Positions 1 to 64,000 of a stretch of 64,000 nt of DNA are shown one piece after another; positions within the stretch are counted from its first letter, which is position 1, and every line of letters begins with the position of its first letter. A program made the translations under genes and the position numbers. Origin of the DNA: Halobaculum marinum (GTDB lineage Archaea; Halobacteriota; Halobacteria; Halobacteriales; Haloferacaceae); NCBI RefSeq assembly GCF_029338555.1, contig NZ_CP119989.1, positions 2,046,001 to 2,110,000 of the forward strand, given 5' to 3'. Below the pieces are notes generated by a model. The model was given only the letters and a program-made list of their open reading frames with translations. It did not search any database and was not told the origin of the DNA.

Positions 1-48
1 CAGCCCGACGTACACGCCGTCCGTCGGCGCTTCGGCGTCGTCGCTCAT
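1..48 (-). CDS. N-terminal fragment of an unidentified protein, cut by the window edge
   Basis: Only the first 16 codons are present (MSDDAEAPTDGVYVGL), starting with ATG and running off the left edge. The acidic, Ser/Asp-rich N-terminus is typical of haloarchaeal proteins. A TATA-like CCGTAAGG on the minus strand lies about 28 nt before the ATG, which fits a leaderless transcript and supports this as a true start. The gene is divergent from the M48 protease gene on its right. The fragment is too short to assign a function. Confidence 0.55.
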   Translation of the reverse strand, partial: MSDDAEAPTDGVYVGL

Positions 49-139
49 ACCGTCGGTACGCGACGAGGCGACCTTACGGGTGACGGTTCGTCTCGCCCAC
101 CGACAGTCGTTTGCCGGGGGCGCGCGTACCAGTCGTGGT

Positions 140-1216
140 ATGAGCGGGTCGCCGCGTCTACGAACGGGCCTCCGGTCGGCGATGGTCGTCGTCGGCCTGT
201 TCACACTCGCGTTCTACGCCGTCGCCGCGGCGCTCGTCTGGGAGGCCGCCCGGTTCGTGTGGACCAACCGACCCGACCTCCTCACGGTCGCGGCAGTGTT
301 CCTCGCCGCGACGCTCGTCTCGGGGTTCGTGACGTACCGACTCGGCACGGGTCGGACACTCGCCGGACTCGACGCGCGCGAACTCCCTCGGTCGACCGCC
401 CCAGTCGTCCACCGCGTCGTCGACGACCTCGCCGCCGCGATGGACGTCGACCGGCCGCGGGTGTTCGTCGCCCGCCTCGGCGAGCCGAACGCGCTCGCGA
501 TCGGCGGCCACGACCCCGCGCTGGTCGTCGACTACAGTCTGTTCGACGTGCTCACCGCCGCAGAACTTCAGGGGGTGCTGGCGCACGAGTTCGCGCACAT
601 CGAGGGGCGCGACGGTCTCGTGCAGACACTCGGCCACAGTCTCGTGCAGACGCTCGTCGGGACGGTCGCACTCGCACTCGCTCCCGTGGCGTTTCTCGCC
701 GGCGGTTTCGCTCGCGGCGTCGCACTCGTGCGCGGGGCGCCCGACCGGTGGCACCGCACGCTCCCCGGTCGGGTGCGCGTGTCTCTGGAACGAGTGTTGA
801 CCCTGCTGTTGTTCGGGCTGACGCTGCTGTTGCGCGCCTACTCGCGTCGTCGCGAGCACGCCGCCGACGATCGTGCGGTCGACGTGACGGGACGACCGCT
901 CGCGCTCGCGAGCGCCCTGCAAAAGATCGACGACGCCAGCGAGTGGTCGTTCCCGTTCGCGCCGCTGTACCGACGGTCTGCGTTCGAGGAGACCACGCTC
1001 GCACGCCTGCTGTCGACGCACCCGCCGATGGACGAGCGGATCGCACGTCTTCGCGAGCGCGCTGACGGAGCCGAGACCGCTGGGCTCGCGTCCGACGGTC
1101 CTGACGGCGCCGACGGCCCTCGCGCTGCTGGAGTCGCTCCGCCCGAACCCGTGCGCCCGGTCAGGCCCAACCGAAGCGACGACGGGTGGACGCGGGTTCC
1201 GATCGAGGACCGCTGA
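140..1216 (+). CDS. M48-family membrane zinc metalloprotease (HtpX-like)
   Basis: A 358-residue membrane-bound zinc endopeptidase of the HtpX/Ste24 group, expected to degrade misfolded membrane proteins. Two hydrophobic segments lie near the N-terminus (about residues 14-35 and 48-64). The zinc motif HEFAH is at about 149-153, two further hydrophobic stretches follow, and the REHAADDRA segment carries the expected third ligand Glu. The C-terminus is a Pro/Arg-rich tail after the THPPMDERI signature common in this family. I chose the ATG giving MSGSPRLRTG because the upstream in-frame codons encode a basic stretch unlike a haloarchaeal N-terminus. The length is slightly above bacterial HtpX (about 290) because of the tail. 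The family is clear; the substrate is unknown. Confidence 0.9.
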   Translation: MSGSPRLRTGLRSAMVVVGLFTLAFYAVAAALVWEAARFVWTNRPDLLTVAAVFLAATLVSGFVTYRLGTGRTLAGLDARELPRSTAPVVHRVVDDLAAAMDVDRPRVFVARLGEPNALAIGGHDPALVVDYSLFDVLTAAELQGVLAHEFAHIEGRDGLVQTLGHSLVQTLVGTVALALAPVAFLAGGFARGVALVRGAPDRWHRTLPGRVRVSLERVLTLLLFGLTLLLRAYSRRREHAADDRAVDVTGRPLALASALQKIDDASEWSFPFAPLYRRSAFEETTLARLLSTHPPMDERIARLRERADGAETAGLASDGPDGADGPRAAGVAPPEPVRPVRPNRSDDGWTRVPIEDR

Positions 1217-1343
1217 CACCACACCACGAGCGATAGGCTGTGGAGTCACGTCGGATCGAGTCGCACCGGGTCGCATCGAACCGCAGGAACCCACGAGTCG
1301 CCCTCGGCGACCCGTGCGCCGGTCGATACACCGTTCCCGGTCG

Positions 1344-2288
1344 CTACATATACCCCAGATCTCGCAGGTGTGACATCAGGTCCTCCTTGTCCTGTGCGCG
1401 ACCCGCGCGTTCGCCGCCGTCGCCGAGCGACTGGAGCCACGCTGGCTCGTCGGCGGTCCGCGCGGATCCGGCCTCGGTGCCGAGTGAACGGTACCCCTCC
1501 CAGTACTTCGGTGAGATTGGCAGGTCCGCCGGGTCGACCCCGGTCGGCAGGTCGGCCGCCGACGCCGGGACGAGTCCGACCGGGTAGTCGGGCGTCGTCT
1601 CGGGCACGACGACCGCCCACAGCGCCGCCCACACGTCCGCCTCCGAGAAGTCGAGGATCGGGTGGACGCGGACGTGCTCGGGCGTGTAGTCGTCGCCGCG
1701 GGGCGACCGTACCTGCTCGTCGGCGCGGGCGTCGCTCTCGTCACTCCGAACGCCCGTGAGCGCCGCGTCGAACCCCTCCTCGCGGAGCAGGTCGTTGAAC
1801 GCGACCGTCTTCAGCAGATGGTTGCCGGCCATGGAGTCGGCGTCGACGACCAGCGTGTCGCCCTCGTGACCAACTCGGGTTAGTTCCGCGCGCACGCGCG
1901 AGGAGAGGTCGTCGAGGCTGAGTTCGGTCCCCTGCTCGTGGCTCGCGACTTCCTCGAGTCGGGCGACGTGGAGGTCGAGGTCCCACTCGTCGGTCCACCG
2001 GTCGACGAACGCCCACGTCTCCTCGAAGTGGGCGCCGTGGTCGACGAAGATGACCGGGGGAGTCGGTTCGTCCCGCTCGGCCGCGACCCGGCGGACGAGG
2101 TGGAGGACGAGCGTCGAGTCTTTCCCACCCGTCCACGGGACGACCGGTCGCTCGAAGTCGGCGAGCGCGTCTGCGACGATGGCCGCCGCGTCGTCGAGTT
2201 TCGCCGCGAGGTCGGCGTCGAGGTGGTCCCACGCGGTCGTCGGTCCGCCGGCGCCGCCGTCGCTGTCAGTCGCTGATGAATCAGTCAC
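1344..2288 (-). CDS. CysD/PAPS-reductase-family adenine nucleotide alpha hydrolase, paralogue 1
   Basis: A 314-residue member of the PP-loop (ATP pyrophosphatase) superfamily. The nucleotide-binding motif WTGGKDSTL is near residue 53; GVRSDESDARA and VHPILDFSEADVW follow, and the C-terminus reads GRAQDKEDLMSHLRDLGYM. These landmarks resemble the small subunit of ATP sulfurylase (CysD) more than PAPS reductase. The protein has no cysteine at all, so it cannot use the catalytic ECGLH cysteine of PAPS/APS reductases. The start is GTG. A paralogue with the same architecture lies directly upstream (131-nt gap), indicating tandem duplication. No cysN-like GTPase or sulfite reductase gene is nearby, so the substrate is open; databases usually label such proteins 'PAPS reductase family'. 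Confidence 0.8.
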   Translation of the reverse strand: MTDSSATDSDGGAGGPTTAWDHLDADLAAKLDDAAAIVADALADFERPVVPWTGGKDSTLVLHLVRRVAAERDEPTPPVIFVDHGAHFEETWAFVDRWTDEWDLDLHVARLEEVASHEQGTELSLDDLSSRVRAELTRVGHEGDTLVVDADSMAGNHLLKTVAFNDLLREEGFDAALTGVRSDESDARADEQVRSPRGDDYTPEHVRVHPILDFSEADVWAALWAVVVPETTPDYPVGLVPASAADLPTGVDPADLPISPKYWEGYRSLGTEAGSARTADEPAWLQSLGDGGERAGRAQDKEDLMSHLRDLGYM

Positions 2289-2419
2289 GAGCGCCTCGTA
2301 GCCGGGTGTGGCTATCAGTAGTCGCTGGCTACCGGCCTCGGCGGTGTCGGTATCGTGCGATCGCGTCGCAAAAAGTGGTGTGTCGACGGTCGCGATTTTG
2401 TGTCGTCAGTCGCCCGTCG

Positions 2420-3403
2420 TCACATGTAGCCGAGGTCGCGCAGGCGCTCCATCAGGTCCTCCTTGTCCTGGGCGCGGCCCGCGCGCTCGGTCGTGTTCTC
2501 CATGTCCTGCAGCCACGCCGGCTCCTCGGCGGACTTGTCCGTCGAGATCTCCGAGCCCAGCGAGCGGAACCCGGCGAAGTACTTCGGCGAGACGGGGATG
2601 TCCTCGATCTCGATCCCCTCCGGCAGGTCGTCGAAGCCCTGCGGGACGTAGCCGTCCTCGGGGTAGCCCTCGACGGTCTCCGGGACGACGAAGTACCAGA
2701 AGGCGTCCCACACGTCGGCCTCCTTGAACTGGAGGATCGGCTGGATGCGGTCGTGCGGCGGGTAGATGTCGGGGTCGTGGCGCGGCGAGAAGAACGTCTC
2801 GTCGGCGCGCGCCTCCTGCTCGTCCCAGCGGATGCCGGAGATGATGCCGTCGATGTCCTCGCTCTCGAGGGTGTCGTTGAGCGCGACCGTCTTCAGCAGG
2901 TGGTTGCCGACGTACGTGTCCAGCAGGAACGGGAACGTCTCCTCCTCGTACTCGAGGATGTTGCGGATGTGGTGCTGGTTGTGCTCGGAGAGCGCGTCGA
3001 CCGGGATCTCGTCACCCGGTTCGAGGTCGTTCTCCTCGACGTAGTTGCCGACGTCCGTGTTGCGGGCCCACTTGACTTCGAGGTCCCACTCGTCGGCCCA
3101 GTGCCGGACGAAGTCCATCAGCTCGTCGAAGTGCTGGTAGTGGTCGATGAAGACGGTCGTCGGCAGCTCCAAGTCGTCGTTGGCCTCGACGACCTCCTTC
3201 ACGAAGTACAGCGTGAGCGTCGAGTCCTTCCCGCCGGTCCACATCACTGCGGGGTTCTCGTACTCGCGAAGGCCGGTCTCGACGACCTCCAGTGCCTTCT
3301 CGAGTTTGTGCTCGATGCTCGGGTAGTTCTCGGGGGTCTCGCCCTCCCCGTCGGTGTAGTCGACGCTCAGGTACTCCGGGAACTCCATCTGTGACTCAGC
3401 CAT
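2420..3403 (-). CDS. CysD/PAPS-reductase-family adenine nucleotide alpha hydrolase, paralogue 2
   Basis: A 327-residue tandem paralogue of the downstream gene. It has the same PP-loop (WTGGKDSTLTLYF), the same GIRWDEQEARADE and IQPILQFKEADVW blocks, and a nearly identical C-terminus (GRAQDKEDLMERLRDLGYM). It too lacks cysteine entirely, arguing against a reductase and for an adenylyl-transfer or nucleotide-activating role like CysD. The clearest TATA-like element (minus-strand AATTATATC, around 3415-3423) lies only about 16 nt before the first ATG but about 31 nt before the second in-frame ATG (MEFPEYLSVDY, start at 3388). In a leaderless system the shorter form may therefore be the one made. 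The exact substrate is unknown. Confidence 0.8.
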   Translation of the reverse strand: MAESQMEFPEYLSVDYTDGEGETPENYPSIEHKLEKALEVVETGLREYENPAVMWTGGKDSTLTLYFVKEVVEANDDLELPTTVFIDHYQHFDELMDFVRHWADEWDLEVKWARNTDVGNYVEENDLEPGDEIPVDALSEHNQHHIRNILEYEEETFPFLLDTYVGNHLLKTVALNDTLESEDIDGIISGIRWDEQEARADETFFSPRHDPDIYPPHDRIQPILQFKEADVWDAFWYFVVPETVEGYPEDGYVPQGFDDLPEGIEIEDIPVSPKYFAGFRSLGSEISTDKSAEEPAWLQDMENTTERAGRAQDKEDLMERLRDLGYM

Positions 3404-3432
3404 GCCTAATAATGAGATATAATTAGAGCAGT
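3404..3432 (-). promoter_or_regulatory. AT-rich promoter of the CysD-like paralogue 2 gene
   Basis: An unusually AT-rich patch in a GC-rich background contains AATTATATC on the minus strand. It is flanked by 5-nt inverted arms CTAAT (3406-3410) and ATTAG (3422-3426). The spacing to the annotated ATG is too short for the usual TATA position, but it fits the second in-frame ATG 15 nt downstream. Confidence 0.5.
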
Positions 3433-3537
3433 AAAGGTCTTGTGACCGACCCTACCGGGTCGCTCGGTTCCGCGCGGCGTTCGAACGGCTCCACCGGTCG
3501 CGGTGGCTCACGGAACGGTGCTGGTTCGGCAGTCGGA

Positions 3538-4098
3538 TCAGCTGATGAACTTGTTGTCGCGCCACTCGACGCCGCCCTTCTCGCCACTGCGGTTCGGCGT
3601 CTCGACGACCTCGACGCTCGCGGGACGTTCTTCGCCCTCGACGATTCGGTGGGCGCGCAGTTCGCCGTCGACCTCGGTGATCGCGGTGAGGGTGCCTTTC
3701 TCGGACTGGAGCGCGATCTCACGGAGCACGAGGAACATCGGGTACTGCAGCGCCGTGTTCTGGAGGACGGTCTCGCGGTCGCCCTTGAAGCAAGCGAACT
3801 CGACGAGTTCGGAGGGAATCTCTTCTTCCTCCTCCTGCATCCAGCCACCGCCGGTGCGGGGCGGCTCCTCCTCGTAGACGCGCGTCTCGGAGACGCTCGC
3901 CTTCAGCTGTGCGGTCGGGGTGTACTTGCCGATCGACTCGTCGTTGGAGACGGCCTTCAGGATGAGCGTGTTGTTCCGCCGGGTGATGTCGACGTCCTCG
4001 ACACCCTCCGGAAGCTCGGGATCGCTCGCGAAGTGGTCCTGAAGGTCTTCGAGTGGCAGTTCCAGCGTCGAGTGAAGTCGGTATACGCGGCCTGTCAT
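3538..4098 (-). CDS. conserved haloarchaeal protein of unknown function
   Basis: 186 residues, no signal peptide and no membrane segment. The N-terminus MTGRVYRLHSTLELP is followed by a beta-rich domain, an acidic Glu run (QEEEEEIP near residue 103) and a second compact domain containing FKGDRETVLQNTAL and FLVLREIALQSEKG. It looks like a well-folded cytosolic haloarchaeal protein; I believe it belongs to one of the haloarchaea-only DUF families (possibly DUF7110) but cannot confirm this. It lies between the CysD-like pair and glutaredoxin on the same strand with gaps above 130 nt, so shared transcription is uncertain. No enzymatic motif is visible. Confidence 0.75.
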   Translation of the reverse strand: MTGRVYRLHSTLELPLEDLQDHFASDPELPEGVEDVDITRRNNTLILKAVSNDESIGKYTPTAQLKASVSETRVYEEEPPRTGGGWMQEEEEEIPSELVEFACFKGDRETVLQNTALQYPMFLVLREIALQSEKGTLTAITEVDGELRAHRIVEGEERPASVEVVETPNRSGEKGGVEWRDNKFIS

Positions 4099-4134
4099 GT
4101 GTGGGGTTGTGGGGAGCGGTGGGCGCGTCGAAGT

Positions 4135-4152
4135 GCCGCGGCGTCCCGCGGC
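4135..4152. repeat. GC-rich inverted repeat upstream of the conserved hypothetical gene
   Basis: Perfect 7-bp arms GCCGCGG and CCGCGGC around a 4-nt loop, 37-54 nt upstream of the downstream gene's ATG and downstream of the glutaredoxin stop. It could be a terminator stem for the glutaredoxin transcript or an operator. No T-run follows. The 176-nt gap otherwise holds only weak TATA-like GTTTTACC and GTTTATGA on the minus strand. Confidence 0.35.
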
Positions 4153-4274
4153 TACTCATCTGATCCGTCCCTACTCGCCGGTATCTACGAGCCGGACCGG
4201 TAAAACATCTGTCCCCGACGGTGCCTCATAAACGGTCGCTGTCGACGTCGCCGCTCTCGGGCGATCTGGGTGGG

Positions 4275-4622
4275 TTACGCCTCGACCGAGAGCGTCTCGG
4301 CGAGTTCGCCGCGCTCGTCGAGTTCGGCGAGGATGTCGCTGCCGCCAACGAACTCGCCGTCGACGAACGTCTGCGGGATGGTCTCCCACCCGCTCTCGGC
4401 CTCCAACGCCGACCGGAACTCCGGCAGGGCGGGGAGCACGTCGATGGTCTCGAAGTCGTCGACGTGCTGGGAGATGAGCGCGACCGCGCGCTTGGAGTAG
4501 CCACACTGGGGCATCAGCCGGTTCCCCTTCATGAACAGCACCACGTCGTTGTTCGCGAGGGCCTCCTCGACGCGCTCGGCGGCCTCCTCGGCCGTCAACT
4601 CGCTCTGGGGCTGGAACGTCAT
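4275..4622 (-). CDS. monothiol glutaredoxin family protein
   Basis: 115 residues with a thioredoxin fold. The active-site region LFMKGNRLMPQCGYSKRAV has a single cysteine in the CGYS position, equivalent to CGFS of monothiol glutaredoxins (Grx4/GrxD, Grx5) that bind and deliver [2Fe-2S] clusters. The following IPQTFVDGEFVGGSDIL is the cis-Pro glutathione-binding block. I chose the ATG giving MTFQPQSELTAEEA because the upstream extension is short, basic and unlike family N-termini. Haloarchaea mostly use gamma-glutamylcysteine as their low-molecular-weight thiol, so Fe-S handling is a more likely role than GSH-dependent reduction. It is transcribed after a membrane protein gene (69-nt gap). 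Confidence 0.88.
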   Translation of the reverse strand: MTFQPQSELTAEEAAERVEEALANNDVVLFMKGNRLMPQCGYSKRAVALISQHVDDFETIDVLPALPEFRSALEAESGWETIPQTFVDGEFVGGSDILAELDERGELAETLSVEA

Positions 4623-4691
4623 GCAACGAGATAGGCGACTCCCGTTCAAAGGCGTTGCGTCGATGGCACGCCCACGCGAGCCGGCGCGCCA

Positions 4692-5507
4692 CTAGCCGGT
4701 GACGGCGTACCAACCGAAGATGACGGCGAACACTCCGGCGAGGAGCAACATCCACGTGGCGAGCGGGAGCACGTCGGGCGGCGCGAGGAGGAAGAACCCC
4801 ACCGACAGCGCCATTATCCCGACGGCGAACACCGCCGCCGTCACCCGTACCGGCCGCGACAGTGAGTGCCGGTCGTCCGCGTCGGGCGACTCCGCGGGTC
4901 GGAGCGACGGCTCGGCCGCCGTGAACGCCGCTTCAGAGAACGTCGCGAGTCGCGTCGCCGTCGGTTCCCCAGGATAGTACCGGAGGAGCACCACCACCCG
5001 GTCACCGAGCAAGACTGACCGAACCGACCGGATCGAGTCCAGCGGGAGGTCCTCGCCCGCGTACTCGACCGTCCCGGTCGCGGGGTCGACAGTACCCTCA
5101 CCGGTGAGGAGCGCCGATGCGAGCACCAAGAGGACGCCGAGCGCGAGCAGTGGTCCGAGGAGCCACGTCCCGCCGACGACGGCTGCCACCGCATGGACGA
5201 CCGCACCGCCGGCGAGGGCGAGCGCCGTTCTCAGTCGACCGAGCTTTGGGGTCCGGAGGCGCTGCGTCCGCAGTGCCGCGAATTGGGCGCGGTTGACGGC
5301 GACGCCGACGGCGACGACCACCGCTCCGCCGGCGAGCACTGCCCAGTTTCCGTCCACGGATTCGAGGACCGCGAACGCCGCCAGTATCGCGAACGCGGCG
5401 ACGAACAGGCCGCCGAGCAGTCCGACGCCGGCGAGCGCGAGCGAGCGGCACACCGGGTCGGTGTCGGTTGAGAGGTCCCACCGGACGGGTCCAGTGGTGG
5501 AGGACAC
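4692..5507 (-). CDS. integral membrane protein with cytosolic middle domain, function unknown
   Basis: 271 residues starting at GTG. About four hydrophobic segments fill the first half (roughly residues 22-50, 56-72, 95-112 and 116-134). A soluble PH-like stretch of about 70 residues follows, with charged blocks (DPATGTVEYAGEDLPLDSI, VLLRYYPGEPTATRLATF), and two more membrane helices end the protein. The middle resembles small photosystem-assembly-like/PH-type domains seen in archaeal membrane proteins, but I do not recognise a named family. It starts 9 nt after the gfcR stop codon, so it is probably the third cistron of the gdh-gfcR operon. Confidence 0.75.
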   Translation of the reverse strand: MSSTTGPVRWDLSTDTDPVCRSLALAGVGLLGGLFVAAFAILAAFAVLESVDGNWAVLAGGAVVVAVGVAVNRAQFAALRTQRLRTPKLGRLRTALALAGGAVVHAVAAVVGGTWLLGPLLALGVLLVLASALLTGEGTVDPATGTVEYAGEDLPLDSIRSVRSVLLGDRVVVLLRYYPGEPTATRLATFSEAAFTAAEPSLRPAESPDADDRHSLSRPVRVTAAVFAVGIMALSVGFFLLAPPDVLPLATWMLLLAGVFAVIFGWYAVTG

Positions 5508-5516
5508 CAGACCGAC

Positions 5517-6161
5517 TTACTCGCGCCCGACGCCGACCACGTTGATCAGCGAGTAGACGGGGACGCCGGCGACCTCGTCGAGGCCCTGTTTGTCGACGAT
5601 GACTACGCAGGCGACGGGCTTGCCGCCCTCCGCCTTCACGGCTTCGACCGTCTCGGTGAGGGTGGTGCCGGAGGTGACGGTGTCGTCGACGATGTAGCAC
5701 TCGCGGCCCCGGATCGTCGCGAAGTTGCGCGAGAAGCCGCCGCCCACGTCGTCGATGTCGCCCTCGTCCCACTGGTGTTTCGCCGGCGCGTACGCCGCCA
5801 GATCCGTGTCGAGTTCGCGTGCGATCGTCGTCGCCAGCGGCGTGCCGGCCTTCTCGATACCGACGGTGAGGTCGACCTCCTCGCCCTCCTTGGCGAGCAA
5901 GTCGGCCATGGCCCGACCGACGTGGGTCAAGCGCGTGGAGTCGCGACCGACCGCCGACCAGTCGACGTGGATGTCCTGCGGCCCAGACGGCCCGGCATCG
6001 TCGGCGACGTCGTCGCTTCCAGCAGGCTGGGCGCCCGACCGCTCGACGAGCCACGACGCCGTCTCGCGGGAGACGTTCAACTCGTCGGCGATCTCGCCCT
6101 TCGAGAGTCCGCGCTCGGCCAACTCCGCCGCGTCGTCGATGAGGTCGTCGACGTTCTTCAT
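5517..6161 (-). CDS. gfcR: GfcR-type transcriptional regulator (HTH plus orotate phosphoribosyltransferase-like domain)
   Basis: 214 residues. An N-terminal helix-turn-helix (about 15-45, GEIADELNVSRETASWLVERS) is fused to a PyrE-like type I phosphoribosyltransferase domain with the PRPP loop CYIVDDTVTSGTTL near residue 155. This is the architecture of haloarchaeal GfcR, described in Haloferax volcanii as an activator of sugar-degradation genes; the PRT domain is thought to sense a metabolite rather than make OMP. Its ATG overlaps the gdh stop (ATGA), so it is translationally coupled to glucose dehydrogenase, the first enzyme of the pathway it controls. The true pyrE paralogue is not in the window. 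Confidence 0.92.
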   Translation of the reverse strand: MKNVDDLIDDAAELAERGLSKGEIADELNVSRETASWLVERSGAQPAGSDDVADDAGPSGPQDIHVDWSAVGRDSTRLTHVGRAMADLLAKEGEEVDLTVGIEKAGTPLATTIARELDTDLAAYAPAKHQWDEGDIDDVGGGFSRNFATIRGRECYIVDDTVTSGTTLTETVEAVKAEGGKPVACVVIVDKQGLDEVAGVPVYSLINVVGVGRE

Positions 6162-7219
6162 CGTGTGCCGAATTCCACCGCCGTCTTGATAGTGGTGTCG
6201 TCGTCGTCGAACGCTCGCTCGAACTCGTCGAGCCCGTACACGCCCGTCACCAGCGCGTCGGTGAACCACTCGGGGAGGGCCGCCACCGCCTCGACCGCGC
6301 GCTCGAAGTGACGGACGTTGGAGTTCACCGACCCCACCAACGCCTTGTTGTGGAGGACGAGTTCGCGGTGGAGCGCGCCACCGTCGACCTCGAACGTCCA
6401 GTCGTTCGGGACGCCGAGGAGCGCCGCCACGCCGTTGGGCGCCAGCGCCTCGATGGTCTGGAATGCGTGCTTCGCGTAGCCGGTCGCCTCGTACACGAAG
6501 TCCATCGCCTCGAACGCGCCCGGCACCTCGTCGACGGGCGTCTCCCGTGAGTCGACGTACGTGACTCCGAGGTCGTCGAGGATGTCGAGCGTCGGGTCCG
6601 GTCGGTCGCGCCGACCGAGACAGTACAGCCGTTCGAACGAGTTGTCGAGCATCGCGAGCGTGAGCAGGCCGAGGCTGCCGTTCCCGAGCACGAACGCCGA
6701 CTCGGGGTTCCACTCGAACGCCGACCGACTCGCGCGGGCGTGCTCGACTGCCTTCTCCGTGATCGACGCTGGCTCGACGAGGAAGCCCAACTCGGCCAAC
6801 TCCGGCGGACAGTTGACGAGGTGCTCGGCGGGACTGGTGAAGTACTCGGCCATGAAGCCGTGGGCGCCGTCGATGCCCCGCTCGTGGTACTGTCCCTCGG
6901 GCGCCATGTCCGGTTCGCCTCGCGCGAAGTACTCGTTCGAGCCGTTCGGTCGGCGACGGACGGTCGGCACGACCACGTCGCCCTCCGAGAGTCCGGTGCC
7001 GTTTGCGTCGACGACGACGCCGACGGCCTCGTGGCCCAACACGATGTGGTCTTCACCCTCGGGGTAGCCACCGTGATTCCCCGAGATGACCTCGTAGTCG
7101 GTGCCGTCGACGCCCACGCGGAGCGTCCGCACCAGCGCCTCGCCGTCGGCCGGGTCAGGCCGCGGCTTCTCGATCAGCGAGGGAGCCTCCTCCCCGCGAC
7201 GAACCGCGATAGCGTGCAT
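6158..7219 (-). CDS. gdh: glucose 1-dehydrogenase, NAD(P)-dependent zinc MDR family
   Basis: 353 residues. It oxidises beta-D-glucose to gluconolactone, the entry step of the semi-phosphorylative Entner-Doudoroff pathway. The residues known as Asp38, His63 and Glu64 in Haloferax mediterranei GlcDH fall at exactly 38, 63 and 64 (VDGTDYE, LGHEA) when translation starts at MHAIAVRRGEE, which fixes the start against an upstream in-frame ATG. The nucleotide-binding motif GNGSLGLL follows near residue 180. It is the first gene of an operon with gfcR (4-nt overlap). A TACT-N7-GAATA element lies 34-49 nt upstream of the start and is probably a TrmB-type control site. Confidence 0.95.
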   Translation of the reverse strand: MHAIAVRRGEEAPSLIEKPRPDPADGEALVRTLRVGVDGTDYEVISGNHGGYPEGEDHIVLGHEAVGVVVDANGTGLSEGDVVVPTVRRRPNGSNEYFARGEPDMAPEGQYHERGIDGAHGFMAEYFTSPAEHLVNCPPELAELGFLVEPASITEKAVEHARASRSAFEWNPESAFVLGNGSLGLLTLAMLDNSFERLYCLGRRDRPDPTLDILDDLGVTYVDSRETPVDEVPGAFEAMDFVYEATGYAKHAFQTIEALAPNGVAALLGVPNDWTFEVDGGALHRELVLHNKALVGSVNSNVRHFERAVEAVAALPEWFTDALVTGVYGLDEFERAFDDDDTTIKTAVEFGTR

Positions 7220-7252
7220 GCCGCCGACTACCACGCGAGGCGGCAAAAGGCT

Positions 7253-7268
7253 TATTCTATCGTGAGTA
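7253..7268 (-). promoter_or_regulatory. TrmB-type site (TACT-N7-GAATA) in the gdh promoter
   Basis: Read on the minus strand this is TACTCACGATAGAATA. It matches the TACT-N7/8-GAGTA sequence reported for Halobacterium TrmB with one mismatch in the right half. It lies directly upstream of or overlapping the AT-rich TATA region (GAATAAGCCTTTT) of the leaderless gdh transcript. A further AT patch (AAATAATTTA) sits just upstream. The ppsA promoter in this window has an exact match. Confidence 0.55.
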
Positions 7269-7454
7269 AATTATTTCGCCAGCGGCGGACCCCCGGGGCA
7301 CACGCCAGTCCCATGTCGGTGCTCCGACCGAAGACCACCACAGCTACCACACCACTGGTCCGCCGCGTCCCGTCCTATCGAGCCGTCGGCTCGCCGGTGG
7401 GATCGCGCCCGGTCGTGGCCGGCTGACACGCCGCTCACCTCCGTCGGTGATCGC

Positions 7455-7916
7455 TCACTCTACTCGTCTGTACATCCCCTTCGAGACGGGTGCCGTCTCC
7501 GCGTAGCCCGCTCGCTCGTAGAATCCGTCGACGTCGGCGAGGAGATTCACGTACGCACCGGCGGGGGCGTCGTCGTCGATCCACGCGTCGACCGCGTCCA
7601 ACAGGCGCGTTCCGAGGCCCCGTCGCTGGTGAGCCGGCGCGACCGCCATGTCGCAGACGTGGTACACCGACCCGCCGTCGCCGACGACGCGGGCCATCCC
7701 GACGACCTCGCCGTCCGGGTCGCGCGACTCGACGGCCGTGCGTGCGTCGACTGGTGCGTCGATGTCGACGACGCGGCAGGCGTACAAGCTGTTCGGGAGG
7801 CCGCGCTCGACACCCGTGCGTGGCCGCTCGGCCATGTCGGCCGCAGCGCGGAGTCGCTGGAACTCGTCGACGGTCGGCGGTCCGTCCCGGACCTCGTATC
7901 GGGCGCTGTCGCTCAC
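7455..7916 (-). CDS. GNAT-family N-acetyltransferase
   Basis: 153 residues, GTG start (VSDSARYEVRDGPPT). A typical GNAT core is visible: VVGMARVVGDGGSVYHVCDMAV is strand beta4, and the acetyl-CoA loop is HQRRGLGTRLLDAV (Q/R-x-x-G-x-G/A, about residues 96-109), ending with the YERAGYAET block. It probably acetylates a small amine or protein terminus; the substrate cannot be read from sequence. It is the last gene of the folCP-rnp3-rnp2-psmA run, 52 nt after psmA. Upstream in-frame codons extend the frame but encode low-complexity Ser/Pro/Arg that overlaps psmA, so they were excluded. Confidence 0.87.
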   Translation of the reverse strand: MSDSARYEVRDGPPTVDEFQRLRAAADMAERPRTGVERGLPNSLYACRVVDIDAPVDARTAVESRDPDGEVVGMARVVGDGGSVYHVCDMAVAPAHQRRGLGTRLLDAVDAWIDDDAPAGAYVNLLADVDGFYERAGYAETAPVSKGMYRRVE

Positions 7917-7968
7917 GTCGGCGAGTCGACGCGGGTCGCGAAAACGGTGGGGGTCGGCGGGTGCCGGA

Positions 7969-8745
7969 CTACTCGTCGACGGGTTCGTCGCCGTCCTCGG
8001 ACTCGGCCTCGGGGGCGGCCAGCAGGCTGAACTCGTCGAGGTACCCCTCGATGGACGCGGCGTCGTGGTCGACGTACTGCTCGTCGCCGACCTCGATCGT
8101 CGCCAGGCCGACACCGTCGGGTTCGAGCCCCGTCTCCTCGCCGGACTCAGACAGCGCCGAGAGGGCGAGTTCGATCCCTTCCTCCAGGGTGAGTTCTTCG
8201 TGGTACTCCGCTTCGAGGTGTTCGCGCACGTCGGCGCGGTTCGCGCCGATGGACAGCGCCTTCCACTCGTAGGGGGTTCCCGAGGGGTCCGTCTCGAACA
8301 GGCGCGGTTCGCCGTTCTCGATGCCGCCGACGATGAGCGCGACGCCGAACGGGCGAGCGCCGCCGACCTGCGTGTACTGCTGGATGTGGTCGGTGACCGT
8401 CTTCGTCAGCGTCTCGATGCCCATCTCCTCGCCGTAGCGCAGGCGGTTCACCTGTGCCTGCCGACGGGCGAAGTCGATGAGTTGGCGTGCGTCGGCGACG
8501 TGACCCGCGCTGGCGATGCCGACGTGGTCGTCGATCTTGTGGAGTTTCTCGACGGAGGCCGGCTCCATCAGCTCCGAGCGCGAGCGCTTGTCCGCCGCGA
8601 GCACGACGCCCTCGGCCGTGCGCACCCCGACGCTCGCCGTGCCTCGTTTGACCGCTTCGCGCGCGTACTCGACCTGGTAGAGGCGACCGTCCGGGGAGAA
8701 GATAGTGATCCCCCGGTCGTACGCCTGCTGTTGTTGTCCCTGCAT
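7969..8745 (-). CDS. psmA: 20S proteasome alpha subunit
   Basis: 258 residues. The alpha-type signature is at the N-terminus (MQGQQQQAYDRGITIFSPDG, then RLYQVEYAREAVKRG). This forms the gating strand and outer ring of the archaeal 20S proteasome; the C-terminus is an acidic haloarchaeal tail. No propeptide or catalytic Thr is present, as expected for alpha. It starts 4 nt after rnp2 stops. In many archaea proteasome and RNase P/exosome genes share one superoperon, and this arrangement is a shortened version of it. PsmB and PAN are not in the window. Confidence 0.97.
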   Translation of the reverse strand: MQGQQQQAYDRGITIFSPDGRLYQVEYAREAVKRGTASVGVRTAEGVVLAADKRSRSELMEPASVEKLHKIDDHVGIASAGHVADARQLIDFARRQAQVNRLRYGEEMGIETLTKTVTDHIQQYTQVGGARPFGVALIVGGIENGEPRLFETDPSGTPYEWKALSIGANRADVREHLEAEYHEELTLEEGIELALSALSESGEETGLEPDGVGLATIEVGDEQYVDHDAASIEGYLDEFSLLAAPEAESEDGDEPVDE

Positions 8746-8749
8746 TGTG

Positions 8750-9286
8750 TCAGTTGTCGTCCGAATCCGCGCCGTTCGCCGGGTCGGACCGCCCCGGTAC
8801 GGAGGTGTCTGTGTCCGTCGCGCCCACGTAGCCGTCTCCCGTCACGACGTCGACGGCGCCGTCGTCGCGCCGACGACCGGTGGCGCGCACGTCGCCGGGA
8901 GCGAGCACGACGGTGCTCTCGTCACCAAATCCGCCCGCGCCGCCTAAATAGCTTTCCTCACCGGCCCGTATCGTCCCCGAGACGGCGCGTACTCGGAGGC
9001 CGATCGGCTCGCCGTCGACCTCGTCGACACACGCCAGCGCGGCCCGAGCGCGCTCGACCTCGCCGCGCCGGACGCGCACGACGGCCGCCCCCGAACCGTC
9101 GGCGAACCGGAAGCGGACGACCGTCAGGTCGGCGTCGGCGCTCCCCGGGTCGCCCAGGAGGTTCTGGGCGGCGTACCACACCTCGCGCTGGAACGGGCCC
9201 CGCGAGAGGGTCGCGTCCGCCCACGACTCCACCTCGACTACGAGGTAGCGCCACCGCGGTCGGAGGTGTTTCGGGAGGTGTTTCAC
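8750..9286 (-). CDS. rnp2: RNase P protein component 2 (Pop5/Rpp14 family)
   Basis: 178 residues, GTG start (MKHLPKHLRPRWRYLVVEVES). Pop5 binds RNase P RNA with Rpp30 and supports 5' maturation of tRNAs. The core of about 120 residues includes FQREVWYAAQNLLGD and VVRVRRGEVERARAALACV. The last 50 residues are an acidic, low-complexity extension (ATDTDTSVPGRSDPANG) not needed for the fold. Family proteins are usually 120-150 residues, so this tail is a haloarchaeal addition. The partner rnp3 is two genes upstream in the same operon, which strengthens the call. Confidence 0.93.
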   Translation of the reverse strand: MKHLPKHLRPRWRYLVVEVESWADATLSRGPFQREVWYAAQNLLGDPGSADADLTVVRFRFADGSGAAVVRVRRGEVERARAALACVDEVDGEPIGLRVRAVSGTIRAGEESYLGGAGGFGDESTVVLAPGDVRATGRRRDDGAVDVVTGDGYVGATDTDTSVPGRSDPANGADSDDN

Positions 9287-9299
9287 GCCGGGTCCCCGT

Positions 9300-9959
9300 T
9301 CACGTCTCCCGGTCGGCGGTGACGACGCGCTCGGCAGTGATCACGCCGACCTGGTCGTGGACGCGGTCGACGTGGGTCACGGCGTACCCCGCGCTCGTGA
9401 ACATCTCGACGAGGCTCCCGACCGTCGCCGGGTCGTCGACCTCGGGGCTGTAGAACGGATCGGAGGGGTCCGGTTCCTCGAAGAACATCACGTCGCCGAG
9501 GACGATCCGACGGGGACCGGCCGACTCGTCGCCGTCGGCGCTGCCGCCGTCGAGCGCCGCCCACGTCTCGATCGCTTCGCGCTTCTCGTCGTCCGCGAGG
9601 TGGTGGAGCGCGAAGTTCGAGGTGACGACGTGCGCCACGCCGTCGTACTGCGGGTCGCGGAACTCGCCGTAGTCGAACGCGACGTTCTCGATCCCCGCGT
9701 CGGCGGCCTTCTGCTCGGCCTGCTCCAACATCCCCTCGCTCACGTCGCGTCCGACGACGCGTTCGGCGTCGGCAGCGAGTGCGAGCGCGATGGCGCCCGT
9801 CCCGGTGCCCAGGTCGAGGACGGTGTCGGTGTCCGTCGGCGCCGCCCGCTGGATCACGAGGCTCGCGCACGCCTCGTACTCCTCGCTGTTCTGCTCGTCG
9901 TCGTAGTCGGCGGCGATCTCCGAGAACCGCGCCGCGTGGTCAGCGATCGACTTCTTCAC
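9300..9959 (-). CDS. class I SAM-dependent methyltransferase inside the RNase P operon
   Basis: 219 residues, GTG start. Rossmann-fold motif I is VLDLGTGTGAIALAL near residues 47-61, the acidic loop-2 residue is in VVGRDVSEGML, and motif IV is VVTSNFALHHLAD. The sequence resembles UbiE/ubiquinone-type small-molecule methyltransferases, but the position is conserved between rnp3 (overlapping by 20 nt) and rnp2 (13-nt gap), which suggests an RNA-linked role. An inserted acidic loop (DGGSADGDESAG) is present. The substrate is unknown. Confidence 0.85.
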   Translation of the reverse strand: MKKSIADHAARFSEIAADYDDEQNSEEYEACASLVIQRAAPTDTDTVLDLGTGTGAIALALAADAERVVGRDVSEGMLEQAEQKAADAGIENVAFDYGEFRDPQYDGVAHVVTSNFALHHLADDEKREAIETWAALDGGSADGDESAGPRRIVLGDVMFFEEPDPSDPFYSPEVDDPATVGSLVEMFTSAGYAVTHVDRVHDQVGVITAERVVTADRET

Positions 9960-10674
9960 ACCTGTCGACTCGGACCCCCGGGGAAATGAACTCGGCGGAC
10001 AGCCGTTCGCGATTGCGCGCCGCCAGTCGTCCCCACTCGGCGAGGCCGTCGCGCACCCAGTCCGGGTCGAACCCCAACTCGCGACCCAGCGCGACGAGTT
10101 CGCGCGGTCCCCGCACGTGGAGGTGGGAGGCGGGCCGGGCGCTCACGACGTACGGCGCGTCGTAGTGCCCGACGATCTCTCGGAGTTTGCGGAGCCCTCG
10201 AAGCGCCTGCACTCGCGCCCCGCCCGACTCGCGCAGCGCGGGCCCGAAGTCGAACTCGACGCGCGTCCCGTGGGTCGCGGCGGCCTTGGCGAGCACGTGG
10301 TTGAACCCACCGTCGCCGGACAGCGGCGCCGCGAGCACGTCCACCCGGTCCTGCTCGACCGCGAACCGGTTGAGCGCGTTCGTCCCGCCGCGCACGAGCA
10401 CGAGCGGGTAGTCCGGCCGGAAGTTGCCGACGGCGCCGCTGGCGGACGACGGTTCGTCGGCGACCACCTCGACGGCGGGCACCACGTCCACGCCGTACCG
10501 CTCCCGGAGGGCCTCGGCGTCGAACTCGGCGGTTCGGGTCCGAACGACGAGGCCGTCGTAGCCGTACCGGCGCGCGGTCTGCGCGAACCGTGCGACCGTC
10601 GCGTCGCCCTCGGGGTAGGCGGTGACCGCCTCGTACGGACCCACGTCGTCGGGGTCGGCGGACGCATCGCTCAC
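9940..10674 (-). CDS. rnp3: RNase P protein component 3 (Rpp30 family)
   Basis: 244 residues, GTG start. TIM-barrel-like Rpp30 fold of the PHP superfamily: RYGYDGLVVRTRT, DYPLVLVRGGTNALNRFAVEQDRVDVLAAP, and the conserved GGFNHVLAKAA / RVEFDFGPAL blocks. It partners Pop5 (rnp2) on RNase P RNA. The start codon overlaps the stop of the upstream folCP gene (GTGA), showing translational coupling of folate and tRNA-processing genes. Its 3' end overlaps the methyltransferase gene. The length is normal for haloarchaea. Confidence 0.93.
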   Translation of the reverse strand: MSDASADPDDVGPYEAVTAYPEGDATVARFAQTARRYGYDGLVVRTRTAEFDAEALRERYGVDVVPAVEVVADEPSSASGAVGNFRPDYPLVLVRGGTNALNRFAVEQDRVDVLAAPLSGDGGFNHVLAKAAATHGTRVEFDFGPALRESGGARVQALRGLRKLREIVGHYDAPYVVSARPASHLHVRGPRELVALGRELGFDPDWVRDGLAEWGRLAARNRERLSAEFISPGVRVDRCEEVDR

Positions 10675-13190
10675 GCGTCGTCCCCGCTCTCTGCCCCGCC
10701 CACGGCGTCGAAGCCCTCGGGGTCGGCGACGGCGCTCGCGACCCTGACGGCCGCGACGTTCTCGGCGGCGTCGTGCACGCGGACGATGTCTGCGCCGTTG
10801 GCGGCCGCCAGTGCCGTCGCCGCGACCGTGCCGTTCGGCGCGTCGCCGGGCGCCTCCCCGGTCAACGCGAACATCGACTTGTGCGAGTGGCCGACCAACA
10901 CCGGACAGCCCAACGCCTCGAACTCCCCGAGTCGACCGAGCAGTTCGAAGTTCTCGCGAGGCGTCTTCCCGAAGCCGAGCCCTGGGTCGACGATCACGTT
11001 CTCCCGGAGGATGCCGGCCTTCTCAGCCAGGAGGACGCGCTCGCCCAACTCGGCGATCACGTCCTCGACCACGTCGTCGTACTCGACCTCCTTGTCCGGG
11101 ACCACCGGCGCGTCGATGCTGTGCATGACGATCACCGGCACGTCGCGGTCGGCGGCGACGAAGCGCATCTCCGGGTCCGCGAGGCCGGTCACGTCGTTGA
11201 GCACGTCCGCGCCGGCGTCGAGCGCCGCCTTCGCCACCGCGGCCTTCCGCGTGTCGACCGAGATCAGCGCGTCCGCGTCGGCGACCGCCTCGATGACGGG
11301 GACGATCCGCGCGATCTCCTCGTCGACGGGCACCTCGTCGGCGCCCGGGCGGGTCGACTCCCCGCCCACGTCGATGATGTCCACGCCGGCGTCCACGAGC
11401 GCCTCCGCCTGCGCCAGCGCGTCCGCCTCGTCGAAGAACTCTCCGCCGTCGTGGAACGAGTCCGGCGTGACGTTGAGGATCCCCATCACCGCAGTCCCGT
11501 CGTCCCACGGGTACGTCGTCGACGTGGTCGCCGTGGGGGCGCCGTCACCGACCGTGTCGGCGAGCCCGACGCGCTCGCGGAGGTCGGCGGCGACGCCCGA
11601 CAGGCCGTGCCCGCGGTCGGCGAGCGCGTCGACCAACGCAGCGAACTCGGCGTGGCTCCCGGAGAGGACGACCTCTGCGAGTTCCCCGCCGCCGACGCCG
11701 CTGACGCCACAGGCGACGCCCGCGCGGGCCGCCTCGCGTCGCAGGTGCGTCGCCTGCGTCTCCGACACTCCGGTCTTCACCGTCTCGTGGACCGCCTCCG
11801 CGGCGGTCTCGTCGACCTCGTCGTCGGGGACGTTCGCGTCCGCGAGCGCCGCCCGCACCGCGCGTTCGTCGGGGAACGACTTCGGGACCACCTGTCGCGT
11901 CCACGCGGTGCGGGCCTCCGCGACGCAGAACAACGACCCCGTGAGCAGCACGCAGTCGTCGGCGTCGGCGACCGCCCGGGCCTCCGCCAGCGCGTCCGCG
12001 ACCGACCCACCCGCGGTCACGTCGGCGTCCCACGCGCGCTCGAACACGCGGGCGAGCACCTCGGGGTCCTCCGCGCGGTCGAGCGTCGGCGCGCAGGTGT
12101 ACACCGTGTCGGCCGCGGGGAGCGCGGCGGCCATCTCGTCGTGGTCTTTGTCGTGCATCGCGCCGAACACGAGGTGGAGGTCGTCGTACTCGAACTCGGC
12201 GAGCGTCTCCGCGAGCGTCTCGCAGGCGGCGGGGTTGTGCGCGCCGTCGAGGACGACGAGCGGGTCGGTGCGCATCACCTCGAACCGGCCGGGCCAGTGG
12301 GCGTTTCGCAGGCCTCGTGCCAACGTCGGGCCGTCGGTGACGCCCAACTCGCGCACGAGTGCGGCGGCGACGCCGGCGTTCGTCGCCTGGTACGCACCCA
12401 ACAGGGGGACGCGCGTCTCGACGGCCCACCCGTCGCCGACGAGCGCGACCAGCGACTCCTGTGGGCTGACGGCTCCCTCGTACGTCGCCGACAGGTCCGC
12501 CTCCTTCGCGGGCGGGCCGGCGTCGGGGCCCGCGACGGTGACGACGTTGCTCCCGCGGTCGCCGGCCACCTCTCGGACCGTCGCCAGCGCGGCGCCGTCG
12601 GTCGCGGTGACGAGCGGGCCGCCGGCGGGCGCGACCTTCGCTTTCGTGCGCGCGATCTCTTCGACGGTGTCGCCGAGCACGGCGGTGTGTTCCAGCGAGA
12701 CGTTCGTCACGGCGGCGGCGACGGGGTCGACGACGCTCGTCGCGTCGAACTCCCCGCCCATGCCGACCTCCAGCACGGCGACGTCGACCCCGGCGCGGTC
12801 GAAGCGCCACAGCGCCAGCGCGGTGACGACTTCGAAGAACGTCAGCGGCTCGCCGTCGGCGGCCCGCTCGACCAGCCACGGCTTCGCGGCCTCCACGAAC
12901 GCGGTCACCTCGGATCGGGGGACGGCTCGACCGTCGACGCGGACCCGCTCGCGGAGGTTCTCGAAATGGGGCGAGGTGTACAGGCCGACGCGGCGCCCGT
13001 CCTCGCGGAGGACGGACTCGACCATGCGGGCGACGCTCCCCTTCCCGTTCGTCCCCGCGACCTGGACGAAGTCGACCCCCTCGTGAGGGTCGCCCAGGTG
13101 GGCCAACAGGTCGCGCACCGACTCGGTGCCCGGCTTGACCTGGAAGCGCCGGAGGTCGAAGAGGAAGTTCGCCGCCTCGTAGTAGCGCAT
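10671..13190 (-). CDS. folCP: bifunctional dihydrofolate/folylpolyglutamate synthase - dihydropteroate synthase fusion
   Basis: 839 residues. The N-terminal half is FolC: P-loop AGTNGKGSV at 45-53, SPHFENLRERVRVDG, and DGAHNPAA for ligase catalysis. The C-terminal part, from about residue 568, is FolP: GILNVTPDSFHDGG, VGGESTRPGADEV, GFGKTPRENFELL and VGHSHKSMFA. About 130 residues between them form a linker or extra N-terminal FolP segment. This fused order is known in haloarchaea. It joins pterin-pABA condensation to glutamylation in one chain. The start at MRYYEAANF lies 26 nt downstream of a TATA-like CCATAAGC, so a leaderless mRNA is likely; in-frame upstream codons are therefore excluded. 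It heads the operon running to the acetyltransferase. Confidence 0.93.
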   Translation of the reverse strand: MRYYEAANFLFDLRRFQVKPGTESVRDLLAHLGDPHEGVDFVQVAGTNGKGSVARMVESVLREDGRRVGLYTSPHFENLRERVRVDGRAVPRSEVTAFVEAAKPWLVERAADGEPLTFFEVVTALALWRFDRAGVDVAVLEVGMGGEFDATSVVDPVAAAVTNVSLEHTAVLGDTVEEIARTKAKVAPAGGPLVTATDGAALATVREVAGDRGSNVVTVAGPDAGPPAKEADLSATYEGAVSPQESLVALVGDGWAVETRVPLLGAYQATNAGVAAALVRELGVTDGPTLARGLRNAHWPGRFEVMRTDPLVVLDGAHNPAACETLAETLAEFEYDDLHLVFGAMHDKDHDEMAAALPAADTVYTCAPTLDRAEDPEVLARVFERAWDADVTAGGSVADALAEARAVADADDCVLLTGSLFCVAEARTAWTRQVVPKSFPDERAVRAALADANVPDDEVDETAAEAVHETVKTGVSETQATHLRREAARAGVACGVSGVGGGELAEVVLSGSHAEFAALVDALADRGHGLSGVAADLRERVGLADTVGDGAPTATTSTTYPWDDGTAVMGILNVTPDSFHDGGEFFDEADALAQAEALVDAGVDIIDVGGESTRPGADEVPVDEEIARIVPVIEAVADADALISVDTRKAAVAKAALDAGADVLNDVTGLADPEMRFVAADRDVPVIVMHSIDAPVVPDKEVEYDDVVEDVIAELGERVLLAEKAGILRENVIVDPGLGFGKTPRENFELLGRLGEFEALGCPVLVGHSHKSMFALTGEAPGDAPNGTVAATALAAANGADIVRVHDAAENVAAVRVASAVADPEGFDAVGGAESGDDA

Positions 13191-13332
13191 GTCACCACGG
13201 ATTCGGGGCGCGCGCTTATGGCTAACGGGAGCGGACCCGCCGCGATCGTGTCGCGGCCGGCACACGACAACGGCCCACTGGGACACTGAACGTTCACCGC
13301 TGTACGGTCGACCTACTCGACTCTCGCCCCTG

Positions 13333-13372
13333 TATAACAACGGACGCCCGACCCGTCTATCCGGCTGGTGAG
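13333..13372 (+). promoter_or_regulatory. promoter and ribosome-binding site of the DUF1059 gene
   Basis: TATA box TATAAC at 13333-13338, followed about 30 nt later by a Shine-Dalgarno-like GGTGAG (13367-13372) 7 nt before the ATG. The spacing predicts a short 5' leader, in contrast to the leaderless folCP promoter (TATA near 13216) on the opposite strand of the same divergent region. Confidence 0.55.
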
Positions 13373-13379
13373 ACACATC

Positions 13380-13547
13380 ATGGCACACCAGATCTCCTGT
13401 GAAGACGCTGGGATGGACTGCGCGTTCGTGGTACAGTCCGAATCAGACGACGAGCTCGTCGAGATGGCGTTGCTGCACGGCGAGAACCAGCACAACGTCG
13501 AGATGAGCGAGGCGGACGTCCGCGAGTTGATCAAGCCCGCGGGCTGA
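13380..13547 (+). CDS. DUF1059 family small protein
   Basis: 55 residues: MAHQISCEDAGMDCAFVVQS, then an acidic helix with MALLHGENQHNVEMS and DVRELIKP. This matches the DUF1059 family of about 55-65 residues, with two N-terminal cysteines (C7, C14) and a conserved C-terminal 'H..H' region that could bind metal. The function of the family is not established. The gene is divergent from folCP and convergent with purN/H, and its own TATA box and ribosome-binding site support that it is expressed. Confidence 0.85.
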   Translation: MAHQISCEDAGMDCAFVVQSESDDELVEMALLHGENQHNVEMSEADVRELIKPAG

Positions 13548-13597
13548 TCCGACCGTCAGTCGTCCCCCGAGCTCCGTTTTCTCCGACCGTCAGTCGT
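13548..13597. repeat. 16-bp exact direct repeat at a convergent gene junction
   Basis: TCCGACCGTCAGTCGT occurs at 13548-13563, immediately after the DUF1059 stop, and again at 13582-13597, where it covers the purN/H stop codon. The copies are 34 nt apart. This could be a small duplication created by slippage or recombination. Confidence 0.7.
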
Positions 13598-15179
13598 GGC
13601 GGAACGCCCGGTCGCCAGTGAACACCATCGCCATGTCGTGTTCGTCAGCCGCGGCGATCACCTTGTCGTCGTTCACGGACCCGCCGGGCTGGATAACCGC
13701 CTCGATGCCGGCCTCGGCGGCCTCCTCGATGCCGTCCGGGAACGGGAAGAACGCGTCCGAGGCCATCACGGCGCCCTCGGCGGACTTGCCCTCGGCGTCC
13801 TTCTCGGCTTTCATCGCGGCCAGCGTCACCGCGTCGACGCGGCTCACCTGCCCCATCCCGACGCCGACCGTCTCCGTGCCGGTGGCGAACAGGATGCCGT
13901 TCGACTTCACGTGCTTCATGACGCGCCACGCGAACAGCATCGTCTCGATTTCGTCGTCGGTGGGGGCACGCTCGGTGACGACCTCCAGATCGTCGCGTTC
14001 GGGCGCCTGCAAGTCCCGCTCTTGCACGAGCCGCCCGCCGACGATGGGCTTCTCCGTGAGCGTCTCCGGTCGTTCGGCGAACGTGGCTTCGTCGCCCACG
14101 TCGAGCACGCGGAGGTTGTCCTTCGAGCAGAGCACGTCGAGCGCGTCGGCGGAGTAGCCGGGCGCGACGACGACCTCTTTGAACGAGTCGACGATCAGTT
14201 CCGCCGTCTCGGCGTCGCACTCGCGGTTGAGGGCGACGATGCCGCCGAAGGCGGACTTCGCGTCCGTCGACAGCGCGTCGGCGTACGCCTCGGCGAGCGT
14301 GTCGGCGGTCGCACAGCCCGCGGGGTTCGTGTGTTTGATCACCGCGGCCGCCGGCTCGTCGAACTCCTTGACGAGGTTGAGGGCGCCGTCGGCGTCGTTG
14401 TAGTTGTTGTACGAGAGCTTCTTGGCGCCCTCGTTGAGCTGGTCGGCGCTCACGACGTTCGCCTCGTCACACGTCGTGTCGGCGTACAGCGCGGCGTCCT
14501 GGTGGGGGTTCTCCCCGTAGCGCAACTCGCGCACGCGGTCCTCGCTGGTCGTCCGGCGCGCCGGGAACTCGCCGCCGTCGTCGCCGTCGACGTGGACCTC
14601 GTGGGCGTCGAGGTCGACCGAGACGCGGTCCTCGGCGAACCACTTCACCGCTCGCGGGTACGCCGCGAACTCCGCCTCGTACAGCACGCGTTCCTTCAGG
14701 TCGGCCTCGGTGTCGCCCTCGTACACGGGGACCGTCTCCTGGGTGACGATGGGACCGCCGTCGACCTCCTCGGTGGCGACGTGGACGGTACAGCCGGTCT
14801 GGCGGACGCCGGCCTCGAGGACGCGCTCGTGGACGTCGTTGCCGGCGAACGACGGCAGCAGCGACGGGTGGACGTTCAGCGTCGTCGGCGTGGCGTCGAG
14901 GAACGTGTCCGTCAGCACGCGCATGTAGCCGTCGAGACAGACCATGTCGAAGTCGTAGTCGGCGAGCGCGTCGAGGACCCGCTCCTCGTGGGCTTCCCGC
15001 GCCTCGCCGTCGTCGCGCTCGACCACCTCGGTCGCCACGTCGCGTTTCGCCATCGCGTCGAGCACCGGCGCGTCGCCGTCGTTCGTGAGGACGACCGACA
15101 GTTCGGCCCCGCCGGGGGCTCGGTCAGCGATGTTCCGGAGGTTGCGCCCGCGGTTGCTCGCCATGCCCGCGATCTTCAT
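13590..15179 (-). CDS. purNH: bifunctional GAR transformylase - AICAR transformylase fusion
   Basis: 529 residues. The N-terminal ~190 residues are a PurN-type glycinamide ribonucleotide formyltransferase: KIAGMASNRGRNLRNI, catalytic His in NVHPSLLPSF and Asp in VDGGPIVTQ. From about residue 205 an AICAR formyltransferase domain follows, equivalent to the C-terminal part of bacterial PurH: RYGENPHQDAALY, KLSYNNYNDADGALNLV, IKHTNPAGCA, then SDAFFPFPDGIEEA. The IMP cyclohydrolase half of PurH is absent, as usual in archaea that use PurO. Both enzymes use 10-formyl-tetrahydrofolate, so the fusion links two steps of purine synthesis. The start at MKIAGMASN is set by the PurN fold. It is divergent from purB. 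Confidence 0.93.
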   Translation of the reverse strand: MKIAGMASNRGRNLRNIADRAPGGAELSVVLTNDGDAPVLDAMAKRDVATEVVERDDGEAREAHEERVLDALADYDFDMVCLDGYMRVLTDTFLDATPTTLNVHPSLLPSFAGNDVHERVLEAGVRQTGCTVHVATEEVDGGPIVTQETVPVYEGDTEADLKERVLYEAEFAAYPRAVKWFAEDRVSVDLDAHEVHVDGDDGGEFPARRTTSEDRVRELRYGENPHQDAALYADTTCDEANVVSADQLNEGAKKLSYNNYNDADGALNLVKEFDEPAAAVIKHTNPAGCATADTLAEAYADALSTDAKSAFGGIVALNRECDAETAELIVDSFKEVVVAPGYSADALDVLCSKDNLRVLDVGDEATFAERPETLTEKPIVGGRLVQERDLQAPERDDLEVVTERAPTDDEIETMLFAWRVMKHVKSNGILFATGTETVGVGMGQVSRVDAVTLAAMKAEKDAEGKSAEGAVMASDAFFPFPDGIEEAAEAGIEAVIQPGGSVNDDKVIAAADEHDMAMVFTGDRAFRHD

Positions 15180-15229
15180 ACGCGACGACTCCCGCGCCGC
15201 CGGTAAGGGCGTTGCGGTCCAGTGCCGCA

Positions 15230-15293
15230 ACTTATGCACGAACGCGCATCGTATCGGCGTTCGACGCGCGACTGTGGCAGGTCCGTATGCACG
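15230..15293. promoter_or_regulatory. divergent purNH-purB promoter region with a repeated TATGCACG element
   Basis: The 178-nt divergent region holds two direct copies of TATGCACG (15233-15240 and 15286-15293), each followed by A or C, then ACG. The left copy overlaps the minus-strand TATA-like CATAAG that would serve purNH. Two copies in a promoter shared by purine genes could be sites for a purine-responsive regulator. No SD sequence stands out for either gene. Confidence 0.4.
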
Positions 15294-15357
15294 CACGTGG
15301 TGTCTCTGGCACCGAGCGACCGAAACCGCTTTGCCGCGAGCGGCAGGACCGCCGGAC

Positions 15358-16746
15358 ATGGACATCGCCCGCGAGGACCCCCTCGCCGCGGTCTCGCCGC
15401 TCGACGGTCGCTACGCCGGTCGCACCGCGCCGCTCGTGCCGTACGCCAGCGAGGCCGGACTGATCCGCGCCCGCGTCGAGGTCGAAGTCGAGTACCTGCT
15501 CGCGCTCGCCGACGAGCCGGGCGTCGACCTCGCGCTCGACGACGGAGAGCGCGCCGACCTCCGCGCCGTCGTCGACGACTTCTCGGCTGACGACGCGCGA
15601 CTCGTCAAGCGACTGGAGACGGAGGGCGCCGAGGGCTACTCGGCGACCAACCACGACGTGAAGGCGGTCGAGTACTTCGTGCGGACGGAGACGCCCGAGC
15701 GCCTCCACCCGTGGATCCACTTCGGGCTGACCAGCGAGGACGTGAACAACCTCGCCCACCGACTGCTCGTGAAGCCAGCCGTCGAGGAGGTGCTCGTCCC
15801 CGAACTGCGCGGCCTGCGGGACACACTCGTCGTCGAGGCACGCGAGCACCGCGACGTGCCGATGCTCGCGCGGACCCACGGCCAGCCCGCGACGCCGACG
15901 ACGTGGGGGAAGGAACTAGCCGTCTACGCCAGCCGCCTCGCGACGACGCTCGGGCGCGTCGAATCCGCCGCCGACTCGCTGTCTGGGAAGCTCGCCGGTG
16001 CCTCCGGCACCTACGCCGCCCACCGCGCCGCCTACCCCGACGTCGACTGGCGGTCGTTCTCGCGGGAGTTCGTCGGGTCGCTCGGCCTCGACCACACGCC
16101 GCTCGCGACGCAGGTGAACCCCTGTGACGACCTCGCGGTGCTGTTCAACGCGCTCCGCGGCGTCAACAACGTCCTCCTCGACCTCGACCGCGACGTGTGG
16201 CTGTACGTCTCCGACCGCTACCTCGGGCAGGAGGCGGCCGCCGGTGAGACGGGATCGTCGACGATGCCGCACAAGGTGAACCCCATCGACTTCGAGAACA
16301 GCGAGGGCAACCTCTCGAAGGCGAACTCCGACTTGACGTTCCTCGCGGACTACGTCACCACCTCGCGTCTCCAGCGGGACCTCTCGGACTCCACCGTCAA
16401 GCGGAACGTCGGCGCGGCGCTCGCGCACTGTCTCATCGGCTACTCGAAGACCGCCGCGGGGCTGGCGAAGGTCGTCCCGAACGAGCAGGTGATGCGCGAG
16501 GAGTTGGAGGAGACCCCCGAGATCATCGGCGAGGCCGTCCAGACGATCCTGCGGCGCGAGGGTGACACCGCCGCCTACGAGCGCGTGAAGGAGTTGACCC
16601 GCGGGAAGCGCGTCACTATCGAGGACTTCCGCGACTTGTTCGACGACCTCGACGTGGACGAGTCCGTCCGCGAGGAACTGCACGCGCTGACGCCCGCCGG
16701 CTACGTCGGCTACGGCGGGGACCTCGTCGACGAACTGGACGACTGA
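15358..16746 (+). CDS. purB: adenylosuccinate lyase
   Basis: 462 residues. Cleaves SAICAR to AICAR plus fumarate, and adenylosuccinate to AMP plus fumarate. Fumarase/aspartase superfamily signatures are present: SPLDGRYAGRT at the N-terminus, catalytic THGQPATPTTWG near 170, and the superfamily signature GSSTMPHKVNPIDFEN near 300. The start MDIAREDPLAAVSPLDGRY gives the normal PurB N-terminus, and the length matches the family. Divergence from the purNH gene makes the product of PurB (AICAR) the substrate of the neighbouring AICAR transformylase. Confidence 0.97.
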   Translation: MDIAREDPLAAVSPLDGRYAGRTAPLVPYASEAGLIRARVEVEVEYLLALADEPGVDLALDDGERADLRAVVDDFSADDARLVKRLETEGAEGYSATNHDVKAVEYFVRTETPERLHPWIHFGLTSEDVNNLAHRLLVKPAVEEVLVPELRGLRDTLVVEAREHRDVPMLARTHGQPATPTTWGKELAVYASRLATTLGRVESAADSLSGKLAGASGTYAAHRAAYPDVDWRSFSREFVGSLGLDHTPLATQVNPCDDLAVLFNALRGVNNVLLDLDRDVWLYVSDRYLGQEAAAGETGSSTMPHKVNPIDFENSEGNLSKANSDLTFLADYVTTSRLQRDLSDSTVKRNVGAALAHCLIGYSKTAAGLAKVVPNEQVMREELEETPEIIGEAVQTILRREGDTAAYERVKELTRGKRVTIEDFRDLFDDLDVDESVREELHALTPAGYVGYGGDLVDELDD

Positions 16747-16893
16747 CGACGACTGACGAGGAACGACCTCGCGCCCGTCCGACCCCCAGGCGGTATCGGG
16801 GGTAGTCGCGGTGTTCCGGTCGGTCGCGCCGTCGCTACGGAGCGTGACCGAACGGACAGCAGAGATCGAGAGCGACGCCGCGAGAACCGTCTT

Positions 16894-17247
16894 CTAGTAC
16901 TCTTCGTACGCGAGATTCATCAGCCACTGCGTGAACGCGTCGGAGTTGGGGTCGATCTCCTCCTCGCCGATGAACGGCGAGAGCATGTCGCCGGCCATCA
17001 ACAGCGCGAAGTCCAGGTCCTTGGCCGTCGGCGCGAGGAAGTACGTGTTGTGGCCGTTGTACACGGTGTCGTCGCGCTCGATGAGACCCAGATCCTCGAG
17101 TTTCTCGGCGATCCGGCTCCCCTTGCGCGAGGAGACGTCGAGTTCCTTCCAGAAGTCGGACTGGTGGATTCCACCGGTCTCGCGAACGAGTTCGAGACCG
17201 GCGTACTCGTCCTCCCCGAGTTCGGCTTCGGCGTCGGAGGCGCTCAT
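16894..17247 (-). CDS. small winged-helix transcriptional regulator
   Basis: 117 residues. A winged helix occupies roughly residues 14-70: LELVRETGGIHQSDFWKELD, then SSRKGSRIAEKLEDLGLIERDD, with the wing VYNGHNTYFLAP. The C-terminal 45 residues form a helical domain (LLMAGDMLSPFIGEEE...FTQWLMNLAYEEY). The pattern resembles MarR/Lrp-type helix-turn-helix proteins common in haloarchaea. No ligand-binding domain is visible, so it may act as a dimer through the C-terminal helices. I chose the ATG giving MSASDAEAELGEDEY because the upstream frame is basic. The downstream 147-nt gap to purB (convergent) shows nothing clear. Confidence 0.85.
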   Translation of the reverse strand: MSASDAEAELGEDEYAGLELVRETGGIHQSDFWKELDVSSRKGSRIAEKLEDLGLIERDDTVYNGHNTYFLAPTAKDLDFALLMAGDMLSPFIGEEEIDPNSDAFTQWLMNLAYEEY

Positions 17248-17332
17248 ACTCCCACCAACGACGTCGCCCCCGTTTACCCTTTCCCTTCCGACACGGACGC
17301 TGGCCGGTCGCCCGCCCGCCTCCCGCCCCGAG

Positions 17333-18064
17333 TCAGCCGTCGATGGTGATCGGTTCGAAGGCGGTCTCACAGGGCGGCCCGTCCGCGTGGTCGTAGCGGA
17401 TGCCCTCGTCGCCGACGCCGACGAGCGTCGAGGAGACGGTGCCGTAGCCGTTCTCGTGGAGACACACGCCGAACTCGTGGTCACCGAGCGCCGCACCCGC
17501 GCGGTCGAGCCACTGGTCGGCCGTCTCGCCCCGTTCGGGGTGGAGCACCGTGCGCAGTCGAGTCGCGTTACGCGCCTCCGCGGGACCGAGGTCGGGGTCG
17601 CGCTCGGGGCGGAAGAAGCGCCCGTCGTAGCCGAGGTTGCCGACGACGTGGACGCCGGGCAGGAACTGCGTCACGGTGAGGTAGCCGTCCCACTCCAGCA
17701 GGATGGCGTTGCGCTCGTCGGCGACGACGAGGTTGAAGCCGTCGTACTCGTACTGGCGACACGATTCCTCGACGAGCCCTGCAGCCTCGCTCGCCGAGTC
17801 GGCGTGGAGACAGTCGTCGACGAGCAGGCCGCGCGAGCGTTCGCCCGCCAGTCCCTCGACCCAACGGTTGGTGATACCGACGAACAGGCCGTCGCGGGTG
17901 ACGCCCATCCACGTGCCGCCCACCTGAGCGTCTCGCGGCGCGATGACGCCGTCGCCGCGGTCGGCAGGCGGCTCACTCGGTCGGTCGAGTGCCTCGTCAC
18001 GGTTCGCGGCCACGGCGACCGGTGCATCGTCGAACACCCGCCACGCCAGCGTCAGCGTACACAT
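17333..18064 (-). CDS. NRDE-family protein (TANGO2-like)
   Basis: 243 residues. The N-terminus MCTLTLAWRVFDDAPVAVAA runs into NRDEALDRPSEPP, the family signature, followed by GGTWMGVTRDGLFVGITNR. The NRDE/TANGO2 family has an Ntn-hydrolase-like fold with Cys2 as the likely nucleophile; eukaryotic members affect Golgi organisation and heme handling, and archaeal roles are unknown. The ATG places Cys at position 2, exactly as the fold needs, so longer forms are excluded. It lies 61 nt downstream of dapE on the same strand and could share its transcript. Confidence 0.9.
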   Translation of the reverse strand: MCTLTLAWRVFDDAPVAVAANRDEALDRPSEPPADRGDGVIAPRDAQVGGTWMGVTRDGLFVGITNRWVEGLAGERSRGLLVDDCLHADSASEAAGLVEESCRQYEYDGFNLVVADERNAILLEWDGYLTVTQFLPGVHVVGNLGYDGRFFRPERDPDLGPAEARNATRLRTVLHPERGETADQWLDRAGAALGDHEFGVCLHENGYGTVSSTLVGVGDEGIRYDHADGPPCETAFEPITIDG

Positions 18065-18125
18065 GTCTCTCGATACACCACCGGGACAGAAAGCGACGAC
18101 GGTCGTCACACCCCGGTGACAGGCG

Positions 18126-19343
18126 TCACCCGACCAGCGTCGCCACCGCTCGCCGAACCGTCTCGGCGGCGTCGCGTACGCGGTCGACGCGAACGTACTC
18201 GCGCTCGCTGTGGGCGACGGCACCGACCTCGTCCGCGAGGTGGCCGGGACCGAACACGACCGTCGGCGCGGGCGAGAAGTACGACGCCTCCGTCGCCGCG
18301 CCGAACGGGCGAACCTCGCCGTCCCCGTCGCCACCGACCCCACGGGCCGCATCCGCCACCGCAGTCACCAGCGGATGGTCGGGGTCGGTGTCGAACGCCT
18401 CCAAGAACGGCGTCGGGCGCTCGGTGAGCGCGAAGTCGACGCCCACGTCGTCGGACACCGCGTCGCGGACCGCGGTTTCCAGCGACGACCGGAATCCCTC
18501 TGCGGTCTCCGGCGGCACGGAGCGGCGGTCGAGGGTCACCGTCGCGGCGGCGGGTACCTGGTTCGTCGCCTCTCCCCCCGCGACACCCGTGGGGACGAGC
18601 GTCGGCCCGCCGAGCATCGGGTGGGCCTCGGCGCCGTCGTCGAACGTGCGGACCGCCGCGAGCGCGTCTTCCAGCGCGGCGACGGCGTTGACTCCCGACG
18701 CCGGTTCGGCGGCGTGGGCCGCCGACCCCGCGAGCGTCAGGGTGCCTTCGAACCGCCCGCGTGCGGCGACGCACACGTCGCAGTCGGTCGGTTCGCCCAC
18801 GAGGTACAGGTCCCCGTCGACCGGGTCGACCGGGCCGTCGGGGTGGTCGTCGTCGCGCCCGCGGACGAGCGCGTCCGCCCCCGTCGACAGCGTCTCCTCG
18901 TCGGGAGTCACCGCGAGCGTCACACGCCCAGCGTCGGGATCGACGCTGAGGAACCCAGCCAGCAGGGCCGCGAGCGGTCCCTTCGCGTCGCACGACCCCC
19001 GTCCCCGGAACACCTCGCGGCCCGCCTCGTCGGTGTCGCGCTCGAAGTCGACGTGCGGCGGGACGGTGTCGATGTGGGTGTTGAGCACGAGATGTGGGCC
19101 GTCCGTGGCCGCATCAGGATCTGACGCGGACCGCGTCGCGCGGACGTTGCCCGCCGCGTCGACCCACGGGTCGACTCCGTGGTCGGCGAGCGTGTCGACG
19201 AGGAACTCTCGCATGGCGTCGGGCGACTCGTGTGACTGGATCTGGACCGCCTCCACGAGGAACGCGACCGGGTCGAACGACTCGTCGGTCGCGTCGGCCG
19301 CGTCAGCGTCCTCGGTGTCGGCGGCATCGGGTGCGTCGCTCAT
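18126..19343 (-). CDS. dapE: succinyl-diaminopimelate desuccinylase (M20 peptidase family)
   Basis: 405 residues. Hydrolyses N-succinyl-L,L-diaminopimelate to succinate and L,L-DAP. M20 zinc-binding blocks: LVLNTHIDTVPP near residue 80, RGRGSCDAKGPLAALL, and VTPDEETLSTGADAL with the catalytic Glu; C-terminal FGAATEASYFSPAPTVVFGPG. The N-terminal ~20 residues are an acidic Asp/Ala stretch. The ATG overlaps the dapF stop by 4 nt (ATGA). It is the last gene of the lysine operon. M20 enzymes are also annotated as ArgE or carboxypeptidase; the operon context decides for DapE. Confidence 0.92.
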   Translation of the reverse strand: MSDAPDAADTEDADAADATDESFDPVAFLVEAVQIQSHESPDAMREFLVDTLADHGVDPWVDAAGNVRATRSASDPDAATDGPHLVLNTHIDTVPPHVDFERDTDEAGREVFRGRGSCDAKGPLAALLAGFLSVDPDAGRVTLAVTPDEETLSTGADALVRGRDDDHPDGPVDPVDGDLYLVGEPTDCDVCVAARGRFEGTLTLAGSAAHAAEPASGVNAVAALEDALAAVRTFDDGAEAHPMLGGPTLVPTGVAGGEATNQVPAAATVTLDRRSVPPETAEGFRSSLETAVRDAVSDDVGVDFALTERPTPFLEAFDTDPDHPLVTAVADAARGVGGDGDGEVRPFGAATEASYFSPAPTVVFGPGHLADEVGAVAHSEREYVRVDRVRDAAETVRRAVATLVG

Positions 19344-20275
19344 CGTTCGCCCTCCGGAACCGGCAAGTCGACGGTGAACTCCCGCGCAGCGGGTCCGGTG
19401 AGCGTCGCTGGGCCGTCGTCGGGGACCGTAATCTGGAGCGTGCCGCCGGGTGGCGACACCGCCAGCGCCTCGCGGTCGGTGGACCCGAGTCGCCGAGCGA
19501 CCGCCCCGACCGCGACCGCGCCGGTTCCACACGCGAGCGTCTCTCCCTCGACGCCGCGCTCGAAGGTGCGCTGGTCGAACGTCCCGTCGCCGGTGTCGGC
19601 GGCGAGCGTCACGTTCGCGCCCTCGGGGAACACCGCTGCGTGGCGAACAGGCGGTGCGACCGCGTCGAGGTCGACCGCGTCCACGTCGTCGACGAACGCG
19701 ACGGCGTGTGGCACACCGGTGTCGACTACCGACACCGTCAGCCCCTCCACGACCGTCTCGATTAGCGGCTCCTCGCGGTCGGCGGCCAGCGGCACGTCTG
19801 CCGGCGCGAACGACGGGCGGCCCATCTCCACCTCGACGGTCACCTCGTCAGAAGCGTCGTCGTCGCCGGCGGTGACGGTCGCGCGTCGCACGCCCGCGGG
19901 CGTGTCGAGGTCGACGACGTTCGCGCCGGTGCGCTCCCGGACCCACGCCGCCGCACAGCGGGCGCCGTTGCCGCACATCTCGGCGATGGAGGCGTCCGGT
20001 TGGACGAGCGTCATCGTCGCCCGTGCGACGCCCTCCTCCTTGCCTCCGTCGCCACCGTCGTCGGTGATGTCCATGAACAGTACGCCGTCGGCACCGGTCC
20101 GGTCGTCCCCCTCGACGCCTGTCTCGCGGTCGCAGTGGTGGACCGCGAACGCGCCGCGGTCTGGCACGCCCGCGGCGTCTGCGGCGTCGACGACGAGGAA
20201 GTCGTTGCCCGTGCCGTGGTACTTCACCGCCGGGACGGTGTGTACGTCGGCATCGGTATCGGCGGCGTCGCTCAC
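19340..20275 (-). CDS. dapF: diaminopimelate epimerase
   Basis: 311 residues, GTG start overlapping the lysA stop (GTGA). Converts L,L-DAP to meso-DAP. Both catalytic cysteine motifs are present: MCGNGARCAA near residue 100 and LACGTGAVAVGA near 250. The substrate block YHGTGNDFLVVD is at the N-terminus, and the pairing of two homologous halves is clear. An acidic insertion (DITDDGGDGGKEEG) lies between strands. Haloarchaea have no peptidoglycan, so meso-DAP here is a lysine precursor only. It is translationally coupled to lysA before it and dapE after it. Confidence 0.96.
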   Translation of the reverse strand: MSDAADTDADVHTVPAVKYHGTGNDFLVVDAADAAGVPDRGAFAVHHCDRETGVEGDDRTGADGVLFMDITDDGGDGGKEEGVARATMTLVQPDASIAEMCGNGARCAAAWVRERTGANVVDLDTPAGVRRATVTAGDDDASDEVTVEVEMGRPSFAPADVPLAADREEPLIETVVEGLTVSVVDTGVPHAVAFVDDVDAVDLDAVAPPVRHAAVFPEGANVTLAADTGDGTFDQRTFERGVEGETLACGTGAVAVGAVARRLGSTDREALAVSPPGGTLQITVPDDGPATLTGPAAREFTVDLPVPEGER

Positions 20276-21546
20276 TCCGAGCCACCTCCCCGTTCCAACC
20301 GCGTCACGCCGTCGAGCGTCTCGCGCTCGCGGAGCACGTCGCCGTCGAGGGTGACCTCCGCGGGTCGCGGCCGGGAGTTGTACGTCGACGCCATCTCGTA
20401 GCCGTAGGCGCCGGCGTTGCCGACCGCGAGCAGGTCTCCCCGCTCCGGCACCGACAGCTCTCGTCCGTCGCAGAAGGTGTCGCCCGTCTCGCAGATCGGA
20501 CCGGCGACCGTGACCGGTCCGCGCCCCCGCCCGCCGTCGGTGTCTGCGTCGAGGTTCCGGATGGCGTGGTACGCGTCGTACATCGCCGGGCGCAGGAGGT
20601 CCGTCATCCCGGCGTCGACGCCCGCGACGGTCGTGTCGGGCGTCGGCTTCACCGTGTTCACCGCGGTCAGCAGGACGCCCGCGTCTGCGACGACGTAGCG
20701 GCCCGGTTCGACCGCGAGCGCGGCGTCAACGTCGCCGAGCGCCTCACGGGTCGCGGCTGCGACCGCGTCGAGGTCGAGCGGTGGGTCGTCCTCGTGGTAC
20801 GGCACGCCGAAGCCGCCGCCCACGTCGACGTACTCCAGGTCGCCGACCTCGCGAGCGAGGTCGCCCATCCGCGCGACCAACTCCCGGTGGGCCGCGAGGT
20901 CGTCTTCGCCGTGGATACCCGACCCGGCGTGGGCGTGGACGCCGACGACCTCGAAGTCGTCGCGCGCGTCGGCAACTACGTCGGCGGCGCGGTCGTACGG
21001 CACGCCGAACTTCGCGGCGGCGCCCGTGCGCACCTTCTCGTGGTGGCCGGCGCCGATGCCGGGGTTGACGCGGACGCAGACGCGTCCGTCGAAGCCGCGC
21101 TCGGCGAGGCGGTCGAGCGTGTCGCGCGCGCCGACGGTGATCGTCAGTTCGGGGTGGGCAGTCCACCACTCGACGACGAGGTCGAGGTCGCGAGCGGGCG
21201 GGTTGACCGCCGTGTAGTGGAGTCGCTCGCCGGCGAATCCGGCGTCGAGCGCCCGTCGGACCTCGCCGGCGGAGGCACACTCGGCGTCGATTCCCGACTC
21301 GCGGACCGTCTCCAGCACCGCCCGACCGGTGTGGGCCTTCACCGCGTATCGGATCTCGGCGTCGGGGAAGGCGTCGCGGAGGCGCACGCAGTTCTGTGCG
21401 ACCCGGTCGAGGTCGGTGACGTACAGTGGCGTTCCGTGGTCGGCCGCGAGGTCGCGCAGGCGGTCGGCGTCCCAGTCGGCGAGGCGACGCACGGCGGGGC
21501 CGCCCGAGGCCTCCTCGGTCGCGGGGTCCGTCGCGTCCGCGCTCAT
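20272..21546 (-). CDS. lysA: diaminopimelate decarboxylase
   Basis: 424 residues. PLP-dependent alanine-racemase-fold decarboxylase making L-lysine from meso-DAP. PLP lysine in IRYAVKAHTGRAVLE near residue 68, the glycine-rich phosphate loop GGGFGVPYHEDDPP, and the active-site Cys block GPICETGDTFC near 345. It sits between dapD and dapF and overlaps both by 4 nt, so the final enzyme of the pathway is encoded in the middle of the operon. The N-terminus carries an acidic leader (MSADATDPATEEASGG) typical of this organism. Confidence 0.96.
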   Translation of the reverse strand: MSADATDPATEEASGGPAVRRLADWDADRLRDLAADHGTPLYVTDLDRVAQNCVRLRDAFPDAEIRYAVKAHTGRAVLETVRESGIDAECASAGEVRRALDAGFAGERLHYTAVNPPARDLDLVVEWWTAHPELTITVGARDTLDRLAERGFDGRVCVRVNPGIGAGHHEKVRTGAAAKFGVPYDRAADVVADARDDFEVVGVHAHAGSGIHGEDDLAAHRELVARMGDLAREVGDLEYVDVGGGFGVPYHEDDPPLDLDAVAAATREALGDVDAALAVEPGRYVVADAGVLLTAVNTVKPTPDTTVAGVDAGMTDLLRPAMYDAYHAIRNLDADTDGGRGRGPVTVAGPICETGDTFCDGRELSVPERGDLLAVGNAGAYGYEMASTYNSRPRPAEVTLDGDVLRERETLDGVTRLERGGGSE

Positions 21547-22388
21547 TCGCGCAGCGCGTCCTCCCGCTGCGTCGCCTCCAGCGTCTCCGTCTCTACGTCG
21601 GTCGCGACGACTGCCGGCTTGTACGCGCCGCCGTCGAACAGGTCGTGGTCGCTCACGCTCGACTCGACGAACCGCGTGAACGCGCGGCGGTTCTCGGGGA
21701 GGTGACCGTACACGACTTCCTCCTCGACGAGGTCGTACACCGGGATCCGCGGGGTGAGCAGCGTGTTCTCGCCCACGATGGAGTTCTCGCCGACGCGGAA
21801 GCCGGAGGTGACGCGACAGCCGGCGCCCAGCGAGACGCCGTCCTCGACGATGACGGGTGCGTCCTCGACCGGTTCGAGCACGCCGCCGATCAGCGTGTTC
21901 GCCCCCAGCTTCACGTTCTCGCCCAGTTGCGCACAGGAGCCGACTGTGTCACAGGAGTCGACGAGCGTGCCGTCGCCAACGTACGCACCGATGTTGACGA
22001 ACGACGGGCTCATCATGATCGTGTCGTCGCCGAGGTGAGCGCCGCGGCGGAGCACGGTGCCGTCGGGCGTGTTGCGCGCACCGCGCGCTTCGAGGTCCTC
22101 GGTCTCGCGCAACGGGAGCACGTCGTAGTAGCCGACGCCACCGTACTCGCGGCGCTCGGTCTCGCGGAGGCCGAAGTTGAGGAGCACGCCGCGCTTGACC
22201 CACTCGTTGGCCTCCCACGAGTCGACGCCGTCGCCGGTCTTGCGGGCGGCGCGGACCTCGCCCGCCTCCAGGGCGTCGAGGAACTCGTCGAGGGTGCGTC
22301 GGTCGTCGGCGTTCGCGTCGGTCGCGGTGAGGCCGTCGTCGTAGCGGTTCCACAGGTCGTCGATGTCGGATTCCAGTGTCGTCGTCAT
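21543..22388 (-). CDS. dapD: tetrahydrodipicolinate N-succinyltransferase
   Basis: 281 residues. Transfers succinyl from succinyl-CoA to L-2-amino-6-oxopimelate. The left-handed parallel beta-helix is visible as hexapeptide repeats from about residue 105 to 210 (GAHLGDDTIMMSPSFVNIGA, GDGTLVDSCDTVGSCAQLGE, then GANTLIGG and GVSLGAGC). The N-terminal helical domain begins MTTTLESDIDDLWNRYD. This start is preferred because its ATG overlaps the dapB stop by 4 nt (ATGA). Its presence shows that the organism uses the succinylase branch rather than the LL-DAP aminotransferase (DapL) shortcut. Confidence 0.95.
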   Translation of the reverse strand: MTTTLESDIDDLWNRYDDGLTATDANADDRRTLDEFLDALEAGEVRAARKTGDGVDSWEANEWVKRGVLLNFGLRETERREYGGVGYYDVLPLRETEDLEARGARNTPDGTVLRRGAHLGDDTIMMSPSFVNIGAYVGDGTLVDSCDTVGSCAQLGENVKLGANTLIGGVLEPVEDAPVIVEDGVSLGAGCRVTSGFRVGENSIVGENTLLTPRIPVYDLVEEEVVYGHLPENRRAFTRFVESSVSDHDLFDGGAYKPAVVATDVETETLEATQREDALRE

Positions 22389-23149
22389 TCGAGTACCTCC
22401 GTGAAGTCGTAGGCGCCGGCGTCGCGGCCGGCGAGCCACGCGGCGGCGTCGAGCGCGCCGGCGGCGAACACGCGCCGAGAGCCGGCGCGGTGCGTCAGTT
22501 CGAGCACGTTCTCGTCGCCCGCGAGCAACACCTCGTGCTCGCCCGCGATGTCGCCCGCACGGCGGGCGTGGACGCCGATCTCACCATCGGTGCGAGGGGA
22601 ATCGCCTTCCCGCCCGTGGACTCGCTCGTCCAATTCCGGGCGCGCCGCCTCGATGTCGTCCAGCAGGGTGAGCGCGGTGCCGCTCGGGGCGTCGACCTTC
22701 GCGTTGTGGTGCGTCTCGGTGACCTCCACGTCGTAGCCGGGGAGCGCCGCCGCCGCCTCCGACACCGCTCGGCGGAGCGCGGCGACCCCACGCGAGAAAT
22801 TCGACGCGCGGAGGACGGGAACGGTCCTTGCGGCGTCGGCGAGCGCGGCCTCCTGTTCGTCGTCGAAGCCGGTCGTCCCGACGACGCAGGCGACGCCCGC
22901 CTCGGCGGCCGCGGCGACGTACTCCACGCTGGAGTCGGGGCCGGTGAAATCGACGAGCACGTCCGGGTCGCTGTCGGCCAGCAGTGCCGGCAGGTTCGTG
23001 GCGTCGTCGACCGCGACGCCTTCGACGGGGTCGACGGGCGAGCGGTTCACCGCGAGTGCGACGTCGCAGTCGTCGCGGTCGTTGGCGGCGGCGATCACCT
23101 CCCGGCCCATCCGACCGTCGGCGCCTGTCACGGCGATTCGGGCCGGCAC
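22385..23149 (-). CDS. dapB: 4-hydroxy-tetrahydrodipicolinate reductase
   Basis: 254 residues, GTG start. NAD(P)H-dependent reduction in lysine synthesis. The N-terminal Rossmann motif is VTGADGRMGREV (G-x-x-G-x-x-G), followed by DFTGPDSSVEY, VVGTTGFDDEQ and the substrate/catalytic block VEVTETHHNAKVDAPSGTAL (the His-His-x-x-K-x-D-x-P-S-G-T-A-L signature). The length is normal. It starts 1 nt after the dapA stop and overlaps dapD by 4 nt. Confidence 0.97.
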   Translation of the reverse strand: MPARIAVTGADGRMGREVIAAANDRDDCDVALAVNRSPVDPVEGVAVDDATNLPALLADSDPDVLVDFTGPDSSVEYVAAAAEAGVACVVGTTGFDDEQEAALADAARTVPVLRASNFSRGVAALRRAVSEAAAALPGYDVEVTETHHNAKVDAPSGTALTLLDDIEAARPELDERVHGREGDSPRTDGEIGVHARRAGDIAGEHEVLLAGDENVLELTHRAGSRRVFAAGALDAAAWLAGRDAGAYDFTEVLE

Positions 23150-23150
23150 G

Positions 23151-24062
23151 TCAGGCCTCCGTCGCTGTCGCGTCGGCGTCCTCCAACTCGGCGAGCAGTT
23201 CCGTGAGCACGCGCAGCGTCTCGTCGCTCCCGCGCGTCAGCGGCGGACGCATCTCGGCGGGGCCGTAGCCGCGGATGGCCATCGCCTCCTTCACCGGGAT
23301 GGGGTTCGTCTCGCGGAACAGCGCCCGCGTCAGCGGGCCGAGGTCGTGGTGGATCGCACGGGCCGTCTCGAAGTCCTCCTCCAACGCGGCGTGGACGAGT
23401 CGGCTCGTGCGCTCGGGTTCGACGTTCGCGACGACCGAGATGGTGCCCGTCGCGCCCATCGACATCACGGGCAGCGTCATGCCGTCGTCACCCGAGAGCA
23501 CGTCGAACGTCTCCTCGCGGGTGCGCTCGATGATCTCCGAGATCTGGTTCGCGTCGCCGGAGGCCGCCTTGTACCCCTGGATGTTCTCGTGGCCCGCGAG
23601 GTCGACGATGGTGTCGACGTCGAGGTTCGAGCCGGTCCGACTCGGGACGTTGTACACGATCTGCGGGATGTCGACGGCGTCCGCGATGGTCGCGTAGTGC
23701 TCGTACTGGCCGGCGGGCACGGGCTTGTTGTAGTACGGCGAGATGAGCAGGGCCGCGTCGGCGCCGGCGTCGGCGGCGCGCTCGGTGAGGTCCAGCGCCT
23801 CACGCGTCGAGTTCGAACCGGTGCCGGCGATGACGGGCACGTCGACGGCGTCGACGACCGTCTCGACGACCTCGGCGTGTTCGTCGTGCGTCAGGGTGGC
23901 CGCCTCGCCGGTCGAACCGACCGGGACGAGGCCGTCGACGCCCGCGTCGGCGAGGCGTCGCGCGTCGGCTGCGAGCTGTTCGTGGTCGACCGCGTCGGTG
24001 CCGTCGGTGAACGGTGTCGTCATCGCCGGGTAGACGCCGGCGAAGGTGTCGTGGTGGATCAT
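23151..24062 (-). CDS. dapA: 4-hydroxy-tetrahydrodipicolinate synthase
   Basis: 303 residues. Condenses pyruvate with aspartate semialdehyde, the committed step of lysine synthesis. TIM-barrel DapA/NAL signatures: FAGVYPAMTTPFTDG at the N-terminus, GSTGEAATLTHDEHAEV, catalytic Tyr in LLISPYYNKPVPAGQYEHY and Schiff-base Lys in IQGYKAASGD near 166. First enzyme gene of a six-gene operon (dapA-B-D-lysA-F-E). Upstream is a ~200-nt leader from the likely TATA box, with a 28-codon ORF, so expression may respond to translation of that leader. A dedicated dapC aminotransferase is not in the cluster; ArgD-type enzymes often fill that step. Confidence 0.96.
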   Translation of the reverse strand: MIHHDTFAGVYPAMTTPFTDGTDAVDHEQLAADARRLADAGVDGLVPVGSTGEAATLTHDEHAEVVETVVDAVDVPVIAGTGSNSTREALDLTERAADAGADAALLISPYYNKPVPAGQYEHYATIADAVDIPQIVYNVPSRTGSNLDVDTIVDLAGHENIQGYKAASGDANQISEIIERTREETFDVLSGDDGMTLPVMSMGATGTISVVANVEPERTSRLVHAALEEDFETARAIHHDLGPLTRALFRETNPIPVKEAMAIRGYGPAEMRPPLTRGSDETLRVLTELLAELEDADATATEA

Positions 24063-24176
24063 GGCTGTCGTGTGTGGTGTGGTTCGCTTGGTGTCGGATT
24101 CGGGTGTGCTGTAGACGAGCGGACCGCAGACCGGAACTCACCCCCGACCGGACGCTACGCCTGGCCGAGGACGATC

Positions 24177-24263
24177 TCACACACGTTTCCGTTTCGCGGA
24201 GAAGACAGGGCGGACACTCGGCTCGACGACCGCGGCGGGCGTCGAGGTCGGCGTCTCGCTCAT
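24177..24263 (-). CDS. putative 28-residue leader peptide of the lysine operon
   Basis: ATG to TGA, 28 codons, on the same strand as dapA and 114 nt upstream of it. It begins MSETPTSTPAAVV and ends SAKRKRV. The last codons are AAA CGG AAA CGT GTG TGA; lysine is normally AAG in this genome, so two AAA codons next to the stop stand out. A minus-strand TATA-like CCTTTACTGG is centred about 26 nt before the ATG, the correct spacing for a leaderless mRNA starting at this codon. GC-rich inverted sequence follows between the ORF and dapA. I infer a translated leader that may tie operon expression to lysine or arginine supply. It could also be an ORF by chance. Confidence 0.45.
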   Translation of the reverse strand: MSETPTSTPAAVVEPSVRPVFSAKRKRV

Positions 24264-24283
24264 TGCCGGTAGGTGTCGCGTCA

Positions 24284-24293
24284 CCAGTAAAGG
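24284..24293 (-). promoter_or_regulatory. TATA box of the dap-lysA operon
   Basis: CCTTTACTGG on the minus strand, centred about 26 nt upstream of the leader ORF ATG and about 226 nt upstream of the dapA start. No better TATA candidate is seen within 60 nt of dapA. The gap between dapA and the phosphoribosyltransferase gene is 404 nt. Besides the leader ORF and the two promoters, its middle part (24294-24430) shows nothing I can name. Confidence 0.5.
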
Positions 24294-24435
24294 CGTTTCC
24301 CTGTGGGCCGATTTTGTGGATCGCGGCGCCCGCACGCGGTTCGCCGCCCGTTCACGTCGGCAGTGTGACGCGTCAGCGAGTCGTGGACCCGCGTCGTCGA
24401 CCCGTCAACGAGCCCACGCGTGGCGCCTGTAAACG

Positions 24436-24442
24436 CTTATCC
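24436..24442 (+). promoter_or_regulatory. TATA-like element of the phosphoribosyltransferase gene
   Basis: CTTATCC lies within TGTAAACGCTTATCCG, about 29 nt before the ATG. This fits leaderless transcription and supports the chosen start of the downstream gene over longer in-frame forms. Confidence 0.45.
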
Positions 24443-24466
24443 GAACACCGCCACCACGGGCAGGTA

Positions 24467-25177
24467 ATGAGCGACCTCCCGGACGACTTCGACTGTACGG
24501 TCTCCAATTGGGAGTACATCTACGGACTGTGCCGCGACGTGTCCGACCAGGTGAAGGCCGCCAACTTCGAACCGGACGTGGTCGTCGCGCTCGCGCGCGG
24601 CGGCTGGTTCGCCGGCCGGTGTATCTGCGACTTCCTCGGCCTCAACGATCTCACGAGCCTGAAGATGGAACACTACGTCGGGACCGCCGAGAAGACCGGC
24701 GAACCGACCGTGCGCTACCCGATGCCGGAGGGGAGCGTCGCCGGCAAGGACGTGCTGATCATCGACGACATCGCCGACACCGGCGGGTCGATCAAGCGCG
24801 CTCACGAGTACGTCGCCGAGCGCGACTGCGGCGAGGTGCGCACCGCGACGCTCCAACTGCTCCAGACGTCGGAGTTCGAACCGGACTTCGTCGGCGAGCA
24901 ACTCGAGGAGTGGACGTGGATGGTGTACCCGTGGAACTTCATCGAGGACATGATCGACCTCACCAGCGGCGCGATGGAGCAGGCCGACGCCGAGGCGTTC
25001 ACCGAGGAGGACGTGCGCCACTACCTCGCGGAGTTCCACGGCATCGACCGCATCGAGATGGAGATCGCCCAGCCGGGTCGCGTCGGCGAGGTGCTCGCGG
25101 AGATGGAGCGGCGCGACGTGGTCCGCGAGACCGCCGACGGCTACCGCCTGCTCGACAACGGCGCCGGCGACGAGTAA
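24467..25177 (+). CDS. purine-type phosphoribosyltransferase
   Basis: 236 residues. A type I phosphoribosyltransferase with the PRPP-binding loop VLIIDDIADTGGSI near residues 95-108 and the N-terminal block VVVALARGGWFAGRCICDFL (PPi loop). It resembles Gpt/Hpt-like purine salvage enzymes, but nucleobase specificity is not readable. About 75 C-terminal residues beyond the PRT core (from FTEEDVRHYLAEFHGI to YRLLDNGAGDE) look like a small helical/winged-helix appendage (VGEVLAEMERRDVVRETADGYRLL), so a regulatory role is possible, as for GfcR. The AEC transporter gene follows after 12 nt and is likely co-transcribed. Confidence 0.87.
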   Translation: MSDLPDDFDCTVSNWEYIYGLCRDVSDQVKAANFEPDVVVALARGGWFAGRCICDFLGLNDLTSLKMEHYVGTAEKTGEPTVRYPMPEGSVAGKDVLIIDDIADTGGSIKRAHEYVAERDCGEVRTATLQLLQTSEFEPDFVGEQLEEWTWMVYPWNFIEDMIDLTSGAMEQADAEAFTEEDVRHYLAEFHGIDRIEMEIAQPGRVGEVLAEMERRDVVRETADGYRLLDNGAGDE

Positions 25178-25189
25178 CGCTCCGCGCGC

Positions 25190-26146
25190 GTGGCGCTCCT
25201 CGACATCTTCGCCGGCGCCGTCCTGCCCATCGTCGCGGTTGCGGGCGTCGGCTTCGCGCTCGGCCGGACGAGCGACGTGGACGCCGACCCGCTGAACACG
25301 GTCGTCGTGTACGTGCTCGCCCCCGCGCTCGTCCTCCACAGCCTCGCGACCGCCTCCTTCTCCGGCGAGACCATCGCCAAGATGGCGGTCGCCGTCACCG
25401 CGTACATCGTCGGGATGGTGATCGTCGCCGAGGGGATCGGTAGACTGCTCGGTGAGTCCGAGCCACGCCTCTCGGCGCTCGTCCTCGCGGCGACGTTCCC
25501 CAACTGCGGCAACTACGGCATCCCCCTCTCGGACTTCGCGTTCCCCGGCGGTGGTCGAGCGGCGGCGGTGCTGTACCTCGCGATCCAAGCCGTCCTCATC
25601 TACACGGTCGGCGTGTACGTCGCCTCCCGTGCGGGCGGCGGCGGCGGCCTCCAAGGTGTGCGGCGCGTCCTCCGGATCCCCCTCGTGTGGGCCGTCCCGG
25701 TCGCGCTCGGCGCGCGGGCGCTCGGGCTCGTCCCCGCCGCGGACGCGACGGCGATGCAGACGCTCCAGTTGGTCGGCGACTCCTCCATCCCGGTGATGCT
25801 GCTCATCCTCGGTATCCAGTTGTCGCGGACCGACTACGGGTCGGCGCTGTCGCAGGCGGCGGTGCCGTCGGTGCTGAAGATGGTCGTCGCACCGGCGGTC
25901 GCCGTCGCCATCGCGCTCGTCGTCGGCTTCGGCGACGCGACGGTCGCGCGGGTGTTCGTCCTCGAGTCGGCGATGCCGGCGGCCGTCACGCCGCTCATCC
26001 TCGTCGGCGAGTTCGCCGACGACCTGGAGGTTGGCGGCGTCTCCGTGCCGGAGTACGTCAGCACCGTCATCCTCGTGACGACGCTCGCGTCGATTCCGAT
26101 GCTCACGGGCTTGATCGCGCTGTTGGAGAGCGGGATGCTGGTGTGA
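25190..26146 (+). CDS. AEC-family transporter
   Basis: 318 residues, GTG start. Ten hydrophobic segments in two five-helix halves, characteristic of the auxin efflux carrier (AEC)/MdcF family: LPIVAVAGVGFALGR at the N-terminus, the conserved helix-break block ATFPNCGNYGIPLS near residue 103, and a second repeat with SSIPVMLLILGIQLSR and ESAMPAAVTPLILV. Members export or import organic acids or amino acids. Co-transcription with a purine phosphoribosyltransferase could mean base or nucleoside transport, but that is inference from context only. Confidence 0.9.
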   Translation: MALLDIFAGAVLPIVAVAGVGFALGRTSDVDADPLNTVVVYVLAPALVLHSLATASFSGETIAKMAVAVTAYIVGMVIVAEGIGRLLGESEPRLSALVLAATFPNCGNYGIPLSDFAFPGGGRAAAVLYLAIQAVLIYTVGVYVASRAGGGGGLQGVRRVLRIPLVWAVPVALGARALGLVPAADATAMQTLQLVGDSSIPVMLLILGIQLSRTDYGSALSQAAVPSVLKMVVAPAVAVAIALVVGFGDATVARVFVLESAMPAAVTPLILVGEFADDLEVGGVSVPEYVSTVILVTTLASIPMLTGLIALLESGMLV

Positions 26147-26181
26147 CGCGGTGGGTCGCCGGCAGTCTTATGCTCGCTCGA

Positions 26182-26268
26182 AGGCAATATTTGCCTAGGA
26201 ACACGCCTGCACGGTGTGCTCGCGCTCCGACCCTCGGAGCCGTTTGACCGGGGACATGGGCCGCCCAT
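26182..26268. repeat. cluster of three perfect inverted repeats
   Basis: Within 87 nt there are three dyads: AGGCAA-TAT-TTGCCT at 26182-26196, GCTCCGA-CCC-TCGGAGC at 26224-26240, and ATGGGC-C-GCCCAT at 26256-26268. The first is AT-centred and includes a TATA-like AATATTT, so it may be an operator-promoter. The second would form a strong RNA hairpin with a 3-nt loop. They occupy the 182-nt gap between the AEC gene and a small HTH gene and could include the AEC terminator. Confidence 0.55.
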
Positions 26269-26328
26269 GACCCGCATCCTCGCGTGCGTACGCGGACTCC
26301 ATCTTTCTCAGCCGGGTTCCGTACCCAC

Positions 26329-26670
26329 ATGTCCACCACACCACACCCGGCGTCGATAGACGTGATGTTCGATAGCCTGCAGAACACCCACCAACGGAAG
26401 CTCCTCCTCGCGGCGCTCGACAGCGACCCCGAGGAGTGTGAAGCGTTCTCGACGACAGTCGGGACTGACGACGTCTCGCAGACTGGGTACGTCGACCGAC
26501 TTCCGGTGCTGCTGCACCACGTCCACCTACCGCGGCTCTCGGCGTTCGGGTACATCGACTGGGACCGAGACAGCGGGACCGCCCGTCGCGGGCCACACTT
26601 CGACGAGATCGAACCGTTGCTGCGACTGCTCGTCGCTCACGCCGACGAACTCCCGGAGGACTGGCCGTAA
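26329..26670 (+). CDS. small haloarchaeal winged-helix-like protein (DUF7344-type)
   Basis: 113 residues. The pattern IDVMFDSLQNTHQRKLLLAAL opens a helix-turn-helix, followed by VDRLPVLLHHVHLPRLSAFGYIDWDRDSGTARRGPHFDEI, where the 'HLPRLSAFGYIDWD' segment is the recognition helix plus wing. This layout is frequent in haloarchaea, often annotated as DUF7344 or a hypothetical regulator. No sensor domain is present. Three inverted repeats upstream may be its own binding sites. The start MSTTPHPASIDV was chosen over a longer form whose extra residues are not HTH-like. Confidence 0.7.
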   Translation: MSTTPHPASIDVMFDSLQNTHQRKLLLAALDSDPEECEAFSTTVGTDDVSQTGYVDRLPVLLHHVHLPRLSAFGYIDWDRDSGTARRGPHFDEIEPLLRLLVAHADELPEDWP

Positions 26671-26678
26671 GCGGAGCG

Positions 26679-28118
26679 TCAGTCGTCCGCCGGAGCGCCC
26701 GCCGGCGGATCGACGACCGCGCTCATCCACGTCCCGCGGAGGAGCCACGCCAGCCCCACGATGGCGCCCACCACGTCGCCGGCGACGACCGCCCACCAGA
26801 TGCCCGTCGTCCCGAAGTCGTACACGAACACCGCCGCGTAGGTGACGGGGACGCGCACGAGCCAGATCGCCACGAGCGACAGGACGAGCGCGGTCGTCGT
26901 GCGCCCCGCACCGCGGAACGCGCCCCGCGAGATCTCGAAGATCCCGAGGAACACGAACATCACCGACGCGATCCGGAGGTACGTGGCGGCGTACGCGATC
27001 GTCTCGCCGGCGTCGGGCGACCCCGGTGGCAGGAACACCTCGACGATGGGCGCGGGGAACGCCGCCGTCAGCAACGCGACCGGGATCATCACCGCGGTCA
27101 CGACCCCCAGCGCCGCCCGGACCGCGCGCCACGCGCGGTCGGGCTTCTCGGCGCCGAGGTTCTGCCCGACGACGGTGTTGACCGCCTGTGCCAGCCCCAT
27201 CGCGGGGAGGAACACCAGCGAGATGAGCCGGTTGCCGAGGCCGTACGCCGCGACGACCGCCGGCGGGAACGTCGCCACCAGCGCCGTCAACACGACGAAC
27301 GCCAGCGAGACGCCCGACTGTTCGAGGGCGGAGGGGACGCCGAGTTTCACCACGTCGCGCACGATGTCGAGGTCCGGCACGAGGTCGCCGGGCCGGACCG
27401 CCGGGCCCGCGGGCGTCCCGAACAGGACGTACCAGCCGACGACAGTGGCGACCGCCCGCGAGATGAGCGTCGCCCACGCCGCACCCTCGATTTCGAGCGC
27501 CGGGAACGGCCCCCAGCCGAAGATGAGCAGCGGGTCGAGGACGACGTTCACCGCGACGGAGACGACCATCACTCGCAGGGGGGCGCGGGTGTCGCCGTAC
27601 CCCCGCATCAGCGAGACGAACACGAAGAAGCCGAACAGGAACGGCGTCGCGAGGAAGAACACCCGCATGTACAGCGCCGCAAGCGGGACGATCTCCGTCG
27701 CCGTCTGCTCGTCCGCCGGGATGAGCGACAGCGCCGGTCCCACGGCGACGTAGCCGAGCGCACCGAGCACCAACGCCACGAGCATCACGAAGCCGAGGAC
27801 GGTGCCGGCCACCTTGCCCGCCTCGCGGTCGCCACCACCGGTGGCGGCGCTCGCGCCGGTGTGCTGGGCGACGAGGATCGCACCCGCGGCGGTGAACCCG
27901 CCGCCGACACTGATGAACAGGAACACGATGGGGAACGCCAGCGAGAGCGCACCCACGGCGTCGGCGGAGAGCCGCCCGAGCCAGAACGTGTCCGCGACGT
28001 TGTACGCGACTTGGAGGAGCTGGATCAAGACGAGCGGCCACGCGACGCGCAGCATCGGCCTGAGGAGGTCCCCCTCGACGAGATCCGACGCGTGCGCTGA
28101 CGAGGGAGAGTCGGTCAT
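26679..28118 (-). CDS. MATE-family multidrug/toxin efflux transporter
   Basis: 479 residues with twelve predicted membrane helices. Typical MATE blocks: MLRVAWPLVLIQLLQVAYNVADTFWLGRL at the N-terminus, GAILVAQHTGA, FFVFVSLMRGYGDTRAPL, then the second-half copy LEQSGVSLAFVVLTALVAT and QAVNTVVGQNLGA. These transporters export cationic compounds using H+ or Na+ gradients; Na+ is plausible in a halophile, but the coupling ion cannot be read. It is divergent from a NUDIX gene across a 100-nt region that contains the 10-bp palindrome GTGGTACCAC (28160-28169). Confidence 0.94.
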   Translation of the reverse strand: MTDSPSSAHASDLVEGDLLRPMLRVAWPLVLIQLLQVAYNVADTFWLGRLSADAVGALSLAFPIVFLFISVGGGFTAAGAILVAQHTGASAATGGGDREAGKVAGTVLGFVMLVALVLGALGYVAVGPALSLIPADEQTATEIVPLAALYMRVFFLATPFLFGFFVFVSLMRGYGDTRAPLRVMVVSVAVNVVLDPLLIFGWGPFPALEIEGAAWATLISRAVATVVGWYVLFGTPAGPAVRPGDLVPDLDIVRDVVKLGVPSALEQSGVSLAFVVLTALVATFPPAVVAAYGLGNRLISLVFLPAMGLAQAVNTVVGQNLGAEKPDRAWRAVRAALGVVTAVMIPVALLTAAFPAPIVEVFLPPGSPDAGETIAYAATYLRIASVMFVFLGIFEISRGAFRGAGRTTTALVLSLVAIWLVRVPVTYAAVFVYDFGTTGIWWAVVAGDVVGAIVGLAWLLRGTWMSAVVDPPAGAPADD

Positions 28119-28218
28119 ACTCCTACGAAGCGAAGGTGGGTCTTGAACGCTTCTCACCAGTGGTACCACGAAACACGGGGGCGGAACGGCTTTCGGACGG
28201 CTGTCTGAATCCCGAACC

Positions 28219-28719
28219 GTGCACGGATCCTACGTGGTCAACGTCGACGCCGCGGTGTACCGTTCCCATGACGACGACGACGCATCCGCCGAGTTCGACC
28301 CCAGCGACGGCGTCGCAGCGGACCCGCAATACCTGCTCATCGAACGCGGCGAGGCGGAGGAACACGCCGCAGGGATGCTCGGACTCCCGGGCGGCACGCT
28401 CGAAGCCGATCCCCGCGACGAGGGCGTCCTCGAGGCGACGCTCCGCCGGGAACTCCGCGAGGAGGTCGCCGTCGAGGTCGGCGAGGTGTCGGTCGTCACG
28501 AGCGCCGTGTTCGAGTCGGACACCGGAACCTCCTGCCTGAACGTCGTCTGTCTCGCAGAACACGCCGCCGGCGACCCGTACCCGGCCGCGCCCGACGAGG
28601 TGGCGTCGGTCGACTGGTACGGCCTCGACCGGATCGCCGCGGCGGACGACGTGCCGGAGTTCACCCGCGGCTACGTCGAGCGGGCGGAGGCCGCGAGAAC
28701 CGCGTCGCGGTCGGCGTAG
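28219..28719 (+). CDS. NUDIX hydrolase
   Basis: 166 residues, GTG start. The Nudix box is easily seen: GGTLEADPRDEGVLEATLRR then ELREEVAVEV, near residues 58-87. It keeps the REL-REE glutamates that bind Mg2+, with Ala in place of the last Gly. An acidic insertion (HDDDDASAEFDPSDG) precedes it. Expected to hydrolyse a nucleoside diphosphate linked to another moiety. The substrate is unknown. It is convergent with the amidohydrolase gene (9-nt gap). Confidence 0.88.
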   Translation: MHGSYVVNVDAAVYRSHDDDDASAEFDPSDGVAADPQYLLIERGEAEEHAAGMLGLPGGTLEADPRDEGVLEATLRRELREEVAVEVGEVSVVTSAVFESDTGTSCLNVVCLAEHAAGDPYPAAPDEVASVDWYGLDRIAAADDVPEFTRGYVERAEAARTASRSA

Positions 28720-28728
28720 GCGGATCCG

Positions 28729-30036
28729 TCAGGCGTCGACGCCGGGCACGTCGAAGGCGTTCGCCTCGCGACGGACGCGCTCGGCGTCGAGCGTCTGGTG
28801 GCCTCCCGCAGCCTCGTCGTACAGCACCTCGCCGTCGACCATCGTGAACCGCACGTCGTCGCCGTGAGCGGCGAACACGAGGTGACTCACTGGGTCGTGG
28901 ATCGGCGTCGCTCGCGTGAGGTCCGTGTCGATGCCGAGGACGTCGGCCTTCCACCCCTCGCGGAGCGCGCCGACGCGCTCGAACCCCGCTGCCGTCGCGC
29001 CGTTGAGCGTCGCCATCCGGAGCGCAGTCGCGGCGTCGACGGCGGTCGGGTCCCGGCCCTCGACCTTGGCGAGCAGGCTCGCCTGCTTCACCTCGGTGAA
29101 CGGGTCGAGCGTGTTGTTGCACGGCGGGCCGTCGTTGCCGAGCGCGACGTTGACGCCGCGGGCGAGGTAGTCCTCGACGGGCGCGATGCCGGAAGCGAGC
29201 TTCATGTTCGAGGTCGGGCAGTGGGTGACGTGGGTGCCCGTCTCGGCGATGATCGCGCGTTCCTCGTCGTCCGTGTGGACGCAGTGGGCGAGGATCACGT
29301 CCTCGCCGGTGAGGCCGACCTCGTGGAGGTACGCGACGTTGCGCCGACCGGTCCGATCCTCGACCATCGCGATTTCGTCGGTGTTCTCGGAGGCGTGCGT
29401 GTGGATGCGCACGCCGTCGTACGCGTCCGCCAGTTCGCGACAGCCGCGCAGACACTCGTCTGTGCAGGTGACGGCGAACCGCGGCGTGACGGCGTAGCGG
29501 ATCCGCCCCCCGTCGGCGCCGTGGTACTTCCAGATGAGCCCCTCCGACTCCGCGAGCGCCCGCTCGGTGGCCTGGCGGAGGCCGTCCGGCGCGTTCGTGT
29601 CCATCAGCACCTTGCCGGCGCGGGCGCGGATCCCGGAGTCGACGGCGGCCTCCAGCGCCTCCGCGGCGTGGTGGACCGACAGGTGGTCGATCACCGTCGT
29701 CACGCCCGACTCGATGCACTCCAGGTAGCCTAACTCGGCGGCGAGGCGCATCCCGTCGGCGCCGAGCCCGGCCTCCATCGGGAGGACATGGTCGTTGAGC
29801 CAGTCGAGGAGGGCGGCGTCGTCGGCGATCCCTCGCCCGAGCGACTGGACGGAGTGGACGTGTGCGCCCACGGTCCCCGGGGCGACGATGCCGAACGCAC
29901 GCCGCTCGTGGTCGGGGTAGCGCTCTCGGAGGGTCGCCTCGTCCCCGACGGCGGCGATGGTGTCGCCCTCGACGACCACCGCACCGTCCTCGATGACGGT
30001 GTCGGGGTCGGCGACGACGGTTCCGGCGAGTAGCAT
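28729..30036 (-). CDS. amidohydrolase family protein (MTA/SAH deaminase or chlorohydrolase-like)
   Basis: 435 residues with a TIM-barrel metal-dependent hydrolase fold. The HxH motif is in GTVGAHVHSVQSLGRG near residue 57; later ligands are in RIHTHASENTDE, LAHCVHTDDEE and VALGNDGPPCNN. HCPTSNMKLASGIAPV is the signature of the ATZ/TRZ group that includes 5'-methylthioadenosine/S-adenosylhomocysteine deaminase, 5'-deoxyadenosine deaminase and N-ethylammeline chlorohydrolase. MTA phosphorylase lies 660 nt away on the other strand, which makes a deaminase of MTA-type nucleosides attractive, though unproven. Start at MLLAGTVVADPDTV, the usual beta-sandwich N-terminus. Confidence 0.85.
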   Translation of the reverse strand: MLLAGTVVADPDTVIEDGAVVVEGDTIAAVGDEATLRERYPDHERRAFGIVAPGTVGAHVHSVQSLGRGIADDAALLDWLNDHVLPMEAGLGADGMRLAAELGYLECIESGVTTVIDHLSVHHAAEALEAAVDSGIRARAGKVLMDTNAPDGLRQATERALAESEGLIWKYHGADGGRIRYAVTPRFAVTCTDECLRGCRELADAYDGVRIHTHASENTDEIAMVEDRTGRRNVAYLHEVGLTGEDVILAHCVHTDDEERAIIAETGTHVTHCPTSNMKLASGIAPVEDYLARGVNVALGNDGPPCNNTLDPFTEVKQASLLAKVEGRDPTAVDAATALRMATLNGATAAGFERVGALREGWKADVLGIDTDLTRATPIHDPVSHLVFAAHGDDVRFTMVDGEVLYDEAAGGHQTLDAERVRREANAFDVPGVDA

Positions 30037-30155
30037 GGTTCCGCCTTCCCTCCCGCGTGGTCGTACAAAGACGTGTGGATCGGGGCCGAAGACACCGGTC
30101 ACATGCGAACCCTGCTCACGGACGAGTATTTCTCCTCGCCGGGCGTACTGTGTTC

Positions 30156-30623
30156 ATGAACACGATCACGGTCACGACCGACATCGACGCGCCCGCCGAG
30201 GTGGTGTACGAGGTCCTCACCGACTTCGACGCCTACCCGGCGTGGAACGACTACAGCCGGATCGAGGGCGTCGCCGCCGAGGGCGAACGACTCGCCGTCT
30301 CCCCCGGTCCCGCGGCGGGGTCGGCGCCGACGTTCCGACCGCGCGTGCTGCGAGCCGACGGCGCCGAACTGCGTTGGCTCGGCCACCTGTGGGTCCGCGG
30401 CCTGTTCGACGGTGAACACCGCTTCCGGGTCGAAGCCGTCGCCGACGACCGCTCCCGACTCGTTCAGGACGAGCGCTTCCGGGGTCTCCTCGCGGGGCTG
30501 TTGTTCCGGCGCTACGGCGACGACTGGCGCGCGAACTTCGCGGCGGTCAACGAGGCGCTGCGGACGCGCGCGGAGGCGCTCGTCGCGGCCGACTCCCCGG
30601 CCGAGCACGACGCGGCGGCGTAG
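30156..30623 (+). CDS. SRPBCC/polyketide-cyclase-fold protein
   Basis: 155 residues. A START/SRPBCC helix-grip fold: ITVTTDIDAPAEVVYEVLTD is beta1-alpha1, FDAYPAWNDYSRIEG the conserved W-N segment, and LRWLGHLWVRGLFDGEHRFRVE the central strands; a long C-terminal helix follows (FAAVNEALRTRAEALVAA). These proteins bind hydrophobic ligands or act as cyclases; a specific function cannot be assigned. The start at MNTITVTTDI removes an Arg-rich in-frame extension that is not part of the fold. 73 nt before mtnP on the same strand. Confidence 0.83.
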   Translation: MNTITVTTDIDAPAEVVYEVLTDFDAYPAWNDYSRIEGVAAEGERLAVSPGPAAGSAPTFRPRVLRADGAELRWLGHLWVRGLFDGEHRFRVEAVADDRSRLVQDERFRGLLAGLLFRRYGDDWRANFAAVNEALRTRAEALVAADSPAEHDAAA

Positions 30624-30696
30624 CCGACTCGGTCGTCGCGCCCCCGACCGTCGATCCGTGCCCTTTAGCGCGGACCGTCCGATCCCGTACCTACGC

Positions 30697-31575
30697 ATGA
30701 CCATCGGCTTCATCGGCGGCAGCGGAATCTACGAGGCGCTCCCGCTCACGAACACGCGCACCGAGTCCGTCACCACCCCCTTCGGCGAGCCGTCGGCGGA
30801 CCTCGAGATCGGCGAGTTCGGCGACACCGGTCGCGAGGTCGTGTTCCTCCCGCGCCACGGCCCGGACCACCAGCGCTCGCCCACGGACCTCCCGTACAAG
30901 GCGAACATCCACGCGCTGAAGCAGGCCGGCGTCGAGTACATCATCGCCAGCAACGCGGTCGGCTCGCTCAAGGAGGAACTCCCACCGCAGACGATCGTCG
31001 TCCCGAACCAGATCTACGACCGGACGAAGAACCGCGACCTGTCGTTCTTCGGCGACGGCATCGTCGTCCACCAGCCGTTCACGCGCCCGTACTCCCCGAA
31101 ACTCGCCGACCACCTCGCCGAGTCGGCCGAGCGCGCGCTCGACGACATCGACTCCGACTCCGACGTGGTCGACGAGGGGACGTACGTCTGCATCGAGGGG
31201 CCGCAGTACTCCACGAAGGCGGAGTCGGAGTTCTACAAGGCGCAGGGCTGGGATCTGGTCGGCATGACCGCCATCCCGGAGGCGAAACTGGCACGGGAGG
31301 CCGAGATGGCGTACGCGACGGTCGCCGGCGTCACCGACTACGACGTGTGGAAGCAGGACGCCGAGGTCACCCTCGAAGAGGTGCTGGAGAACGCCGCCGC
31401 CAACGAGGAGGCGATCAAAGCGACCGTCGAGGAGGCCGTCCGCACGTTCCCCGACGACATGGACTGCGAGGCCCACGGCTCGCTCGAAGGCACGATCAAC
31501 ACGCCCAGTGAGGCCGTGCCCGAGGAGACGCGCGAGCGCGTCGGGTTGTTCGTCGACGAGTACCTCGACGACTGA
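30697..31575 (+). CDS. mtnP: S-methyl-5'-thioadenosine phosphorylase
   Basis: 292 residues. Phosphorolysis of MTA to adenine and 5-methylthioribose-1-phosphate in methionine salvage. PNP/MTAP-family blocks: MTIGFIGGSGIYEA at the N-terminus, LPRHGPDHQRSPTDLPYKANIHALK, NAVGSLKEELPPQTIVVPNQ, YVCIEGPQYSTKAESEFY and DLVGMTAIPEAKLAREAEM. The EGPQYST segment separates MTAP from purine nucleoside phosphorylases, and the substrate loop is MTAP-like. A TATA-like CTTTAG 33 nt before the ATG points to a near-leaderless transcript. A possible nucleoside deaminase of the same pathway is encoded nearby. Confidence 0.95.
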   Translation: MTIGFIGGSGIYEALPLTNTRTESVTTPFGEPSADLEIGEFGDTGREVVFLPRHGPDHQRSPTDLPYKANIHALKQAGVEYIIASNAVGSLKEELPPQTIVVPNQIYDRTKNRDLSFFGDGIVVHQPFTRPYSPKLADHLAESAERALDDIDSDSDVVDEGTYVCIEGPQYSTKAESEFYKAQGWDLVGMTAIPEAKLAREAEMAYATVAGVTDYDVWKQDAEVTLEEVLENAAANEEAIKATVEEAVRTFPDDMDCEAHGSLEGTINTPSEAVPEETRERVGLFVDEYLDD

Positions 31576-31639
31576 TCGAGCGATCTGCAGACGCGAATCG
31601 ACCGACGCGCCAGTCGGAGAATCCGTCGTCCCACCGGGG

Positions 31640-31903
31640 TCACGGCCCGAGCACGCGCCCCCAGTCGAAGTCGACGCCGTAGCCGGCGCCGATCCGACGG
31701 ACGCGCTGGAGCACGACTGCGCCACCGACCCCGGCGACGACCGCCGCCCCGAGGTTTGCCATCGCGAAGAAGACGGCGTCCGTGACGGCGACCAACGGCA
31801 AAACACCGAGCGCAGCGATCCGGACCGCGTTCGCGCGGACGAGTACGGCCACCGCCAGCAGCACGTACCCGAACGCGACTCCGGCGAGGCGGCGGACCTT
31901 CAC
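31640..31903 (-). CDS. small membrane protein, unknown
   Basis: 87 residues, GTG start (MKVRRLAGVAFGY). Three hydrophobic stretches (about residues 5-22, 28-45 and 49-66), ending in a basic cytosolic tail RVRRIGAGYGVDFDWGRVLG. The positive N- and C-termini fit an inner-membrane protein. No named family is recognised. It is 3' of the CNNM gene on the same strand after a 190-nt gap in which I see no clear structure. It is convergent with mtnP. Confidence 0.6.
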   Translation of the reverse strand: MKVRRLAGVAFGYVLLAVAVLVRANAVRIAALGVLPLVAVTDAVFFAMANLGAAVVAGVGGAVVLQRVRRIGAGYGVDFDWGRVLGP

Positions 31904-32093
31904 GTCTGTCTGTTATCAGAGTGGCCGAAGGGTCTTCCGGAGCCGTCACCGGCGCTCCGTCATCCCCCAACTCTCGATTCAATCGACTACAGTTCTGTTG
32001 CCACCGAGGTCGAGGCGCTTCCGCGGGAGGTGCCGCTCAATCGGCACGAGCGTACGAAACCGGATCTTCCACCTCAGCGCTCTCCCCCCTGTC

Positions 32094-33425
32094 TCACTCC
32101 GGTTCTGGATCGTCCGTATCGCGTTCGTGGATCCTGACTGTCGAAATCCGGGTCCCGTCGACGGCCGTGACTTCGACGACGTGATCGGCCACCTCGACGC
32201 GGTCGCCGCGGTCCGGCGCGCGGTTGAGCCGTTCGAGCACCAGTCCGCCGATCGTCTCGACGTCGTCGCTCGCGAAGTCCGCGTCGAGCCTGTCGTTGAG
32301 CGTCGACAACGGGACGCCGCCGTCGACGTCGTACCCGACGTCGTCACGCGGACGAACCGAGTGCTCCCGCTCGTCCACGTCGAACTCGTCCCGGAGGTCG
32401 CCGACGAGCGCCTCGACGACGTCCTCGACGGTCGCGATCCCCTCGAACGTCCCCCACTCGTCGATGACCGCGGCCATCTGCTGGTGATCCTCTCTGAACT
32501 GCCGTAGGAGGTCGTCTAGAGCCATCGTCTCGGGGGCGATGACGATGTCGCGGGCGATGTCGTCCACCACCTCGGCGTCACCGCCCTCCACCTCGGCACG
32601 GAATACGTCCTTGAGATCGACGAACCCGACCACCTGGTCGCCGTCATCGGCATCGAGAACCGGATAGCGCGTGTGACCAGCCTCGAGGACGAGGTCGTGG
32701 AGCTGTGAGAGCGTGGTGTCGGCGGGAACGCTCACCACGTCCGGGCGTGGAACCATGACCTCTCGCACCGCGATGTCGTCGAGGTCGAACACCCGTTCGA
32801 TCATCGTCACCTCCGCGAGGTCGATATCACCCTCCTCGCCGGATCGGGTCAGCACTCGGAGGAGCTCTCGCTCCCCTAGCGTCTCGTCCGTCTCCGACGC
32901 GGGCGGCACGCCGAGCGCTCGGGTGAACGCGTTGGCGGCGCCGTTGAAGACGACGATTCCCGGATAGAGGATGTAGTAGAAGACCTTCATCGGCGGCGCG
33001 AGGAACAGCGAGAGCCGCTCGGTCTGGGCGATCGCGAGCGTCTTCGGCGCGAGTTCGCCGAAGACGACGTGGAGGAACGTGATGAGGCTGAAGCCGATCG
33101 CGAACGCGACCAGGTGGATGAGACCCCCGGGGAGAATCGGTGCCAGCACTGGCTCGATCAGCGACGCCACGGCCGGTTCGCCGACCCACCCCAGTCCCAG
33201 CGAGGCGATGGTGATTCCGAGTTGCGTCGTCGCGAGGTAGTCGTCGAGATCCGCCATCACCTCTTGCAGCGTCGCCGCGCCGGTGCGACCCTCGGCCGCG
33301 AGTTGGTCGACCGAGGTGCCTCGTATCCGCACGAAGGCGAACTCCGCGGCGACGAAGAAGCCGTTGAGCACCACGAGCGCCAGCGCGACGACGACCTGCG
33401 CCAGCGAGAGCGCGACGTTCACCAT
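32094..33425 (-). CDS. CNNM/CorC-family membrane protein (DUF21 - CBS - CorC/HlyC)
   Basis: 443 residues. The N-terminal DUF21/CNNM domain (about 1-185) has four membrane segments and the marker EFAFVRIRGTSVDQL, followed by TQLGITIASLGLGWVGEPA and FGELAPKTLAIAQTE. A CBS pair comes next (about 205-330: REVMVPRPDVVSVPADTTL, HTRYPVLDADDGDQVVG, VIDEWGTFEGIATVEDVVEALVGD), then the C-terminal transporter-associated domain. CNNM/CorC proteins move or regulate Mg2+, with ATP-Mg bound by the CBS pair. 'Hemolysin' labels in databases are historical. A 16-codon upstream ORF overlaps the start codon. Confidence 0.93.
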   Translation of the reverse strand: MVNVALSLAQVVVALALVVLNGFFVAAEFAFVRIRGTSVDQLAAEGRTGAATLQEVMADLDDYLATTQLGITIASLGLGWVGEPAVASLIEPVLAPILPGGLIHLVAFAIGFSLITFLHVVFGELAPKTLAIAQTERLSLFLAPPMKVFYYILYPGIVVFNGAANAFTRALGVPPASETDETLGERELLRVLTRSGEEGDIDLAEVTMIERVFDLDDIAVREVMVPRPDVVSVPADTTLSQLHDLVLEAGHTRYPVLDADDGDQVVGFVDLKDVFRAEVEGGDAEVVDDIARDIVIAPETMALDDLLRQFREDHQQMAAVIDEWGTFEGIATVEDVVEALVGDLRDEFDVDEREHSVRPRDDVGYDVDGGVPLSTLNDRLDADFASDDVETIGGLVLERLNRAPDRGDRVEVADHVVEVTAVDGTRISTVRIHERDTDDPEPE

Positions 33426-33469
33426 CGGCCCGACTCGACGCGGCGGCCGACTGACTGCTTCGTGTTCAT
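33419..33469 (-). CDS. 16-codon upstream ORF overlapping the CNNM start codon
   Basis: ATG-AAC-ACG... encodes MNTKQSVGRRVESGRW and ends TGA within ATGGTGA, so its stop overlaps the first codons of the CNNM gene in another frame. A strong TATA box lies 33 nt upstream of this ATG. A leaderless mRNA would then start at the small ORF, and the CNNM protein would need reinitiation. That makes a translational-control role possible, for example sensing of ion or ribosome state. The evidence is position only. Confidence 0.35.
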   Translation of the reverse strand: MNTKQSVGRRVESGRW

Positions 33470-33496
33470 CTCTGTGTCGTGCTATCGACCACCCAG

Positions 33497-33506
33497 GTTA
33501 AATAAC
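33497..33506 (-). promoter_or_regulatory. TATA box of the CNNM gene
   Basis: GTTATTTAAC read on the minus strand, a near-palindromic AT-rich element in otherwise GC-rich DNA. It is 77 nt before the CNNM ATG and about 33 nt before the small upstream ORF. Confidence 0.6.
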
Positions 33507-33584
33507 TGAAAGTGATCCGACCGGTGCGCGCACCGCGCCAGTGTCGTCGGACTCGCGCCAAAGTCGGTCTCGGTGAACGCCCGA

Positions 33585-34445
33585 TCAGTCGGCAATCGCT
33601 TCGTCGCCCGCGGCGGCGACGCCAGCGTCGCGCACCCAGAGGTCGCCGAACAGGTCGTCCTGTTCAAGCGTGATCTCGCCGCGGTGTGCCAAGAACAGGA
33701 GCGCGAGGTACGTCATCACCGCCGTACTCCCGACGCTCGATATCTCGCGGAACAGCACCTCCGTCCGCCCGCGCTCGTACTGCGGGCGCAGTTCTCCCCG
33801 CACGTCGTCGATGACGGCCTCGATGTCCTCCTCGTGGGTCGTCCCCGTCACGTCGTCTTCGCCGGGCTCACCCTCGCGGCGCAGTGCGCCGGCGTCGTGG
33901 TACTCCAGCGTCTGCGTCCCGCGGGAGAACCCCCGTGGCGACTCGCTGGTGTCGTACTTGCGCGACTCCTTCCACCACGACCCCCGCTCGGCCTCCCGGA
34001 GTTCGCGGACCAACTCGTCGAGCGTCTCGGGGGACCCGCGGGTGTTCTTGCGCTCCAGGCGGCGGTCCATCTCGTCTTCGAGCGCGTTGATCGGGTCGAA
34101 GCCGTCGTCGATGGGGGCGTCGTCGGTCATCGGGCCGCGCTCGAACGCCGCCTCCCACGGTTCGAGGTCGTCTTCGGGGTCGTCGTCGTCCGCGGCGAGC
34201 ATGTCGTCGGACTTCATCCGGAGGAGGACGCTCGCGTAGAACAGCGCCCGCCCGCCCGTCCGGAGGTCGGCCTCGTCGAGGCGCTCGAGGAACGCGTCGG
34301 TCACCTCGACCACGTCGATGTCCCACGGATCGATCTCACCCTCCTCGGCGAGGTTCACGAGCAACTCGACCGGCTCCACCTCGTCGTCGTCGGTGTCGGC
34401 CTCGTCGGGGCGCGTCTGGTCGACGTCGCCGGGCGCCTCAATCAT
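33585..34445 (-). CDS. scpA: ScpA-family kleisin (chromosome segregation and condensation protein A)
   Basis: 286 residues. Kleisin partner of SMC. ELLVNLAEEGEIDPWDIDVVEVTDAFLERLDEAD is the N-terminal SMC-neck-binding helix region; RTGGRALFYASVLLRMKS is the conserved ScpA block. The middle is acidic and disordered (DDDDPEDDLEP), and the C-terminal winged helix (TEVLFREISSVGSTAVMTYLALLFLAHRGEITLEQ) contacts the SMC head. Start at MIEAPGDVDQ overlaps the smc stop by 8 nt. No ScpB gene follows, as seen for other archaea where ScpB is encoded elsewhere or missing. Confidence 0.93.
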   Translation of the reverse strand: MIEAPGDVDQTRPDEADTDDDEVEPVELLVNLAEEGEIDPWDIDVVEVTDAFLERLDEADLRTGGRALFYASVLLRMKSDDMLAADDDDPEDDLEPWEAAFERGPMTDDAPIDDGFDPINALEDEMDRRLERKNTRGSPETLDELVRELREAERGSWWKESRKYDTSESPRGFSRGTQTLEYHDAGALRREGEPGEDDVTGTTHEEDIEAVIDDVRGELRPQYERGRTEVLFREISSVGSTAVMTYLALLFLAHRGEITLEQDDLFGDLWVRDAGVAAAGDEAIAD

Positions 34446-37400
34446 CGGCGCTCGCCTCCGGCACCGGTTCGCCGTCCTCACCCAACTGGATCCCCGTCAC
34501 CGCCGAGACGTTGTCCGACTGCATCGTCACGCCGATGGCGCGCTCCGACCGTTCGAGGAGCGCCGAGCGGTGGCTGACGACGACGAACTGCGCGTCGCCC
34601 GCCAGGTCGTGGACCATCTCGCCGACGCGTTCGGCGTTGACCGCGTCGAGGAAGGCGTCCACCTCGTCGAGTGCGTAGAACGGCGCGGGGTTGTGCCGCT
34701 GGATGGCGAAGATGAACGCCAGCGCCGTCAGCGACTTCTCCCCGCCCGACATCGCGTCGAGCCGTTGGACGGGTTTGTCCGCCGGTTGGGCCTTCATCGT
34801 CAGTCCGCCCTCGAACGGGTCCTCGGGGTCTTCCAACACGAGTTCGCCGGACCCCGCAGAGAGCCGCTGGAAGATGTCCGTGAACTGCTCGTTGATCGCG
34901 TCGAAGGCGTCCATGAACGTCGCCTTCTTCTGCGACTCGAACTGGTCGATGCGCTCCTCGATGGCCTCGCGCTCCTCGACGAGCACGTCGCGCCGCTCCT
35001 GTAAGTCCGCCAGGTCGTCGGCCACGTCGTCGTACTCGTCGATTGCGAGCATGTTGACGGGTTCGAGCGCCTCCATCTCCGACTCCAGGCGGGTGATCTC
35101 CGACTCGACGGTGTCGTGGTCGGGGATCTCCGCGGGGTCGTAGCTGCCGACCTGCTCTTCGAGCGAGTCGATCTCCCACTCCAGGCGCTCGGCGGTCTCG
35201 CGCAGCGACTCCAGTTTCGAGACGACGCGCTCGACGGCGTTCTCCTGGTCGTCGCGTTCGGACTTTGCCTCGCGGTACGCCTCCTTGACCTCCTCGCGTT
35301 CCTCCTTGAGGTCCGCGAGTTCGTCCTCCAGGTCGGCGATGGCCTCGCGCTTCTCCTCGAGGGTCGCCTCCTTCCCGGCGATGGCCTCCTCGAACTCGGC
35401 GATTTGCTCCTCGGCGTCCGCCTTCTTCGCCTGCGCCTCCTCGACGGTGTCGTGGAGGTCGTCGATGGCGTCGTCGGCGTACTGCTTCTCTAGCTGGAGT
35501 TGGTTGAGGTCGCCGTCGAGGTCGTCCATCCGGTCTTCGAGGTCGTCGATGTCGGCGCGGATGTCGTCGGCCTTCGCCGACAGTTCGGGGATCTTCGAGT
35601 CCGCCAGTTCCGACTCCAACTCCGCGATGTCGCCCTCGACTGTCTCGATCTCGTCGTCTGCCTCGGCAATCTCCTCGTCGAGCGCCGTCATCTCCTCGTC
35701 GACGGCCTCGCGCTCGGCTTGGATCTCGTCGAGGCGGTCCTCCAGTTCGTCGATGCGCGCCTCCTTCGTCGCGACCTTCTCCTCGGCGCGCTCGATGTCC
35801 GACTCGATGTCGCGTACCTTCTCGGCGGCGTCCGACGCCCGCGACCGGGCGTCCTCCAGGTCAGAGTCGACGCTCGCGATCTCGGATTTGAGCCGCTGGC
35901 GCTCGTCTTCGAGGTCGTGGATCGCCTCGGCGACGCGCTCCAACTTCCCCTTACCGGACTTCGAGAAGGAGTACCGAGAGCCGCCGCCCGACCCGCCGGT
36001 CATGGCGCCGGACTTCTCGACGAGGTCGCCGTCGAGCGTCACCATCCGGTAGTTGCCCATCAGGTGCCGCGCCGTCTCCATGTCCTCGACGACCAGCGTC
36101 GCGCCGAGCACGTACGAGAAGATAGGCTCGTACTGGCTGTCGTAGTCGACGATGTTGCGCGCGAAGTCGACGACGCCGGGGTCGTTCGGCAGCGACGGCA
36201 GCCGCCGGTCGTCCATCTTCGTGATCGGCAGGAACGTCGCGCGCCCCGCGTTGCGCTGCTTCAGGTAGTCGATGCAGTCGGAACCGACGCCGTCGTCGTC
36301 GACGACGACGTTCGCGAGGCGACCACCCGCGGCGGTCTCACACGCCTTCGCGTACTCGCCGGGCACCGACGCCAACTCGCCGACCGGGCCGTGGACGCCG
36401 CCGAAGCCGGCGTTCTTGATCGTCGTCACCGCCCGCGGCCACGACGTGTCGCCGGAGGACCCGGCACGCGCCTCCAACTGCGAGTACTCCTGCTGTTTCG
36501 CGCGGATGTCCTCTTCGACGGTGTCGAGTTCCTCCTGGTAGTCGGCCTTCTCGCTCCGGAGGTCCTCGATGATGCCGTCGATGCTCGCTTTGTTCTTCTC
36601 GGCTTTGTCCAGTTCCGAGTGGAGGTTCGAGACGCGCTGTTTGAGGTCGGGGATCGCGTTGCGCGTCTCCTGCAACTCGTCTTCGACGTCGCCGATCTCG
36701 TTCGAGCGGCGCCGCGCGTCGTCGAGCAGGCGGTCCTTCTCGCGCTGGAGTTCGTTCTTCTCCGCCTTCAGCTCCTCGAGCGTCTCCTTCTTGTCTGCGA
36801 GGTCGGCTTTCAGTTCGTCGAACTCGGTGTCGACGGAGTCGATCTCCGCTTGCACCTCCGCCAACTCCGAGCGCTTCGTCGTCAGCGACGACTTCAGGTT
36901 CGCCTTCTCGACTTTCGTCTCGCGGATCTGCGACTCCAGGCCGTCGATCTCTTCGCCCTTCTTGTCGATGGCGACGAACGCGTCGCGGCGCTCGTTCTCG
37001 GCCTCCTGGAGGCGCTCCTCCTGGTTCTCGATCTTCCCCTCCAGACGCGACACGTCGCCTTTGATCTCTTCGATCTCGGCTTTGATCGCGATCTGCTCGT
37101 CCTCGCCCTTGCGTTCGATCTCGCGATTGATCTCGTCGAGGTCCGCTTCGAGGTCGTCGACGCGCGCCTGTCGCTCGTCGAGTTCGTCGCGGAGTTCCTC
37201 GACCTTCTCTTCGCGAGACGCCATCGAGGTTCTGGTGGACTCGAGGTCGGCTCGTTTCTCCTCTAACTCGGCGGCCTTCAGGTACCCCTCGTACTCTTCC
37301 TTCTCGTCGCGCAGGTCCTGGTACTGGAGGGCGGTCTCGCGCTCGTCGGCGAGTTGGTCGAGGCGCTCTTCCTTCTCCTCGATCCGGAGGTCGGCCTCGT

Positions 37401-38025
37401 CGATGCGCTCCTCGACGGTCTCCAGTTCTCCGAAGGCGTCCTCCTTCTTGGCGTCGAACTCGGCGACGCCCGCGATTTCGTCGATGATCCCCCGACGCTC
37501 GTGGGGGGTCATGTTGATGATGTCCGTCACGTCGCCCTGCATGACGACGTTGTACCCCTCCGGCGTGACGCCGGCTTGCGCGAGCAGGTCCTGGATGTCC
37601 GAGAGGTTGACCGAGCGACCGTTCAGGTAGTAGTACGAGTAGTAGTTCTCGTCGGTCTCTTTCACCCGGCGCTTGATCGTGATCTCCTCGGCGTCGCCGA
37701 CGTCCTCGCTGCCGGCGGCGCTGACGACCTGCGAGCGGTCGAGTTTCCCGTCCGAGTTGTCCAGGACGACCTCGACGCTCGCCTCGCGAGCGCCAGAGGG
37801 ACCCTCGTCGTCCTCGTAGCCGGGGTTGTAGATGAGGTCGGTCAGTTTCTCGGCGCGAATGCCGCGCGTGCGCGCGAGTCCGAGCGCGAACAACACCCCG
37901 TCGATGATGTTCGACTTGCCCGACCCGTTCGGCCCCGTGATGACCGTGAAGTCCTCGTAGAAGGGGATCCGCGTCGGCCGCCCGAAGCTCTTGAAGTTGT
38001 CCAGGACGAGTTCCTTGATGTGCAT
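34438..38025 (-). CDS. smc: chromosome segregation ATPase SMC
   Basis: 1195 residues. Walker A GPNGSGKSNII is at 31-41 in the N-terminal head, long coiled coils run about 165-500 and 690-1000, and the hinge is near 520-680 (GFGGVHGPVGELASV and the GGSGGGSRYSFSKSGKG turn after it). The C-terminal head holds signature DAMSGGEKSLTALAF near 1090 and Walker B FYALDEVDAFLD near 1117. Full length, no frameshift. It loops and organises the chromosome with kleisin ScpA, whose gene overlaps it. A small coiled-coil protein gene precedes it by 63 nt, giving a three-gene operon. Confidence 0.97.
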   Translation of the reverse strand: MHIKELVLDNFKSFGRPTRIPFYEDFTVITGPNGSGKSNIIDGVLFALGLARTRGIRAEKLTDLIYNPGYEDDEGPSGAREASVEVVLDNSDGKLDRSQVVSAAGSEDVGDAEEITIKRRVKETDENYYSYYYLNGRSVNLSDIQDLLAQAGVTPEGYNVVMQGDVTDIINMTPHERRGIIDEIAGVAEFDAKKEDAFGELETVEERIDEADLRIEEKEERLDQLADERETALQYQDLRDEKEEYEGYLKAAELEEKRADLESTRTSMASREEKVEELRDELDERQARVDDLEADLDEINREIERKGEDEQIAIKAEIEEIKGDVSRLEGKIENQEERLQEAENERRDAFVAIDKKGEEIDGLESQIRETKVEKANLKSSLTTKRSELAEVQAEIDSVDTEFDELKADLADKKETLEELKAEKNELQREKDRLLDDARRRSNEIGDVEDELQETRNAIPDLKQRVSNLHSELDKAEKNKASIDGIIEDLRSEKADYQEELDTVEEDIRAKQQEYSQLEARAGSSGDTSWPRAVTTIKNAGFGGVHGPVGELASVPGEYAKACETAAGGRLANVVVDDDGVGSDCIDYLKQRNAGRATFLPITKMDDRRLPSLPNDPGVVDFARNIVDYDSQYEPIFSYVLGATLVVEDMETARHLMGNYRMVTLDGDLVEKSGAMTGGSGGGSRYSFSKSGKGKLERVAEAIHDLEDERQRLKSEIASVDSDLEDARSRASDAAEKVRDIESDIERAEEKVATKEARIDELEDRLDEIQAEREAVDEEMTALDEEIAEADDEIETVEGDIAELESELADSKIPELSAKADDIRADIDDLEDRMDDLDGDLNQLQLEKQYADDAIDDLHDTVEEAQAKKADAEEQIAEFEEAIAGKEATLEEKREAIADLEDELADLKEEREEVKEAYREAKSERDDQENAVERVVSKLESLRETAERLEWEIDSLEEQVGSYDPAEIPDHDTVESEITRLESEMEALEPVNMLAIDEYDDVADDLADLQERRDVLVEEREAIEERIDQFESQKKATFMDAFDAINEQFTDIFQRLSAGSGELVLEDPEDPFEGGLTMKAQPADKPVQRLDAMSGGEKSLTALAFIFAIQRHNPAPFYALDEVDAFLDAVNAERVGEMVHDLAGDAQFVVVSHRSALLERSERAIGVTMQSDNVSAVTGIQLGEDGEPVPEASADD

Positions 38026-38088
38026 GAGTGTCTGGAGCGTGGTGTGTTGCCGGCGTGACGCCCCGCTCCGAGGGCGCCCGCGAACCGC

Positions 38089-38412
38089 TTACGCGACGAT
38101 GATGTCGTCGGAGTCGTCCTCGGAGGACTCCGACTCGTCGACGGTCTCCCCGTCGGCGCCGCGTGCCGCCTTCTGCGCGTCGTTCTCGTCGTCGGCCATG
38201 ACCTTCTGCGAGTTCGCGCCGTCAGCCGCCGACTCGTTCGGCACGAACTCAGCGTTCGGATTCCGGTTCGGCGAGGAGGGCTCTTCGACCTCGGTCGACC
38301 GCTCCAACTGCGAGATTCGCTCTTTCGACTCGACCAGTTCCTCGGTCAGTCCGTCGACCGCAGCCTGCAACTCAGCGACCTGTTTCTCCAGGTCGTCGAC
38401 CCGATTTCCCAT
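38089..38412 (-). CDS. small coiled-coil acidic protein encoded before smc
   Basis: 107 residues. A coiled coil covers about residues 4-40 (DDLEKQVAELQAAVDGLTEE, LVESKERISQLERS), followed by an Asn/Ser/Asp-rich disordered tail rich in acidic residues (ESESSEDDSDDIIVA). A TATA-like GGTTTATCC lies 28 nt before the MGNRVDD ATG, supporting this start over a GTG four codons earlier. It precedes smc on the same strand. It may be an accessory of the condensin complex, but only synteny supports this. Similar proteins are seen in other haloarchaea; no function is assigned. Confidence 0.75.
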   Translation of the reverse strand: MGNRVDDLEKQVAELQAAVDGLTEELVESKERISQLERSTEVEEPSSPNRNPNAEFVPNESAADGANSQKVMADDENDAQKAARGADGETVDESESSEDDSDDIIVA

Positions 38413-38548
38413 ACACGGGAACACGCCTCCATCGGGATAAACCTGCGTCAGACGGGCGAAAGACCACCTCGCGGCCCGAGGCGTCCGAATTCGGTCGTTC
38501 GAGCGTGCCTACCTGCAGATCGGCGATGCGCCGTGGTAAACTGGTACG

Positions 38549-38556
38549 CGCTATAT
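38549..38556 (+). promoter_or_regulatory. TATA-like element upstream of the presenilin pair
   Basis: CTATATCG within GCGCTATATCGAATGG, about 150 nt before the first presenilin-family gene. If used, it gives a leader of roughly 125 nt, which is long for this organism. The rest of the 292-nt divergent gap between the coiled-coil gene and the protease has no ORF I can support. Confidence 0.4.
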
Positions 38557-38704
38557 CGAATGGTGGAATCGCGCCCGCGACGCCGCTGAGGGTCGAGCGG
38601 TCGCGCACGTCGGTTCGTGCGGCGCTGGTCGCCGGCGCGTCCGCCGATCACGGCCAGCAGACGAACCACAACCCCCAAACGGACCCCACACCAACTCGGG
38701 GCCG

Positions 38705-39628
38705 ATGAACCAACGTGCGCTCCGCGGCGTCCTCCTCGCGGGGCTGATCTTCCTCGTCGTCCACGTCGGCGCGGTGTCGCTGGCACCGACGTTCGAGGCG
38801 GCCGGCTACCAGACGGTCGAGGACCCGCAGAACCCGACCAACTCCGCGATGTACCTAGGCGCCATCCTCGTGGTGACGGCGCTGATGCTCGCGGCGTTCA
38901 AGTACGACTTCGACTGGGCAGTGCGCCTCGTCATCGTCGGCTCCTCGGGCCTGCTGTCGTGGTACGTGTTCTCCGTGTTCCTCCCGGGCACGGCCGCGGT
39001 CGCGGCGTCCGCACTCGTCGCCGTCGCCCTGCTCGCGTACCCCGAGTGGTACGTCATCGACTCCGCGGGCGCGCTCATGGGCGCGGGCGCCGCCGGGCTG
39101 TTCGGCATCTCGTTCGGCCTGCTCCCGGCCATCGTCCTCCTCACCGTGCTCGCGGTGTACGACGCCATCTCGGTGTACGGCACCGAGCACATGCTCGACC
39201 TCGCAGAGGGTGTACTCGACCTGAACATCCCCGTGGTGCTCGTCATCCCGCTTGAGTGGTCGTACTCGCTCTTGGAGGAGGGCGTGGCCGACGACGCCAC
39301 CGAAGGGACCGACGAGGCCGAGCGCGACGTGTTCTTCATCGGCCTCGGCGACGCCGTGATGCCCGCGGTGATGGCGGCGTCGGCGGCGTTCTGGTCGCCC
39401 GCGCCCGCGTTCGGGCTCCCGGTCGTCCCCGCGATGGGGCTCCCCGCCTTGCTCGCCATCGTCGGGATGTTCGTCGGCCTCGCGGTCCTCCTCCGGATGG
39501 TCCTGAAGGGCCGTCCCCACGCGGGGCTCCCGCTGCTCAACGGCGGGGCCATCGGCGGCTACCTCCTCGGGTCGCTCGTCGCGGGCGTCCCACTCACGCA
39601 GGCGCTCGGGCTGGCTCGGTACCTGTGA
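38705..39628 (+). CDS. presenilin-family intramembrane aspartyl protease (PSH), paralogue 1
   Basis: 307 residues, nine predicted membrane helices. The three presenilin motifs are present: YDAISVYGTEHM (YD in TM6, near residue 157), GLGDAVMPAVM (GxGD in TM7, near 215) and a PAL-like AGLPLLNGG in TM9. Archaeal PSH enzymes cut within membrane-spanning helices without nicastrin-type partners. The loop between TM6 and TM7 (EEGVADDATEGTDEAERDV) is short and acidic, as in archaeal members. The downstream paralogue overlaps it by 4 nt. Substrates are unknown. Confidence 0.9.
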   Translation: MNQRALRGVLLAGLIFLVVHVGAVSLAPTFEAAGYQTVEDPQNPTNSAMYLGAILVVTALMLAAFKYDFDWAVRLVIVGSSGLLSWYVFSVFLPGTAAVAASALVAVALLAYPEWYVIDSAGALMGAGAAGLFGISFGLLPAIVLLTVLAVYDAISVYGTEHMLDLAEGVLDLNIPVVLVIPLEWSYSLLEEGVADDATEGTDEAERDVFFIGLGDAVMPAVMAASAAFWSPAPAFGLPVVPAMGLPALLAIVGMFVGLAVLLRMVLKGRPHAGLPLLNGGAIGGYLLGSLVAGVPLTQALGLARYL

Positions 39629-40542
39629 GCGGGCCGTCGGGGACTTCACGCCGTCCGAGACTCCTCGCGGACCCGCGCGTCCGCGGCGCTCTCGGCGTCG
39701 GGGTGTTGTTCCTCGCGGTCCAACTGCTCGCCCTCGCGGCGGCGCCGCGCCTCGCGGGGTCGGGCGTCAGCTACGGCGACGGCGGCGACGCGCTCGTTCC
39801 GCTCGTGCTCGGCCTCGCAGTCGGCACCGTCCTCTCGCTGGCGGTGGTTCGCTACGGCGCCAGCCGACGCCTCGTGCGCGGGGTCATGCTCGCGTCGCTC
39901 GGCGCCGCCCAGTGGTTCGCACTGTCGGCGTTCCTCGGTCCTGTGGGCGGTGCGGTTGCCGCGGCGGTGGGCACGGTGCTTGCCTGGCGCGTCCCCCGCC
40001 CTGCCGTCCGCAACGCGGTCGCGGTGGTCGGCGTCGCCGGCGGGGCCGCGCTGTTCGGAGCGAGTCTCGACCCCGCGTACGCGGCGGGCGCGCTCGTGCT
40101 CGCGGCGGCGTACGACGCCTACGCCGTGTACGGGTCGGGCCACATGCTCGACATGGCCGACGCGAGCGCCGACCTGCAGGTGCCGTCGATGTTCGTCGTG
40201 CCGACCCACGACGGGTACGACGACGAGTCCGCCACCGTCACCGGCGACGGAACGCCCGCAGCGACCCTGTTGGGCGCCGGCGACGCGCTCTTTCCGGCGA
40301 TGTTGACGGCGAGTGTCTGGGTCCAGTCGCAGTGGGCCGTGTTCGTCCCCGGCGAGTTCATCGACACGGGACTGCCGCTCGTCGGGGAGTTCCACGTCGC
40401 CGTCCTCGGTCCGCTCGTCGGATCGCTCGTCGGTCTCGCGGCGCTCCAGGTGTTCGTCCATCGACGAGGGGGCGTCCACGCGGGCCTGCCGTTCGTCAAC
40501 GGTGGCGCGCTCGCCGGGTGGCTTCTGCTGGCGGTGGTGTGA
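39625..40542 (+). CDS. presenilin-family intramembrane aspartyl protease (PSH), paralogue 2
   Basis: 305 residues. GTG start overlapping the first paralogue's stop (GTGA). The same topology and catalytic motifs are retained: YDAYAVYGSGHMLDMAD, LLGAGDALFPAML and HAGLPFVNGGALAG, so both copies appear catalytically competent. Sequence outside the motifs has diverged strongly (N-terminus GPSGTSRRPRLLADPRVRG). Translational coupling suggests that the two are made together, perhaps forming a heteromer, or that they use different substrates. GxGD is GAGD here and GLGD in the first copy. Confidence 0.88.
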   Translation: MSGPSGTSRRPRLLADPRVRGALGVGVLFLAVQLLALAAAPRLAGSGVSYGDGGDALVPLVLGLAVGTVLSLAVVRYGASRRLVRGVMLASLGAAQWFALSAFLGPVGGAVAAAVGTVLAWRVPRPAVRNAVAVVGVAGGAALFGASLDPAYAAGALVLAAAYDAYAVYGSGHMLDMADASADLQVPSMFVVPTHDGYDDESATVTGDGTPAATLLGAGDALFPAMLTASVWVQSQWAVFVPGEFIDTGLPLVGEFHVAVLGPLVGSLVGLAALQVFVHRRGGVHAGLPFVNGGALAGWLLLAVV

Positions 40543-40582
40543 ACACAGAGAGCCGAACGAGGCCGCCGCACGGCGATCTGCC

Positions 40583-40605
40583 GACAGGCTTTTTATCACC
40601 CTGTC
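40583..40605. promoter_or_regulatory. inverted repeat enclosing a TATA/T-rich core
   Basis: 6-bp arms GACAGG (40583-40588) and CCTGTC (40600-40605) flank an 11-nt centre containing CTTTTTATC. Two readings are possible: a promoter whose TATA box is wrapped by an operator dyad, or a terminator-type hairpin for the plus-strand protease operon ending at 40542. It lies between convergent genes, where a promoter would be unexpected. Confidence 0.5.
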
Positions 40606-40617
40606 CTCAGCGCCGAC

Positions 40618-40679
40618 CGCGGGAGCCCCGCGTGTTTGGGTCGCCACATCATCCCCACCCGGGGAGCGCGGGACCCCGC
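40618..40679 (+). ncRNA. candidate structured small RNA or terminator array between convergent genes
   Basis: Three short GC hairpins follow one another: CGCGGG-AGC-CCCGCG (40618-40632), TCCCC-ACCC-GGGGA (40652-40665) and GCGGG-AC-CCCGC (40668-40679). They start about 25 nt after the TTTTTATC element, the correct spacing for transcription initiation near 40618-40622. No ORF is present. It is too short for SRP or RNase P RNA. A multi-hairpin terminator region for the two convergent operons is the alternative. Confidence 0.3.
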
Positions 40680-40692
40680 CCCCAGGGCGTCG

Positions 40693-41166
40693 TCACTCCT
40701 GACCGGCGCCCGACCTCACTTTCACCGCCATGCCGGACGCGAAGTCGCGCATCTCCGCGGCCGCCAACTCCGCCCGCCCGACGCCGAGTACGTCGCCGTT
40801 CTCGTGGACCACGACCACCTCGTCGCGGGGGCGCACGTCCTCGCCCACGTCGCTCACGAACTTCGCGAACACGTTCTTCCCGTCACGAACGAACGGCTCG
40901 GACTCGTCGCCGACGACGACGCTGTAGCTCGGGTGCGGGAGGACCGAACGGAGCCGACGACCGCCCTCGACGCCCAGGGTGAACCGCCCGTCGGTCCCGT
41001 AGGAGACGATCCGACCGGCGTCGCAGGTGACCTGCCGAGGGCGCCCGCTCGTCGACCGGCGGACCGTCACCGCGTCGTCGCTCGGGAACAGCGCGTCGCC
41101 GGCGCCGGCGCCGAACTGGTAGTCGGCGGTGACGCGGAGGTCGCCGAGGCTCGTGTGGCCGCTCAT
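40693..41166 (-). CDS. PUA-domain protein
   Basis: 157 residues. The C-terminal ~75 residues form a PUA RNA-binding domain: FVRDGKNVFAKFVSDVGEDV, RPRDEVVVVHENGDVLGVGR and AELAAAEMRDFASGMAVKVR. The N-terminal half carries ADYQFGAGAGDALFPSDDAV and a strand-rich region (VTCDAGRIVSYGTDGRFTLGVEG), like the pre-PUA domain of archaeosine-type proteins. It probably binds structured RNA. Its ATG overlaps the NYN-protein stop (ATGA), pairing an RNA-binding module with a putative nuclease. Confidence 0.87.
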   Translation of the reverse strand: MSGHTSLGDLRVTADYQFGAGAGDALFPSDDAVTVRRSTSGRPRQVTCDAGRIVSYGTDGRFTLGVEGGRRLRSVLPHPSYSVVVGDESEPFVRDGKNVFAKFVSDVGEDVRPRDEVVVVHENGDVLGVGRAELAAAEMRDFASGMAVKVRSGAGQE

Positions 41167-41660
41167 AGCAGGAACGTGTCCTCGCGCTCGCTCATGTCGA
41201 TGAACGAGTCCGCCGCGGCCTTCAGATCCGCCGCCGCCGACTCCTCGAACGCGACGACCTCGACGCGGACGCCCTCGTGACGGAGGTGCGAACAGAGTCG
41301 CGAGAAGTCCGCGTCGCCGCTGCACAGGACGAGCGTGTCGACGTGGTCCGCGAGCGTCACGGCGTCGAGGCTGATGCCCACGTCCCAGTCGGCCTTCTTC
41401 GACCCGTCGCCGAACGTCTTGATGTCCTTGATCTTCGTCTCGAAGCCGATGTCGCGCAGCGCTTCGAAGAACGACTCCTCGTCGGGCGAGTCCGCGCGGA
41501 TGACGTACGCGATTGCGCGGGTCAACTCCCGGCCCATCACGGCCTTCTCCAACATCATCGAGTAGTCGACGTTGCGCGAGTACACGCTCTGTGCGGAGTG
41601 ATAGAGGTTCTGTGAGTCGGCCAACACGGCGACTCGCTGCCCCTCGTGAATCTCGGTCAT
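41163..41660 (-). CDS. NYN (PIN-like) domain nuclease-type protein
   Basis: 165 residues. LabA/NYN family: VAVLADSQNLYHSAQSVYS with the first catalytic Asp, DYSMMLEKAVMGR, then KADWDVGISLDAVTLADHVDTLVLCSGDADFSRL carrying the acidic Asp triad (GISLD...SGDADF) near residues 95-118. PIN-like folds cleave RNA using these acidic residues and Mg2+ or Mn2+. It is coupled to the PUA protein gene. I chose the start MTEIHEGQRV, since residues before it are Arg/Pro-rich. The RNA target is unknown. Confidence 0.9.
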   Translation of the reverse strand: MTEIHEGQRVAVLADSQNLYHSAQSVYSRNVDYSMMLEKAVMGRELTRAIAYVIRADSPDEESFFEALRDIGFETKIKDIKTFGDGSKKADWDVGISLDAVTLADHVDTLVLCSGDADFSRLCSHLRHEGVRVEVVAFEESAAADLKAAADSFIDMSEREDTFLL

Positions 41661-41722
41661 TACCTGTCCGTGTTGGACGGGGCGGATAATCGTGTCGGGG
41701 CGGCGCTCGACACCGAGGGGCG

Positions 41723-42259
41723 CTACCGGTCGCGCGCTCGCCGTTCGAGGAGTCGCCGATACCCGCGCCGGTACACGAGCACGTACCCCGGGACGAGTAG
41801 CAGCGGGCCGAGGGCGCCAGCCCACACCAGTTGCGTGACCGGGTCCGGCGGCGCCGCCGTCGCCGCGAGCACGAACGCAGTGACGCCCGCGAGCGCCACC
41901 GTCACCGCCGCCCGCTCACCGCGGTCCGGGGCTCGCGACCGCTCTCGGCGCCGGGCGTACACCAGCAGGTACCACAGCGCCGCGGGCCACGCGATGACGC
42001 TCCCCACTCCCCAGACCGTCGGCACGGACGACCCACGGGCGTCGGCGTCGCGAATCACGGCGTACGCGAACGCGAGCGTGGCGCATCCTGCGAACACGAG
42101 GCCGACCGTTCCGAGGGCCGAGAACCCGGGGACGGCAGCCTGAATCGGAGCCGTCAAAGAGCGACCCGAGAGCCACGCCGTGTGCGGGCGGTGAGCGAGG
42201 AGGGCGATCACAGCCGAACGGCCACGCGGTGCAGTCAAAACTGTATCGTCTGTAGACAC
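41723..42259 (-). CDS. integral membrane protein, unknown
   Basis: 178 residues from GTG (VSTDDTVLTAPRGRSAVIALLAH). Four hydrophobic segments are visible (about residues 48-66, 79-98, 119-138 and 143-162), separated by an Arg-rich cytosolic loop VYARRRERSRAPDRGERAA and ending in a basic tail RRGYRRLLERRARDR. No family assigned. The start is uncertain because in-frame initiation is possible earlier. It is divergent from the deaminase gene across a 41-nt promoter region, and 62 nt before the NYN gene. Confidence 0.6.
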   Translation of the reverse strand: MSTDDTVLTAPRGRSAVIALLAHRPHTAWLSGRSLTAPIQAAVPGFSALGTVGLVFAGCATLAFAYAVIRDADARGSSVPTVWGVGSVIAWPAALWYLLVYARRRERSRAPDRGERAAVTVALAGVTAFVLAATAAPPDPVTQLVWAGALGPLLLVPGYVLVYRRGYRRLLERRARDR

Positions 42260-42300
42260 GACGCCGACAGCTACACGACGACGGACGGCCAACTGGAGCT

Positions 42301-42810
42301 ATGGCAACGCCGCCCGAGCGACTGCCGGCCCGGTTCGCCGACTGCTCCCACGAGGCGCACATCGGCGAGGCGCTGGAACTGGCACGCAGCGCCGGCGAGC
42401 GCGGCGACGACCCGTACGGGTCCGTCCTCGTCCGCGCCGCCGACGACGCCGTCGTGATGACCGAGCGCAACGCGATCAACACCGAGAACGACGTCCGTCG
42501 CCACCCCGAACTGACGCTCGCTCACCGTGCCGCCCGAGAGTTCTCGCCGAGCCAACGCGCCGACCTCGTCATGTACACCAGCACCGAGCCGTGTCCGATG
42601 TGCGCCGGCGGAATCGCCCACGTCGGTCTCGGTGCGGTCGTCCACGCCACCTCCGCCGAGCGCGGCGCCGAGTTGTACGGCAACGACTCCTGCCTCCCCT
42701 CGAGTGAGGTGTACGAACGACTCGGCAGTGACGTGGTCGCCGCTGGTCCGGTGCTCCCCGAGGAAGGCGACGAGGTACACAGACGCTTCGGCCAAATCGT
42801 CGCCGACTGA
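42301..42810 (+). CDS. nucleoside/cytidine deaminase-family protein (TadA-like)
   Basis: 169 residues. CDD-superfamily zinc motifs: a first block HPELTLAHRAAREF (His-Pro-Glu instead of the usual His-Ala-Glu) near residue 68, and PCPMCAGGIAHVGL near 98. AIN-TEND is the substrate loop. The HPE variant appears in some free nucleobase or nucleoside deaminases, so guanine or nucleoside deamination is likelier than tRNA editing. Short promoter region shared with the divergent membrane protein gene. Confidence 0.85.
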   Translation: MATPPERLPARFADCSHEAHIGEALELARSAGERGDDPYGSVLVRAADDAVVMTERNAINTENDVRRHPELTLAHRAAREFSPSQRADLVMYTSTEPCPMCAGGIAHVGLGAVVHATSAERGAELYGNDSCLPSSEVYERLGSDVVAAGPVLPEEGDEVHRRFGQIVAD

Positions 42811-42936
42811 TCCCGACGAAACCGCACGACTCAGCAGCGAATCGGAGCACCCGAACGTCACTCCTCGACCGCTAGATCGCTCACGAACCCCACCGAACCA
42901 CCGGGTGTTTAGTCGGGGCGGGGCCGAGAGTCCCCC

Positions 42937-43920
42937 ATGACCGACGACACCGACGCGGGGAGCGTCGACCGCCGCGACGCGGCGCTGGTCGACGCGTTCA
43001 CGACCGAACCGACCGCCGGGAACGTCGCGGGCGTCGTCCCCGACGCCGCGGGGTTGGACGACGACCAGCTGCTGTCGATCGCTCGCGAGTTCGGCGCCAG
43101 TGAGACGGCGTTCGTCTCTCCGTCGACGGAGGCCGACCGCCGGATCCGCTACTTCTCGCCGACCACCGAGGTCGACCTGTGCGGCCACGCGACGATCGCA
43201 GCCCACGCGCGACTGTTCGAGACGGGCGCCATCGAGGCGGGGACGCACTCGCTGGAGACGAACGTCGGCGTCATGGAGGTCGAGGTGACCGAGGAGGGAC
43301 GCGTCTGGATGACGCAGAACGCCCCGACCGTCTACGAGGTCGAAGTCGACTACGACCGCCTCGGCGACGTGCTGGGCGTCACGCCTGAGGCGTTCCGCGA
43401 CGTGGGCGCCGAACTCCCGGTCGCGTACGCCACCTCGGGCCTGCCGTTCGTCGTCGTCCCCGTGAACTTCCTCGAACACCTCGGCGACATGGCGCCCGAC
43501 TTCGACGCGGTCGAGGCGTTCGCCGACGAGCACGACGCCGCCGGCGTGTACGCGTTCACCTTCGACGCGCTCGGCCCGGAGTCGACCGTGCACGGGCGCT
43601 GTTTTGTCCCCGGCGCCGGCATCGACGAGGACCCCGTCACCGGCACCGCCAGCGGCGCCTGCGGAGCGTACCTCGACCACTTCGCGGCGTTCAGCGGCGG
43701 CGACGCGAGCGACGCACCCGGCTCACCGGCGGGCGCGGGAGGCGAGACGGACACCCCCGACGAGATGGTGTTCGAGCAGGGTCACTACGTCGACCGACCC
43801 GGAACCGTCCGCGTCCGCGCGACCGGCGGCGCGCCCGCGGTCGGCGGCGACGCCGTGACCGCGCTGGAGGGGACCGTTCGCGTCCCCGACTCCGCCGAGG
43901 ACGAGATCATCGAAGTCTGA
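42937..43920 (+). CDS. PhzF-family isomerase/epimerase
   Basis: 327 residues. PhzF fold of two pseudo-symmetric DAP-epimerase-like halves: VDAFTTEPTAGNVAGVV at the N-terminus, SETAFVSPSTEADRRIRYFSPTTEVDLCGHATIAAH (conserved Glu of SETAF as catalytic base), and GIDEDPVTGTASGACGAYL in the second half. The dispersed Asp/Gly/Ala loop (SGGDASDAPGSPAGAGG) is a haloarchaeal insertion. A TATA-like GTTTAG is about 30 nt before the ATG. PhzF-like proteins outside phenazine producers have unknown substrates, and no phenazine genes are near. Confidence 0.9.
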   Translation: MTDDTDAGSVDRRDAALVDAFTTEPTAGNVAGVVPDAAGLDDDQLLSIAREFGASETAFVSPSTEADRRIRYFSPTTEVDLCGHATIAAHARLFETGAIEAGTHSLETNVGVMEVEVTEEGRVWMTQNAPTVYEVEVDYDRLGDVLGVTPEAFRDVGAELPVAYATSGLPFVVVPVNFLEHLGDMAPDFDAVEAFADEHDAAGVYAFTFDALGPESTVHGRCFVPGAGIDEDPVTGTASGACGAYLDHFAAFSGGDASDAPGSPAGAGGETDTPDEMVFEQGHYVDRPGTVRVRATGGAPAVGGDAVTALEGTVRVPDSAEDEIIEV

Positions 43921-43921
43921 G

Positions 43922-43958
43922 CTAATCGCTCCGATTCGCTCCGCAGTGTTGCGATTAG
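43922..43958. terminator. hairpin terminator candidate between convergent genes
   Basis: 8-bp inverted arms CTAATCGC (43922-43929) and GCGATTAG (43951-43958) with a 21-nt loop, directly after the phzF-like stop and before the end of the opposite-strand gene. A T-rich TTT follows on the plus strand. A partial third copy (GATTAGCG) occurs at 43996-44003. It could end transcripts in both directions. Confidence 0.5.
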
Positions 43959-43997
43959 TTTCGTGAGAGCAGTGTGCAGCAGATCGCCAGTCAGTGA

Positions 43998-44519
43998 TTA
44001 GCGTTGCCGCTGCGCCGCCTCGAGCGCCTCCTCCGGCGACCGGTCGGGCGTCGCCGCGGGGTGGGACGCGAGGTACGCCTCCGCGTCTGCGATTGTCGTC
44101 TCGTTCTCCAGGCCGTACGACCGCGCCGTCTCGGCGGAGGCGCTGGCGTCGACCACCTCGGGCACGTCCGTCCGGTCGTCGGGGTCCTCGCTCACGTGGC
44201 GTCGGACGATGACGGTCGCGGTGACCGCCGCGAGGAGGACGCCGACGCCGACGCCGAACGTCCCCCACACGAGCCAGCCCGCCGCCGGGAGACCGACCGC
44301 CGCGACTGGGACCATCGCGAGGACGAGGCGCCGTCGGGACCGCGCGCGCCGTTCGTACGTCGTGACCACCGACGACCCGGCGCCCGCGGGGACGACGCGG
44401 TGCACCGGTCCGTGGTCGTCCTGGTACCGGAGCACGTCCCAGCGGTCGACCGCGGCGGCGGCGAGGTACGGCTCCTCGGGCCGCTCGTCGGCGGACTCGC
44501 TCGTTGCGGGGTCGCTCAT
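43998..44519 (-). CDS. predicted membrane protein with acidic tails, unknown
   Basis: 173 residues. Two adjacent membrane helices lie near 63-107 (LVLAMVPVAAVGLPAAGWLVW, then GTFGVGVGVLLAAVTATVIV). The N-terminal cytosolic part is acidic with YLAAAAVDRWDVLRYQDDHGPVHRVVPAG and an Arg-rich turn before the first helix; the C-terminus is helical, ending EALEAAQRQR. Starts MSDPATSESADER. No family recognised. Divergent from ppsA across a 204-nt region carrying several inverted repeats. Confidence 0.6.
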   Translation of the reverse strand: MSDPATSESADERPEEPYLAAAAVDRWDVLRYQDDHGPVHRVVPAGAGSSVVTTYERRARSRRRLVLAMVPVAAVGLPAAGWLVWGTFGVGVGVLLAAVTATVIVRRHVSEDPDDRTDVPEVVDASASAETARSYGLENETTIADAEAYLASHPAATPDRSPEEALEAAQRQR

Positions 44520-44592
44520 GCCACGGAGTCGGTCGGGGTGGGTCGAAAAAGCCGCGGTCGCGGGTGCCGGATGGGCCGTTCGACGCCGTTCC

Positions 44593-44608
44593 TGTCTCTG
44601 TCGAGACA
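44593..44608. promoter_or_regulatory. upstream inverted repeat in the ppsA regulatory region
   Basis: Arms TGTCTC and GAGACA with a 4-nt spacer (TGTC). It is 31 nt upstream of the TrmB-type site and could be a second regulator's operator, or belong to the divergent gene (74 nt from its ATG). Confidence 0.4.
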
Positions 44609-44639
44609 ATACGCGAGACGGGAGGAGCGTCGCCGAGAG

Positions 44640-44657
44640 GTACTCGGAACCGAGTAC
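44640..44657. promoter_or_regulatory. perfect TrmB-type site upstream of ppsA
   Basis: GTACTCGGAACCGAGTAC is an 18-bp perfect palindrome and contains TACT-N7-GAGTA exactly, the sequence known for TrmB of Halobacterium. It is centred about 75 nt before the ppsA ATG and upstream of the expected TATA position, the arrangement reported for genes that TrmB activates. The TATA region itself is poor, fitting activator dependence. Confidence 0.7.
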
Positions 44658-44683
44658 AGATTGTTTCGCCGTTGCGGCGGTCG

Positions 44684-44698
44684 GAACCTTCTTGGTTC
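44684..44698. promoter_or_regulatory. core promoter-proximal dyad of ppsA
   Basis: GAACC-TTCTT-GGTTC, an inverted repeat centred about 33 nt before the ATG where the TATA box should be. The centre TTCTT replaces a good TATA sequence. It could bind a second regulator or be a chance weak promoter feature. Confidence 0.4.
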
Positions 44699-44723
44699 AG
44701 TCCTCGGTCCTTCCCGATACGAA

Positions 44724-47051
44724 ATGGCTGTACTTTGGCTGGACGACGTTACCGCCGACGACCTGGAGACGGTCGGCGGGAAAGGGGCCTCGTTGGGGGA
44801 ACTAACCGGCGCCGGCCTGCCCGTGCCGCCGGGGTTCGTGGTCACCGCGGGGACCTACCGGACGTTCATCGAAGAGGCGGGTATCGACGACGAACTGTTC
44901 GCCGCGATGGACATCGACCCCGAGGACTCCGCGGCGCTTCGCGAGGCCGAACAGACCGCCGAGGACCTCATCCTGGGGACGGAACTCCCGGACTCCGTTC
45001 GCGACGAGATCCTCGAGGCGTACCGCTCGATGGGCGACGGCGAGGCGTTCGTCGCGGTCCGCTCGTCGGCGACCGCCGAAGACCTCCCCGACGCCTCCTT
45101 CGCCGGCCAGCAGGAGACGTTCCTCAACGTCCGCGAGGAGGCGCTGGTCCAGCGCGTGAAGGAGTGCTGGGCGTCGCTGTTCTCCCAGCGCGCAATCTAC
45201 TATCGCCAGCAGAAGGGGTTCCCCCACAGCGAGGTCGACATCGCGGTCGTCGTCCAGCAGATGGTCGACGCCGAGAAGTCCGGCGTGATGTTCACGTCGC
45301 ACCCCTCGACGGGCGAACCCGAGATCATCATCGAGGCCGCGTGGGGCCTCGGTGAGGCGGTCGTCTCCGGCTCCGTCTCCCCCGACAACTACGTCGTCGA
45401 CCGCGAGACCGCGGCGGTCGAGCAGGTGACCGTCGCCGACAAGAAGCTCCTGATGGAGAAAGACCTCGAGACGGGTGAGACGGTCGAACGCCCGGTCGAG
45501 GAGGAGAAGCGCGAGGCGCAGGTGCTCGGCGACGACGAGATTGCGCGCCTCGTCGAACTTGGCCGGCAGGTCGAGGACCACTACGGCACTCCGCAGGACG
45601 TCGAGTGGGCCGTGTACGAGGGTGAGGTGTACATGCTCCAGTCGCGCCCGATCACGACCATCTCCGACTCGGCGGCGTCGAGCGGCGGCCCGGCGAGCCA
45701 AGAGCGCGAGGCCGCGACCAACGGCGGCGTCGACACGACCCCGGGCACCGGCGGTGCCACCACCGACAGCGACGACGACGAGGTGCTGCTGCACGGCCTG
45801 GGCGCCTCCCCCGGCATCGTCTCCGGCACCGTCCGCGTCGTCACGAAACTCGACCACCTCGACCAGGTCGCCGAAGGCGACATCATCGTGACCGAGATGA
45901 CGATGCCCGACATGGTGCCCGCGATGAAGCGCGCGGTCGGCATCATCACCGACGAGGGCGGCATGACCAGTCACGCCGCCATCGTCTCCCGCGAGTTGGG
46001 CGTCCCCGCCGTCGTCGGCACCGGGTCGGCGACGAGCGCGCTGTCGGACGGCCAGACCGTCACCATCGACGGCGACAAAGGCACCATCCGCCAGGGGACG
46101 GTGTCGAAGACCGAGGAGGAGCACGAACCCGTCGAGGCGGTCCGCCCGGAGACGCCGGTCAAGCCCATGACCGCGACGGAGGTGAAGGTGAACGTCTCCA
46201 TCCCGGAGGCCGCCGAGCGCGCCGCCGCGACCGGCGCCGACGGCGTCGGCCTGCTGCGCATCGAGCACATGGTGCTGTCGCTGGGCGTCACGCCCGAGAA
46301 GTACATCGCCGACCACGGCGCCGACGCCTACGTCGACGAACTCGTCTCGGGCATCCGCGAGGTCGCCGAGGAGTTCTACCCGCGCCCCGTCCGCGCGCGC
46401 ACCCTCGACGCCCCGACCGACGAGTTCCGCGAGTTGGAGGGCGGCGACAGCGAACCCAACGAACACAACCCGATGCTCGGGTGGCGCGGCATCCGCCGGT
46501 CGCTCGACAAGCCGGACGTGTTCGAGCAGGAACTTCGGGCGTTCAAGCGCCTGTACGAGATGGGGTACGACAATGTCGAGTTGATGCTCCCGCTCGTGAA
46601 CGACGCCAGCGACGTAGAGACCGCCGTCGAGCACATGGAGGCCGTCGGCATCGACCCCGAGAAGCGCCGCTGGGGCGTGATGATCGAGACGCCCGCCAGC
46701 GCCCTCTCCATCGAGGAGTTGGCAGGCTGCGGCATCGACTTCGCCTCGTTCGGGACGAACGACCTCACGCAGTACACGCTCGCGGTCGACCGCAACAACG
46801 GCAACGTCGCCGACCGCTTCGACGAACTCCACCCCGCCGTCCTCTCGCTCATCGGCGACGTCATCGAGAAGTGCCGGGAGATGGGCGTCGACACCAGCAT
46901 CTGCGGGCAAGCCGGCTCCAAGCCCGCGATGGTCGACTTCCTCGTCAAGAAGGGCGTCACCAGCATCTCCGCGAACATCGACGCCGTCCGCGACGTGCAA
47001 CACGAGGTAAAGCGGACCGAACAGAAGCTGATCCTCGACGACATCCGGTAG
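44724..47051 (+). CDS. ppsA: phosphoenolpyruvate synthase
   Basis: 775 residues. Converts pyruvate, ATP and water to PEP, AMP and phosphate; the entry to gluconeogenesis. The N-terminal ATP-grasp domain has GGKGASLGELTGAGLPVP and VRSSATAEDLPDASFAGQQET; the swivelling phosphohistidine domain has GGMTSHAAIVSRELGVP near residue 420 with the catalytic His; the C-terminal TIM barrel has FGTNDLTQYTLAVDRNNG and the active-site GQAGSKP. The acidic linker (GGVDTTPGTGGATTDSDDD) precedes the phosphohistidine domain. The ATG giving MAVLWLDDV was chosen because upstream in-frame sequence holds the promoter dyads. An exact TrmB-type site lies upstream. Confidence 0.97.
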   Translation: MAVLWLDDVTADDLETVGGKGASLGELTGAGLPVPPGFVVTAGTYRTFIEEAGIDDELFAAMDIDPEDSAALREAEQTAEDLILGTELPDSVRDEILEAYRSMGDGEAFVAVRSSATAEDLPDASFAGQQETFLNVREEALVQRVKECWASLFSQRAIYYRQQKGFPHSEVDIAVVVQQMVDAEKSGVMFTSHPSTGEPEIIIEAAWGLGEAVVSGSVSPDNYVVDRETAAVEQVTVADKKLLMEKDLETGETVERPVEEEKREAQVLGDDEIARLVELGRQVEDHYGTPQDVEWAVYEGEVYMLQSRPITTISDSAASSGGPASQEREAATNGGVDTTPGTGGATTDSDDDEVLLHGLGASPGIVSGTVRVVTKLDHLDQVAEGDIIVTEMTMPDMVPAMKRAVGIITDEGGMTSHAAIVSRELGVPAVVGTGSATSALSDGQTVTIDGDKGTIRQGTVSKTEEEHEPVEAVRPETPVKPMTATEVKVNVSIPEAAERAAATGADGVGLLRIEHMVLSLGVTPEKYIADHGADAYVDELVSGIREVAEEFYPRPVRARTLDAPTDEFRELEGGDSEPNEHNPMLGWRGIRRSLDKPDVFEQELRAFKRLYEMGYDNVELMLPLVNDASDVETAVEHMEAVGIDPEKRRWGVMIETPASALSIEELAGCGIDFASFGTNDLTQYTLAVDRNNGNVADRFDELHPAVLSLIGDVIEKCREMGVDTSICGQAGSKPAMVDFLVKKGVTSISANIDAVRDVQHEVKRTEQKLILDDIR

Positions 47052-47093
47052 GGAAACGCAACCACTAACTCCCGCTCGGTCCTCCCTCCGCCG

Positions 47094-48209
47094 ATGCAGT
47101 CGCCCGTCGCCGAACGCGGCCCGCAGTCGTTCGACAGGGTGCTCTCCTCGATGTGCACGGAGCCACATCCGGCGGCCCGCCGCGCCGCCGAACGCTTCCT
47201 CACCACGAACCCCGGCGACCCGGCCACCTACACCGCCATCGCCGAGTTGGAGCACGACGCCGTGGCGGGACTCGCGACCGTGACGGGCCTGACCGACGCC
47301 GTCGACGCCGAGACCCCGACGGCTCTGGCGGCCCACGGCTACGTCACCAGCGGCGGGACCGAGTCCAACCTCCAGGCCGTCCGCTCGGCGCGGGACCGCG
47401 CGGAGACGGCGGCGACCGCGACGCACGACCCGGTCGTCGTCGCGCCCGAGTCCGCCCACTTCAGCTTCCACAAAGCCGCCTCGGTGCTCGGCGTCGAGTT
47501 GCGGACCGTCCCCACCGACGACGACGGCCGGGCGGACGTGGACGCCGCGGCGGCGGCCCTCGACGACGACGCGGTCCTCCTCGTCGGCGTCGCCGGCACC
47601 ACCGAGTACGGTCGGGTCGACCCGATCCCCGCACTGGCCGACCTGGCGGTCGACGCCGGCGTCCCCCTCCACGTCGACGCCGCGTGGGGCGGCTTCCACC
47701 TTCCGTTCTCGGGCCACGACTGGGGGTTCGACGTGCCGGGCGTCGCCACCGTGACCGTCGACCCGCACAAAGTCGGGCGCGCGGCGGTGCCGGCGGGCGG
47801 CCTCCTCGCACGCGAGCGCGAGGCGCTCGACGCGCTCGCGATCGACACGCCGTACCTCGAGACCGCCTCGCAGGCGAGCCTCACCGGTACCCGCTCTGGC
47901 GCGGGCGTCGCGAGCGCCGCCGCCGCACTCGACCACCTCTGGCGCGACGGCTACCGCCGCGAGTACGAACGCGCGATGGATCTGGCGAACTGGCTCGCCG
48001 ACGAACTCGCCGGGCGGGGGCTCGGCGTCGTCGACCCCGAGCTACCGCTGGTCGCGTTCGATCTCCCCGCCGCGACGTTCGAGGCGGTCCGTGAACGCGG
48101 GTGGCGCCTGTCGCGCACGGGCGCCGGCGAGGCGCGGGTCGTCGTGATGCCGCACGTCTCCCGCGAGTCGCTGTCCGCGTTCCTCGCGGACCTCGACGAC
48201 CTGCTGTAG
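47094..48209 (+). CDS. mfnA: MfnA-type PLP decarboxylase (aspartate 1- or tyrosine decarboxylase)
   Basis: 371 residues. Group II PLP decarboxylase: [19 protein letters not shown] near the N-terminus, [34 protein letters not shown] with the PLP Asp, and [17 protein letters not shown] with the Schiff-base Lys. Archaeal MfnA uses L-tyrosine (methanofuran) or L-aspartate (beta-alanine for CoA). Haloarchaea lack methanofuran, so aspartate decarboxylation for CoA is the likely job, though the label is often 'tyrosine decarboxylase'. It follows ppsA by 42 nt and may share its mRNA. Confidence 0.9.
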
Positions 48210-48288
48210 CCTCGACTCGGCGGGCGACCGACACGAAACCTCGCCGGGAACCACGGGACTTATTCTCCGCTACGACTGCGGTTCGCAC

Positions 48289-48909
48289 GTGACACTCGTC
48301 CCCGCGGTCCCGGCGCTCGAGGCGGTCGCGCCGGTGCTCGACCACCTCGAAACGGTAGCCCTCGTCGCGATGCCCGAGTGGTGGCCGACGTTCGACTGGC
48401 TCACGCGCCTCGTCGAGACGGCGACCGGGTGGGCCGGACTGGGGATCATCTTCGTCTACTCATTCCTGATCGCGTTCGCGCTCCCGGGCGTCAGCGAAAT
48501 CGTGTTGCTCGCGCCGCTGGATCTGGGGATGCCCCAGTGGATGAAGCTCACCGTCATCATGATCGTCTCAGGGCTCGGGAAGGCCGCCGGCTCGGTGTTC
48601 GCCTTCCACATCGGGCAAGAGGCGAAGGAGTCTGGCGTGATCATCGGCTGGCTGCGCCGGTCGCGCTTCGACATCATCGAGTGGTCCGAGAGCGCGTCGG
48701 TCGAACTCGCGCGCCGCTACGGCTACGCCGGCCTCGCTATCGCGCTGTGTGTCCCTTTCTTCCCGGACACGCTGTCCATCTACGCGTTCGCCGTCCTCGA
48801 ACGCGACTACGTCCGCTTCGCCGTCGCGACGTTCGTCGGCAGCGTCGGGCGCCTGCTCGTGACGCTCGGCCTGTTCGGCGTCGGGTCGCTTACGCTCACG
48901 TTCATCTGA
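48289..48909 (+). CDS. VTT/DedA-type membrane protein
   Basis: 206 residues, GTG start with a TATA-like CTTATTC 27 nt upstream. Membrane segments are near residues 46-70, 82-108, 138-155 and 175-203. YSFLIAFALPGVSEIVLLAP resembles the VTT/YqaA re-entrant loop with a conserved acidic residue, and LAIALCVPFFPDTLSIYAF the second helix-break block. DedA/VTT proteins take part in lipid translocation and envelope maintenance. Exact substrate unknown. It is convergent with the DNA methyltransferase gene. Confidence 0.82.
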   Translation: MTLVPAVPALEAVAPVLDHLETVALVAMPEWWPTFDWLTRLVETATGWAGLGIIFVYSFLIAFALPGVSEIVLLAPLDLGMPQWMKLTVIMIVSGLGKAAGSVFAFHIGQEAKESGVIIGWLRRSRFDIIEWSESASVELARRYGYAGLAIALCVPFFPDTLSIYAFAVLERDYVRFAVATFVGSVGRLLVTLGLFGVGSLTLTFI

Positions 48910-48942
48910 GCACCCGCCCCGTTCGCCGGTCGAGCCGCTCGA

Positions 48943-50049
48943 CTACGTGTGACTGTCGTCGAGCGGTTCGTGTCGGACGCGGTAGCCGGTCGCCGTCGAC
49001 GACACGGCGGTCGCTTCGTATACGCGGATGTCGCGCTCGGCTTTCGTGACGACGGGGAACTCGTAGTGGGTGGCGTCGTAGCCAGGCGACTCCGCCCGGT
49101 CGGCGACGAACGCGCGGTGATCACGGAGGCGCCGGCGACCCCGTTCGCGCGCGAGCGCCGGCAGGTCGGCGACTCGGTCGTCGAACCCCGCGGCGAACCC
49201 GGGGTCGCGTTCGACGCCGACGGAGTCGCGGCCGGAGGCCATCGCCGCCATCGTCGTCGTCCCGGTGCCCCAGAACGGGTCGAGCACGCGGTCGCCGTAC
49301 GTCGAGTACATCGCGATCAGGCGGTACGGCAACTCGAAGGGGAAAGCGGCGGAGCGCTCGCGCGGCGCGGCGGCGTCGAGCGCTTGGTCGGCGCCGCGGA
49401 GGTCGTCCCACGTGTCCGAGAACCAGCGGTTGCGCTCCTCCCAGAAGTACGCCGAGGCGTAGCGGGTGTCGTCGCCGGGGTCGAACGACCGCCCGTCGCC
49501 GTTGCGGAACACGAGGACGTGTTCGTGTTCGAGCGTGACGTACGCGTTCGGCGGGAGCGTGCCGCTCCCCATGAACTTCGTCGGCGAGTTCGTCGGCTTG
49601 CGCCACAACACGCCCGGCAGTCGGTCGAGGCCGTGGTCGCCGAGCGCGTCCGCCACTCGGGTAGCGTTGTCCCACAGGCGGAAGCGCCCGCCGACCGAAC
49701 GAGTCGCGTCGCCGACGTTCACGCACGCGACGCCGCCGGGCGCGAGCACACGGGCGACCTCCTCCCACGCCGGTGCGAGCGTCTCGTGCATGGCGTCGAA
49801 CGCCTGCTCGGCAGCGGCGTCGTCACCGGTTTCGGCGGTCGTGAGTGCCTCGCCGACCGCCGGGTCGAGGTCGGCGAACAGGTCGTCCCACTGCTCGACC
49901 ATCGGGTACGGCGGCGAGGTGACGACGAGGTCGACGCTGTCGTCGGGAATCGGGAGGGAACGAGCGTCGCCGACGCTCACCGTGTGTGCCGTCTCGAACG
50001 CGGCGCCGACACCGGGCGTCTCGTCGACTGGGTCGTCGTCGCCGCTCAT
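48943..50049 (-). CDS. beta-class DNA methyltransferase (N4-cytosine/N6-adenine type), orphan
   Basis: 368 residues. Catalytic motif IV TSPPYPM at 44-50 precedes motif I DPFWGTGTTTMAAMASG near 260, the beta-class order; an S-PPY motif suggests N4-cytosine, though N6-adenine is possible. Between them lies the target-recognition region (VLWRKPTNSPTKFMGSGTLPPN, ALEHEHVLVFRNG). No restriction endonuclease or specificity gene is nearby, so this is an orphan. Haloarchaea have a conserved orphan m4C methylase for CTAG, and CTAG is very rare in this window, which makes CTAG a likely target. Confidence 0.87.
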   Translation of the reverse strand: MSGDDDPVDETPGVGAAFETAHTVSVGDARSLPIPDDSVDLVVTSPPYPMVEQWDDLFADLDPAVGEALTTAETGDDAAAEQAFDAMHETLAPAWEEVARVLAPGGVACVNVGDATRSVGGRFRLWDNATRVADALGDHGLDRLPGVLWRKPTNSPTKFMGSGTLPPNAYVTLEHEHVLVFRNGDGRSFDPGDDTRYASAYFWEERNRWFSDTWDDLRGADQALDAAAPRERSAAFPFELPYRLIAMYSTYGDRVLDPFWGTGTTTMAAMASGRDSVGVERDPGFAAGFDDRVADLPALARERGRRRLRDHRAFVADRAESPGYDATHYEFPVVTKAERDIRVYEATAVSSTATGYRVRHEPLDDSHT

Positions 50050-50115
50050 CGGGTCACCGGTTCGGGGCGCGTGGCCCTGGCGAATAAACCCCGGCGATCC
50101 GAGCGAACGGTCTGC

Positions 50116-50472
50116 CTACTCCGTGCAGGTCTCGAGCCACTCGCCCGCCCACGACTCGACCTCGCTGAACACGACCGACAGCGACTCTCCCTTCGGCGTC
50201 AGCGAGTAGTACGTCGCCACCGGCGCGTCCGGTTCCATCCGCTTCTCGACGAAGTTCATCTCGCGGAGGTCGTCGAGGACGCGCGACAGCGTCCGCGCGC
50301 TCGCGTCCGTGGAGCGCTTGAGCTCGTTGAACCGCTTCTCGCCGTCGAGCAGGTCGTGCAGCACCACCAGTCGCCACTTCGACCCGACCTGTTCGAGCGC
50401 GTCGACCACCGGACACGGGCCGGCGTCGAGGGACTCGGCGGACTCCACCGATCGCGGTTCTTCTACAGCCAT
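50116..50472 (-). CDS. HxlR-family winged-helix regulator
   Basis: 118 residues. The HxlR fold starts GPCPVVDALEQVGSKWRLVV, then LLDGEKRFNELKRSTDASARTLSRVLDDLREMNFVEKR as recognition helix plus wing, and YYSLTPKGESLSVVFSEVESWAGEWLETC as the dimer helix. The N-terminal Cys in GPCPV is where redox-active HxlR proteins (YodB, HypR) sense thiol stress, and a second Cys lies near the end. An 18-bp perfect palindrome sits directly upstream of its TATA box, so it probably controls itself. ATG chosen; one GTG precedes it in frame. Confidence 0.92.
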   Translation of the reverse strand: MAVEEPRSVESAESLDAGPCPVVDALEQVGSKWRLVVLHDLLDGEKRFNELKRSTDASARTLSRVLDDLREMNFVEKRMEPDAPVATYYSLTPKGESLSVVFSEVESWAGEWLETCTE

Positions 50473-50494
50473 CACCCGACGTACAACGTGGCGG

Positions 50495-50519
50495 GTTATA
50501 GCGGTTCGGATCCGAACCG
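50495..50519 (-). promoter_or_regulatory. palindromic operator and TATA box of the HxlR gene
   Basis: The 18-bp perfect palindrome CGGTTCGGATCCGAACCG (50502-50519) lies immediately upstream of TATAAC (50495-50500 on the minus strand). The TATA is centred 26 nt before the ATG, a leaderless layout. The dyad covers the BRE side of the promoter, an ideal place for a dimeric HxlR protein to block or recruit TFB. Confidence 0.72.
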
Positions 50520-50564
50520 GGTTACACCAGACAACCGCGTGTCACGACGACACCACTCGGGTCG

Positions 50565-50858
50565 CTACTCGCCGTCGGGTGCGCGGGCGGCGCGCCGGGC
50601 CTCCCAGTTCTTCAGCGAGTCTCGGACTGCGGCGAGGTCCTCGGGGTCGCCGGCCTCGCGACTGTCCACGACAGTCCACCCACCGTCGGGGTCGTACCCC
50701 AGTCCGTAGATAGTGTCGCCCGCCTGCACGGCGAGCGCGCGGATGTCGTCGTCGTCGACGCCGAGCGGCGCGGCTTCAGTGATACTGTCCGCCTCGCGAA
50801 ACGCCTCCAGTTCTGCCGAGCGGAGCGGTCGCGACGGGAGCGACTCGATGATGGACAC
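50565..50858 (-). CDS. conserved hypothetical protein, uncharacterised
   Basis: 97 residues from GTG (VSIIESLPSRPLRSAELEAF). A small soluble alpha/beta protein: ADSITEAAPLGVDDDDIRAL, VQAGDTIYGLGYDPDGGWTVVD, then a helical C-terminus (DLAAVRDSLKNWEARRAARAP). The start is uncertain: a GTG at 50870 and a TTG at 50909 are also in frame. The only TATA-like patch (GATATCGAATC around 50920) fits the GTG starts better. No family recognised. Located between HxlR and YbaK genes on the same strand, with gaps of about 80-90 nt. Confidence 0.6.
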   Translation of the reverse strand: MSIIESLPSRPLRSAELEAFREADSITEAAPLGVDDDDIRALAVQAGDTIYGLGYDPDGGWTVVDSREAGDPEDLAAVRDSLKNWEARRAARAPDGE

Positions 50859-50941
50859 GCTGGTGGGCACGACCGGGACCGAGTTGAACGGTTCGACTCG
50901 GCGTGCCAACGAAGATTCGATATCGCGGTAGAGGGTTTACG

Positions 50942-51412
50942 CTACTCGAACGCCGACACGTCCGTCGGATCTGCGATCCGGCGCAGCTCGGCTGGAGACA
51001 GCGCGAACACCGCGTCTGGCGTCCCAGCGGCGGCCCAGATCCGGTCGTGGTCGAGGAGCGACTCGTCGAGGAACGTCGGGATCGGCTCGTCGTGACCGAA
51101 CGGCGGGACACCCCCGATGCTCCACCCGGTTGCGGCCTTCACCTGCTCTGGACTGGCGGTGCCGACGGTGTCGACCTCGAGTTCGGCGGCGAGTGCGTCC
51201 GTGTCGACCCGGTTGTCGCCGGCGGTGAGCACGACGACCGGCTCGCCGTCAGCCGAGCAGACGATGCTCTTGACGATCTGGGGGACGGCACAACCGACGG
51301 CCGCCGCCGCGTCTGCGGCGGTTTTCGTCCCCTCGGGGAACTCCTCGATCACGGGGTCCAAGTCGTACTCATCGCGGACGCGGGCAGCGAATCGTTCGGC
51401 GCTGGGGTGCAT
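50942..51412 (-). CDS. YbaK/EbsC-type aminoacyl-tRNA deacylase
   Basis: 156 residues. The YbaK/ProX fold hydrolyses mischarged tRNA, mostly Cys-tRNA(Pro) or Ala-tRNA(Pro). Blocks seen: FPEGTKTAADAAAAVGCAVPQIVKSIVC with the conserved Lys, VVVLTAGDNRVD, TGWSIGGVPPFGHDEPIPTF (the GG-PPFGH signature) and AAAGTPDAVFALSPAELRRI. The start MHPSAERFAARV was chosen because a long in-frame extension upstream encodes Arg-rich sequence. Near metG, so a translation-quality role fits, although shared transcription is excluded (divergent). Confidence 0.92.
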   Translation of the reverse strand: MHPSAERFAARVRDEYDLDPVIEEFPEGTKTAADAAAAVGCAVPQIVKSIVCSADGEPVVVLTAGDNRVDTDALAAELEVDTVGTASPEQVKAATGWSIGGVPPFGHDEPIPTFLDESLLDHDRIWAAAGTPDAVFALSPAELRRIADPTDVSAFE

Positions 51413-51575
51413 ACGCCAGCCGAGAGCGCGGTGCGGCAAGTACCTGCGGACCGTACCAAGTCTGTACACCGAGAACTGGTTCACCGCGAGCCACTCCAGA
51501 ACCCGACGAGGAGTCGGACGCATTCGTCGCCGCTGTCTCCACCCGCCGTCGGCGCGAGGACCCTCGCCCGATTCG

Positions 51576-51592
51576 GCGGGCTTTAGGCCCGC
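51576..51592 (+). promoter_or_regulatory. inverted repeat surrounding the metG TATA box
   Basis: GCGGGC-TTTAG-GCCCGC: perfect 6-bp arms around a TTTAG core that is the TATA-like element, centred about 27 nt before the ATG. A protein bound here would occlude TBP. The transcript should start downstream of it, so it is a DNA rather than an RNA element. Confidence 0.5.
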
Positions 51593-51610
51593 ATCCTCCA
51601 CACGTCACCT

Positions 51611-53701
51611 ATGAGCAACGACGCATCCCGCACACACGAGGCGTTCCCGACGGACGCCCCGGCGGTGGTGACGTGCGGCCTGCCGTACGCGAACGGCGAC
51701 CTGCACATCGGCCACCTCCGGACGTACGTCGGCGGCGACGTGTACTCGCGCGCGCTCGAGTCGCTCGGCCAGTCGACCGCGTTCGTCTGCGGGTCGGACA
51801 TGCACGGCACCCCCATCGCCGTCCAGGCGATCGAAGAGGGGATCGACCCGGAGGCGTTCGCGCTGGAGTGGCACGAGCAGTACGCCGAGACGTTCCCGAA
51901 GTTCGGCGTCGAGTTCGACAACTACGGCCACACCCACGACGACGCGAACCGCGACCTCACCTACGAAATCGTCGATCGACTCGAGGCGGAGGGGTACGTG
52001 TACGAGAAGGAGATCAAGGTCGCGTGGGACCCCGTCGACGAACAGCCGCTCCCGGACCGCTACGTCGAGGGGACGTGCCCGTACTGCGGCGAGCACGCCC
52101 GCGGCGACGAGTGCGACGAGGGGTGCGGTCGCCACCTCGAACCCGGCGAGATCGAAGACCCGGTCTCGACCATCTCCGGGAACCCCGCCGAGTACCGCGA
52201 CCGCGCACACAAGTTCTTCAAGGTCTCTGAGTTGTCGGAGTACCTCGACGGCTTCCTCGACCGACTGGAGGGCACCTCGAACGCCCGGAACCAGCCCCGC
52301 CAGTGGCTGGAGGACGGCCTCCAGGACTGGTGTATCACGCGCGACCTCGACTGGGGGTTCGACTACCCCGGCGAGGACGACCTGGTCCTCTACGTCTGGG
52401 TCGACGCCCCCATCGAGTACATCGCCTCGACGAAGCAGTACACCGAGCGCGTCGGCGCCGACACGTACGACTGGGAAGAGGCCTGGCGCGAGGACGGCGA
52501 GATCGTGCACGTCATCGGGCGCGACATCATCCAGCACCACACCATCTTCTGGCCCGGGATGCTCCACGTGGCCGACTTCGTCGAGCCGCGCGCCGTGATG
52601 GCGAGCGGCTTCATGACGCTCGGCGGGAAGGGCTTCTCCACCTCGCGAAACCGTGCGGTGTGGGCCCGAGAGTACCTCGACGAGGGGTTCCACCCGGACC
52701 TGCTGCGCTACTACCTCGCCACCAACGGCGGGTTCCAGCAGGACGTCGACTTCTCGTGGGAGAAGTTCCGCGACCGCGTCAACAACGAACTCGTGGGGAC
52801 GGTCGGCAACTTCCTGTACCGCTCGCTGCTGTTCGCCCACCGCAACTTCGAGGGGACGCCCGAGGCGGACGTGAGCGAGGAGGTCGAGGCCCGCATCCTG
52901 GAGGCCATCGACGACTTCGAAGCCGGCGTGAACGACTACTCCGTCCGCGCGGTCGGCAACGCGACGGTCGACTTGGCGCGCTTCGGCAACGAGTACATCC
53001 AGCGCGAGGAGCCGTGGAACCTCGTCGGCGAGGACGACGAGGCCGCCGCCCAGGTGATCCGCGACTGCGTCCAGATCGCGAAGGCGGTCGCCGTCCTCTT
53101 CGAACCCATCGCCCCGGAGACGAGCGAGGAGTTGTGGACCCAACTCGGCGAGTCTGGCTCCGTCCACGATGTAACGGTCGACGCCGCGCTGGAGGCGCCG
53201 CCGCGCGACTTCGGCGCCCCCTCGGAGCTGTACGAGAAGATCGAAGACGAGCGCGTCGAGGAACTCAACGAGAAACTCGAGGCGCGCGTCGCCGAGGCGA
53301 CCGCCGACGACGCCGGAACCGAAACCGACGAGTCGGACGCGGACGGCGAAGGTGACGTGAGCGATATCGAACCCGTCGCCGACGACCGCATCAGCTTCGA
53401 CGAATTCCAGGACCTCGACCTCCGCGTCGCCGAAATCGTCGACGCCGAGCCGATCGAGGACTCCGACAACCTCGTGAAACTCACCGTCGACATCGGCCTC
53501 GAGGAGCGCCAGATCGTCGCCGGCATCAAACAACTCCACGACGTCGACGACCTCCCCGGCACGAAGGTCGTCGTCGTCGCGAACCTGGAGAAGGCCGAAC
53601 TGTTCGGCCACGAGTCGAACGGGATGCTGCTGGCCGCGGGCGAGGACGCCGACCTGCTGACGACGCACGGCGACTCGCCGGTCGGCACGAAGATCCGGTA
53701 A
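51611..53701 (+). CDS. metG: methionyl-tRNA synthetase with C-terminal tRNA-binding domain
   Basis: 696 residues. Class I synthetase: HIGH motif in YANGDLHIGHLRTYVGGDV near residue 30, zinc-knuckle CPYCGEHARGDECDEGCGR near 157, and a KMSKS-equivalent KGFSTSRNRAVW near 340. The anticodon-binding helical bundle follows, then an acidic linker (EATADDAGTETDESDADGEG). A C-terminal EMAP/Trbp111-like OB domain (FDEFQDLDLRVAEIVDAEPI onward) helps bind tRNA. Full-length. The TATA box inside an inverted repeat is 27 nt upstream, so the mRNA is likely leaderless. Confidence 0.97.
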   Translation: MSNDASRTHEAFPTDAPAVVTCGLPYANGDLHIGHLRTYVGGDVYSRALESLGQSTAFVCGSDMHGTPIAVQAIEEGIDPEAFALEWHEQYAETFPKFGVEFDNYGHTHDDANRDLTYEIVDRLEAEGYVYEKEIKVAWDPVDEQPLPDRYVEGTCPYCGEHARGDECDEGCGRHLEPGEIEDPVSTISGNPAEYRDRAHKFFKVSELSEYLDGFLDRLEGTSNARNQPRQWLEDGLQDWCITRDLDWGFDYPGEDDLVLYVWVDAPIEYIASTKQYTERVGADTYDWEEAWREDGEIVHVIGRDIIQHHTIFWPGMLHVADFVEPRAVMASGFMTLGGKGFSTSRNRAVWAREYLDEGFHPDLLRYYLATNGGFQQDVDFSWEKFRDRVNNELVGTVGNFLYRSLLFAHRNFEGTPEADVSEEVEARILEAIDDFEAGVNDYSVRAVGNATVDLARFGNEYIQREEPWNLVGEDDEAAAQVIRDCVQIAKAVAVLFEPIAPETSEELWTQLGESGSVHDVTVDAALEAPPRDFGAPSELYEKIEDERVEELNEKLEARVAEATADDAGTETDESDADGEGDVSDIEPVADDRISFDEFQDLDLRVAEIVDAEPIEDSDNLVKLTVDIGLEERQIVAGIKQLHDVDDLPGTKVVVVANLEKAELFGHESNGMLLAAGEDADLLTTHGDSPVGTKIR

Positions 53702-53889
53702 CGCCGACTCGACGAGCCTTCTTCAGCCGCTAGCGCGCTCCGTGAGCGGCATTGCTTGCCCTTGATCGGCCTCTCTGCCCTTCCCTCAGTAGTGGGTCCG
53801 ATTGTGTCCGTATATCTCGTCCTGCGATACCAAATGGCCGATCCGAGACGAACCTCCAACCGTGAGTCGGCACAGAAGAAGACCTTGGA

Positions 53890-54741
53890 TCAGCCGACGA
53901 GCACGCGCACGGCGACGCCGTCGGGGGCGGAGGCGACGAGGGCGTCACCATCGGCACGGAACGCGACCCCGGCGTCGGCGAGGTCGGAGCGGACCGCATC
54001 GAGCGCCGTCTCGTCGGAGACGACGACCTCGAACTCCCGTAGCCCCCGACCCGATGCGGGACTGGAGCGCCGATTCCACGTGTTCAAGCCGATGTGGTGG
54101 TGGTAGCCACCCGCGGCGACGAACAGCGCCTCGGCCTCCCAGCGTTGACGCACGTCGAACCCGAGCGCGTCGACGTAGAACGCCTCCGCCGCCTCGAGGT
54201 CGGTCACTTCGAGGTGGACGTGGCCGACGGTCGTGTCGTCGGGAGCCGGGTCGCCTGCTGCGTCGAACTCGCCCGCTCGGTCGGTGAGTAGCGACTCAAC
54301 GTCGAGCGGGAGCGTGTCCATCTCGACGCGGTCGTCGGTCTCGGGCCACGCCTCGCGCGGGCGGTCGCGGTACAACTCGACGCCGTTCCCCTCCGGGTCG
54401 CGGAGGTACAGCGCCTCGCTGACGCGGTGGTCGGAGGCGCCGGTGATCCGAGCCCCGGCCTCACGGGCACGGGCGAGCGCGTCGCCGAGTGCCGCGCGAG
54501 AGGGGAACAGGAACGCGGTGTGGAACAAGCCGGCGGCGTCGCTGGGTCGCGGTGGCGCGTCCGGGTCGTGGACGAGGACCAGCAGGTCTGTTACGGGCGT
54601 CCCGAGCACGGCGCGGTCGTCGTCGCGCTCGCGGACTCGCAGGCCGACGACGTCACGGTAGAACGCGAGGACGCGGTCGAGATCCGAGACCGCGAGCGTG
54701 ACGGCACCGATGCGAGCCGCCGGTGAGGCGTTGTCGTTCAC
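53890..54741 (-). CDS. VOC-family protein with two glyoxalase/extradiol-dioxygenase domains
   Basis: 283 residues, GTG start (VNDNASPAARIGAVTLAVSD). Two vicinal-oxygen-chelate modules: residues ~8-120 (LAVSDLDRVLAFYRDVVGLRV, YLRDPEGNGVELYRDRP) and ~160-283 (GHVHLEVTDLEAAEAFYVDALGF, HHHIGLNTW). Metal-binding His/Glu residues are visible in VHLEV, HHHIGLN and the paired GVELY and FEVVV segments. The layout resembles catechol 2,3-dioxygenase (CatE-like) proteins. Substrate unknown. The 188-nt gap to metG has no clear element beyond a TATA-like GTATATC near 53810 on the plus strand. Confidence 0.85.
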   Translation of the reverse strand: MNDNASPAARIGAVTLAVSDLDRVLAFYRDVVGLRVRERDDDRAVLGTPVTDLLVLVHDPDAPPRPSDAAGLFHTAFLFPSRAALGDALARAREAGARITGASDHRVSEALYLRDPEGNGVELYRDRPREAWPETDDRVEMDTLPLDVESLLTDRAGEFDAAGDPAPDDTTVGHVHLEVTDLEAAEAFYVDALGFDVRQRWEAEALFVAAGGYHHHIGLNTWNRRSSPASGRGLREFEVVVSDETALDAVRSDLADAGVAFRADGDALVASAPDGVAVRVLVG

Positions 54742-54820
54742 GACAGTGTGGGCGCGAGCGACCGAGATAGGCGTGGCGGCGACGGCGGCCCGATCCGGCG
54801 TTTGCGACGGGGTCGGGGAC

Positions 54821-55996
54821 TCACTCTGGGAGCCACGACGCGCGCTGAGCCGCGACGAGTCCGACGAGGAGGAGCGCGAGCCCCGCAGCCGCGGCACCGA
54901 ACACCGCGTCGTAGCCGAAGCCCGCCTCGCGCAGCGAGCCGACGAACGACGACCCCGTCGCCTGCACGATCATCATCGAGGCCGAGTAGACGGCGTACGC
55001 GGAGCCGCGAGTCGCGTCCGGCAGCGTGTCGAGGAGGTACGTGTCCATCGCCGGGAACAGCGAGTGGATCACGTAGCCCGTCAGCGCCGACACCACGAGC
55101 AGCGGCACCAACCCGGAGACGCTCACCAGCGCGAACAGGCAGGCGACGAACGACCCCAACACCGCCAACAGGTACGGGACGTGTGGGAGGCGGTCGGCGA
55201 GCCGCCCGGAGACGAGGAACGCGGGGACGCCGGCGCCGAACACGACCGTCAGCGCGTTACGGGCGACGTTCGGCGGGAGGCCCTTGTCGAGCATGTACAG
55301 CTCGTAGAAGTTGAACACGCCCTGCCAGACGAAGCCGGTGACGCCGAGGATGAGGACGCCGGTGAGGATGGTGCGCCACTCGGTCCGCGCGGCGCCGAGC
55401 AAGTCGCGGTCGTCGGCGCCCGCTTGCGGGAGGTCCGCACCGCGTGCGGTCACGAACAGCGCGAACGTCACGACGGCTGCGGCGACCGCGATGACGGCGA
55501 AGACGGCACGCCAGCCAACGAAGGCGCTGATGCCGAGCCCGAGCGCGACCGTGACGAAGGGCGCCGCGAGCACCGCCGCCAACTGGCTCGCGGTGCCGTG
55601 AATCCCCATCACCCGCCCCACGGTCTCCGGGAACAGTTCCGAGACGAGCGGGTTCCCCGCGATGAAGTAGACGCCGGAGGCGAGCCCCATCCCCACGGCG
55701 GCGATCATCAGTACGTCGATGCCCGGCGCGAGGCTCGCGAACGTCGCCGCGAGCGTGAGTACGACGCCCGCGCCGAGGACGACGTAGTGCCGCGGCACTC
55801 TGGTGAGGAGCCAGCCGGTCGGGAGTCTGGGTGCGGCGCTCCCGACCCACACGAGCGTGACGAGCAAGCCCGCGGTCGCTTCCCCGATCGAGAAGGTGTC
55901 GATGAACTCCGACAACAGCGGCGCGAACACCACGCGCGCCATGTTGACGAGGAAGACGGTGGCACACAACGATCCGAACAGCCGGCCCCTGGACAC
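54821..55996 (-). CDS. major facilitator superfamily transporter
   Basis: 391 residues, GTG start (MSRGRLFGSLCATVFLVN). Twelve hydrophobic helices in two halves joined by a cytosolic loop (RGADLPQAGADDRDLLGAARTEWRT). The MFS motif A region is WLLTRVPRHYVVLGAGVVL in the first half and SGRLADRLPHVPYLLAVLG in the second. It resembles the general sugar/drug-type DHA or NarK-like single-chain porters; substrate not predictable. Convergent context: VOC gene downstream, zinc-finger gene divergent upstream. Confidence 0.92.
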   Translation of the reverse strand: MSRGRLFGSLCATVFLVNMARVVFAPLLSEFIDTFSIGEATAGLLVTLVWVGSAAPRLPTGWLLTRVPRHYVVLGAGVVLTLAATFASLAPGIDVLMIAAVGMGLASGVYFIAGNPLVSELFPETVGRVMGIHGTASQLAAVLAAPFVTVALGLGISAFVGWRAVFAVIAVAAAVVTFALFVTARGADLPQAGADDRDLLGAARTEWRTILTGVLILGVTGFVWQGVFNFYELYMLDKGLPPNVARNALTVVFGAGVPAFLVSGRLADRLPHVPYLLAVLGSFVACLFALVSVSGLVPLLVVSALTGYVIHSLFPAMDTYLLDTLPDATRGSAYAVYSASMMIVQATGSSFVGSLREAGFGYDAVFGAAAAGLALLLVGLVAAQRASWLPE

Positions 55997-56103
55997 GATT
56001 CACCGTTCGCGCGACCGGGGTCAAGCCTTCCGACTCGCCGTCGCCGTGGGCGCCGTTCGCAGGCAACGCCGTGCTTTTGTGCCCCACCCATCAATCCACG
56101 GTC

Positions 56104-56274
56104 GTGAAATCGACACGGAAGGGGCTCCGGAAGGGCGAGTTGGAGAAGGACAACTACGAACGACTGCTGTGTGCAGAGTGCGACAAGTCGCTCGCGAAAG
56201 AGAACCCACCGGACGAGGTGTACTCGGTCCGCCGGTGCCCGGACTGCGGGCGTGAGTGGAAGGAACTGCGCTGA
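56104..56274 (+). CDS. HVO_0758-family small zinc-finger protein
   Basis: 56 residues from GTG (VKSTRKGLRKGELEKDNYER). Two CPxCG-like zinc knuckles: LLCAECDKSL and RRCPDCGREWKEL, with a basic N-terminus that could bind nucleic acid or protein. It matches the HVO_0758 group of haloarchaeal micro-proteins, where homologues are expressed and needed for normal growth or biofilm traits, but no molecular function is settled. A TATA-like GCTTTTGTG is 30 nt upstream. The length is exactly typical for the family; an in-frame ATG 33 nt earlier is unlikely to be used. Confidence 0.87.
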   Translation: MKSTRKGLRKGELEKDNYERLLCAECDKSLAKENPPDEVYSVRRCPDCGREWKELR

Positions 56275-56373
56275 GTACCAGATCCGACACGACCACCACT
56301 GCCGAACGACTCCCCGACCGCGCACCAGCCCCCTCCCACGCCGCGTGGAACGTCCGCCGTTGCCGACTCTTCT

Positions 56374-56384
56374 ACTATAAAAAG
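56374..56384 (+). promoter_or_regulatory. TATA box of the ABC exporter operon
   Basis: ACTATAAAAAG, the best TATA sequence in the right half of the window. It gives an expected start near 56403 and a 50-nt leader to the ATP-binding protein ATG. An in-frame-shifted ATG at 56427 lies between, but its ORF runs over the ABC gene without coding character. Confidence 0.65.
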
Positions 56385-56454
56385 TCTCTCACCACTGTCC
56401 GGCGCGGCGACTGTCGGTCGTCGGTAATGTCCCCGATGCACGTACGAGTTGGTG

Positions 56455-57417
56455 ATGCCTGCCATCACCATCGACTCGCTCCGCAAGGAGTACGGCGACG
56501 CCGTCGCCGTCGACGACCTCTCGCTCACGGTCGAACGCGGCGAGGTGTTCGGGTTCCTCGGTCCCAACGGTGCCGGGAAGTCGACGACGATCGACACCCT
56601 CCTCGGCTACGTTCGCCCGACAGCGGGCACCGTCACCATCCTCGGACACGACGCCGTCGCCGAGTCTCGTGCGATCCGCCAGCGTGTCGGCGTCCTCCCC
56701 GACGGGTACGCGCTGTACGAACGGCTGACCGCCCGCGAACACCTCAAGCTCGCCGCCTCCTTCCGAGCCGCGGACGACGATCCGGAGGCCGTCCTCGAAC
56801 GTGTTGGCCTGGTCGACGCCGCCGACCGCCGCGCGGGCAACTTCTCGAAGGGCATGACCCAGCGGCTCGCGCTCGGGATGGCGCTCGTCGGCGACCCCGA
56901 CGTGCTCCTGTTCGACGAGCCCTCGACGGGGCTCGACCCGACCGGCGTCGCCGAGCTCAGACGGATCGTCGCCGAAGAGGCCGCCGGCGGCACGACCGTG
57001 TTCTTCTCTAGTCACGACCTCGCGCAGGTGGAGGCGACCTGCGATCGGGTCGCCATCCTCGGTGACGGCCGACTTCTCGCGGTCGACACCGTGGCCGGGC
57101 TCCGCGACCGGTACGGCGCGTCTGTGACGCTCTCGATCGAGGCGACGCCGCTCCCCGACTCGGACGTGCTCGGGTCGATCGAGGGGGTGCGTGGTGTCTC
57201 CCTCGAGGACGACCGCCTCGTCTGTCGGTGTCGCGACGCCGAGTCGAAGGTCCGGGCGCTCCGTGCGGTGTTCGACGCCGACGTGGAGGTGTTCGACGTC
57301 GACACCGAGTCCGCGTCGCTGGAGGATCTCTTCGCCGCCTCCGTCGGCGACGACGCGCCTCCGTCGGCGTCCGCACCGAGCGCCACGGTCACCGCAGAGA
57401 CCGGAGGTACGCAGTGA
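56455..57417 (+). CDS. ABC transporter ATP-binding protein (ABC-2 exporter type)
   Basis: 320 residues. Walker A GPNGAGKST at 36-44, Q-loop in RVGVLPDGYALYERLT, signature NFSKGMTQRLALG near 130, Walker B LLFDEPSTGLDP near 152 and the H-loop in FFSSHDLAQVE. The C-terminal ~90 residues (SIEATPLPDSDVLGSIEGV onwards) are the regulatory extension common in CcmA/NatA-like exporters. The permease gene overlaps the stop by 4 nt. Substrate is unknown; multidrug, lipid or antimicrobial-peptide export are the usual roles for this type. Confidence 0.94.
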   Translation: MPAITIDSLRKEYGDAVAVDDLSLTVERGEVFGFLGPNGAGKSTTIDTLLGYVRPTAGTVTILGHDAVAESRAIRQRVGVLPDGYALYERLTAREHLKLAASFRAADDDPEAVLERVGLVDAADRRAGNFSKGMTQRLALGMALVGDPDVLLFDEPSTGLDPTGVAELRRIVAEEAAGGTTVFFSSHDLAQVEATCDRVAILGDGRLLAVDTVAGLRDRYGASVTLSIEATPLPDSDVLGSIEGVRGVSLEDDRLVCRCRDAESKVRALRAVFDADVEVFDVDTESASLEDLFAASVGDDAPPSASAPSATVTAETGGTQ

Positions 57418-58283
57418 GCGCGCTCGGCGTCGCGCGGGTCGACCTCCGGACCGCCGCGCGCTCACGGATGGTGTGGTGGCTGACGGCCGTGCTCACCGCG
57501 TTGTCGGTGGTTGGCGTGTCGCTGGTCGCCCTCCTCGATGTCGAGGGAGCGACGGTCGTCGACGCCGTCGGCCCGCTGTCGCTCCCCGCGGTCCTGTTGG
57601 TCCCCCTCGCGGCCATCGTCGTCGGCTACGAGGCGGTCGTCGGCGAGCGTCGGTCTGGCAGCCTGAAGGTGCTCCTCGGATTCCCTGTCTCCCGGGCAGC
57701 CGTCGTCGTGGGGAAGGTGACCGCCCGGGCTTCGACGGTGACACTGGCGGTCGTCGTCGCGTTCGGCGTCGCCGGTGCCGTCGCAGCGGTCCTCTACGAC
57801 GGCGTGCCGGCGGGTCGCTACCTCGCCTTCACACTCGCGACCATCGGGCTCGGCGTCGCGTTCGTTGGGCTCTCCGTCGGCATCTCGACGGCGGTCGCGA
57901 CGCACGGTCGGGCGCTCGCACTCGCGGTCGGGTCGTATCTGCTGTTGGTGCTGTTCTGGAAACCGGTCGTCGCGGGCGTGCACTACGCCGCGACGGGCGC
58001 AGTCCCGGGAAACGAGGTACCTGCGTGGTACCTGCTGCTCGAACGAGTGTCGCCGACGGTCGCCTACGACGTGCTCACCCGGGCGGCGCTCGATACGTCG
58101 GCGACCGCCTCGGTGTTCGCTGTCAGACCGCCCGCGGCGAGCGCGGCGTCTGTGTCCGCCCAACTGGGCGGTGCCCCCGTCCCGTGGTACCTCTCGAATC
58201 TCGCCGCCGTGCTCGTTGTGTGTGCGTGGACTGTCCTCCCGGTCGCCGTCGGACTCGTGCGATTCCGACGGCGGGACCTCTGA
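57414..58283 (+). CDS. ABC-2 type permease
   Basis: 289 residues, GTG start overlapping the ATPase stop (GTGA). About six membrane helices: SRMVWWLTAVLTALSVVGVSLVAL, PLSLPAVLLVPLAAIVVGYEAVVGERRSGSLKVLLGFPVSR (the conserved E-x-x-G cytosolic loop of ABC-2 permeases near residue 75), AVVVGKVTARASTVTLAVVV, then further helices and a C-terminal WYLSNLAAVLVVCAWTVLPVAVG. One large loop (YLLLERVSPTVAYDVLTRAALDTSATASVFAV) lies outside. It pairs with the preceding ATPase as a complete exporter. Confidence 0.9.
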   Translation: MSALGVARVDLRTAARSRMVWWLTAVLTALSVVGVSLVALLDVEGATVVDAVGPLSLPAVLLVPLAAIVVGYEAVVGERRSGSLKVLLGFPVSRAAVVVGKVTARASTVTLAVVVAFGVAGAVAAVLYDGVPAGRYLAFTLATIGLGVAFVGLSVGISTAVATHGRALALAVGSYLLLVLFWKPVVAGVHYAATGAVPGNEVPAWYLLLERVSPTVAYDVLTRAALDTSATASVFAVRPPAASAASVSAQLGGAPVPWYLSNLAAVLVVCAWTVLPVAVGLVRFRRRDL

Positions 58284-58351
58284 CCGCACGGAGGAGTTCG
58301 TGGCCTGTCGACCCGGCGGACTGATTTGGGAGGACCTCGAGCACCCGACAG

Positions 58352-58738
58352 ATGCGTGAGGAGAACGGTGGCCCCGACGGCGTCGGCGACGACGAGTTGG
58401 GGGCGGTCGTCGGCGTCCTCGACGACCCCCACGCCCGGGCGATTCTCGCCGAAACCGCGCGATCTGCCCGATCGGTCGACACGCTCGCTGAGCGGATCGA
58501 CGGCTCCCGCTCGACACTGTACCGTCGGGTCCAGCGACTCGTCGACCTCGACCTCCTCGCCGAGAGCCAGGAGATCGACCCGGACGGTCACCACTTCAGC
58601 ACGTACCGCGCCCGGCTCGACCGCGTGACGGTCGACCTCGACGACGACGGCTTCACCGTCGCCGTCGAGCGCGCCCCCGTCGAAGACGACGCCGTCGACC
58701 GACTGAACCGCCTGTTCGAACGTCTCAACGGACCATGA
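58352..58738 (+). CDS. ArsR-like winged-helix transcription regulator
   Basis: 128 residues. DELGAVVGVLDDPHARAILAETARSARSVDTLAERIDGSRSTLYRRVQRLVDLDLLAES is a wHTH with the recognition helix SRSTLYRRVQRLVD; the wing and C-terminal half (DGHHFSTYRARLDRVTVDL and a helical end) form the dimer part. Common near haloarchaeal ABC exporters. It lies 68 nt after the permease and overlaps the following membrane gene by 4 nt, so it is very likely the operon's regulator. Confidence 0.87.
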   Translation: MREENGGPDGVGDDELGAVVGVLDDPHARAILAETARSARSVDTLAERIDGSRSTLYRRVQRLVDLDLLAESQEIDPDGHHFSTYRARLDRVTVDLDDDGFTVAVERAPVEDDAVDRLNRLFERLNGP

Positions 58739-59475
58739 CACGCACACACGCCACACTAGCCGGATCGTCGGCAACCGTCCAGCTCGCTCCGCCGCTCCAA
58801 GCCGAATCCACCGTCACGGTCCCCGAACCACTCGTGGGGCTGTTCATCGTTTCTGTCGGACTCTCGGTCCTGTTTGGCCTCGCGACGGCCACCCTCGCGG
58901 TCGTTCGCTACCGACGCCGAGGTGACCCGTCGCTGCGGGCGTTCGTCGTCGGACTGGTGCTGGTCGCGGTCGCGCCGCTCCCCTTTTGGGTGTTCCTGAT
59001 CGGCACGATTCCGCCGACGGTGCGGGGGGTCGTCCCACCGCTGTTCCAGACCGCCGGCTTGCTCGCACTGCTGTGGGCGATGTACGGGACGCCCGACCCC
59101 GACGGTCGACGCTTGCTCCGCGCTATCACGAGGGGCGACCTCCTCGTGGTTGCCCTCGCCGTGGTCGCAGCGGCCGTCACGGGCGTCCTCACCGGGCAGT
59201 ACGAACCCGATCCGGCGGGAGTCGTGGGTGCGGCGTTCGTCGTCGGGCTCTCGACGGTGGTCGCCGCGCAGGCGACGCGTGCTGCCTACCGGTTCCGATC
59301 CCGGTCGATGGCGACGCTCTCGCTCGGAGTGCTGTTACTCGCGACGCTTCCCACGCCCGTCGGCGCCCTGCTGCTCGCCACCGACTCGTTCGCCCCCAGC
59401 GTGGTCGTCGGCGTCGTCACCGGTGCGATCTTGCTCGGTGAGGCGGCGATGTTCGCAACGCTGGCCTCGCGGTGA
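58735..59475 (+). CDS. multi-pass membrane protein downstream of the wHTH regulator
   Basis: 246 residues; its ATG overlaps the regulator stop. Seven hydrophobic segments are visible, starting LVGLFIVSVGLSVLFGLAT, with RYRRRGDPSLR as a cytosolic loop and YGTPDPDGRRLLRAITRGD as another. Haloarchaea often pair such a 7-TM protein with an ArsR-like wHTH, sometimes as a membrane sensor. No enzyme motif. A role as partner or anti-regulator of the preceding wHTH is inference. Confidence 0.78.
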   Translation: MTRTHATLAGSSATVQLAPPLQAESTVTVPEPLVGLFIVSVGLSVLFGLATATLAVVRYRRRGDPSLRAFVVGLVLVAVAPLPFWVFLIGTIPPTVRGVVPPLFQTAGLLALLWAMYGTPDPDGRRLLRAITRGDLLVVALAVVAAAVTGVLTGQYEPDPAGVVGAAFVVGLSTVVAAQATRAAYRFRSRSMATLSLGVLLLATLPTPVGALLLATDSFAPSVVVGVVTGAILLGEAAMFATLASR

Positions 59476-59516
59476 GGGAAGTCACTGGAACACGGGTCAA
59501 ACACCACGTTCGGAAG

Positions 59517-59562
59517 GGTGTGCTCCGTTTCGGCCTGCAGTCTTGCGATTGTACAGCACACC
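59517..59562. terminator. hairpin terminator candidate between convergent genes
   Basis: 8-bp inverted arms GGTGTGCT (59517-59524) and AGCACACC (59555-59562) around a 30-nt loop, between the end of the membrane protein gene and the end of the aldo/keto reductase gene on the opposite strand. The long loop weakens the case. Confidence 0.4.
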
Positions 59563-59583
59563 GAATTCCCCCGAGGAGGGCCT

Positions 59584-60684
59584 TCACTCGAACACCGAGT
59601 CGAACGCCGACGCGCCGAGCGGGTCGAACGTGCCCGCGGCGACGTTCTCGCGGACGTGTTCGACGCGCCCACAGCCCACGAGCGCCGCCGTCACCGCGGG
59701 CGCAGAGCGCGCGAAGTTGAGCGCCCGCTGTGCGGGAGTGTCGCCCGCGAGGCGCGCCGCCACGTCCTCGGGGATGGCGCCTTCGCGCGCCAACTCGCCC
59801 TGGCCGATGCTCGCCGAAGCGAACACGGACAGCCCTTCCCGGTGACAGAACTCCAGCGCGCTCACCGGGCCGTCCTCGGCGCCGGCGTCGTGCGCGTCGA
59901 CGGTGAACGCGTCCGCCATCCGGACGTTGAACGGGAGTTGCACCGCACGCAGTCCGTGGCCCTCGACTCCGACGGTCTCCGCTGCGGCCTCGGCACGCGC
60001 GAGCACCGCCGCGAGGTCGAGGTGGGCGTCGTGCTCGGGCGGCACGCGGAACGCCTCCCACGAGGCCACGCCGTAGGCGCCCAGGTCCCCCGCGGCGCGG
60101 CGTCGCTCCAGCGTCTCGAAGGCGGCCTCCAGTTGGTCGTACACGTCGTCGCGCTCGCGGACCGCCAACTGCGTCTCCGGGTTGTGGACGTAGTAGCAGT
60201 CCACGCTCCGAATCCCCATCGCGTCCAGCGATCTGTCCAGCATCGCGTCGAGGAACTCGGGGGCGATGCAGTGGCTGCCGTGGGCGAGGTCGGCGGGGTC
60301 GACGAGGCCGGCGTCGACGAACGTCTCGCGGACGTAGCGCGCGGGATCCTCGGGACGGTCGCCGTCGAACGGGAGGAAGCCCGCCTTGCTCGCGACGACG
60401 ACGGCCTCGCGGTCGACGCCACTCTCTCGGAGCGCCTCGCCGACGACCCGCTCGGCGCGCCCGCAGCGATAGTTGCTCGCGGTGTCGACGAGGTTGACGC
60501 CGTTCGTCAGCGCCGTCGCGAGCGCCTCGCGGTACCGGTCGTCGACGGCGTCTGTCGCGTCGCCGAGGTACGTGCCGGCGCCGACGCTGGAGACGACGCC
60601 CGGCCCGAACCGGCGGAAGTAGGTGCGACCGAAGCGGTCGCCGAAGCGGTCGCGGTACCCCCACGTCCCGCTCGAAGTAGCCAT
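59584..60684 (-). CDS. aldo/keto reductase
   Basis: 366 residues. TIM-barrel oxidoreductase with the AKR blocks GAGTYLGDATDAVDDRYREA, VNLVDTASNYRCGRAERVVGEAL (catalytic Tyr in SNYRCG, Asp in VDTA), VVVASKAGFLPFDG with the Lys, and VDCYYVHNPETQ. It resembles the L-galactose-dehydrogenase-like branch. Substrate is unknown; NADPH use is the family norm. A TATA-like CCCTTTTTCC lies 25 nt upstream, giving a leaderless mRNA. Convergent with the regulator/membrane pair. Confidence 0.9.
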   Translation of the reverse strand: MATSSGTWGYRDRFGDRFGRTYFRRFGPGVVSSVGAGTYLGDATDAVDDRYREALATALTNGVNLVDTASNYRCGRAERVVGEALRESGVDREAVVVASKAGFLPFDGDRPEDPARYVRETFVDAGLVDPADLAHGSHCIAPEFLDAMLDRSLDAMGIRSVDCYYVHNPETQLAVRERDDVYDQLEAAFETLERRRAAGDLGAYGVASWEAFRVPPEHDAHLDLAAVLARAEAAAETVGVEGHGLRAVQLPFNVRMADAFTVDAHDAGAEDGPVSALEFCHREGLSVFASASIGQGELAREGAIPEDVAARLAGDTPAQRALNFARSAPAVTAALVGCGRVEHVRENVAAGTFDPLGASAFDSVFE

Positions 60685-60714
60685 ACCGGCGGGAGTGCCG
60701 CCGCGGAAAAAGGG

Positions 60715-61881
60715 CTACCGCTCGCCGTCCATCGCGTCGAACAGGCGGTCGATGAGCGCCTCGCGCCCCAAGACGGGCACTTCCTCGCTCCCGTCCGCGG
60801 TCACCTGCGGCCCGATCTGACCGCCGCCCATCCGAGCGTGGCCGCCGGCGGAGGCGCTCTCGACGTCGCTGACGGCGCCTTCGAGCGCGCGACCCATGTG
60901 GACGCGGTCGTCGCGCGAGCGACCCGACAGGTGGACCGTCCCGTCCTTCTCGCCGACGACGACGACCGCGGTGACGCCCTCCAGACCGACGAGTTCGTCT
61001 GCGGCCTGCGGGATTGCGTCGACATTGGAGACGCGACCCACGTCGCTGACGGCGAACGACCCGCGAACCTCCCGCCCGGCGATGGCGCGTGCCTTCACGT
61101 CGAGCGCCTCGGTGCTGACCGCCGGGTCGGCGATGCGTTCGAGTTTGTCCTCGTCGACGCCCGGTTGGAGGTACGCCGCCGCCGAGAAGTCCGCCGCCGA
61201 CGCGCCGCGAGTGAGGCGATTCGTGTCCGACAGGATGCCGTACAACAGCCCCGTCGCCGTCCGGGTCGAGAGGCTCGCGCCGGTCACCTCCGTCTCGTGG
61301 GCGTCCGGTGGGATCGGCGTCGCACCGGTGTCGCGGAAGTACTCCGCCAGGATACTCGCCGACGCGCCGTAGTCGGTTCGGACGTCGGTGTACGCCTCGC
61401 CGCTCCCCTCGCCGGGGTGGTGGTCGACGACCGCGAACGGGAGGACGCCGTCGGCGCCTGCGAAGCCGCGCGCGACGTTGTGGTCGACGAGGATGACCGC
61501 CTCCGAGGTCAGGTCCGACACGTGGTCGATCGGGTCCAACTCGACGTCGAGCACCGTCCGGAACGCGCGATTCTCCTGTCGGCGCACCTGGCCGGGGTAC
61601 TGGATGGTCGCCTCCGTATCGACGCTGTCGGCGAGTTCGGCGATGGCGATGCCGGCGGCCATCGCGTCTGCGTCGGGGTTGGGGTGGAGGAGCACGCTCA
61701 CGGACTCACGACCGGCCAACAGTGCGCGGAAGCGCTCGCCGGGCGTCCGGCGGAGCCGTCGGTACAGCGCCAGCGCGGCGACGAGCGCCAGGGCGCCGCC
61801 AGCGACCGCGACGACGAGGCGCGGGTTGGCCGACACGGCCTGCCAACTCTCTTGGAAGGCGCGCGTGCTCACCTGTGCCAT
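60715..61881 (-). CDS. membrane-anchored DHH/DHHA1 phosphoesterase
   Basis: 388 residues. One N-terminal membrane helix (about 20-36, LVVAVAGGALALVAALALY) is followed by a DHH domain: LLHPNPDADAMAAGIAIAEL, VILVDHNVARGF and FAVVDHHPGEGSG (the DHH motif). SDTNRLTRGASAADFSAAAYLQPG comes next, then the DHHA1 domain (AVVVVGEKDGTVHLSGRSRDDRVHMGRAL). Such proteins hydrolyse oligonucleotides or cyclic dinucleotides (c-di-AMP in GdpP/NrnA relatives). Membrane anchoring resembles GdpP, but no PAS or GGDEF domain is present. Haloarchaea make c-di-AMP, so a c-di-AMP or nano-RNA role is plausible. Confidence 0.9.
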   Translation of the reverse strand: MAQVSTRAFQESWQAVSANPRLVVAVAGGALALVAALALYRRLRRTPGERFRALLAGRESVSVLLHPNPDADAMAAGIAIAELADSVDTEATIQYPGQVRRQENRAFRTVLDVELDPIDHVSDLTSEAVILVDHNVARGFAGADGVLPFAVVDHHPGEGSGEAYTDVRTDYGASASILAEYFRDTGATPIPPDAHETEVTGASLSTRTATGLLYGILSDTNRLTRGASAADFSAAAYLQPGVDEDKLERIADPAVSTEALDVKARAIAGREVRGSFAVSDVGRVSNVDAIPQAADELVGLEGVTAVVVVGEKDGTVHLSGRSRDDRVHMGRALEGAVSDVESASAGGHARMGGGQIGPQVTADGSEEVPVLGREALIDRLFDAMDGER

Positions 61882-61922
61882 ACCGGCGGTATACGGCCCC
61901 CCCATATGAAGGTACTACTCCC

Positions 61923-62813
61923 TTACTCGGCGAGAAAGGCGTCGATAGCGGCGCGGTATCCCTCGCGGTACGTCGGGAACCGGAACTCGTACCCCAACTC
62001 GCGGAGGCGCGCGTTCGAACAGCGCTTGCTCGTGCGGAGTCGTCGCTCCGCCGCCTCGGAGAGATCGCCCGCTGCGATTCGCTCCGCCGTCGTGCGTTTC
62101 TCCGGGCGGTCGACGCCGCACTCGTCGGCCAACCAGTCTGCGAACACCCACTTGTCGACCGGTTCGTCGTCGACCACGAGCACCGCGTCGCCGCGCGCGT
62201 GGTCTGCCTCCAACAGGAACCGGACGGCGCCGGCGGCGTCGTCGCGGTGCACCATGTTCAGGTACCCCTCGGTGACGGGGCCCTCGATGTAGCGCGTGAG
62301 TCGGTAGCGGTCCGGACCGTACAGCCCAGCGAAGCGGGCCACAGTGCCGTCTATCCCGGCGTCGCTGGCCTCCTCCACCGCGACGCGTTCGGCCTCGGCG
62401 AGCACGCGCGTCTTGTCGGTGGTCGGGTCGAGCGGGGTCGACTCGTCGACCCAGTCGCCGTCGTGGTCGCCGTGGACGCCGGTGCTGGAGGTGTACACGA
62501 TGCGGTCGGGGGTGGCGGTACGCTCGCCGTACTCGCGAATCACGTTGCGTAACCCCTCGACGTACACCGCTCGCGCGGCGTCGGCGCCGCGCCCACCGGA
62601 ACTGGCAGCGAACACGACCGCGTCGGTGTCGGGGAGCGCCGTCAGCGACTCCGGGTCGGTCGCGTCCGCGGCGACCGCCTCGGCGCCCGTGTCGGCGACG
62701 GCGTCGAGTCCCACATCCGACCGGCGGACACCGACGACGCTGTGGCCGTCCGCAACGAGTTGGCGCGCGAGTTCGAGGCCGACGTAGCCGCAGCCGACGA
62801 TCGTGACGTGCAT
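61923..62813 (-). CDS. NAD-dependent epimerase/SDR-family protein
   Basis: 296 residues. Extended SDR with the N-terminal Rossmann motif VTIVGCGYVGLELARQLV (G-x-G-x-x-G), then DTDAVVFAASSGG, YTSSTGVHGDHDGDWVDE, and NMVHRDDAAGAVRFLLEA. The classical YxxxK is not obvious: the region TRVLAEAERVAVEEA stands where YGKSKAAAE would be, as in the YeeZ-like atypical SDR group. Reaction unknown. It starts 3 nt after the DUF5791-type gene, so they are co-transcribed. Confidence 0.85.
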   Translation of the reverse strand: MHVTIVGCGYVGLELARQLVADGHSVVGVRRSDVGLDAVADTGAEAVAADATDPESLTALPDTDAVVFAASSGGRGADAARAVYVEGLRNVIREYGERTATPDRIVYTSSTGVHGDHDGDWVDESTPLDPTTDKTRVLAEAERVAVEEASDAGIDGTVARFAGLYGPDRYRLTRYIEGPVTEGYLNMVHRDDAAGAVRFLLEADHARGDAVLVVDDEPVDKWVFADWLADECGVDRPEKRTTAERIAAGDLSEAAERRLRTSKRCSNARLRELGYEFRFPTYREGYRAAIDAFLAE

Positions 62814-62816
62814 CAG

Positions 62817-63251
62817 TCAGGGGGCGCGCTCGACGATGAGCGCCTGGATCTCGGCGAGTTCGCCGAGCGTGAGTCTCGTTCGCCCCTCCAGCGCCTGTTG
62901 GACCTCCTGGCCGGTGAGGTCCACGTCGATCTCGGCGGCGATCGTGTCCACGTCGAGGATCGCCGTCACCATCCCCATCATCAGGTGGTCGCGCACCTCG
63001 TAGGCGATGTCGTGTGCGGGGACGCCCTCGGCGGGTTCGAGCACCGCCGCCGCGTCCGCGAGTCGCACGTCCGCGACGGCGTCGGCCTCCCCGGTCGCCA
63101 GCGCCGCGACGACGGCCTCGTCGACGCCAGTCTCCTCGGCGAGCGTCGCCGGGTCGGCGCCGTCGACCGCCGCCGCCAGTTCCGTCGCGTACGCGGCCAG
63201 CAGGTCGCCCGCGGTCGCCCCCTCGGGGTCCGCGATGGCGTCGTAGAGCAT
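62817..63251 (-). CDS. haloarchaeal DUF5791-type protein
   Basis: 144 residues. Small helical protein: MLYDAIADPEGATAGDLLAA, ATLAEETGVDEAVVAALATGEA looks like a helix-turn-helix-type repeat, and YEVRDHLMMGMVTAILDVDTIAAEIDVDLTGQEVQQALEGRTRLTLGELAEI follows. It corresponds to the DUF5791 family as I remember it; this family is restricted to haloarchaea and has no known function. The pattern is reminiscent of XRE-like DNA-binding proteins (second HTH near 105-140, LTGQEVQQALEG). Upstream of the SDR gene. Confidence 0.8.
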   Translation of the reverse strand: MLYDAIADPEGATAGDLLAAYATELAAAVDGADPATLAEETGVDEAVVAALATGEADAVADVRLADAAAVLEPAEGVPAHDIAYEVRDHLMMGMVTAILDVDTIAAEIDVDLTGQEVQQALEGRTRLTLGELAEIQALIVERAP

Positions 63252-63285
63252 ACCCGTGCTCGCCGCCCCGCCGCCAAAACCGTTG

Positions 63286-64000
63286 TCACTCCGGGGGTGC
63301 CGTCCGGCAGTCGGCGCGGTCAGACGGCGCACGCTCGGCACCGACGCTCCACGGACAGGGCCACCCACTCGACCGCTCGTCGGCGTTGCCGTCCACGTCG
63401 CCGACGCCCGCTGGACCAGCGGGCACGACGACGACCACGACGGTCCACGTTCGGAACGACACGCGCTCGTTCCGCCCGAGGCGCTCCCCCGTCCCGTCGT
63501 CGTCGACGTCGAGCGTGACGGTCGACCCGTCGCGGACGTACCGCACCCGTCCGTCGGCGCCGTCGGGGCCGGTCGCCGCGGGTGCCGTGAGCGCGAATCG
63601 CGGGTACGCGCCGGCGACTTCCACATCCCAGACGTTCGCGGTCGCGTACCAGTAGCCGGGGACCGGCGCGACCGGGACGCCCGCGAGCACCGGCCCGAGT
63701 TTCCCCTTTCCGTACTTGCGGTGGAGGCGAGCGGTGGCGTTCTCGCCTGCTGACTCGACTGCCTTTCGCAAGACTGCGCGGCGCTCCCGGCGCGTCTCGT
63801 CGACGGCGCCGGCCCGCACGTCGGCGGGGACCGCGACACTCGCGTCCGTCGCCGCAGCAGCGAGTTCAACCCGGAGTCGGACCGTGAGCCGGTCCCGCTC
63901 GACCGCGGAACGGTCGCCGACTGTCGCCGCGCTCCGCGCGAGCACCGCAGCGTACGAGCCGTTCACGACCGCTGCGACGCGATGCCCCGGGTGCGGCCAC
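63286..64000 (-). CDS. C-terminal part of a larger haloarchaeal protein, cut by the window edge
   Basis: The frame is open to the right edge (reading WPHPGHRVAAVVNGSY...), so the gene very probably extends beyond the window; a GTG at 63966 is not a convincing start. The visible ~238 residues begin with a helical segment, then RVELAAAATDASVAVPADVR, RKYGKGKLGPVLAGVPVAPVPGYWYATANVWDVEV, and a strand-rich segment with FRTWTVVVVVVPAG. This resembles the C-terminus of large haloarchaeal surface/pilus-linked DUF proteins (DUF7286-like), but I am not sure. The tail is Cys/Pro/Arg-rich (WPCPWSVGAERAPSDRADC). Confidence 0.6.
   Translation of the reverse strand, partial: WPHPGHRVAAVVNGSYAAVLARSAATVGDRSAVERDRLTVRLRVELAAAATDASVAVPADVRAGAVDETRRERRAVLRKAVESAGENATARLHRKYGKGKLGPVLAGVPVAPVPGYWYATANVWDVEVAGAYPRFALTAPAATGPDGADGRVRYVRDGSTVTLDVDDDGTGERLGRNERVSFRTWTVVVVVVPAGPAGVGDVDGNADERSSGWPCPWSVGAERAPSDRADCRTAPPE

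Follow-up and report, generated by a model that had tools for sequence, protein, structure and literature searches.

In bacteria, amino-acid attenuation is textbook knowledge. In the bacterial trp, his, thr, phe, and ilv attenuators, the matching biosynthetic or tRNA-synthetase operon is headed by a short ORF in which the regulated amino acid is frequent, a conserved RNA structure follows directly after the ORF, the peptide body is poorly conserved, and the RNA switches between 1:2/3:4 and 2:3 pairing. The Corynebacterium ilvBNC leader, a bacterial and terminator-based attenuator, also contains the regulated amino acids. Its leader peptide reportedly forms although a ribosome binding site is lacking (title cited in PMC13158618). 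Lysine riboswitches (L-box) and T-boxes are elements of the 5′ leader RNA that regulate genes for lysine or aminoacyl-tRNA, and TnaC and SecM are known as arrest peptides. We know of no archaeal case of amino-acid attenuation, and a search of the open-access literature (subscription papers lay outside its scope) found no report of an archaeal leader-peptide attenuator or of a dapA leader. In Haloferax volcanii, uORFs of 15–31 amino acids in long 5′-UTRs have been described at mapped transcription start sites upstream of genes (Babski et al., 2016; PMC4983044). dapA is absent from that list of 16 cases, a point against the reading proposed below.

The dapA leader of Halobaculum marinum shares the general plan of the bacterial attenuators. 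It differs from them in its archaeal host, in its leaderless mRNA that has no Shine-Dalgarno (SD) sequence, in the lack of a hairpin-plus-U-run terminator, and in a proposed closing stem, formed from the last leader codons, in place of the bacterial pairing scheme. Unlike the L-box and T-box, this element has no Rfam match, is much smaller, and is predicted to include a translated Lys-rich ORF. Unlike TnaC and SecM, the leader shows no peptide conservation beyond the sensed residue, and its C-termini vary. On the sequence comparisons presented here, we consider it quite likely that this locus is a ribosome-mediated, lysyl-tRNA-sensing, attenuator-like regulator of the diaminopimelate (DAP) operon.

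The window (the whole stretch of 64,000 nucleotides that was analyzed) contains the leader, its promoter, and six downstream genes that curated NCBIfam models assign to lysine biosynthesis in the order dapA-dapB-dapD-lysA-dapF-dapE. A divergent phosphoribosyltransferase gene lies 5′ of the leader. The features are as follows.
24286–24299, minus strand: BRE (GAAACG) and TATA element (TTTACT), recognized by sequence and kept in Halobaculum.
24177–24263, minus strand: leaderless leader ORF, MSETPTSTPAAVVEPSVRPVFSAKRKRV followed by the stop, supported by sequence, conservation, and a codon-position test.
24186–24194, minus strand: Lys-Arg-Lys codons AAA CGG AAA, the proposed stall sites, supported by sequence and by Lys enrichment of the tail.
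23151–24062, minus strand: dapA, 4-hydroxy-tetrahydrodipicolinate synthase, the first regulated gene (TIGR00674).
22385–23149, minus strand: dapB (TIGR00036).
21543–22391, minus strand: dapD (NF008808).
20272–21546, minus strand: lysA, diaminopimelate decarboxylase (TIGR01048).
19340–20275, minus strand: dapF (TIGR00652).
18126–19346, minus strand: dapE, with an approximate start (NF006402).

The original prediction described a leaderless 28-codon ATG-TGA ORF on the dapA strand that heads the lysine biosynthesis operon, and the locus bears this out. The ORF runs from the ATG at 24263 to the TGA at 24177 and ends in AAA CGG AAA CGT GTG TGA, and dapA begins at 24062, 114 nt 3′ of the leader stop as had been stated. 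The TATA core TTTA (24291–24288) occupies positions −28 to −25 relative to the ATG, with the BRE at 24299–24294. This is the usual haloarchaeal spacing for leaderless transcripts, and the predicted transcript start is at or adjoining the ATG. No other promoter was seen for the dap operon. Among 100 loci, AT content peaks at −34/−33 and at −29 to −26 from the leader start with no such peak 5′ of dapA, and no TATA element directly precedes dapA. Because the AT peaks sit 5′ of the leader rather than of dapA, the operon appears to have the leader promoter only. The claimed rarity of AAA codons also holds, as the six dap/lys genes of the window contain no AAA and 15 AAG.

Within Halobaculum, the promoter and its TATA spacing, the start, KRV end, and stop are kept in all relatives that bear dapA. 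Their leaders stay close to the pattern MS.TP.ST...VE..VR..F...KRV-stop and differ in length by multiples of 3 nt. One relative (G010) has neither an orthologue of this dapA nor the RNA element described below, which makes it a natural control. This genome also has no hisG match and is possibly an amino-acid auxotroph or affected by an assembly gap. Across about 100 distinct regions from many genera, a leaderless ATG/GTG ORF with a Lys-rich tail (median length, 26 codons) lies 5′ of dapA in essentially all Halobacteria examined. The tails include FSKKRV, FPKRKRV, FLKKRP, AKRKPTF, KPKRKQPF, and GLKRTKGGY. Lys makes up 25.6% of the last eight residues versus 0.4% of the body in 100 leaders, and it is encoded by 198 AAA and 15 AAG codons. 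Lysine and arginine had both been put forward as the signal. Lys is consistent across the class, but Arg is also common in the bodies, and tails such as GLKRTKGGY, KFKTACC, and FVKFFGKVGT contain few Arg residues. A frameshifting (slippery) reading of AAAAAA was rejected, as the frame is wrong for it and the AAA codons are separated from one another in many leaders. In two related Natrinema species (L011 and L013), the leader stop TGA is changed to TGC, which extends the ORF across the beginning of the hairpin as far as a TAG.

Lys and TATA scores partly guided the choice of leaders for the catalogue; the randomized control nonetheless used one strict rule (TATA spacing, 20–45 codons, and at least two Lys in the last eight residues) on real and random regions alike. 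This rule identified leaders in 77 of 100 dapA upstream regions, compared with 0 of 100 in each of five Markov-randomized sets. Such a result speaks against the reading that promoter or operator DNA is conserved and an ORF is seen there by chance. The promoter block is indeed well kept in Halobaculum, as that reading would have it, but frame-preserving indels, synonymous substitutions within the tail, and RNA-type covariation are at odds with it, and we regard it as exceedingly improbable.

The alignment of relatives that had been proposed as a check, with absence of conservation as the refuting outcome, shows that the short ORF, the spacing between start and TATA, and the Lys-rich end are kept across the class, with purifying selection in the last codons only. 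Counted over 216 close pairs that are not phylogenetically independent, the body has 951/957/764 substitutions at codon positions 1/2/3, and the last eight codons have 69/111/229. Because the position-3 excess is confined to the last eight codons, these counts indicate that only the tail is selected as protein and that the body drifts freely. Selection on the tail only would be expected of an attenuator leader and speaks against a microprotein or an arrest peptide. The possibility that the basic peptide itself is functional, either as a nascent-chain arrest peptide or as an RNA/DNA-binding microprotein, draws on the basic and conserved KKR/KRKR tail. However, the body has no amino-acid constraint, and the tails vary widely apart from Lys (e.g., AKRKPTF, GLKRTKGGY, and KFKTACC), so such a function appears highly improbable.

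Between the leader and dapA, the original prediction had placed a GC-rich inverted segment. An inverted structure is present, but the predicted position was slightly off, and the structure is more than a GC-rich repeat: it consists of a specific covarying hairpin together with a candidate closing stem that would use the 3′ end of the leader. The features of this RNA element are as follows.
24138–24174, minus strand: conserved hairpin, supported by covariation and a covariance model; stem P1 pairs 24174–24167 with 24145–24138, stem P2 pairs 24165–24160 with 24152–24147, and the loop is approximately GCGTAGC.
24178–24185, minus strand: region 1 (CGTGTGTG), the last two leader codons and part of the stop, proposed to form the 5′ arm of a closing stem, P0, and supported by own-versus-swapped pairing.
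24069–24109, minus strand: candidate 3′ partners of region 1, either GCACAC at 24109–24104 or CACACACG at 24076–24069 adjoining the dapA start; taken by itself, this genome gives weak support.

The median distance from the leader stop to the start of P1 is 2 nt, and the hairpin consensus is GCUCG-n-GGCGGG-nGURGCGnC-CCCGUC-n-CGGGC. In an alignment of 64 sequences, 93.2% of the pair cells hold standard pairs versus 81.9% after shuffling (a level reached in 0 of 500 shuffles), and 81 cells are changed on both sides compared with 27 in shuffled alignments. Sliding the partner strand by one to three columns lowers pairing to 38–51%. The result holds when the analysis is repeated on 99 sequences aligned to a covariance model. 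This model finds matches in 56 of 60 genomes of the family and in 267 of 292 Halobacteria genomes, representing 70 of 77 genera and normally with one match per genome. Weak second matches (E = 0.001–0.09) are inconsistent between genomes and were set aside as probable chance hits. Sampling 247 genomes across the phylum gave 35 matches, every one of them within the class, and the model detected no hairpin in the roughly 200 sampled genomes outside Halobacteria.

The apical loop (24159–24153; GURGC-like) is strongly conserved in sequence, beyond the needs of pairing, and may be contacted by a protein, the ribosome, or a different part of the RNA. In most species, a YYCG motif is kept 3–6 nt after P1 (24135–24132 by position in the window). 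A competing hairpin, P3, in which the 3′ strand of P1 would pair with this motif (CGGG/YYCG), was rejected because its pairing is no better than that of shuffled sequences.

The loop, together with an invariant G-U/C-G pair, is also what favors a riboswitch-like reading, in which the hairpin is a site for an RNA-binding protein or a small molecule and the leader ORF merely delivers or clears ribosomes. Such conservation exceeds what simple pairing needs. However, the Lys-specific tail, the choice of AAA, the selection on the tail only, and the matched Phe and Ile/Val/Leu leaders found elsewhere (see below) would all be left unexplained, and a hairpin of about 37 nt is small for a lysine aptamer. 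Rfam also offers no matching family. No Rfam match was found within 23900–24600 of the window at E values up to 1 or in four related loci at the gathering thresholds, and the lysine riboswitch and T-box family models gave no match at the leader locus. Taken together, this explanation seems rather unlikely.

For the closing stem P0, the evidence comes from comparing how well a leader pairs with its own downstream RNA and with that of other species. Counting the stop, the final 12 nt of the leader reach −10.77 kcal/mol with their own downstream RNA versus −9.26 kcal/mol with swapped RNA (z = −7.5; 100 loci), and other leader windows give z values from −1.7 to +0.6. The region 1 signal is confined to positions +40 to +60 from the stop (z = −7.8), with other positions near 0, and in 41 non-redundant loci the P0 signal is z = −4.3 with flat controls. 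These patterns point to covariation between region 1 and the downstream RNA. Striking examples of the two arms are ACGUGCGU/ACGCACGU in Haloferax (L078), CGUCCGUA/UACGGACG in two Halogranum loci (L002 and L016), GCGUCGAU/AUCGACGC in locus L100, and GCGCACC/GGUGCGC in locus L098. The window's own sequence has no strong partner of region 1 at the class-wide position of +40 to +60. Pairing of P0 with the dapA start region is weak across the class (z = −2.4), with no own-versus-swapped signal in Halobaculum. P0 encloses P1 and does not compete with it, and mutually exclusive states are argued only through the exclusion that a ribosome would impose on P0.

The preferred reading, sensing of lysyl-tRNA by the translating ribosome, would operate as follows. 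The transcript would start at the leader ATG, and the ribosome would begin at the 5′ end of the transcript. When Lys-tRNA is scarce, especially the tRNA that reads AAA, the ribosome would stall at the Lys codons, and its footprint would cover region 1, such that P0 pairing is blocked and P1/P2 are free to fold. With ample Lys-tRNA, the ribosome would reach the stop and leave, region 1 would be released, and P0 could close around P1/P2. Translation of the tail would thus report tRNA charging, with stalling as the sensor and lysine starvation as the ON state, and the output would be transcript elongation. The leader, its Lys tail, the position of the promoter, the hairpin, and the covariation of region 1 are visible in the sequences and support the sensing logic well, whereas the stalling itself, the output, and the sign of the response are inferred. 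In 90 of 99 loci, no T-run before dapA is longer than 3. Because long T-runs are rare there, an intrinsic terminator (hairpin plus U-run) was rejected as a general feature, and the leader is not an attenuator of the bacterial hairpin-plus-U-run type. As the hairpin lacks a U-run, termination would need a factor, such as FttA/aCPSF1, a known candidate for archaeal transcription termination. FttA-dependent termination has been named as the likely cause of archaeal polarity (PMC12548453) and may act at the dapA leader. Alternatively, the output may be control of dapA translation or mRNA decay.

The region before dapA bears on another explanation, in which the leader is a uORF that feeds dapA translation by termination-reinitiation or sets basal expression. 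The leader is near dapA and co-transcribed with it, and dapA has no SD sequence (0 of 100 loci), so the leader could conceivably aid initiation. The sequence around the dapA start is rich in C and A and weakly structured. However, the gap between the leader stop and dapA (78–236 nt) is outside the coupling range, as translational coupling in H. volcanii fades beyond 30–40 nt (review PMC12548453). Reinitiation also predicts neither the Lys codons nor the hairpin, and this explanation is very unlikely.

If amino-acid sensing operates here, leaders matched to the respective amino acid would be expected at other operons as well. Leaders were sought by gene family upstream of pheS, ilvB, trpC, trpE, trpS, hisG, thrC, and lysS. 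More than half of 28 relatives have a leaderless leader with a Phe tail (e.g., GFGFFFAA and SGFFFPRR) before pheS (loci L156–L180), and in the window's own genome (L155) the pheS leader is below the detection threshold. The published H. volcanii transcript map independently includes a uORF of 26 amino acids before pheS (PMC4983044). The passage on these uORFs proposes no regulated amino acid or attenuation, whereas the pheS leader is found here to be Phe-rich and conserved. Before ilvB, most relatives (L210–L237) have a leaderless leader with an Ile/Val/Leu-rich end (e.g., SIIIVGA and SLIIVGAA), and in the window's own genome (L225) this end is VVALLAVVVGIVGA. These leaders end in IVGA and the stop, and a GUAGGGG/CCCCUAC hairpin spans the stop codon. 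Because this hairpin also constrains the ending, the ilvB case rests more on the residues before IVGA. For trpC, trpE, trpS, hisG, thrC, and lysS, no consistent amino-acid-matched leader was found among the relatives.

With moderate confidence, we propose that Halobacteria have a class-wide set of leaderless leader peptides (Lys at dapA, Phe at pheS, and Ile/Val/Leu at ilvB) that act as sensors of tRNA charging, and that the dapA leader works through a terminator-free RNA switch that depends on the ribosome covering the 5′ arm of P0. This would be an archaeal version of attenuation with a different output, such as FttA-dependent termination. If this is true, a class-wide lysine-specific leader and a new RNA motif would indicate that archaea, too, use the speed of translation in controlling transcripts, and that they do so without a Shine-Dalgarno sequence and without an intrinsic terminator. 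The features of the dapA leader provide a search rule for further leaders. Moreover, transcription-translation coupling and FttA-dependent attenuation in archaea would become directly testable in Haloferax volcanii.

Follow-up and report, generated by a model that had tools for sequence, protein, structure and literature searches.

A TrmB-type palindrome upstream of ppsA in Halobaculum marinum, very probably an operator of the haloarchaeal sugar sensor TrmB

The binding motif of the haloarchaeal sugar sensor TrmB was reportedly first described by Schmid et al. in 2009, and one paper is said to deal with TbsP and TrmB in Haloferax volcanii. In Halobacterium salinarum, according to the portions of the study consulted, the motif is TACT-N(7-8)-GAGTA, expression of ppsA is TrmB-dependent and falls 3.6-fold on glucose, and TrmB is off the ppsA promoter within 2 minutes of glucose addition (PMC3794607). 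For Har. hispanica, the available parts of a second report list ppsA, gdh, a Gfo/Idh gene, fbp and gapII as bound by TrmB without glucose (Table 2), with no change in ppsA expression detected and this control point described as absent; direct repression of glycolytic enzymes is not reported in those parts (PMC10817205). The same source attributes to TrmBL1 of Pyrococcus furiosus and Tgr of Thermococcus kodakarensis a rule of location, by which sites upstream of TATA activate and sites downstream of it repress (PMC10817205). The literature leaves open whether ppsA control is a special feature of H. salinarum or a general one. TrmB control of ppsA being already published for H. salinarum, in the portions cited above, what is new here is the Halobaculum instance with its comparative backing; a search of titles and abstract beginnings of open-licence papers returned no description of a Halobaculum site or of a KDPG aldolase operator.

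The analysis concerns a window of 64,000 nucleotides from the genome of Halobaculum marinum. We consider it very probable that a palindrome upstream of ppsA in this window is the operator through which TrmB controls the gene. The elements of the locus are as follows.

43998-44519, minus strand: divergent gene, no Pfam match, its ATG 121 nt from the operator
44641-44656, plus strand: candidate TrmB operator TACTCGGAACCGAGTA, exact TACT-N7-GAGTA, with arms that reach 44640-44657
44682-44686, plus strand: BRE-like CGGAA, putative part of the ppsA core promoter, at about -42 from the ATG (script, and conservation in relatives)
44689-44695, plus strand: TATA-like TTCTTGG, putative part of the ppsA core promoter (conservation in relatives)
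44724-47051, plus strand: ppsA, phosphoenolpyruvate synthase, 775 aa, predicted regulated gene (Pfam and NCBIfam)

The identity of the gene is supported by the Pfam domains PPDK_N, PEP-utilizers and PEP-utilizers_C and by scores of 952 bits with NF005057 (cut-off 598) and 936 bits with TIGR01418 (cut-off 739.75). The initial annotation had described an exact TrmB recognition palindrome at this promoter. The match to the published motif is indeed exact, starting at -83 relative to the ATG of ppsA; the 18-mer at 44640-44657, GTACTCGGAACCGAGTAC, is an imperfect palindrome, since its two 8-base arms flank a central AA. A perfect palindrome of 18 bases, CGGTTCGGATCCGAACCG, is found elsewhere in the window, at 50502-50519, upstream of a methyltransferase-like reading frame (48943-50049, minus strand).

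Downstream of the palindrome, the best-conserved bases among related promoters are CGNAAnnTTCTTTA, which may be read as BRE plus TATA; of the 32 promoters to which the script could assign them, 31 have them starting between -41 and -44. The corresponding stretch in the window, CGGAAccTTCTTGG at 44682-44695, diverges at its end from this common form, its TTCTTGG being weak against the TTCTTTA of most relatives. The centre of the operator lies about 43 bp upstream of the TATA-like element, so that, with TATA assigned by conservation, the site has the geometry of an activator. Earlier remarks that the site lies upstream of the expected TATA position and that the core promoter is weak both hold, because 44682-44695 is downstream of the palindrome and its last bases differ from the conserved form. 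By analogy with H. salinarum, TrmB would bind this site in the absence of glucose and help to recruit the basal machinery to the weak ppsA promoter, PEP synthase would be raised for gluconeogenesis, and glucose would release TrmB, with a consequent fall in ppsA expression.

Exact matches to TACT-N7-GAGTA are rare. The palindrome is the only one on either strand of the window, where 0.03 are expected (mean of 100 dinucleotide shuffles, largest value 1). A genome-wide scan, proposed by the initial annotation, yields 11 places in 3,506,531 bases, seven of which have the symmetric form TACTC-N6-GAGTA; the reversed pattern, used as a control, gives one strand match for the former and none for the latter. 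Summed over the 11 Halobaculum genomes, the count of the symmetric form is 64 and that of the reversed control six. At least three of the 11 matches in the window genome lie outside any obvious carbon-metabolism promoter, namely those at the 3' end of a gene (L001), before coaD (L005) and inside the end of a gene (L011). When one mismatch was allowed, the genome had 99 places and the reversed control 28; this search was left out of target calling.

Nine fixed bases do occur occasionally in 3.5 Mb, as the 11 places attest, and a chance palindrome without function was considered for this reason; it was rejected, and is regarded as extremely improbable, on the grounds of the window expectation, the rarity in the genome and the conservation of position. 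Among ppsA promoters of named haloarchaea (the best 80 of 200 loci), 58 carry a site near this position, defined as at least eight of the ten fixed letters of TACTC-N6-GAGTA with a start between -92 and -73, a score reached in only 2 of 720 control windows of equal size farther upstream. Some groups have the site at around -80 to -86, others at around -76. Within Halobaculum, nine of the 11 genomes carry an exact site at -83 or -84 and a tenth carries one with a single mismatch; the remaining, incomplete genome (G009) has TrmB and has lost the site. In a further haloarchaeon (G077), which has three ppsA-like genes (L223, L226, L235), an upstream site scoring at least 8 is seen at two and at the third none.

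The regulator itself is encoded in the genome. Six regions match PF11495, the TrmB sugar-binding family, and one of them (G000:C1:1943759-1944793, minus strand) scores 568 bits with the curated haloarchaeal equivalog model NF047392 (cut-off 500), compared with 154 bits for the single paralogue scanned. This protein resembles solved TrmB proteins (3qph, E 2e-19) and is found in all 11 Halobaculum genomes at 90% identity or more. Neither of the circumstances that the initial annotation had named as speaking against a TrmB site, a motif common in random intergenic regions or a genome with no TrmB orthologue, obtains here, because an equivalog above cut-off is encoded and the symmetric motif is rare, with seven copies against none for the reversed control. 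Compared with the H. salinarum TrmB (VNG1451C) regulon, as far as the portions consulted describe it, the motif, the target ppsA and the curated regulator family are all shared. The location logic attributed to TrmBL1 and Tgr is shared as well, although these homologues are distant: TrmBL1 has its own curated model, with which the Halobaculum TrmB scores 87 bits (cut-off 650). Two copies of a TrmB paralogue (L013 and L014, at G000:C2:20961-21683 and C2:233762-234484) have the same protein sequence and lie near the two ends of a 250-kb contig; their 3.7-kb surroundings differ, and the matter is one of either duplication or assembly.

The dependence of the site on the regulator was examined in 79 evenly drawn genomes of haloarchaea, 60 of which were searched for ppsA, giving 56 usable promoters. 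Thirteen of the 79 have no TrmB orthologue and retain paralogue-level matches only (best E 2e-9 to 8e-33). With a site defined by a score of at least 8 between -110 and -60 (shuffled expectation 1.6% per promoter), the ppsA site is present in 28 of 44 genomes with TrmB and in 0 of 12 without it (Fisher p 5.4e-5). Shared descent was controlled roughly, by counting genera: the site is found in 19 of 29 genus lineages with TrmB and in 0 of 8 without (p 0.0011). Sixteen of the 44 TrmB-positive genomes have no site of this score in the searched interval; TrmB is therefore necessary for the site and not sufficient. In a single genus (g15), the site is present in the four genomes that have TrmB and absent from the two that lack it, the core promoter being alike, and inspection by eye of seven TrmB-less genomes (G013, G022, G020, G027, G071, G053, G080) finds BRE and TATA kept and the operator gone. 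The absence of TrmB from several lineages is a natural experiment in which the site goes with the regulator. The mean motif count per genome is 3.9 in TrmB-positive and 2.1 in TrmB-negative genomes (p 0.003), or 3.5 and 2.1 when Halobaculum is left out (p 0.015), a modest separation that makes the genome-wide count only weakly informative as a test of TrmB dependence.

These data also bear on whether another factor, either a TrmB paralogue or an unrelated regulator that recognises a similar palindrome, binds the site. Five further PF11495 matches in the genome provide candidates, and we know of no binding motif for these paralogues; the idea nevertheless seems quite unlikely, as the site tracks the orthologue and is missing from all 12 promoters of TrmB-less genomes even though paralogue-level matches remain there. 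The initial reading as a TrmB site at ppsA is thus supported by the rarity of the motif, the orthologue, the near-fixed distance, the co-occurrence with TrmB and the position in the promoter. There is a smaller, though not negligible, chance that TrmB binds and has little effect on ppsA under usual conditions, the site being kept for another growth phase or signal, or acting on the divergent gene 121 nt away. The Har. hispanica data, with a TrmB peak at ppsA and no change in its expression in the parts of the report available (PMC10817205), are in keeping with this. Against it, many genera retain both the site and its distance from BRE, and the examined genomes that lack TrmB also lack the site; this pattern speaks for a selected function at ppsA. 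In addition, the gene does respond 3.6-fold in the H. salinarum study, in the portions consulted (PMC3794607). We suggest from the conserved site that the ppsA control point, through TrmB, is general.

Other candidate sites form a coherent set in carbon metabolism. A TrmB-like palindrome overlaps the start codon of kdgA, which encodes KDPG aldolase (L002:1501-1516, corresponding to G000:C1:974605-974620), and with up to two mismatches it is found in all 11 Halobaculum genomes and also in one sister genus. It lies some 15 nt past a T-rich element, for instance TTTTATTC, in the position of a repressor. No start-codon site was seen at kdgA in 14 more distant genomes when the search was anchored by match start, an anchoring that hid the site of G036. 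Within the window, a weaker candidate accompanies the glucose dehydrogenase gene:

6158-7219, minus strand: glucose dehydrogenase (gdh), 353 aa, candidate TrmB-repressed gene (PF16912, 320 bits)
7253-7268, minus strand: weaker candidate TrmB site, TACTCACGATAGAATA, differing from TACTC-N6-GAGTA at one position, at about -49 from the gdh ATG

The gdh product matches the solved glucose dehydrogenase 2b5v (E 6.5e-174), and the site adjoins a T-rich stretch. In comparison with the H. salinarum system, which belongs to another genus, this genome has in addition glucose dehydrogenase and KDPG aldolase genes with these candidate sites. With the Har. hispanica TrmB (HAH_1548), in the portions of the report available, Halobaculum shares the targets ppsA, gdh and Gfo/Idh, here as predicted sites, and differs in having a site over the kdgA start codon and another before a fructose-bisphosphate aldolase-like (fba-like) gene.

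Taken together, the sites fit a single switch, lying upstream of TATA at gluconeogenic genes and at or past TATA at genes for glucose breakdown, with the direction of regulation at each predicted from its position. On balance, we lean towards a broader proposal, in which ppsA activation is an old and widely kept function of haloarchaeal TrmB, lost with the regulator, and in which Halobaculum TrmB also directly shuts the Entner-Doudoroff branch through the kdgA start-codon operator and the site before gdh, so that the position of its sites would by itself drive gluconeogenesis one way and glucose breakdown the other. If true, this would go beyond the Har. hispanica picture given in the consulted parts of that report, in which no direct repression of glycolytic enzymes is reported and ppsA control is described as absent. 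The comparison makes of a single motif a testable regulon of fixed geometry, with candidate targets on both sides of the switch between glycolysis and gluconeogenesis.

Among the nine Halobaculum genomes with sites listed, eight have the exact motif before a DeoC/LacD-family aldolase gene (PF01791), eight before a Gfo/Idh oxidoreductase gene and four before a biotin carboxylase gene. The PF01791 gene is the fba-like one, its scores being below equivalog cut-offs, and in the window genome it is directly followed, as judged by eye, by a fructose-bisphosphatase-like reading frame. The trmB gene itself has an imperfect site at about -48 in all 11 Halobaculum genomes. The initial annotation had suggested a comparison with the promoters of gap, pyk, fba and ppsA, which bears out ppsA, with an exact site, and the fba-like gene; in the window genome, gapII offers just a degenerate version of the site (TACTCGGTCTGTAGTT, 8 of 10 letters), and before pyk there is a partial match (CACTCGGACCCGAGTT, likewise 8 of 10, at about -64). 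Two further exact sites, L004:1501-1516 and L043:1501-1516, precede minus-strand reading frames whose starts look similar by eye and which perhaps encode a small TrmB target protein; a hypothetical protein, HAH_0188, is strongly TrmB-dependent in Har. hispanica, according to the available parts of the report (PMC10817205).
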